DNA of 23,247 nucleotides from a virus: positions 1-23,247 of the IMG/VR virus record IMGVR_UViG_3300037189_002147. The stretch is one strand, 5' to 3'. The position numbers were made by a program, and so were the translations under genes. The first letter of the stretch is position 1, and the number at the start of each line of letters is the position of its first letter. Under the pieces are notes generated by a model that saw nothing but the letters and a program-made list of their open reading frames with translations, had not been told where the DNA came from and made no database searches. Below are positions 1 to 23,247 of the stretch, piece by piece.

Positions 1-466
1 CATGAATTAGAACATTTTCTTCTGTTAGTTCTACTTCTTCCTTCTTAAGCTTCTTTTCTTTTGAAAGCAAACCACGAACCTTCTGAGCAGTTTTCTTGTC
101 GGCATCAGATGGCTCATCAGCAGTAGGCATATAACCTTCATTAGCCTTCATTGCCTTACGAGCAAGATGCTTAGCGACGTTCTTTACCTTATTGCCATAC
201 TCATCTTTGCGAGTGCCAGGCTTTCTGTAAGGACCTTCGAATGGAGGCTCATCTTCCTTAGCGCCTTCTTTCATATCCTCGGCTTTTTCTTTTGCCTTAG
301 ATTCACCTGCTTCATGCTTCTTGTGCTTACGTAGCTTTTCAAAATCAGATTTCTCTAACTTACCATCGCCGTCAACATCAAGTTTTGTTTGATTGCCCTT
401 AAGCGCTTCTGTGACAGTGTCTAGAAGGCTTTGTGGTACTAAGTTTTTAAATCGATTGTAGTCCAT
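1..466 (-). CDS. Putative virion accessory protein with an EF-hand-like loop (3' end outside window)
   Basis: This reading frame starts at an ATG (466-464) and stays open for 155 codons to the window edge, so its C terminus is missing. It is highly charged, with long Lys/Glu-rich stretches. Residues 30-41 match an EF-hand calcium loop (Asp30, Asp32, Asp34, Glu38, Asp41), although position 12 is Asp where Glu is usual. It is the last visible gene of a leftward late block, 13 nt after the preceding gene. Calcium binding is inferred from the motif. The role in the head or neck is only suggested by its neighbours. I do not recognise the protein as a whole. Confidence 0.75.
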   Translation of the reverse strand, partial: MDYNRFKNLVPQSLLDTVTEALKGNQTKLDVDGDGKLEKSDFEKLRKHKKHEAGESKAKEKAEDMKEGAKEDEPPFEGPYRKPGTRKDEYGNKVKNVAKHLARKAMKANEGYMPTADEPSDADKKTAQKVRGLLSKEKKLKKEEVELTEENVLIH

Positions 467-479
467 TTATTCTCTCCGA

Positions 480-1061
480 TTAATCTGCATCTATGATTTT
501 GATTTTACGCTGTGCCTTCTTAGATCGTCTGATCAAATAGCGTTTAATGTTATCTATATCTCTATCACCAGCTCCTTGTGCATTTGCTTTAGCAGGATCT
601 GGTTGATTGCCTGAAGGTGGCGAGTTAAAAACTGCCATATCACTAGGATGAGCATTAGGATCAATTTCTTCAGGTTCAGTTGAACCTGCGTTAATAACAT
701 TCATACTCTTTTTAATAAAGGCATCATGTTCTTTCTCAAGACCCATTGCTTTAGCTGCTAAGCGGATCTTTTCAATCGCATCAGTCGCCGCTGCAATCAT
801 TGCATCTGTCTTTTGATCTGATGCAGTTACTTGTTTTTCAATATCGAACAATTTATCTAAATTAATAGCAGCAAGCTCTGCTTGAGTTGCATCAATGGTG
901 ATAGGTAGATCTGCATATAATCTTTGAGCAGATGGTGACATTTCAAATGATTTAGTCGTGTAGGTGCCAGCAGTGATCTGGTCGTTTTGATCACTTTCCA
1001 TCTTTTTCTTTTCGATAAGAACATCACGGATGATATTCTCTAAAGAACGATATTTGCTCAT
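480..1061 (-). CDS. Conserved phage protein of unknown function, late block
   Basis: A 193-residue protein whose start overlaps the stop of the Dps-like gene as TAATG. The N terminus (MSKYRSLENIIRDVLIEKKK) resembles leaders I associate with small virion-associated proteins of marine T4-like phages, but I cannot name a family. The middle (about residues 50-115) is Ala/Glu/Lys-rich and probably helical or coiled-coil. A Pro/Asn-rich linker follows around 125-160, and the last 30 residues are strongly basic. No catalytic motif is visible. Position and likely co-transcription with late genes suggest a structural or packaged protein; this is inference. Confidence 0.7.
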   Translation of the reverse strand: MSKYRSLENIIRDVLIEKKKMESDQNDQITAGTYTTKSFEMSPSAQRLYADLPITIDATQAELAAINLDKLFDIEKQVTASDQKTDAMIAAATDAIEKIRLAAKAMGLEKEHDAFIKKSMNVINAGSTEPEEIDPNAHPSDMAVFNSPPSGNQPDPAKANAQGAGDRDIDNIKRYLIRRSKKAQRKIKIIDAD

Positions 1062-1504
1062 TATCTTCTCTTAACTGTTGAACGAAGCATCCATGCTAAC
1101 TTACGTCTTGCATCATACTTGTCTTGAAGGAAATTTGATAGACCAATTTCATTTGCATCATTGGCAGCATTATATGCAATCATGATGCTAGCACATACTA
1201 GCTCTAGATCTGCAAGTAAGCGCTCAAACATTGCAAGACCCGTTGCAGGAATAATGTCATCTTCTACAATAGAAGTTAGTTCTTTGAAGCGTGAAAGCGA
1301 TCCTGGCGCATATTCTTGAATAGCACGAATTTGCTCAGCAATAGCATCAGCATCTTCAAATGCCAATGTATAGATTTCTTCTAGGAAGTTGTGATATTCT
1401 TTGAAGTCAGGATCCTCAATATTCCAATGATAAAAGTGTGCCTTCAAATAGAAAGCAAAGTTATCGGCATGGAGTTTCTTCATAGTTTCAGCTAAAATTG
1501 ACAT
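1061..1504 (-). CDS. Dps-like ferritin (DNA-binding, iron-oxidising mini-ferritin)
   Basis: A 147-residue four-helix ferritin-like protein of the Dps family. Family members form 12-mers that bind DNA and oxidise Fe(II) with peroxide. Counted from the upstream in-frame ATG at 1519, the ferroxidase ligands are all present: His31 and Trp32 (YHWN), His43, Asp58 and Glu62 (DADAIAEQ); subtract five for the start chosen here. A YAPGSLS motif follows, as in Dps. The ATG at 1504 is preferred because it forms a TAATG overlap with the preceding gene and has GGAAG 8 nt upstream. The C terminus is basic (KRR), which could contact DNA. The late-gene setting suggests it acts in or on the virion or on host DNA late in infection; that is inference. 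Confidence 0.9.
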   Translation of the reverse strand: MSILAETMKKLHADNFAFYLKAHFYHWNIEDPDFKEYHNFLEEIYTLAFEDADAIAEQIRAIQEYAPGSLSRFKELTSIVEDDIIPATGLAMFERLLADLELVCASIMIAYNAANDANEIGLSNFLQDKYDARRKLAWMLRSTVKRR

Positions 1505-1776
1505 TATCTGCACTTCCATCTTCTTAGTGACATTGCTTTTCTTGTGGGTCTGCCCTTCTCATCCTTCATAGGACCTGGGTTGCCCGACATTCTAGCACAA
1601 AATGATTTACGGCGCTTTGCCGCCTTTGAACCTGGTTTAACTGAACCCGTGACAGCTGTCTTAACACCAAAATGCTTAGCGCCTGCAGGTGTTAATCCAG
1701 CACCATCTTCTGTGGAGCGATAGTAGCCTTTGCTATCAGCGCCGCGCTCAATGATAAATTCTTTAAACGTGATCAT
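1504..1776 (-). CDS. Small basic DUF6321-like protein with a capsid-targeting-like N terminus
   Basis: A 90-residue, Lys/Arg-rich protein. Residues 1-10 are MITFKEFIIE, closely resembling the T4 internal-protein capsid-targeting peptide, which is cut after Glu10. The rest carries LTPAGAKHFGV, then KPGSKAAKRRKSFCARMSG, GPMKD and PTRKAMSLRRWKC. From memory this matches a small family seen in many viruses and annotated DUF6321. The function is unknown. The ATG at 1776 is chosen because AGAGG lies 6 nt before it. It overlaps the upstream gene by 14 nt and is coupled to the Dps gene by TAATG. The basic composition suggests nucleic-acid contact, which is inference. Confidence 0.75.
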   Translation of the reverse strand: MITFKEFIIERGADSKGYYRSTEDGAGLTPAGAKHFGVKTAVTGSVKPGSKAAKRRKSFCARMSGNPGPMKDEKGRPTRKAMSLRRWKCR

Positions 1777-3628
1777 CATCAGCCTCTTCTTCATCTTCGG
1801 GTGGTAACACGGAAGGATGGAAAGCAAATCCACCTTGCATTTTGATTCCGCAATCAGCAGCAGTTAGAAACTGACTATAACCTGCAGCAGTTGCAATCTT
1901 GAATGACTCATCTAATCCGTGCTTGATACTCGCTTGCTTGGCAATAGAAGTTGTCTTGCTCTTCTTACGTTGAACATTAACTACTTCCTTACGCTCTTCA
2001 TCATCGCCGCGGGAAACATTTTCGATATCTTCACGTTCCTTTGTTCCTGTTGAAGGTGCAGCCTGTCCTGGTGTGCCATTTAATGCATCAGCAAGTTTTG
2101 CAAGAAATTCTGCGTTGATATCTTCTTTAACTGCAGCTTCTTTCGGAACACAATTAGGGACTTCTTTGCCACCCTTCTTTTTCATACCAACCATCTTGTA
2201 GTCTTTCCAGCAAGGATCCTCGTCCTTCATCTTTGCTTCAAAGATAGCATTTACATCAGTTGGATTTGCTTTCTGATACAAGTCATGATCTTCATTCATT
2301 GCAGTCTTACCACCGGCAATAAAGGCATTAACACGATTAAATGCTGCGGCATGGTCGCCCATGCTATCTAGCAAACCACGAATGAATACCTGCTCGATCA
2401 GGGCATAAGCGATACCCGACTTGCTGGCTTTATTGTGTAGTGATTGTGTTTCTTTTTCAGTAATAGACTTATCTAAAACTAATTGGATCATTTCAGCAAT
2501 GATGCTGTCTGTATCAACAGCAGGAATGGATGATGCAGCATGCTCAGCAAATGCGCGATTAAACGCTTCATTTGTAGGTGCAGGCAATTCCTTCTGTCCA
2601 GCGACATATGACTTTAGTCGCTCATATTCAGCAGTTTTGACTTTGTTCATAATACGTTTCGCTAATTTATTAACAGCACTCTTGCGCTTTTCCATCCGCT
2701 TATCGATGGTAATTTTCTCTGCTGTTGTTAGTGTATGATAATCTTTACCGCCAGCAAGTTTGCGGCGAATAATATCTCTTGCCTTATTGATAGCACGCTT
2801 TTTCAATTGATCGCTGCTAGCAAGGCGCTTCTTAGCAAGTTCCTTAGCTCTTTGAATTTTAGTTTCATTGCGGCGTAGGATCATAGCACGCTTGCGGCGC
2901 TGATCAACGGATAGCGACTCAATGAGGTCAAGGCCTTCTGCTTCTAGCTCTTCAGCAAGTTGCATACCTAATTTAGTTAGATCGAATACTTCTTTGGCGC
3001 TAGAACGTAAACGTGCAGGCAATCCGCCCTTAAAGGCAGCAAAGTTGTTATTCTTAACTGCTTCACGCATTTTAGAAGCAGACATACCTTCGACACTATC
3101 AGAATCGGGATCTCGCTCACCAGCGGATACAACCTTGATAGAATCGAAGTTAAACTCTTTACCATTATACTTATTGAGAAGTGTTTCAAACTCGGTGACT
3201 CGGTCGGCGCCAGCAATCACATACAAATCTTTGTAGTGAACTTGAACCAACTTTGCAACATCAATAAGTGTTTTTGCGGGTGATGATTGAACCATGGCGC
3301 CAAATGACTTCTTGGCAAAGCGAATCTTGTCCGCATAATCCAGTGGGTTCTTTTTCTTATCTTGGGAGTGCGATAGAAACAACATAGGTTTAGCACCGTA
3401 TTGTTTCGCAACAGCTAGGATCTTATTCGCTAGCTTTTCATGACCAACTGTAGGTGGGTTCATTCTGCCGAAAGCAAGGACTACGCCGCCACGAGATTGC
3501 TCGTTTACCTGTTTTTCAATTTGAGGAGAGATATCAATCGTATCAGCGGGCTTACCGGTTACAGTTTTGCCGCCTTTAGGATTGAGAACAGGCTTTTTCT
3601 TAGTATCTTTAGTAATCTTATTTTCCAT
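1763..3628 (-). CDS. Large phage protein with N-terminal cytidylyltransferase-like domain
   Basis: A 621-residue protein in two parts. Residues about 47-205 look like an HxGH-superfamily nucleotidyltransferase: GRMNPPTVGH at 54-63 supplies the (H/T)xGH motif, and SASKMRE at 183-189 stands where the ISSTxxR-like motif falls. Enzymes with this fold join NMP units to phosphorylated substrates. Residues about 230-340 are a long Lys/Arg-rich helical region. Near residue 475 is a DPCWKDYKMVG and CVPKE segment that I recall from other phage virion proteins. The C terminus is very acidic. AGGGA lies 8 nt before the ATG, and a late promoter lies 64 nt upstream. It is probably virion-associated; the substrate is unknown. 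Confidence 0.8.
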   Translation of the reverse strand: MENKITKDTKKKPVLNPKGGKTVTGKPADTIDISPQIEKQVNEQSRGGVVLAFGRMNPPTVGHEKLANKILAVAKQYGAKPMLFLSHSQDKKKNPLDYADKIRFAKKSFGAMVQSSPAKTLIDVAKLVQVHYKDLYVIAGADRVTEFETLLNKYNGKEFNFDSIKVVSAGERDPDSDSVEGMSASKMREAVKNNNFAAFKGGLPARLRSSAKEVFDLTKLGMQLAEELEAEGLDLIESLSVDQRRKRAMILRRNETKIQRAKELAKKRLASSDQLKKRAINKARDIIRRKLAGGKDYHTLTTAEKITIDKRMEKRKSAVNKLAKRIMNKVKTAEYERLKSYVAGQKELPAPTNEAFNRAFAEHAASSIPAVDTDSIIAEMIQLVLDKSITEKETQSLHNKASKSGIAYALIEQVFIRGLLDSMGDHAAAFNRVNAFIAGGKTAMNEDHDLYQKANPTDVNAIFEAKMKDEDPCWKDYKMVGMKKKGGKEVPNCVPKEAAVKEDINAEFLAKLADALNGTPGQAAPSTGTKEREDIENVSRGDDEERKEVVNVQRKKSKTTSIAKQASIKHGLDESFKIATAAGYSQFLTAADCGIKMQGGFAFHPSVLPPEDEEEADDDHV

Positions 3629-3692
3629 CTGAGTTTCCCTAGGGCTTATCAGTTACAATCTCGTGGGTTTGGCGTAGCCCTTACCACGAATC

Positions 3693-3700
3693 TATTTATA
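3693..3700 (-). promoter_or_regulatory. T4-type late promoter box (TATAAATA)
   Basis: The minus strand reads TATAAATA, the exact T4 late promoter element used by the gp55-type sigma factor. It lies in the only non-coding gap of the left block (3629-3717), 64 nt before the 621-residue gene. The expected start near 3686 gives a leader of roughly 58 nt, which can fold through CGTGG/CCACG. It should drive 3628 leftwards to at least position 1. Confidence 0.75.
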
Positions 3701-3717
3701 AGAATTGTATTTTAGAT

Positions 3718-4353
3718 CTAAATTAGTTCTTTAATAGTAAATGCAAACCACACATCCAATTTAGTACTATTATCAACACGTCTCATACACAATGTGAGCA
3801 TATTTGGAGTTTCTCCGCCATGCAATGATGCAGGAGCTTCATCCGCAGCGGCATTTTTACCAATTATAATACCGCTATGTCTCATTATTGCTCCATTCGG
3901 AGTAAATGTATTTCCTGCATTAGAAGAATATTTGTCTTGATATACACGATATTGACTGTGAACACCAAACGTAGTCCAGGAGGGCACTGCTGCTCCCGCA
4001 ATAGTTATATCACCTTCATACCACTCATAAACAATAGTACTTGCGTTTGCATTGTTGTTTCCGATTTCATATTCAATGATTTCAATCAAATCTGCAGTAT
4101 TAGCACTACCATTTTTAAAACTAACAACAGGACGCATAGTGTCGTCCATAGTCCAGCCACGATTTGTATTTGTTGCATGGTTGTTAAAAGAATACAAATC
4201 GCCGGCTTTTTCAGTTGCAACAATAGTGCCGGTAACCGAAAACGGATTAGTATTGCTTACAAGACTGCCATTTGCTGTAGCAATTTGATTGACTTCAAAT
4301 AAAGTCTTGTTTGCTAACTGAAAGGCATTGTTGCCTGTATTATATATTGCCAT
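3718..4353 (-). CDS. Probable virion structural protein, unknown function
   Basis: A 211-residue protein rich in Asn, Thr, Ser and Gly with many short beta-prone segments, a composition common in phage fibre, decoration or adhesin proteins. There is no signal peptide, membrane segment or catalytic motif. Its ATG overlaps the stop of the methyltransferase gene as TAATG, so the two are probably translated together. The gene ends just before the late promoter at 3693. I do not recognise a family. A surface role fits its methyltransferase neighbour, but that is inference. Confidence 0.7.
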   Translation of the reverse strand: MAIYNTGNNAFQLANKTLFEVNQIATANGSLVSNTNPFSVTGTIVATEKAGDLYSFNNHATNTNRGWTMDDTMRPVVSFKNGSANTADLIEIIEYEIGNNNANASTIVYEWYEGDITIAGAAVPSWTTFGVHSQYRVYQDKYSSNAGNTFTPNGAIMRHSGIIIGKNAAADEAPASLHGGETPNMLTLCMRRVDNSTKLDVWFAFTIKELI

Positions 4354-5063
4354 TAGACTACCTTATAAATTGTATCCGCTGCGGATTGATCTACTTTTTG
4401 ATAACCAAAGGGTTCTAGCAATGCTAGGATATCACCACCAAGTGTATTGTCAGAAAGGATTGAACCATTATGTGCAAGACCTTCTTGCTTCTGCTGATCA
4501 AACCAATGAATGAAACCAAGTTCACATGAGATCACTGGCTTGAACTTCTCAATGGTCTTCAATGCACCACGAAGAACATTCAATTCATAATACTCAACGT
4601 CAAGCTGCATGAAGTTACAATCAGGTAGATTCAAAGAATCGATTGTAATCATCGGAATGATCGACTCAGTCTCATTGATAGTATTCATGCCTTGATTGCC
4701 ATCAAACGGACGATTGACTGTAATAGGCTTATGTTCATGACCAAGAGCAACCTGCATCTTGATGATGTTATCCTTCTGACAATTCGCCGCCAAGGCAAAA
4801 AAGTTCAAAGGATCTGGTTCAAATGTATAAACGAGGTTGAACATTTCTGATAGCAAACGAGGATACATTCCCATGCAACCACCCGCTTGAATACAAATAT
4901 TCCAGTCAGTAATATGTTCTAGATACTTTGCCTTGTGGGAATCTTCCCAGTCCCGACTAATACCTTTAAAAGTTTCACGATCAGAAGCCTGCCATACCCA
5001 AGGACCAATACCATCAACTAGTTCCTCACGCATACACATTAGCTGTGCATAATCATTCATCAT
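4353..5063 (-). CDS. FkbM-family SAM-dependent methyltransferase
   Basis: A 236-residue FkbM-type methyltransferase. Around residue 60 is the SAM-binding motif I region (CIQAGGCMGMYPRL), with a YTFEPDP acidic-loop motif about 25 residues later. Near 140-170 is the typical block TIDSL, NFMQLDVEYYELNVLRGAL, then PVISCEL. FkbM enzymes usually O-methylate sugars or small molecules. The motif I Asp of the usual D-x-G is replaced (QAGG). The ATG at 5063 is preferred because it makes a TAATG overlap with the previous stop; an in-frame ATG lies 12 nt upstream at 5075. Its place in the late block suggests it modifies virion or cell-surface glycans. Confidence 0.85.
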   Translation of the reverse strand: MMNDYAQLMCMREELVDGIGPWVWQASDRETFKGISRDWEDSHKAKYLEHITDWNICIQAGGCMGMYPRLLSEMFNLVYTFEPDPLNFFALAANCQKDNIIKMQVALGHEHKPITVNRPFDGNQGMNTINETESIIPMITIDSLNLPDCNFMQLDVEYYELNVLRGALKTIEKFKPVISCELGFIHWFDQQKQEGLAHNGSILSDNTLGGDILALLEPFGYQKVDQSAADTIYKVV

Positions 5064-6289
5064 TATTTTTGCCATCCTTTAATCACATCTGGCGAGAAAT
5101 TCGCCTTACTAAATTCCATACGATCCACTAACTTAACAGCATTACCGATATGATCAATCGCAACATAACCTTCAGGCGTTGTTGCCCTAAATCCATCTGC
5201 TGTTCTCAACATTGTTCTCAACGAAGAAACACTGTTCAATTTCCCAATGATGATATCCTTACAGTCTACTACTAGGTTCATCAAAGTGAATATCTTTACA
5301 ATATCAGCTTTTGAGTGCTTTGTAAAGTACTTTAGGATTTCTTTTTGTTTTACTAGATAAGTTTCCTTACCCTTAGCAGTTTTCTTCTTGTCTGCTTCTT
5401 TTTGATAATATCCGTGAATATAGTGCATCAATGCAGTAACATGGGCTGTAGGATTATGTATCTTTTCTCCAGCACGAACTTTAGTGTTATTGAAGGTCTT
5501 GATACGCATCAACAGTTCTTCGTCATCTGAAATATCATTCAATGCTGCAGCAGGAATGGATTGAAAAATTCTACCTGCTTGTGAAAGAAGTGCTGTAACA
5601 TTATGCGTTTCTGTAGCAGTCAACGTAGCAGAACCTGATTGATCATGGAAGGTAGCATCAGTATGCCATACAGAAGTGATGTTTTTTAATCCAGGTGAAA
5701 TGTCCTGACCAAAACTAGCAGACATTGTTTCAAAAGTTTCACCCTTATAGATGGTATGCCATACAACACCGATCTTCGATGCCTTGATCTTCTTGCCTAG
5801 GTTTGAGTTAGCAGGAACGGCATAGACGATTGTGTTGGGCTGGAAAGTAATATAGTCCTCGCCGTCTATCGTTTGATGCTCAATCGTATCGTGAGTATAA
5901 AGGAGATCACCTTGAATAACATTTTCAATGCCGAGTTGAGAAAAATACTTGAGCGACATTTTGAGTTTTGTAGCGAGGTCTCCTGAGGTGTCGGCGTCAA
6001 TTTCTGCATCAGTTTTATAAACCTTTGGATTCTTATTGAAGATGCCTTTCTTGGCGACAAAGAACTTACCATCTGAAGGATCCTTGCCCGCAAAGACAGC
6101 AGGTGCGCCATCCCATTTGACTGTGATATTCATTGGCTTTGCAGCATGTCCGGCAAGCATATCACGAAGGCTCTGTAGATAGTTGATTGTTGAACGAGCA
6201 CCAGCAACACCGGCGTTGAGGATATTATCCTCTAAGTGTTCCATATGGGTGTTTTTTTGTTCAGCTAAGAACGAGTTAAACTTCTTCAT
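5063..6289 (-). CDS. KxDG nucleotidyltransferase-like phage protein (DUF6267-like) with capsid-targeting-like N terminus
   Basis: A 408-residue protein starting MKKFNSFLAE, which resembles the T4 capsid-targeting peptide with a cleavable Glu10. Lys58-Trp-Asp60-Gly61 forms a KxDG motif like the nucleotidyl-accepting lysine of ATP-dependent DNA and RNA ligases. It is followed by FFVAKKGIF (about 76-84), VIQGDLLY and VVWHTIYKG, which could serve as later ligase motifs. I recall the family from marine T4-like phages as a conserved protein labelled DUF6267; no activity is known to me. The ATG is coupled to the previous gene as ATGA. Ligase-like chemistry and packaging in the head are both inferences. 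Confidence 0.75.
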   Translation of the reverse strand: MKKFNSFLAEQKNTHMEHLEDNILNAGVAGARSTINYLQSLRDMLAGHAAKPMNITVKWDGAPAVFAGKDPSDGKFFVAKKGIFNKNPKVYKTDAEIDADTSGDLATKLKMSLKYFSQLGIENVIQGDLLYTHDTIEHQTIDGEDYITFQPNTIVYAVPANSNLGKKIKASKIGVVWHTIYKGETFETMSASFGQDISPGLKNITSVWHTDATFHDQSGSATLTATETHNVTALLSQAGRIFQSIPAAALNDISDDEELLMRIKTFNNTKVRAGEKIHNPTAHVTALMHYIHGYYQKEADKKKTAKGKETYLVKQKEILKYFTKHSKADIVKIFTLMNLVVDCKDIIIGKLNSVSSLRTMLRTADGFRATTPEGYVAIDHIGNAVKLVDRMEFSKANFSPDVIKGWQK

Positions 6290-7341
6290 AATACTGCACC
6301 TGTTGATGGAACCTTGTCAATGATAACCAATCTGAAGTTATTTTTATTGGTCTTCGGTGTCATAAACACAATAGGATAACCTTCTTTATTTTTTGTCTTA
6401 AAACTAATCTGAATGAGATCATCAGCAGGCAAGTCACGCTTTCTAATTCTAAAATACAAATTGCCAACCTTGTTCATATAAGAATCAATATCATAGAACT
6501 TGCCATTGACAGTTATCTTGTTATCATCGCCGATAGAACCAACAACATCCATCTTGCCAACATACATGTAGTCAACGGGACCACCCATTTTCTCATTACC
6601 GACTAGAATCTTTTTCAGGTATTCTTTTGGAATCTTAATAAACAAATCAGGAATCTTAGCCGCGTATACTTGAGTGCCTTCAGTATATCCTTGATCGGTA
6701 AGATACTTTTCAATTTTCTCATACATCATGGTGAGCAACTCAGGTGCAACAACTTTAATACCAGCAACGCCGCCGCCTGCTAATGAAGGTGCGCTTTCAC
6801 CTTTCAACGAAATGCCTAGTGGCTTTGTGCTAGCAGATGTTTTGATAAAGACATCAATGTAAGGCTCTTGACCTACGCTTGATAGACCTTCATTCTTTTT
6901 TGCACCAAGGATCTTATACTTCACACCCAATGAGGGATCATAACAAAGGCTATTCTTACGTGCTGCTGAATTAAGCAATTCAATCAAGCCCTGCTCTTGT
7001 CTTTCAGAACCTTGCCCTGATGACTTACCAGCAACGCCGCCAAATTCTTTGTCTTTGAAAAAACTATTGATTTTGTAATAAGATGCTGTGGCGCCCTTCT
7101 TACATTCAACTTCAATGTAATCTGTTGTCTTTTTCATTTTTAAAAATGATGAAAGCGCATCTGCAGTTAATTGAATTTCCCGAGCAGAACCATTACCCAT
7201 CTTTAACTTTGCTTTACCTGTGCATGTGAGAAGTTCGCCGGTATCGGTAGTCAAATTAAATTTACCGAGAGAATTAACTCGGTTGACAAATACGGAAATA
7301 TTGTCTCTCTTAGCAAGGTCAGTGTATGATAAAACAGCCAT
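6286..7341 (-). CDS. Conserved phage protein of unknown function, first gene of the late block
   Basis: A 351-residue protein. The ATG at 7341 is preferred over the one at 7353 because GGGGAG sits 5 nt before it. The middle contains a conserved-looking SERQEQGLIELLN stretch, then YIDVFIKTSASTKPLGISLKGE, then a Gly-rich AGGGVAG. An Asp followed about 15 residues later by S-x-K is compatible with a PD-(D/E)xK nuclease core, but this is a weak match and only a suggestion. It is coupled as ATGA to the KxDG protein, so the two may work together. A late-type promoter lies directly upstream. Confidence 0.75.
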   Translation of the reverse strand: MAVLSYTDLAKRDNISVFVNRVNSLGKFNLTTDTGELLTCTGKAKLKMGNGSAREIQLTADALSSFLKMKKTTDYIEVECKKGATASYYKINSFFKDKEFGGVAGKSSGQGSERQEQGLIELLNSAARKNSLCYDPSLGVKYKILGAKKNEGLSSVGQEPYIDVFIKTSASTKPLGISLKGESAPSLAGGGVAGIKVVAPELLTMMYEKIEKYLTDQGYTEGTQVYAAKIPDLFIKIPKEYLKKILVGNEKMGGPVDYMYVGKMDVVGSIGDDNKITVNGKFYDIDSYMNKVGNLYFRIRKRDLPADDLIQISFKTKNKEGYPIVFMTPKTNKNNFRLVIIDKVPSTGAVL

Positions 7342-7361
7342 GGTGCTCCCCAATTACACTA

Positions 7362-7369
7362 TATTTATG
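7362..7369 (-). promoter_or_regulatory. T4-type late promoter box, one mismatch (CATAAATA)
   Basis: The minus strand reads CATAAATA, 7 of 8 matches to the T4 late box, 20 nt before the ATG at 7341. The leader would be only about 15 nt and would carry the GGGGAG ribosome site. A terminator for the early operon ends just upstream (7376-7404), so this box marks the early/late boundary. Confidence 0.6.
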
Positions 7370-7375
7370 ATAAAC

Positions 7376-7404
7376 AAAAATAGCCCCCACGAAGGAGGGC
7401 TATT
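7376..7404 (-). terminator. Rho-independent terminator after the tRNA operon
   Basis: On the minus strand a perfect 8-bp stem AATAGCCC/GGGCTATT, extended by T-G and C-G pairs, closes a small loop around TTCG and is followed by a T run. It lies 4 nt past the 3' end of tRNA-Trp and ends the early operon that starts at 10589 or 8581. Confidence 0.85.
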
Positions 7405-7408
7405 AATA

Positions 7409-7484
7409 TGGCGGCGGGTGGTAGGAGTCGAACCTACTTCTCAAGGTTTTGGAGACCCGCGGATTACCGGTTTCCCTCACCCCC
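7409..7484 (-). tRNA. tRNA-Trp (anticodon CCA) with a bulged acceptor stem
   Basis: A tRNA fold on the minus strand. The anticodon loop is CTCCAAA (anticodon CCA at 7452-7450), and the T arm is perfect (GTAGG, TTCGACT, CCTAC). The D loop holds A14, G18 and G19. The acceptor strands GGGGGTG and CACCCGCC pair over all seven positions only if one G (7415) is bulged; then G73 and an encoded CCA follow, as expected for bacterial tRNA-Trp. Without the bulge there is a G-G mismatch and no CCA. The anticodon stem is also weak (C-T mismatch and G-T pair), and position 8 is A rather than T. It may be functional, degenerate, or affected by a one-base sequence error. Confidence 0.75.
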
Positions 7485-7489
7485 ATATC

Positions 7490-7567
7490 TGGTCTAGAAG
7501 GTAGGATTTGAACCTACGACCCCCTGGTTCCAAACCAGGTGCGCTAACCAGGCTGCGCTACTCCTAG
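7490..7567 (-). tRNA. tRNA-Pro (anticodon TGG)
   Basis: A complete 78-nt tRNA on the minus strand: acceptor CTAGGAG with CTTCTAG (one G-T pair), T8, D stem GCGC/GCGC, anticodon arm CCTGG-TTTGGAA-CCAGG with anticodon TGG, T arm GTAGG-TTCAAAT-CCTAC, A73 and an encoded CCA. Its first four bases overlap the end of the protein gene at 7564, including that gene's TAG stop. tRNA-Trp follows after a 5-nt gap. Confidence 0.95.
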
Positions 7568-8109
7568 ATAATCCAAGCAGGAGCATCACGCTTTGTCCAC
7601 TTGTGTAAATTTGCTTTGCCGTATTTATAGTAGTTTCGATAGTTATCTACCGGATTATCAGAAATAATTAACTCTTTTGGCATACAAGACGGCATAGGAG
7701 TCATATCCCAGTCCTTGACACCGAAGGGAGGCGATTGAATTTCGAACGCCATCTTAGTCATTGTCAAATGCTTTTTGCCATATCGATAAGTATACTCGTT
7801 GGAAAGAGCAAAAAGATGTTCTACCAACCAATTATAATTTTCGACTGACTGCCTTGCCCAGATAGCAGATGGATGATTGATATGCGTAGCGCTGTAAAAG
7901 ATATCATTACGCTCATCATCAAGGACCCATACTTTTTTCTTACGAGTCTTGCCATCCTTTGCTAGAGTCACTTCTAGTTGCAACCCATCTATAACCCGAT
8001 GGGCAGTAGAAAGCAGTTGTGCTGATTCTAGGATCATTTTCACAACATGCTTGTCTACCATCATCTGTGCTGCTTTGACGGGATCCTCATCAATATAAAA
8101 GATATTCAC
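7564..8109 (-). CDS. Conserved phage protein of unknown function (DKHxxKMxLE family)
   Basis: A 181-residue protein with a GTG start coupled as GTGA to the SGNH hydrolase stop. It carries the motifs NIFYIDEDPVKAAQMM, DKHVVKMILESAQLLSTAH, HINHPSAIWARQSVENYNWL, EYTYRYGK, YRNYY and KWTKRDAPAW. This pattern is familiar from many large and T4-like phages, where it is annotated hypothetical. The conserved His, Asp, Lys and Trp residues suggest an enzyme or a nucleic-acid binder, but I know of no proven function. Its stop codon lies inside the tRNA-Pro gene. Confidence 0.85.
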   Translation of the reverse strand: MNIFYIDEDPVKAAQMMVDKHVVKMILESAQLLSTAHRVIDGLQLEVTLAKDGKTRKKKVWVLDDERNDIFYSATHINHPSAIWARQSVENYNWLVEHLFALSNEYTYRYGKKHLTMTKMAFEIQSPPFGVKDWDMTPMPSCMPKELIISDNPVDNYRNYYKYGKANLHKWTKRDAPAWII

Positions 8110-8522
8110 AGACCTGCTTTCTTTACAATGTCCTTATACCCGCGCCACGAAGGATGGATATGATCTGGTTGAACATAGGACGTGGAAATGATGGTATCGC
8201 CATACTTATGTGCAATATCCTTGACAGTCGCATTGACACCAGGCTTACAGAAGCCGCTGTTGCATGGAGGCATAACCCATACAACCTTCAAGGAACTGAC
8301 GCGATAACGCATCTTGGATAGTTCCTTGAAGGTGTTGACATACTTATGGTCATTGGTACCAAGGCTAATGACAACCTTCTTGGCTTCGAGTTTTGTATTA
8401 CCCCAGCGCTTATTCCACTGCCATGTATTGAAGCCACCTTTGGAATACGAGACACATTCTTTAGGAGCAAACATCTTGGTACCTACGGCGATAGAGTCGC
8501 CCATAATCAAACATGCTAACAT
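8106..8522 (-). CDS. Short SGNH/GDSL-type hydrolase
   Basis: A 138-residue SGNH hydrolase. Block I is the catalytic Ser in MGDSIAVG near the N terminus, SLGTND is block III (Asn), and DHIHPSWRGY near the C terminus holds the catalytic Asp-x-x-His. Family members are esterases, lipases or acetyl-hydrolases acting on lipids, glycans or acylated sugars. At 138 residues it is shorter than most members (about 180-220). The ATG at 8522 has AGGA 8 nt upstream; a TTG two codons earlier is less likely. The early operon position argues against a tail enzyme; a role in altering the host surface or a metabolite is inferred. Confidence 0.85.
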   Translation of the reverse strand: MLACLIMGDSIAVGTKMFAPKECVSYSKGGFNTWQWNKRWGNTKLEAKKVVISLGTNDHKYVNTFKELSKMRYRVSSLKVVWVMPPCNSGFCKPGVNATVKDIAHKYGDTIISTSYVQPDHIHPSWRGYKDIVKKAGL

Positions 8523-8524
8523 TG

Positions 8525-8623
8525 TCAATCCTTTTCTTTACCAATAAAATTCACAGTAACAAGATATCCAGTTAATGTCAAGAGAAAAAGTATAAGGATG
8601 AAAAGATAGTTATCGCTGGTCAT
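8525..8623 (-). CDS. Tiny predicted membrane peptide (32 aa)
   Basis: A 32-codon frame that starts 2 nt after the RtcB stop and ends 2 nt before the SGNH start. AGGGG lies upstream of its ATG. The protein is MTSDNYLFILILFLLTLTGY followed by LVTVNFIGKEKD: one hydrophobic span of about 18 residues with a charged tail. The tight spacing to both neighbours supports translation. Against it, the frame also contains an early promoter (8553-8581), so part of the sequence may be constrained for other reasons. The function is unknown. Confidence 0.5.
   Translation of the reverse strand: MTSDNYLFILILFLLTLTGYLVTVNFIGKEKD
8553..8581 (-). promoter_or_regulatory. Early promoter (TTGACA - 17 - TACTGT)
   Basis: On the minus strand TTGACATTAA begins the box and TACTGT follows after 17 nt, the same pattern as at 10561, 14201 and 16372. 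It lies inside the tiny membrane-peptide frame, 31 nt before the SGNH hydrolase ATG, and would give that gene, its follower and both tRNAs a second start. Confidence 0.7.
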
Positions 8624-8625
8624 AA

Positions 8626-9858
8626 CTACCCCTTCACACAAACAACTTGCTTCAACGTATGGACAATATCAACATGGTCAGCTTGGGCTGCCATCACGGC
8701 ATCAATGTCCTTATACGCCATCGGCGTTTCATCAATAACATCCTTGTCAACTCGACACTCAATACCAGCAACAGCTTGAGCGTGATCTTCTAGGGAAAAG
8801 GTCTTCTTTGCCTCATTGCGAGACATCTTCCGACCAGCGCCGTGAGAACACGAACATACTGAGTCAACTAGCCCACGTCCAGCACGACCCCGCACAATGA
8901 ACGATTTAGCGCCCATTGAACCCGGAATGATACCAAGCGTGTCTGGATCGATACGAACAGCACCCTTACGGGTAACCATCAGATCTTCACCGAAGTGCCG
9001 CTCATGTGCCACGTAGTTATGGTGGCAGTTAACGGCATGTTCATCGATAGCAAACTCCTTCGGAACAGATGCACTAAGAGCCTTTAGGGCTGCTTGCATC
9101 ATGATCTCACGGTTCATCTGAGCGAACTTCTGAGCCCAGTTAAGAGCCTTCCAGTAGTCGTTAAAGTTTTCAGAACCTTCAACAAGATATGCTAGATCCT
9201 GATCGGGAAGATTGATGAACCAACGGCGCATATCCTCCTTTGCCTTCTCGATGAAGTAGGAACCAATGCGGTTACCAATCCCACGAGAACCAGAGTGTAA
9301 CATGATCCACACTGCTTGATTTTCATCAAGACAAACCTCAACGAAGTGGTTACCTCCGCCAAGCGTGCCAAGATGGTGTGCAGAGCGTTCTGCTGCTTGA
9401 GCAATCTTTGGATGCTTTGCTACGATCTGCTCAAGTCCCATTGACATAGTAGTATCACGGAACCGAAAAGCAACAGCATCAGGCACAGTGTCCCAAGCAC
9501 CGCGGTCACCCGGCTTGCCGTCATTGGTGCGTCCATGCGGAATTGCCTTTTCTAGCGCAGTCCGAAGACCGAACAAATTATCCGGCAAGTCAGAAGCAGT
9601 AAGCGTAGTGCGAACTGCCATCATACCACAACCAATATCAACGCCGACTGCTGCTGGAATGATTGCACCCTTGGTCGGAATAACCGAGCCAACAGTAGCA
9701 CCCATGCCCCAGTGAACATCCGGCATAACTGCCAAATGCGGGCGAACAAACGGCATACCAGCGATGTTATCGAGTTGTGCCCGAGCAGCATCTTCTAGCT
9801 GAACGCCATCGATCCATGCCTTGATTAGCCCTCCTTGAGAACCCTGAAAAACTTGCAC
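8626..9858 (-). CDS. rtcB: RtcB-type RNA ligase
   Basis: A 410-residue RtcB ligase, which joins RNA 2',3'-cyclic phosphate or 3'-phosphate ends to 5'-OH ends using GTP and Mn(II). The family motifs are all visible: PDVHWGMGATVG (46-57), GVDIGCGM with Asp74 and Cys77, LGGGNHF with His171, HSGSRGIGN with His188, HHNY with His280, SCSHGAGR with His339 (the guanylylated residue), and ETPMAYKDI near the C terminus. The start is GTG with AGGAG 9 nt upstream. It shares an operon with two tRNAs, which suggests repair of RNAs, perhaps tRNAs cut by host defence nucleases. That role is inferred. Confidence 0.97.
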   Translation of the reverse strand: MQVFQGSQGGLIKAWIDGVQLEDAARAQLDNIAGMPFVRPHLAVMPDVHWGMGATVGSVIPTKGAIIPAAVGVDIGCGMMAVRTTLTASDLPDNLFGLRTALEKAIPHGRTNDGKPGDRGAWDTVPDAVAFRFRDTTMSMGLEQIVAKHPKIAQAAERSAHHLGTLGGGNHFVEVCLDENQAVWIMLHSGSRGIGNRIGSYFIEKAKEDMRRWFINLPDQDLAYLVEGSENFNDYWKALNWAQKFAQMNREIMMQAALKALSASVPKEFAIDEHAVNCHHNYVAHERHFGEDLMVTRKGAVRIDPDTLGIIPGSMGAKSFIVRGRAGRGLVDSVCSCSHGAGRKMSRNEAKKTFSLEDHAQAVAGIECRVDKDVIDETPMAYKDIDAVMAAQADHVDIVHTLKQVVCVKG

Positions 9859-9869
9859 TTCACTTACTC

Positions 9870-10082
9870 CTATTTAATTTCCGGCATCTTAGGATATTCT
9901 ACTTTAAAATCCTTCACAAGAGCAAGATTGAGTTGCTTATCAATGTAAGCACAAATTACTTCAAGCTCCCATGCGGGATCTACATCAGCAACAGAAACAA
10001 AATCAGAAAGATCATATGCCATGCCTGCCTTAATGTAATCAAACGCAGCAGCACGCATCACTCGAGAACTAAAATAATTCAT
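9870..10082 (-). CDS. Small conserved hypothetical protein
   Basis: A 70-residue protein starting in a TAATG overlap with the upstream gene and ending 11 nt before RtcB. It has a helical N-terminal half (SSRVMRAAAFDYIKAGMAYD) and an acidic middle. No motif or family is recognised. Its place in the operon suggests early expression. Confidence 0.7.
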   Translation of the reverse strand: MNYFSSRVMRAAAFDYIKAGMAYDLSDFVSVADVDPAWELEVICAYIDKQLNLALVKDFKVEYPKMPEIK

Positions 10083-10312
10083 TAATAGATACCTCCCAGC
10101 GCCTTACGTTCCCAACCATAACCATCAGATTCTTGATCTGCGGCAAGGTCTTCTTGATATTCGCGGTATTCTTCTTCCGTCATACTAGCTTCGGGAAGAG
10201 TGGCATAGTATGCCTCATACGCATCAATCTGCTCAAGCTCTTCAAGAGTGCAAGGGCTAGAAGACCAAATAGTCGAACCAGCGGGTGTAGTATATTCAAT
10301 CATACCGTCCAT
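10082..10312 (-). CDS. Small acidic hypothetical protein
   Basis: A 76-residue, strongly acidic protein (many Glu, Asp and Tyr, such as EEEYREYQEDLAADQE). Small acidic early phage proteins often bind host proteins, but nothing here shows a partner. Two ATG codons are possible: 10312, with AAGGG upstream, or 10303, which makes an ATGA overlap with the preceding stop. I keep the first. It overlaps its neighbours on both sides. Confidence 0.65.
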   Translation of the reverse strand: MDGMIEYTTPAGSTIWSSSPCTLEELEQIDAYEAYYATLPEASMTEEEYREYQEDLAADQESDGYGWERKALGGIY

Positions 10313-10530
10313 TTGCCATTCCCTTCTTCAATCATAAGATCTTTGCTGAAAAATCCTTCAACGTCAATTTCAAAACCGCACTCTACATCAGGTGCAAAGT
10401 TCTTCTTGATGGTATTGATCAGATCCTGCTTTACAGCCTGGATCCAGTAAACGTCATCAAAGTTACAAACCTCAACATACACAGGACCTTTCCGGTCGTT
10501 GAGCATTTTGAGAAGGTTCTTCGTAATCAT
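10300..10530 (-). CDS. Small hypothetical protein, first gene of the RtcB operon
   Basis: About 76 residues from the ATG at 10530, which has GGAG 6 nt upstream. Longer in-frame starts exist at GTG 10548 and ATG 10545, but the first sits on the conserved promoter leader. The mixed alpha/beta composition (VYVEVCNFDDVYWIQAVKQD) gives no recognisable family. It is the first gene after the promoter at 10561-10589. Confidence 0.65.
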   Translation of the reverse strand: MITKNLLKMLNDRKGPVYVEVCNFDDVYWIQAVKQDLINTIKKNFAPDVECGFEIDVEGFFSKDLMIEEGNGKWTV

Positions 10531-10560
10531 TTCAATCTCCGTCATCACATCCTATAATTA

Positions 10561-10589
10561 ACATTACAACAGTTTTGATTTAATGTCAA
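10561..10589 (-). promoter_or_regulatory. Early promoter (TTGACA - 17 - TAATGT)
   Basis: Minus-strand TTGACATTAAATC, 17-nt spacer, TAATGT, then the conserved leader TAATTATAGGATG. An A-rich tract upstream could act as an UP element. It drives the operon from 10530 through RtcB to the tRNAs. Confidence 0.85.
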
Positions 10590-10607
10590 GCGGTATTTTC
10601 ATTTTTT

Positions 10608-10645
10608 TTAAAAAAAACACCCCCAAGATTTCTCTCAGGGGTGCT
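10608..10645 (-). terminator. Rho-independent terminator of the beta-barrel cassette
   Basis: On the minus strand GCACCCC pairs with GGGGTGT across a 14-nt loop, followed by eight T residues (10617-10610). It lies 25 nt past the stop of the beta-barrel gene and isolates it from the RtcB operon promoter. Confidence 0.85.
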
Positions 10646-10669
10646 TCCTTGGTCGGGCAACTTTACAGA

Positions 10670-11233
10670 TTAGAAAGTGTGAGTAATCCCTACACCCACA
10701 GAGTCATATCGCTCTGAACCGGTATAACGATAATATGTCACTGTAGCCTTATCCGCATTTGTTAGCTTAAGACCCAAGCCACCATGAAAGCGATTTTCAA
10801 GGTAATTGACGGACTTAAAACCTTCGCGGTGACGATAACCGACAGTTACGCTCACGGGTCCCACAACATCATGTGATGTCTTGATACCAGCACCCCAGAA
10901 ATTAAAGTCGCTACCTACTGCTAGATTTCGACCCACTTCACCAAAGGCTTCTGAATGAAACCCGGCAACTTCTGGAAGAGCAGGACCAACTCGAACAGCA
11001 ATTCGTGAGTTCATGGCACCAGCATTCTCCTTTTGCTTCACTGTGAGTTCGGTGCCATAGTTAAGCAGCGAACCTAGCGGAGCAGTATAATCAACCTTAA
11101 ATTCGGTTGAATCTGGAGTGCGACCAGTCCTTGGATCAGCGAAACGAACTTCAGCCTGAATGGTGCCAGCCATTGCTGGTGCGGCACATGCGGTGAAAGC
11201 GATTGCGGTAAGTGTTAGTGCAGTCTTCTTCAT
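10670..11233 (-). CDS. Secreted outer-membrane beta-barrel-like protein
   Basis: A 187-residue protein with a clear Sec signal peptide: MKKTALTLTAIAF, then TACAAPAMA with probable cleavage after AMA (about residue 22). The mature part alternates polar and hydrophobic residues in about eight short strands (for example TEFKVDYTAPLG, SRIAVRVGP, VSVTVGYRHRE, GGLGLKL) and ends in a terminal Phe (GITHTF), the C-terminal signal typical of outer-membrane proteins. It has its own promoter, a long structured leader and its own terminator. No family is recognised. A phage protein in the host outer membrane could block adsorption of other phages or change permeability; this is inference. Confidence 0.8.
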   Translation of the reverse strand: MKKTALTLTAIAFTACAAPAMAGTIQAEVRFADPRTGRTPDSTEFKVDYTAPLGSLLNYGTELTVKQKENAGAMNSRIAVRVGPALPEVAGFHSEAFGEVGRNLAVGSDFNFWGAGIKTSHDVVGPVSVTVGYRHREGFKSVNYLENRFHGGLGLKLTNADKATVTYYRYTGSERYDSVGVGITHTF

Positions 11234-11424
11234 ATTATATCTTTCTGTTGTTGATAATGTTGGCGGTTGGGTGCGAGTCCCTCCCCTGCTGCACCGCCAA
11301 GCAGCGCCCCCTCTCAGACGAACAACCAGTAACTACTTGATTGCCGAGGGGCGAAGTTTCATATCCTGACACCATGCTAGTTAGGCTAGTCATTAAGGAC
11401 AGAGGAAGTACTTCGGTTCCATAT
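11234..11424 (-). ncRNA. Structured 5' leader of the beta-barrel gene (possible regulatory RNA)
   Basis: About 190 nt between the promoter and the beta-barrel start hold no ORF but several helices. CGCCCCTC (11353-11346) pairs with GAGGGGGCG (11313-11305) with one bulge and encloses a hairpin CAATC/GGTTG (11343-11323). GGCGGT (11298-11293) pairs with ACCGCC (11267-11262). GCTGC (11305-11301) can pair with GCAGC (11292-11288), placing the GGCGGT strand in its loop, so the last two helices compete or form a pseudoknot. The last 30 nt before the ATG are A-rich and open, with only a weak ribosome site. No known riboswitch class is recognised. Confidence 0.55.
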
Positions 11425-11428
11425 ATTA

Positions 11429-11457
11429 TGTATAAGCAATTACTAGTGCAATGTCAA
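11429..11457 (-). promoter_or_regulatory. Sigma70-like promoter of the beta-barrel cassette
   Basis: Minus-strand TTGACA, 17-nt spacer, TATACA. The -35 box lies within the last codons of the small gene at 11443-11574, so the cassette starts where the upstream small-gene operon ends. The spacer and -10 sequences differ from the TA[A/C]TGT family used elsewhere. Confidence 0.75.
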
Positions 11458-11574
11458 CTGCTTTTTCAAATGATTGACAACATTTTCCCAATATAGTTTA
11501 AACTCAGGATTCTGTGCAGTATTCATAGCGCGGGTTGCACTAGCAATTCGTTTAATAGTGATGAAGTCACTCAT
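11443..11574 (-). CDS. Small hypothetical protein (43 aa)
   Basis: A 43-residue frame starting in an ATGA overlap with the preceding gene and ending in TAG. The protein starts MSDFITIKRIASATRAMNTA and ends KKQLTLH; it is basic and probably helical. Its last codons overlap the promoter at 11429-11457. The exact stop/start coupling supports a real gene. The function is unknown. Confidence 0.6.
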   Translation of the reverse strand: MSDFITIKRIASATRAMNTAQNPEFKLYWENVVNHLKKQLTLH

Positions 11575-11795
11575 TCTGGAATCCTAAACCATTCAAGTAG
11601 AACATCAAGTGCATCAATATGCTTTTGAATTTCAGCAGCATCTTCTTCATCATTGCCATAGACAAAGATATTCCTTGGAGAGCCACCTTTAATCATTTCT
11701 AAATCACTAGCAAATGCTTCTCGTGAGTCTTGCAGTTGCTTAAAGACAATCTTATCAACCATCTCATAATTAAAGTCAATAGTAAAACCAGTCAT
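11571..11795 (-). CDS. Conserved small phage protein of unknown function
   Basis: About 74 residues from the ATG at 11795, chosen because GGAG lies 7 nt upstream; another ATG at 11807 is possible. It starts MTGFTIDFNYEMVDKIV and ends LDVLLEWFRIPE, is acidic and mostly helical, and has no catalytic motif. It resembles small proteins annotated hypothetical in T4-like phages. It overlaps no coding sequence upstream and is coupled downstream by ATGA. Confidence 0.7.
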   Translation of the reverse strand: MTGFTIDFNYEMVDKIVFKQLQDSREAFASDLEMIKGGSPRNIFVYGNDEEDAAEIQKHIDALDVLLEWFRIPE

Positions 11796-11808
11796 TTCTT
11801 TCTCCATT

Positions 11809-12504
11809 TCAATCCCAAAGTGCATCGTAGTATTTTGCAAAAAGTCTTCTTCCATTAACAATTCTTTCATTGTGTGCTTTCTTTCCTTCATCATCAACCC
11901 AATAAGCAGGCTTGGTCGGATCCTTTTGATATTGGAAATCTAATTTACTGTATGCCTTAAGATCATACTTCTCATCAGTGAGAGGAATAAATCTTACAGA
12001 CAGTTGATCTGAATTGTGGTAGAATTGACCTTCATTACGATTGGGTTCAGTGCACTGTTCAAATGCCCAAATCATTTCATCCAGCACATATTCCCAGCGA
12101 CCATGGTGGTTATTGTCTGTATCCCATTCATTTTCTTTAGCAGGCGCGGATGTTGACTTCAAACGATCTGGAACATCTTCATCATCAACGCAAGGAGAAC
12201 CATGTTTGATTTCCTTGAGTTTAACAAGGACTGGATGAATTATAAGTGCTAGTGTATGATCAGCGCTCCAAAGATCATAAGCATCAACTCGAACTTCAAT
12301 CTTGCGCTTACGATCATTTGCCCAGCTGTTTAAAGGAAGAAGAAGATTTTCTAACTTTTCAAAAAACCCAATGATGATTTTATCATACCATGTATAATCT
12401 TTTTTTTCTAGATAAAATCCATTAGAACGCATACTCTCGTAGGAGCGTAGCCAACGATAAACTGGAATAATATCTCTTTGGTAGTCCTCAATATTTACTT
12501 TCAT
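11809..12504 (-). CDS. Conserved phage protein of unknown function
   Basis: A 231-residue protein starting MKVNIEDYQRDIIP. The ATG at 12504 follows the previous stop as TAAAATG with GAGTGG nearby, so the longer frame to 12567 is not used. The block RVDAYDLWSADHTLALIIHPVL, HGSPCVDDEDVP and YVLDEMIWAFEQ is strongly patterned, and I recall it from marine T4-like phages as a family without known function. The clustered Asp/His residues (DHT, DDEDVP, NNHH) could bind metal, which is only a suggestion. Confidence 0.8.
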   Translation of the reverse strand: MKVNIEDYQRDIIPVYRWLRSYESMRSNGFYLEKKDYTWYDKIIIGFFEKLENLLLPLNSWANDRKRKIEVRVDAYDLWSADHTLALIIHPVLVKLKEIKHGSPCVDDEDVPDRLKSTSAPAKENEWDTDNNHHGRWEYVLDEMIWAFEQCTEPNRNEGQFYHNSDQLSVRFIPLTDEKYDLKAYSKLDFQYQKDPTKPAYWVDDEGKKAHNERIVNGRRLFAKYYDALWD

Positions 12505-12505
12505 T

Positions 12506-12820
12506 TTACCACTCAGGTCCTGTAGTTTTTTCAGTGCGCTCATATATGTATGAGAAGTCACAGCCATAAGCAGGACACACCATCAGCTTTTCAGGCATGT
12601 TGTTAACATCCTTTACGCCAAGCTCACCACAAATGAAGTAATTGTCAGGAAACTTGTCAGGGTAAGTAGACTTAACAATCCGCATAGCTGCATCATAGCC
12701 ATTCTTATACTTTTCTGTCAGAGAATTTTCATTCCTAGCGATTTCTTTCCAAGATTCAATTTCTGCTTCAAGTTGATTGATCTTGACTCGCATCAGCTCT
12801 TCAGGATACACGATACTCAT
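12506..12820 (-). CDS. Hypothetical protein with coiled-coil start and Cys motif
   Basis: A 104-residue protein. Residues 8-50 form a probable coiled coil (RVKINQLEAEIESWKEIA). The C-terminal part has YFICGELG and later VCPAYGCDF, so three Cys residues could bind zinc, though a fourth ligand is not obvious. It starts in an ATGA overlap with the upstream gene and ends 1 nt before the next. No family is recognised. Confidence 0.7.
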   Translation of the reverse strand: MSIVYPEELMRVKINQLEAEIESWKEIARNENSLTEKYKNGYDAAMRIVKSTYPDKFPDNYFICGELGVKDVNNMPEKLMVCPAYGCDFSYIYERTEKTTGPEW

Positions 12821-13188
12821 ATTTGAATACTCCCATCTTTGTTACGCAGAGAAGTCATATATTCTTCATACTGCTCTTTAGACATAATGCGATTGTGTAG
12901 GTCCATATACCCACATTCCATACCAATGACATAGGCATCAAAGTCAAACCCAAAGACGTCATAGATAGCCCAACGATAGGTGCCTTCATCTTTGAGTTCT
13001 GCCTGACAAGTGCGCTTAATGACAGCGTAGAATGCCTTCAGTTTATCTTCATACGGAAGATTATCCCAGAAGGTATCACACTCAACTGCATATGCAGCGG
13101 ATGCTTCTTGCTGGATTTTAGCCAGCTCTGCAAACTCTGGACTCGCCAAATAATCTCGCATTTTCTTAAGATTCAATTCATCACTCAT
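12817..13188 (-). CDS. Conserved phage protein of unknown function
   Basis: A 123-residue acidic helical protein with WDNLPYEDKLKAFYAVIKR, a following TYRWAIYDVFGFDFDAYVIG and MECGYMDLHNRI. This pattern is familiar from T4-like phages under hypothetical annotations. It overlaps the membrane protein gene upstream by 8 nt and the next gene by ATGA. No active-site motif can be named. Confidence 0.75.
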   Translation of the reverse strand: MSDELNLKKMRDYLASPEFAELAKIQQEASAAYAVECDTFWDNLPYEDKLKAFYAVIKRTCQAELKDEGTYRWAIYDVFGFDFDAYVIGMECGYMDLHNRIMSKEQYEEYMTSLRNKDGSIQI

Positions 13189-13393
13189 AAGTTACCCTCT
13201 TGTAACGTGCCATATCTTCACCATGCTCAACCATGATCTCATCAAGGTCATCATTACGAGCAATAATGTAACCCCTAATATGCCCATGGGCTTCACCTCT
13301 CAGAAAGCCCTCTTTCCAGAATTCATCTAGCTTCGAGCATGTGACTGCAAAGCCAATAAGAATTCCTAGTGCAATTCCAATAAAGAACATCAT
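13181..13393 (-). CDS. Small single-pass membrane protein
   Basis: A 70-residue protein from the ATG at 13393, which has AGGAG 7 nt upstream; the longer frame lacks a ribosome site. The N terminus is one membrane span (MMFFIGIALGILIGFAVTC), followed by a charged cytoplasmic-like tail. It could anchor a complex at the inner membrane or act on the host envelope. The function is unknown. Confidence 0.7.
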   Translation of the reverse strand: MMFFIGIALGILIGFAVTCSKLDEFWKEGFLRGEAHGHIRGYIIARNDDLDEIMVEHGEDMARYKRVTYE

Positions 13394-13403
13394 GCAGCAT
13401 CTC

Positions 13404-13832
13404 CTATTCTTTAAAAGTAAATTTAGCGCCATTCAATTCAACACTAACAGTCTTACAACCATTGGTGCGAGTGTAGTCACGGCCGCCATCGATCATAGCA
13501 CCCTTCTTTTCAATGTAGTCATGGCGATATCGTGAGACAATCACTTCGCCATCATCACAAACAGCACCTACTAGCGGTTCTGAAAAACATGACTCAGCAT
13601 TATTGATCATCACTCGATTGTCATGGGTGCGGAACATGCCAAAGTAGTTACTATGACCTAGGTCCCGATCAGGATTCTCAACATAGAAAACATCCACTGG
13701 CATCTCATTCCAACCACCACTAGGACGCTTGGTGCACCAGTATCCAATATACTTAGCACCCTTTAGATCTTCGATGGTTTTGATACCTTCGGCAGTAAAA
13801 TGATATCCTTCGGAGTCATGCTTAATGAACAT
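13404..13832 (-). CDS. Hypothetical early protein
   Basis: A 142-residue protein starting MFIKHDSEGYHFTAEGIKTI. The ATG at 13832 overlaps the previous stop as TAATG, so the 13 residues upstream are not used. The sequence is beta-rich, with CTKRPSGGWNEMPVDVFYV, GHSNYFGMF and a C-terminal VSVELNGAKFTFKE. No family is recognised. It sits in a string of small early genes. Confidence 0.7.
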   Translation of the reverse strand: MFIKHDSEGYHFTAEGIKTIEDLKGAKYIGYWCTKRPSGGWNEMPVDVFYVENPDRDLGHSNYFGMFRTHDNRVMINNAESCFSEPLVGAVCDDGEVIVSRYRHDYIEKKGAMIDGGRDYTRTNGCKTVSVELNGAKFTFKE

Positions 13833-14170
13833 TAAATATTCTCCAAGGCAGTGAAACCGAACGAAGCACAACGGTAGAGCTTACCATCATGATCTTCTAC
13901 AATGTCACCAACAGACATAGACGAGCAACGACCAAGCTTCTCGACTCGATCAAAGTGAACATCGTCCTGCCAGAGGTTCATGGCACGGAATGCCTGCTCG
14001 AACCCATCAACATCAACGTTAGCAACGAGATCATAATACTGAAAGTTCTCAGCCTTAAAGGTCGAGTCGAACATGCGGTCCATGTAGGCCTTAGTGCGGG
14101 GAGTGGATTCGCCACGATTTACGATAGCGATTTCTTCATCAGTCAACTGGATCTGGTAAACCTTAATCAT
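13832..14170 (-). CDS. Conserved small phage protein of unknown function
   Basis: A 112-residue protein. The ATG at 14170 is chosen for AGGAG 7 nt upstream, part of the conserved promoter leader. It starts MIKVYQIQLTDEEIAIVNRG and ends with RCSSMSVGDIVEDHDGKLYR, then CASFGF. That last part resembles a small beta domain I recall from other T4-like phages. No enzymatic motif. First gene of the operon driven by the promoter at 14201-14229. Confidence 0.75.
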   Translation of the reverse strand: MIKVYQIQLTDEEIAIVNRGESTPRTKAYMDRMFDSTFKAENFQYYDLVANVDVDGFEQAFRAMNLWQDDVHFDRVEKLGRCSSMSVGDIVEDHDGKLYRCASFGFTALENI

Positions 14171-14200
14171 AACAAACTCCTTCAATTCATCCTATAATTA

Positions 14201-14229
14201 ACAGTATCATCTATTCGATTTAATGTCAA
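14201..14229 (-). promoter_or_regulatory. Early promoter (TTGACA - 17 - TACTGT)
   Basis: Minus-strand TTGACATTAAATC, 17-nt spacer and TACTGT, followed by AATTATAGGATGAATTGAAG. That leader is nearly identical to the one at 16372-16400. It drives the eight-gene operon from 14170 to 11443. Confidence 0.88.
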
Positions 14230-14237
14230 CCAAAGAT

Positions 14238-14261
14238 TCAAATATTTTCAAAAATATTTGA
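14238..14261. repeat. AT-rich inverted repeat at the 3' end of the MazG-like gene
   Basis: TCAAATATTTT is followed after two bases by its exact reverse complement, giving a near-perfect 24-nt palindrome that spans the last codons and the stop. It lies 9 nt before the -35 box of the next promoter. No T run follows, so it is at best a weak terminator; it could be an operator or an mRNA-stabilising hairpin. Confidence 0.5.
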
Positions 14262-14507
14262 CCAACGCTTCAGTTTCTCTCTCTTAGCGATAGAAGCATC
14301 ATAGATCCGATCCCGACTCACAACATCTTTCTCAACCAGAAGATCGACCATACAGAAAAGATCGCCGATCTCAGTGGCAAGATGGTCGCGGTTCACAGTG
14401 CCATTCCATTCCATATCAAGACCAAAGCGATTGATCTTGCTGATTGCCTGAATGACCTCAGCGCACTCCTCAGAGGTGATTGCTAGAATTTCCTGTTCAG
14501 GGGTCAT
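14238..14507 (-). CDS. MazG-like NTP pyrophosphohydrolase
   Basis: An 89-residue all-alpha NTP pyrophosphohydrolase-like protein. EECAEVIQAISK supplies the first metal-binding ExxE-type helix, and HLATEIGDLFCMVDLL supplies the ExxD motif (EIGD), as in MazG and related enzymes. The family splits nucleoside triphosphates to NMP and pyrophosphate; phage members are thought to adjust nucleotide or alarmone pools. It starts in an ATGA overlap with the LSm-like gene and shares an operon with a deaminase, consistent with a nucleotide-metabolism set. Confidence 0.8.
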   Translation of the reverse strand: MTPEQEILAITSEECAEVIQAISKINRFGLDMEWNGTVNRDHLATEIGDLFCMVDLLVEKDVVSRDRIYDASIAKREKLKRWSNIFENI

Positions 14508-14788
14508 ACAATTAGACTGCTTGTCTGACGCTGATACTGCTTTGCAACGTTTTCATCAGGTGTGATCATCATGCCAATGATATTTGCCTTTGAGATAGTG
14601 ACCTTGAAGTCTTTTGGCGCTGAAAAGAAGAAAGGCACGAGCCCAACCCCATTGGGTCCCATCATAAAGGACATAGGCTTATTGAGAAGGATCGTCTCCT
14701 CAGTTTCTGACTCAAAACGAGCAATCACTTCTTCGCTGGTTGATAGCTTGAGGGCTACAACATCACCAAACTTAAAACTTACAGACAT
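14504..14788 (-). CDS. Small LSm-like phage protein
   Basis: A 94-residue beta-rich protein: FGDVVALKLSTSEEVIARF, then TILLNKPMSFMM, GLVPFFFSAPKD, ISKANIIGMM, and a tail with NVAKQYQRQTS. The order of short strands and the first GDVV..L.T.EEVIA segment recall a small T4-like phage family with an Sm/Hfq-like fold. If so, it could bind RNA. The fold is inferred from pattern memory, not proven. It overlaps the deaminase gene by 10 nt. Confidence 0.7.
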   Translation of the reverse strand: MSVSFKFGDVVALKLSTSEEVIARFESETEETILLNKPMSFMMGPNGVGLVPFFFSAPKDFKVTISKANIIGMMITPDENVAKQYQRQTSSLIV

Positions 14789-15186
14789 TCATACTTTCCT
14801 TCTTCGATTGTGTAATAGACTTTTTTGATATCAAACTGAGCGATTGCTTTCATGCAACCTTCACATGGCATAGCAATGCCCGTAGTCCAGTTATGAGGCT
14901 TCTTATCCGGTCGCTTAACGCGGAGAACATACATGCTGCACTTAGAGAGCTCTTCTACGCTAATGTGCTTGAGCGCGTTTCTAATGCAGTCTGTCTCGGC
15001 ATGAAGGTAGATTGCTTCCTCATGCTTTGCAAAGCGACGGGCAAACGGATGGGACTTGTTCTTGTTGGTCCCGATAGACACGATTTGATTTTTATAAACG
15101 AGGCAGGCAGCGAGGCGGCACCTTGCTACAGGTTCGACCGCCTCTGCCACCTTCTGCAGAATATCAAAATATTTATCGTGCTTCAC
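14779..15186 (-). CDS. Cytidine/deoxycytidylate deaminase-family enzyme
   Basis: A 135-residue zinc deaminase. His62-Ala-Glu64 (LHAETDC) supplies a zinc ligand and the catalytic Glu, and Pro107-Cys108-Glu-Gly-Cys111 supplies the two Cys ligands. dCMP deaminases give dUMP for thymidylate synthesis and are common in T4-like phages. It is shorter than T4 Cd (about 190), so another deaminase substrate is possible. The start is GTG, coupled as GTGA to the preceding stop, with no clear ribosome site of its own. It sits next to the MazG-like enzyme. Confidence 0.85.
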   Translation of the reverse strand: MKHDKYFDILQKVAEAVEPVARCRLAACLVYKNQIVSIGTNKNKSHPFARRFAKHEEAIYLHAETDCIRNALKHISVEELSKCSMYVLRVKRPDKKPHNWTTGIAMPCEGCMKAIAQFDIKKVYYTIEEGKYECL

Positions 15187-15395
15187 AGACCAATCGTTTT
15201 ATACGTGAACCCAAAGGGCTTACCATTTGCAACATCTTTCTGAAGATAATCTGCAAACAATTCGAACCGAAGGGCTGCATCTTCTTCGCCTTCCTGTTCC
15301 AATGCCTTCTGTGCTGCTCGGGCAAAATTAAGAACGGACCGAAGATTGACTCCGGTACCATCTGCGAGGGCGGGTCGTCTATTTTGAATGGGCAT
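15183..15395 (-). CDS. Small hypothetical protein
   Basis: A 70-residue helical protein starting MPIQNRRPALADGTGVNLRS and continuing into an Ala/Glu-rich helix. The ATG at 15395 has AGGA 8 nt upstream and lies 2 nt after the previous stop. Its frame is preferred over the overlapping 62-residue frame at 15173-15361 because it ends in a GTGA coupling with the deaminase. No family is recognised. Confidence 0.7.
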   Translation of the reverse strand: MPIQNRRPALADGTGVNLRSVLNFARAAQKALEQEGEEDAALRFELFADYLQKDVANGKPFGFTYKTIGL

Positions 15396-15397
15396 AA

Positions 15398-15556
15398 TCA
15401 ATCCTTTCGCAATTCAATATTCGTTGAAAATTCGGGACATTCATCATCGTTTTCACATGGAAGATTTTGAATACAATCGTTCAAATAATCAATTTGCGAT
15501 TGCGTCAAAGGTTGCGAAAATTCAACGTCATACGTATATGGAGTTAAAACAGACAT
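15398..15556 (-). CDS. Small acidic hypothetical protein (52 aa)
   Basis: A 52-residue frame from an ATG with AGGA 7 nt upstream. It starts MSVLTPYTYDVEFSQPLTQS and ends NIELRKD, with three Cys in an acidic stretch (NDCIQNLPCENDDEC). It is the first gene after the promoter at 15586-15614, and its stop lies 2 nt before the next start. The function is unknown. Confidence 0.7.
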   Translation of the reverse strand: MSVLTPYTYDVEFSQPLTQSQIDYLNDCIQNLPCENDDECPEFSTNIELRKD

Positions 15557-15585
15557 TTTGTTTCCTTTCATCATCATTATAATTT

Positions 15586-15614
15586 ACATTACAACAGATT
15601 CGAATTAATGTCAA
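15586..15614 (-). promoter_or_regulatory. Early promoter (TTGACA - 17 - TAATGT)
   Basis: Minus-strand TTGACATTAATTCG, 17-nt spacer, TAATGT and an AATTATAAT leader. The upstream AAAAGAACGC matches that of the promoter at 16372-16400. It drives 15556 to 14238. Confidence 0.85.
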
Positions 15615-15630
15615 GCGTTCTTTTTAAAAA

Positions 15631-15840
15631 TTACTCATTTTCTTCACGCTTCCCGTTGGCGAACTCAACCAGAGCCACAGCCAGATCTAAAGCCTGTTCC
15701 TTAGTCAGAGACAGGTAAGGCGTCATAGAACCGCCAGGAGGGGTTACCTGCAGACAAGCCCCACGTTCCTTACCACCGAAGTAGCGAGTCAGCATAACAT
15801 TACCATTGATAGATTCAGTGGGCTTCAATTCAGTAGACAT
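15631..15840 (-). CDS. Small hypothetical protein
   Basis: A 69-residue protein: MSTELKPTESINGNVMLTRY, a Gly/Pro-rich centre and a C-terminal helix (SLTKEQALDLAVALVEFANG). It has a ribosome site AAGGAAA before the ATG, the same leader as the gene upstream. No family is recognised. It lies 11 nt from the Cys-rich gene and probably shares its promoter. Confidence 0.7.
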   Translation of the reverse strand: MSTELKPTESINGNVMLTRYFGGKERGACLQVTPPGGSMTPYLSLTKEQALDLAVALVEFANGKREENE

Positions 15841-15851
15841 AATTTATTTCC

Positions 15852-16088
15852 TTACTTGCACAAACGGATGAGACGAGCAACATCCTTATCCTGGTAGTCA
15901 CCAGTTTCAACCCAAACACGCATTGCAACGCACTCAGTGTAGTTACGACCACATTCATTCATATTAGGGCAACTATCACAGGGAAGCTCACGCTTATTCT
16001 CAGGGGTATTGAGAATCATCTGCGAATGTTTACACGGACCATTCATGAAGCTCATATCGGTCGGTATCGAAAAGTTTTCTAGAGACAT
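15852..16088 (-). CDS. Small Cys-rich (possibly zinc-binding) protein
   Basis: A 78-residue protein with Cys19, Cys37, Cys40, Cys46, Cys53 and Cys77. The CDSC-x5-C-x6-C cluster looks like a zinc or iron-sulphur site and is followed by MRVWVETGDYQDKDVARLIR. Proteins of this plan occur in T4-like phages without known function. AAGGAAA precedes the ATG. First gene after the promoter at 16122-16149. Confidence 0.75.
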   Translation of the reverse strand: MSLENFSIPTDMSFMNGPCKHSQMILNTPENKRELPCDSCPNMNECGRNYTECVAMRVWVETGDYQDKDVARLIRLCK

Positions 16089-16121
16089 AATATATTTCCT
16101 TATTTCACTGCTACATTACTG

Positions 16122-16149
16122 ATTATACACGGATTCGAATTAATGTCAA
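16122..16149 (-). promoter_or_regulatory. Early promoter with consensus -10 (TTGACA - 16 - TATAAT)
   Basis: Minus-strand TTGACATTAATTCG followed after 16 nt by TATAAT. It is the only member of the local promoter family with a perfect -10, and it lacks the TA[A/C]TGT and TATAGGATG parts. It serves the genes at 16088 and 15840. Confidence 0.88.
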
Positions 16150-16154
16150 CCATA

Positions 16155-16340
16155 TTATGCGAAAGCGAGGTAAGGACCTGCATCCAATGCTCGTTCTTCA
16201 ATCCGGTAGGCATCGAACCCACGCAGGCGGTCATTCGAATGATACAACTGCTGAGCTTCCCAAGCTAGCATCCGCGAAGAATACACACCGAGGACCAATT
16301 CACCTTCGTAATCAATCACACCTAGAAGCACATACAACAT
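16155..16340 (-). CDS. Small conserved phage protein of unknown function
   Basis: A 61-residue protein starting MLYVLLGVIDYEGELVLGVY, then SSRMLAWEAQQ and a final FDAYRIEERALD. The strand-strand-helix-strand pattern resembles short phage proteins that report under hypothetical. AGGAG sits 8 nt before the ATG. It is alone behind the promoter at 16372-16400. Confidence 0.7.
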   Translation of the reverse strand: MLYVLLGVIDYEGELVLGVYSSRMLAWEAQQLYHSNDRLRGFDAYRIEERALDAGPYLAFA

Positions 16341-16371
16341 TTCAAAACTCCTTCAATTCATCCTATAATTG

Positions 16372-16400
16372 ACAGTAGCACATATTAGAATTAATGTCAA
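16372..16400 (-). promoter_or_regulatory. Early promoter (TTGACA - 17 - TACTGT)
   Basis: Minus-strand TTGACATTAATTC, 17-nt spacer, TACTGT, then AATTATAGGATGAATTGAAG and AGGAG. It lies right after the terminator of the small RNA and drives the 61-residue gene. Confidence 0.88.
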
Positions 16401-16435
16401 GCGTTCTTTTCAAAAAAACACAATCTTTTTAGCCC

Positions 16436-16466
16436 AAAAAAAGGGCGACCCTTTCGAGCCGCCCTT
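16436..16466 (-). terminator. Rho-independent terminator of the late small RNA
   Basis: Minus-strand AAGGGCGGC pairs with GTCGCCCTT (one G-T pair) around an 8-nt loop, and a run of T follows. It lies about 2 nt past the closing helix of the small RNA. Confidence 0.9.
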
Positions 16467-16574
16467 CTGTGCATGAACGGGAGGAACCCCACCTGCCTTG
16501 CGGCTTCCCCGTTAATTCCATGTTGCCTAAGCATCTTGCCACTAGTATGATCTAGTCATACTTACATGCACTAG
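16441..16574 (-). ncRNA. Putative phage small RNA with its own late promoter and terminator
   Basis: Between a TATAAATA box and a terminator lies a stretch of about 134 nt with no plausible ORF on the minus strand and a compact fold. P1 is a perfect 7-bp closing stem (GTGCATG 16571-16565 with CATGCAC 16475-16469). P2 is GTATGA/TCATAC (16561-16545, 5-nt loop). A small hairpin TGC-TTAG-GCA follows. P3 is AACGGG/CCCGTT (16513-16508 with 16481-16476), extended by GAA/TTC past a bulge, and tipped by GCC-GCAA-GGC, a GNRA tetraloop. P3 abuts P1 directly and could stack on it as in a tRNA, but no T loop or CCA is present. No known RNA class is recognised. Confidence 0.65.
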
Positions 16575-16579
16575 CACTT

Positions 16580-16587
16580 TATTTATA
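16580..16587 (-). promoter_or_regulatory. T4-type late promoter box before the small RNA (TATAAATA)
   Basis: The minus strand reads TATAAATA 8 nt after the stop of the 75-residue gene. The first downstream features are the small-RNA stem P1 and a terminator, not a gene, so the box is best read as driving the RNA. Confidence 0.7.
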
Positions 16588-16594
16588 TAAATTT

Positions 16595-16822
16595 TTATGC
16601 CATTTGAGGATTTTTTTTAATTTTCTGCAAAAAAAATGCAGGTGTGGTGCCATCAAAGGCGCCGCCAAAGTTAAGATGCCGAAGCATCTCTTTAGCCTTC
16701 TTCATTGGCAACTTCTCTGCTACGATCTGACTTGTCTTGAGCTCCAAGATATCGCCACCAATTTCAACGTAACTTGTATTAATATCGATCATCTGTTCAT
16801 TCGTAATCTTGTAGTTAACCAT
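16595..16822 (-). CDS. Small hypothetical protein after the helicase
   Basis: A 75-residue protein from the ATG at 16822, with AGGAG 7 nt upstream and 10 nt after the helicase stop. It starts MVNYKITNEQMIDINTSYVE and ends FFLQKIKKNPQMA, with a central basic helix (PMKKAKEMLRHLN). It could be a helicase accessory factor by position, but there is no motif to show it. Confidence 0.7.
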   Translation of the reverse strand: MVNYKITNEQMIDINTSYVEIGGDILELKTSQIVAEKLPMKKAKEMLRHLNFGGAFDGTTPAFFLQKIKKNPQMA

Positions 16823-16832
16823 CACTCTTCTC

Positions 16833-18236
16833 CTATGTAAAATCAGCAAACTTCTGTTTAAACTTAGACATCTTACCTTCTTCATTCATACGTTGACCAA
16901 CTTGGGTATAATCCATCACTGGTCCATCTAGAATGTCCTTTTGTGCTTCTTGTTCAGTATCATACAACCTCATCTTGGATTTGTCAACACCAATAACGAA
17001 CCTTTTATAATGATCGGGGTCATTATATCGATTCTTCAACTGCTTTACCATTATCTGACCTAGATCTGCTAATTCCTCAGATGAGATCAAAGCAAACATG
17101 AAGTCAGCGGTAGCAGGCAAACCAAATGATTCTGATGTATCCTCGAGTCCTACATCTGAGTTACCGAAACCACTACGAGTGGTCTGAGTAGCAGACATGA
17201 TAGGAACATTAAACTCAACTGCCAAGCCACGAAGTTCTTCTGCAATTGCTTTAATGTAGGTGTATGAATTGACATTCGACCCCTGTTTAATCCGCGAGGA
17301 GGTGCAGATATTCAGGTAGTCGATATAGATAATGCTAGGAACAAAGTTCTTCTTGATCTTCAATTCATTTAGAAGATGGCGGAAGTTCGCTGAACCAGCA
17401 CTAGCGGTAGGGTATTCTTTGACAATCAACTTGCCTTTACACTTTTCCTTGAGTCGTCCCATACGCTTGAAATAAGTCTCGTTGGGGACAAGAGCCAATT
17501 CGCCGATAGGAATATCAAGTAGGTTTGCGTCAATACGCTCTGCAACCTTTTCTTCAGCAAGCTCTAACGTAATGTAGAGAACATTCTTGCCATCCATTAG
17601 GTTTGCTGCAGCGCAGTGACACATGAACAGAGATTTACCAACGCCGGTACCTGCAAGAGCAATATTCAGTGTCTTGTTCGGCAATCCGCCGTTGGTAATC
17701 TTGTTGAAGTAATCTAGATCAAACGTAGTGCGCTGTTCCTTCATACGATAGAAGTCAAAACGCTCTTGGGCATCATCTAGAAAGTCATGCCCGATTGATG
17801 TATCAAACGATACACCCAAGGCATCCGACAGGATCTGAGGGATACTACCTTTCGATAGTTCACCCTTCTTATCATCAAGAATCTTGATAGATTCCATGAT
17901 AGCATTGTAGATAGCTTTGTCTTGACAAAACTTCTCAGTGGTATCAATCAACCATTCAACATTATTTTCATCTGACTGTGGTGCAGTGATCTCAGCGATC
18001 AATGTCTCACAAGCAGTAAATTCATCACTACTCAGATTACTGCGGTTACTTAGGTCTACGAGAAGTGCGTCCCGACTAGGGAAAGCATTGTAGGAATTAA
18101 CATAGTCGCCAATAAGTTCGAAGATAACCTTATCGGAACGATTATGGAAGTATTCAGTGCTGAGGAATGGAATTGCTTTCCTGCCAAAGTCATCATTGCT
18201 GATGAGGTTGGACAGGATTACTGTTTCCGTCCGCAT
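16833..18236 (-). CDS. DnaB-type replicative helicase (T4 gp41-like)
   Basis: A 467-residue ring helicase, near the 475 of T4 gp41. The N-terminal half is the primase-interacting domain. The RecA-like core has Walker A AGTGVGKS (195-202), TLELAEEK (223-230), Walker B IIYIDYLN (302-309, Asp306) and the SATQTTRSG motif (348-356). It unwinds the lagging-strand template 5' to 3' using NTPs and works with a primase. It follows uvsX after 3 nt, the T4-like order, and is probably transcribed from the promoter at 19337-19365. Confidence 0.95.
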   Translation of the reverse strand: MRTETVILSNLISNDDFGRKAIPFLSTEYFHNRSDKVIFELIGDYVNSYNAFPSRDALLVDLSNRSNLSSDEFTACETLIAEITAPQSDENNVEWLIDTTEKFCQDKAIYNAIMESIKILDDKKGELSKGSIPQILSDALGVSFDTSIGHDFLDDAQERFDFYRMKEQRTTFDLDYFNKITNGGLPNKTLNIALAGTGVGKSLFMCHCAAANLMDGKNVLYITLELAEEKVAERIDANLLDIPIGELALVPNETYFKRMGRLKEKCKGKLIVKEYPTASAGSANFRHLLNELKIKKNFVPSIIYIDYLNICTSSRIKQGSNVNSYTYIKAIAEELRGLAVEFNVPIMSATQTTRSGFGNSDVGLEDTSESFGLPATADFMFALISSEELADLGQIMVKQLKNRYNDPDHYKRFVIGVDKSKMRLYDTEQEAQKDILDGPVMDYTQVGQRMNEEGKMSKFKQKFADFT

Positions 18237-18239
18237 GTA

Positions 18240-19310
18240 TTATTCCTCCAGGATTGTATCGTATACTTCGCTCACTGTTTCCTCGTCATGCATAATTGCA
18301 CCATGGGCAATCTGATACCGATTCTTAACCCACTCATTAAACTTAGGACATGCTAGGACAGGTTCCCAGAAATCCTTTGTTTCAGTTTCCTTAAAGCGAT
18401 ATTTCTTCTCTAGGATCTCACCTGTTGACATATCAACCTGCTGATACCAACCATTGCTTGGTTTAATAACATGACCAGATTCCATCGCCATATCGAGCAG
18501 ACCCGACCACCTACTGATACCATCTTCATATGATACAGTGACTGGGATCTTCGACTTCTCACGAACAAAGCGTGACTTCTCAACGTTGATGATGAACGAC
18601 CATCCACTTACTTCAGTGCCTGTCTTTTCCTGTTGACGACCAACAATAAAGATGTTATCGGCGCTGTAATATGAACCAGTACCACCGCCAACAATCGCCT
18701 TCGGGAACATACCGATTTCCATATAGGTGTGATTGATAACAATCATAGGAATGTTCTTGATAGTCAACTGTGGTGTAACGATACGAAACAGCGACTTAAT
18801 CGCCTTCGCTCGTGACATATCGGCAACTGACTTCTCATTCATAGCATCTTCGGTTTCCTTCTTTGATGCTAGGTTGCCGATAGAGTCAATAACAATGACA
18901 ACATGATCCTTGCGGTCAATATCATTCAACTGATTGACTAGATCGAACTTCAACTGCTCAACGTCAGTCACGGGGGTATGAAGAACCCGCTTCTTATCGA
19001 TACCAAATGAGTCAAAGTATGCTCGCGGTGTGCCAAACTCAGAGTCATAATATAGCAGAATAGAATCAGGATACTGATCCATATATGCCTTTGCCATCAA
19101 CAGCGAAAACGCTGTCTTGAAGTGCTTTGATGGGCCTGCCCACATAGTAAGGCCTGGTGTGAACCCGCCGGTAAGCGAACCGGACAATGCAACATTCATC
19201 ACAGGAACAGACGTTGTGATCATATCCTTATCGGCAAAGAACTTAGAGTCCTCAAGCACATCTGTTAGTTTAATCGTGGAATTCTTTTGTAGTTTATCAA
19301 TTAGTGACAT
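18240..19310 (-). CDS. uvsX: UvsX recombinase (RecA-like)
   Basis: A 356-residue strand-exchange protein, close in length to T4 UvsX (391). Walker A is AGPSKHFKT (about 58-66), followed by QYPDSILLYYDSEFG and Walker B VVIVIDSIGNLAS with KKETEDAMNEK. Further UvsX blocks are RAKAIKSLFRIVTP, INHTY, VGGGTGSYYSADNIF and NVEKSRFVREKSKIP. It coats single-stranded DNA and drives recombination-dependent replication and repair. AGGAG lies 6 nt before the ATG, behind its own early promoter. Confidence 0.97.
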   Translation of the reverse strand: MSLIDKLQKNSTIKLTDVLEDSKFFADKDMITTSVPVMNVALSGSLTGGFTPGLTMWAGPSKHFKTAFSLLMAKAYMDQYPDSILLYYDSEFGTPRAYFDSFGIDKKRVLHTPVTDVEQLKFDLVNQLNDIDRKDHVVIVIDSIGNLASKKETEDAMNEKSVADMSRAKAIKSLFRIVTPQLTIKNIPMIVINHTYMEIGMFPKAIVGGGTGSYYSADNIFIVGRQQEKTGTEVSGWSFIINVEKSRFVREKSKIPVTVSYEDGISRWSGLLDMAMESGHVIKPSNGWYQQVDMSTGEILEKKYRFKETETKDFWEPVLACPKFNEWVKNRYQIAHGAIMHDEETVSEVYDTILEE

Positions 19311-19336
19311 GGTTTCTCCTTCATTGCCTATTATTC

Positions 19337-19365
19337 AATATACACATATAGTGGGACTATGTCAA
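19337..19365 (-). promoter_or_regulatory. Early promoter of the uvsX-helicase operon (TTGACA - 17 - TATATT)
   Basis: Minus-strand TTGACA, 17-nt spacer, TATATT. The TGA inside the -35 box is the stop codon of the preceding small gene. It lies 27 nt before the uvsX ATG. Confidence 0.8.
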
Positions 19366-19631
19366 GCACTATTTCTGATTTGATCTAGTTTTTCAATAAA
19401 TTGTTTGATCTTGGCGCCACGATTAGGCCACTTGATATACTCATTAGTATCAGCGTCCTTAGCGAGATTATTAAGTAGTGGTAAGATCAACTTATACATC
19501 TGTTCTAGTTTTGCATTGGCAGCACCGGTGGCTCCATCAATAACAATTTTCTCTCGTAACTTGAGTTCTTCTTCACTAAGTGTAGTGAATCCAAAGTCAA
19601 AGTCATCTATTTCTATGTTTGGTTTACTCAT
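19362..19631 (-). CDS. Conserved small protein between DNA polymerase and UvsX
   Basis: An 89-residue protein starting MSKPNIEIDDFDFGFTTLSE, then a helix and LILPLLNNLAKDADTNEYIK followed by WPNR. I recall this acidic start and the ILPLLNNL...YIKWPNR block from T4-like phages, where the gene sits near uvsX and carries no assigned function. The ATG at 19631 has GAGGA just upstream; the TTG at 19646 is not used. A replication or recombination accessory role is suggested by position only. Confidence 0.8.
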   Translation of the reverse strand: MSKPNIEIDDFDFGFTTLSEEELKLREKIVIDGATGAANAKLEQMYKLILPLLNNLAKDADTNEYIKWPNRGAKIKQFIEKLDQIRNSA

Positions 19632-19638
19632 ATTGTCC

Positions 19639-22155
19639 TCATGCAAAGAAACTATCTAGGTTGGATTTCTTCTCGATATCCCACCGGATAGCTTCTGTAA
19701 TACTAGTTAGTGGTGAGATAAACGTTTTCTCAAACTGCATATCACGGTCAATGTATCGGTCAAGGCCTAACTCAGGAGGCAGTCGACTTGGGAACGTGAT
19801 AACATCAACTCGATGAGGATTAGGTTTCTTAAGATAACAGAACTTAATCTTCTCACCATTGTTGATGGGTTGATATTTATCAGTCAATTTCATCGACTTG
19901 AGCAAGTGATTATAAATCAGTGCGCCCTTCACATGAACAGGTGTTGACTTCTTCCAGATGGTAGCAGCATCACGCCACTTGCCTAGTCCTCGAACACCGC
20001 GAGGAAAGGATATATCTTCAACAGGCAAATTGATGAACGTATCACGGAACTCAGCGACATAGTTCTGCAGATCGATCTCTGTCTTATTCATAATCAACTT
20101 AAGCGCATCGATAATTGCTTTTCGGCAAACCATCGGTGTAGAAGTTCGAATAGCCTCGATGCCTTTCATCTTCAACTTGGGTTCATCATAGGCGACACCT
20201 TCCTCATTATAGACGTTGAGGATATACATCTTCTTGGCTTTCCAGATGCCCTTGTTGGCAATTGACTCGCGCTTCATCACCATCTTCTGAGCATACGCAT
20301 TGACATACTCAGCGAGTTCACCATACTTCTTATCAATGAATGGTTCAAGCGCATCATTGGCAACTTTGTCTAGAAACTTGACGATCTTTTGAATATCAGT
20401 TTCACCGGGCATGCTTTGTTGAACCAAACCATCAAGAGTAAGATATACGGAGTCAGTATCGCAAGCGATAACGTAGTCCTTCTTCTTTGTCTTTAGCAAC
20501 TTGTTCAGATAATCATTCAGTTCACGCTCGATCCACATGGTTGACAACTGACCAGACGAGGTGATACCTTCAGCGAAGTCAAGTTCGAACCAGCGGAAAT
20601 ACTTATTTGCCAAGGCACCATAAGCTGAGTTCAACTGAATCTTCTTTGCCTGTTGCAGGTTGTGGAATCGAGCAGCATCCTTGTCTGCTTGAATTGCCTC
20701 CTTCGAACCCTTAGGCGCTGCTGCTAGAGCCTTCTTCGCCTCAATCATCTGCTTCTTATAGACGACTCGGTCGTCATACATCTTTGACATTAGACGAGGA
20801 AGGAACCCTTGCTTTTCTTTTGAGAACATACACATGTTAGCAGTTACTGCAACATTGTTCTCTTTCATGTAGTCCTTATACTGGTTCAAACTTCCGTTGA
20901 GAACATCCGTAACCGAAAGCGAACCAGGCAACTTACCGCGGAAGGTCTCGGTCGAGATATTATACTGCATGATGATATGGGGATACAGCGAGTTCAAGTC
21001 AAGAGACACAACCCACTTATGTTCACCAACTTGAACGTCCTTAACGTAACCACCCATGATAGAATGGTCAGTAAAGGATTCTTTGAACTGTGGGATAACA
21101 ATGTTTCGGTCAAGTAGATAATTGTGAATGATAACATCCCATGGTCGCACAGTAGCAAAGGTGTCCTGATAGTTAACCTTAGCATCATAGGCGACTGCCA
21201 TGACCAGTTCAATCATCTTCAACTTATCGTCAAGTCGCTCAACCAGTTCAACATCTCGGATGTTATACTCAATATACTTCTGGTAGTTATCACGATACAA
21301 ACCATTCAGACCATCGAACTCAGAATAGTCAAGCTTACGCTCACCTAGTTCGTAGTTAGCAATATGATCAAGTGTATAAGACTCATGGGGAGTAAAAGAA
21401 AACTTGCGGTACAAAGCAAGATAATCAAGAACAGTGATACCTGCTGGAATATACGCTTGCTGCTTTCTGCCGCGCACTTCAATTTGTGTTTCGTTTAGAA
21501 TTCCCCAAGGAGAGAGTTTACGAGCAACCCCGTCACCGAGCACTCGATTAATACGATTGACTAGATAAGGAACGTCAAAGAATTCTACGTTCCAACCAGT
21601 GACAATATCAGGCGAATATGTAGGACCACACCAAAGGTCAATGAATACCTGCAGTAGTGCTGCCTCGTCCTTACAACGATAATACTTGATGTTAGGTTGA
21701 TGTTCTTTATACTCACCACAACCTAGAACAACCTTTTGCCCATCTCGACCAAGTGTGATAGCAGTTACTTCATTCATTGCCGTCTCAATCTCGGGCATCG
21801 AATCTGTGATATCAACTTCAATATCGATAGTAACAACAGAAACAAGAGCAGGATCATACTGGATCTCACCCTTATAACTATCGTAGATGTAGGTATACTG
21901 AAAGTTGTTCAACCCGTAGATGGTAAAGTTATCGACTGCCTCATAACGTTTGTTAAAGTCACGAGCATCATAAATACTATCGAAATCCATCCGACCTACA
22001 GGTTGACCGTCAAGCGTCTTATAGGCGCCTTCGGGGGATGGGACAAACATATAGGGCTTGTAAGGAACTTTGCGCTGGATGCGCTGACCGTTCTCATATC
22101 CACGGAGTAGAATGTCATTGCGGTTTAGTAGAACATTAGTATAGAAAGCAGACAT
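19639..22155 (-). CDS. Family B DNA polymerase (T4 gp43-like)
   Basis: An 838-residue replicative polymerase, slightly shorter than T4 gp43 (898). The 3'-5' exonuclease has TIDIEVD (Asp111, Glu113), GWNVEFFDVPYL (Asp194) and YNIRD (Asp301). The polymerase motifs are SLDLNSLYP (A, Asp386), KKIQLNSAYGALAN (B, 504-517) and ACDTDS (C, Asp566 and Asp568). The last residues (NLDSFFA) look like a short sliding-clamp-binding tail. TGGAG lies 6 nt before the ATG. All catalytic residues are present, so it should be active and proofreading. First gene of the replication operon. Confidence 0.98.
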   Translation of the reverse strand: MSAFYTNVLLNRNDILLRGYENGQRIQRKVPYKPYMFVPSPEGAYKTLDGQPVGRMDFDSIYDARDFNKRYEAVDNFTIYGLNNFQYTYIYDSYKGEIQYDPALVSVVTIDIEVDITDSMPEIETAMNEVTAITLGRDGQKVVLGCGEYKEHQPNIKYYRCKDEAALLQVFIDLWCGPTYSPDIVTGWNVEFFDVPYLVNRINRVLGDGVARKLSPWGILNETQIEVRGRKQQAYIPAGITVLDYLALYRKFSFTPHESYTLDHIANYELGERKLDYSEFDGLNGLYRDNYQKYIEYNIRDVELVERLDDKLKMIELVMAVAYDAKVNYQDTFATVRPWDVIIHNYLLDRNIVIPQFKESFTDHSIMGGYVKDVQVGEHKWVVSLDLNSLYPHIIMQYNISTETFRGKLPGSLSVTDVLNGSLNQYKDYMKENNVAVTANMCMFSKEKQGFLPRLMSKMYDDRVVYKKQMIEAKKALAAAPKGSKEAIQADKDAARFHNLQQAKKIQLNSAYGALANKYFRWFELDFAEGITSSGQLSTMWIERELNDYLNKLLKTKKKDYVIACDTDSVYLTLDGLVQQSMPGETDIQKIVKFLDKVANDALEPFIDKKYGELAEYVNAYAQKMVMKRESIANKGIWKAKKMYILNVYNEEGVAYDEPKLKMKGIEAIRTSTPMVCRKAIIDALKLIMNKTEIDLQNYVAEFRDTFINLPVEDISFPRGVRGLGKWRDAATIWKKSTPVHVKGALIYNHLLKSMKLTDKYQPINNGEKIKFCYLKKPNPHRVDVITFPSRLPPELGLDRYIDRDMQFEKTFISPLTSITEAIRWDIEKKSNLDSFFA

Positions 22156-22181
22156 GTAATCTCCAGAAATATTGCAATGTT

Positions 22182-22189
22182 TATAAATA
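22182..22189 (+). promoter_or_regulatory. T4-type late promoter box for the endolysin (TATAAATA)
   Basis: Exact TATAAATA on the + strand, 41 nt before the endolysin ATG. The same bases form the -10 region of the minus-strand early promoter, so early and late transcription start from one AT box in opposite directions. Confidence 0.85.
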
Positions 22190-22212
22190 GCATAAAATTA
22201 TAAGAATGTCAA
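22184..22212 (-). promoter_or_regulatory. Early promoter of the DNA polymerase operon (TTGACA - 17 - TATTTA)
   Basis: Minus-strand TTGACATT, 17-nt spacer, TATTTA. It lies 28 nt before the polymerase ATG. The -10 box is the complement of part of the late box on the other strand. Confidence 0.75.
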
Positions 22213-22230
22213 CCATAATAGGAAATAATC

Positions 22231-23247
22231 ATGGCAACTAAATTAACTGAGCATTTCAACCTAGAAGAAATGATCGTATCACCAACTGCAAAGAAGTTAG
22301 GTCTATCGAACGTTCCAACAGCAGAACATATCGAAAATATGCGTTACTGTTGCGAGAAGATCCTTGAGCCAGTTCGTGCTCATTTTGGCAAGGCAGTCAC
22401 AATCAATTCATCATATCGAGCTCCCGCAGTAAACAAGGCTGTTGGTGGTTCGAAGACCTCACAACATGTTAACGGGCAGGCTATCGATTTTGAAATTCAA
22501 GGCATCGATAACAAAACTGTTGCCGATTGGGTTGCCGACAATCTAGAGTTTGACCAGGTCATCCTAGAGTTCTATGCTGCCGGTGACAAGAATTCTGGTT
22601 GGGTTCATGCATCAATTAAGAAGGAAGGCGGCAATAGTAAGCAGCGCTTGATTGCTAAGAAGTCTAAAGCAGGTGGAACTCAGTATGTTCCTGTTGCTGA
22701 CTTTGATCCTTCGACAACAAAAGATGCTGGAGCACCTGTGACACAAGCAGTAGGACAGGTTGCTAAGGCTGCTGCACCTAGCACAAATGTTGCGGGTCTT
22801 GGACCGCTTCAAGCACTACAAGCTAAGTGCGGCATTGCTGCAGATGGCAAGTGGGGCGCTGGCACATATAAGGCTGCTAGAGACTACTTCAAACTCACCA
22901 ACAATCAGGCAGCACACTTCTTCGGTCAGTGTGCTCATGAGTCGAATAACTTTAAAGCGTTCTCTGAGAACTTAAACTACTCTGACAAGGGTCTCAATGG
23001 CATCTTTAAAAAGTATTTCCCAACAATCGCTTCGACTGCCGGGTATGCTCGTAAACCAGAAAAGATTGCTAATAAGGTTTATGCCAACCGCATGGGTAAT
23101 GGACCAGAGTCATCGGGGGATGGATATAAATTCCGTGGTCGTGGGCCAATTCAGTTGACTGGCAAGGATAATTATACGGCGTTTGCTGCTGCAATTGGTC
23201 GTCAAGATATTCTGACAAATCCTGATCTTGTTGCAGGTGAGTTGGCA
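22231..23247 (+). CDS. Multidomain endolysin: M15-type peptidase plus GH19-like lysozyme (3' end outside window)
   Basis: The open frame runs 339 codons to the window edge. Residues 1-135 are an M15-type zinc peptidase: SSYRAP (60-65), SQHVNGQAIDFE with His79 and Asp86, and GWVHAS with His126. A Pro/Ala linker (about 150-190) leads to a short peptidoglycan-binding-like segment (LQAKCGIAADGKWGAGTYKA). Residues 225 onward are GH19 chitinase/lysozyme-like: FFGQCAHESNNF with the probable catalytic Glu237, a second Glu246, and FRGRGPIQLTG. So it can cut both the peptide and the glycan of the cell wall at lysis. AGGA lies 8 nt before the ATG. There is no signal peptide, so a holin is expected elsewhere. 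The only rightward gene seen. Confidence 0.93.
   Translation, partial: MATKLTEHFNLEEMIVSPTAKKLGLSNVPTAEHIENMRYCCEKILEPVRAHFGKAVTINSSYRAPAVNKAVGGSKTSQHVNGQAIDFEIQGIDNKTVADWVADNLEFDQVILEFYAAGDKNSGWVHASIKKEGGNSKQRLIAKKSKAGGTQYVPVADFDPSTTKDAGAPVTQAVGQVAKAAAPSTNVAGLGPLQALQAKCGIAADGKWGAGTYKAARDYFKLTNNQAAHFFGQCAHESNNFKAFSENLNYSDKGLNGIFKKYFPTIASTAGYARKPEKIANKVYANRMGNGPESSGDGYKFRGRGPIQLTGKDNYTAFAAAIGRQDILTNPDLVAGELA

Follow-up and report, generated by a model that had tools for sequence, protein, structure and literature searches.

A structured RNA family behind late promoters in T4-like phages

T4-like phages are abundant in water and serve as a model group. Transcription from T4 late promoters starts ~6 bases downstream of the promoter, and the product of a T4 late transcription unit is mRNA; to our knowledge, the accepted T4 programme includes no dedicated structured RNAs of the late phase. 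The phi29 prohead RNA (pRNA) is a small, stand-alone phage RNA that is made late and carries interlocking complementary loops. Structured RNAs have been described from T4-like cyanophages, namely manA, wcaG, glnA, PhotoRC-II, and CfrI; the first three act as cis-regulatory elements, and CfrI is associated with the psbA region in S-PM2 (PMC2864571, PMC9964418).

The RNA described here is likewise a structured RNA of T4-like phage genomes, distinct from these five. It resembles phi29 pRNA in being small, stand-alone, structured, and, judging from its promoter, apparently late, but it is unrelated to pRNA in sequence, has a different fold, and lacks the interlocking loops; inspection by eye revealed no complementary conserved loops for ring formation of the phi29 type. 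The earlier note on this DNA did not recognise the class of the RNA, and neither did an Rfam 15 search at gathering thresholds, which returned no family for it in the window or in 16 loci that carry it. In permissive Rfam searches of the window and several subtypes, the best sub-threshold matches were unrelated small RNAs with E-values of 0.15 or worse, mostly lying on the terminator. We therefore consider the family new, in that it has no Rfam 15 match and differs from the published T4-like phage RNAs found in a search of literature largely outside the subscription journals; newness is claimed for the family and not for its mode of action. Being well defined by its fold, promoter, terminator, and conserved residues, the family is directly usable for expression studies, probing, and pull-downs; its covariance model could also serve the annotation of viromes, and it raises the testable question of why late T4-like infection needs an RNA.

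A probable transcription unit of its own

The window, by which we mean the whole stretch of 23,247 nucleotides analysed (IMG/VR record IMGVR_UViG_3300037189_002147), carries T4-like replication genes on its minus strand: uvsX (18240–19310) and the gp41 helicase gene (16833–18236), both confirmed by PHROGs, and gp43 (19639–22155), identified by reading its sequence. The gp41 gene is followed by c2, a 75-aa ORF (16595–16822, minus strand) with the motif GGxFDGxTPxFF, which falls in PHROG 29065 and has no assigned function. Just beyond c2, the gene-free minus strand from 16587 to 16436 contains an exact T4-type late promoter, a folded body of ~103 nt, and a strong intrinsic terminator, which confirms the promoter, folded RNA, and terminator read in the earlier note. 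The promoter, TATAAATA (16580–16587), occurs in four exact copies in the window, compared with 0.92 expected from shuffles. Because T4 late promoters start ~6 bases downstream, the RNA is predicted to begin near 16574, ~6 nt past TATAAATA and three bases ahead of the first helix. The unit thus shares with a T4 late transcription unit the promoter just upstream of the predicted start, but its product is a terminated non-coding RNA. The body spans 16469–16571 (103 nt, minus strand), and the terminator occupies 16436–16468 as a 13-bp hairpin (16468–16439) followed by U residues to 16436. A strict consensus scan of the window omitted this terminator, probably because its stem extends into the U tract.

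Both flanking signals are kept throughout the family. Of 60 distinct cores chosen by body sequence alone, 59 have enough upstream sequence to look for the late promoter, and all 59 have it (2 of 264 control windows); a terminator lies 3′ of the body in 59 of 60 (5 of 277 control stretches). The private late promoter and terminator proposed in the earlier note are thereby supported. Beyond the terminator, 29 of the 60 cores have a second late promoter, compared with 5 of 273 controls. In one clade (for example L101, L116, L131, and L172), RNA and gp41 converge, and none of the nearest downstream neighbours is co-oriented with the RNA. The flanking promoter and terminator, together with this clade, indicate that the unit is a gene of its own, and the clade further argues that the RNA is not a leader. 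All three reading frames of the body are interrupted in most family members, and body lengths are distributed across every remainder modulo 3; the body is therefore non-coding. A gene for a relative of the late coactivator gp33 is present in two carrier contigs, G002 and G003. Taken as a whole, the RNA is very probably a late, free-standing transcript, with its promoter pointing to the timing.

Covariation and fold

Relatives of gp41 in IMG/VR yielded five sequence classes of the RNA, in which the closing stem is rewritten by compensation (its versions include GUGCAUG/CAUGCAC, AGCGAG/CUCGCU, GUGCGCG/CGCGCAU, and AUGCGUG/CACGCAU). Two-sided changes occurred at 8 pairs in these five founding sequences, compared with 2.4 ± 1.3 in shuffles. 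The check that the earlier note had suggested, a covariance model made from relatives, was carried out with model R1, built from the window sequence and four close relatives; it detected divergent homologues, ~80 of them distinct, on IMG/VR contigs from uncultured T4-like phages, with E-values down to 5e-11. When 80 distinct members were aligned, all 21 tested pairs showed two-sided compensatory changes, 95.6% of the cells were paired (31–47% with the partners slid), and double changes were found in 427 cells as compared with 115 ± 16 after shuffling. This alignment was made with a model, R2, whose P4 and P6 pairs were out of register (the later model is R3); therefore, the 100% and 99% pairing of P4 and P6 is no artefact of fitting. 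G-U pairs outnumbered A-C mismatches by 91 to 9, which argues that selection acts on this strand as RNA. We are thus nearly certain that this is a real structured RNA family. Folding energy is a weak argument (z = −4.5 for body and terminator together, −1.96 for the body by itself, and values near zero in two relatives), and the case for structure rests on covariation.

The overall fold is a four-helix junction with cloverleaf topology, in which P1 closes the molecule and P4 abuts P1 without a gap. In the window, P1 is a perfect 7-bp stem (all coordinates on the minus strand), with the 5′ strand GUGCAUG at 16565–16571 pairing with CAUGCAC at 16475–16469. The earlier note had held that a lack of compensatory changes in P1 and P3 would speak against the structure; P1 clearly has them, at 8 of 8 pairs with 92.8% of cells paired, and P3, a short hairpin of variable length (16521–16535), forms an anchored stem with a mean of 4.26 bp as compared with 3.37 ± 0.11 in shuffled sequences. 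P2 (16544–16562), separated from P1 by two or three bases, is a hairpin with 7 bp in the window, two-sided changes at 4 of 4 modelled pairs, and 92.2% pairing. The P4 arm (16476–16513) is based on a 6-bp stem, 16513–16508 with 16481–16476, which shows two-sided changes at 6 of 6 pairs and is always paired.

The perfect closing stem, three inner hairpins, GNRA-capped arm, and abutting arm noticed initially were all found, with the inner part of P4 revised by the comparative data into a 3-bp stem carrying the loop UGGGGUU (16494–16482) beside the GNRA hairpin. The latter, P5 (16495–16504; GCC-GCAA-GGC), is confined to the window clade and a long clade, is paired in 20 of 20 such sequences, and has a GAAA loop in L002. 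The former, P6 (16482–16494, loop at 16491–16485), shows two-sided changes at 3 of 3 pairs and 99.2% pairing; the three base pairs beneath the loop vary (CGG/CCG, UGG/CCA, AGG/CCU, CAG/CUG, CCG/CGG, and CAC/GUG), whereas the loop itself is invariant in alignment A3. Two joining strands are also conserved in an alignment of 78 sequences. J2/3 contains GGCA (16537–16540; AGNGGCAAG in the window clade), with GGC invariant and the A kept in at least 90%, and J3/4, which carries GGAA(UAG), contains an invariant GGAA (16516–16519). A pseudoknot between GGAA and UUCC was considered and dropped, since P6 variants without UUCC still keep GGAA. In an L017-type subfamily (L017 8455–8600, L023 8770–8915, L234, and L241), the loop is UGGUGGUU and GGCA is missing; R3 matches this subfamily with E-values of 4e-4 to 1.5e-3, and it occupies the same genomic place behind a late promoter.

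Distribution, neighbourhood, and relation to tRNA

A strict pattern found 109 matching stretches in viral contigs and none among 84,980 prokaryote species genomes. A covariance search was also run on 16 cultured phages, of which many are T4-like (including T4, KVP40, S-PM2, P-SSM2, P-SSM7, S-SRM01, S-CRM01, HTVC008M, Cr30, phiW-14, DLP6, and phage OC). It gave no convincing match, with a carrier contig as the positive control; a match in S-SRM01 was discounted as a stretch without the loop. Stricter filters applied to over 2 million bases of records, so that diverged copies may have escaped. A DNA similarity search with seven members against 50,697 phage records returned short chance matches only. 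The three large contigs with a match contain one RNA each. Distances between the RNAs correlate with those of gp41 (Mantel r 0.42, p 0.001), a pattern that long vertical descent would produce.

The usual position of the RNA in relatives is just beyond gp41. Its placement within an early gene region, as the earlier note had described it, is correct for the window, where uvsX and gp41 lie upstream and small ORFs downstream, but does not extend to most relatives, in which the RNA lies where the replication genes give way to genes for proteins starting MxxFxxFLxE. The N-termini of these proteins suggest late head or internal proteins. In the window, the consecutive small ORFs at 16155–16410 and 15850–16150 (minus strand) are each preceded by a nearly identical promoter-like sequence, TTGACATTAATTC, a pattern suggestive of a duplicated promoter cassette; one small-ORF promoter downstream of the RNA is a perfect TTGACA-16-TATAAT (16149–16122). 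The c2 gene adjoins the RNA in 63 of 70 carrier loci, near the gp41 end and on either strand relative to the RNA. It was rejected as an obligate partner, as it is missing near 7 of the 70 RNAs and occurs in contigs where the RNA was not found, and no other partner gene was found.

The fold invites comparison with tRNA (RF00005). Its cloverleaf topology is that of a tRNA, as supported by covariation in P1, P2, P4, and P6 and by the stem test in P3: a 7-bp closing stem is followed by two nucleotides (mostly UA) and three arms, the last of which abuts the closing stem and ends in a 7-nt loop. By sequence, however, the RNA is not a tRNA. The tRNA covariance model gave no match to the window RNA even at E-values up to 10, and ARAGORN makes no call there; the loop is UGGGGUU instead of the T-loop GTTCRANY, J2/3 and J3/4 are long, and the 3′ strand of P1 runs into the terminator, leaving no CCA or discriminator end. 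The slot beyond gp41 holds tRNA genes in the cultured cyanophages S-PM2 and S-SRM01 (both read by eye) and Bellamy (annotated), and six non-carrier contigs (L043, L051, L067, L069, L070, and L072) have tRNA genes or clusters downstream of gp41, several at ~0.7–2.7 kb. No tRNA gene was found in the stretch beyond gp41 in the 55 carrier loci scanned. The cloverleaf topology and the tRNA genes at the same slot in non-carriers suggest, without proving, a tie to tRNA. Elsewhere in the window, Rfam identifies two tRNA genes (7413–7484 and 7490–7567, minus strand), of which ARAGORN reports only the second, as tRNA-Pro; an exact TATAAATA lies ~55 nt upstream of them at 7629–7622, and a gene for an RtcB-type RNA ligase (8626–9858, minus strand) is nearby.

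Possible roles

As the best explanation overall, we favour a free-standing gene for an undescribed T4-like phage RNA that probably acts in trans via a protein. Late in infection, the phage-modified RNA polymerase would start at TATAAATA and halt at the terminator, leaving a presumably stable RNA of ~138 nt. This RNA would fold into the four-helix junction, with P1 near the 5′ end, side arms formed by P2 and P3, and P4 set against P1, and would present as its contact surface the unpaired GGCA between P2 and P3, the GGAA between P3 and P4, and the UGGGGUU loop of P6. It may then bind a host or phage protein as a scaffold or decoy, of which a tRNA-like decoy is one version. Near-invariant unpaired residues in a rigid junction, the non-coding body, the lack of a regulated neighbour, and the unenriched complement of the loop together point to a trans-acting, protein-binding RNA. 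Specifically, carriers show no enrichment of AACCCCA, the complement of the loop: the count is 149, which includes ~97 occurrences in the complement of the RNA itself, and permutations of the same letters average 110. Non-carriers have a similar deficit. The lack of enrichment in carriers favours a protein over phage mRNA as the partner. From the conserved unpaired residues and this one negative base-pairing test, we tentatively suggest a protein-binding scaffold or decoy, at slightly less than even chances. The more specific proposal of a late cloverleaf tRNA mimic or RNP scaffold, a new phage RNA class in the slot where some relatives keep tRNA clusters, is rather unlikely; if true, the RNA might, for example, serve as a decoy for a tRNA-attacking or tRNA-handling host enzyme, or form a structural component of the late phage programme.

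Similarly improbable is a trans-acting small RNA that, late in infection, would use its UGGGGUU loop to pair with AACCCCA in RNAs of the host or the phage. The strictly conserved, exposed, G-rich loop on a covarying stem resembles the seed loops of known bacterial small RNAs, and the U tract of the terminator could bind Hfq. The AACCCCA counts just given speak against such pairing, as do the L017-type subfamily, with UGGUGGUU as its loop, and the conservation of the joining strands, which seed pairing does not explain. A tetramolecular G-quadruplex formed through UGGGGU loops was likewise considered.

A packaging or virion RNA, made late and joined to the capsid or motor like the phi29 prohead RNA, is less probable still. 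It would fit the late promoter seen in 59 of 59 homologues and, in most relatives, the downstream MxxFxxFLxE genes if their products are indeed head or internal proteins. We know of no RNA requirement in T4 packaging, however, and the absence of the family from the 16 cultured phages, many of them T4-like, and of a complementary loop pair for ring formation also weighs against it.

In most relatives, a structured RNA and a terminator precede apparent late genes, an arrangement that would suit a cis-acting leader, attenuator, or antitermination element governing readthrough into those genes, but we regard this as very unlikely. The frequent second late promoter beyond the terminator (29 of 60) speaks against it, the convergent clade offers no co-oriented gene nearby, the next small genes in the window have early-type TTGACA promoters, and the terminator differs even between close relatives (L003 and L004). 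Finally, a cruciform or replication origin acting as DNA, to which the location beside uvsX and gp41 might point, is hardly credible given the promoter and terminator that consistently flank the body and the excess of G-U pairs over A-C mismatches (91 to 9), a sign that selection sees one strand as RNA.
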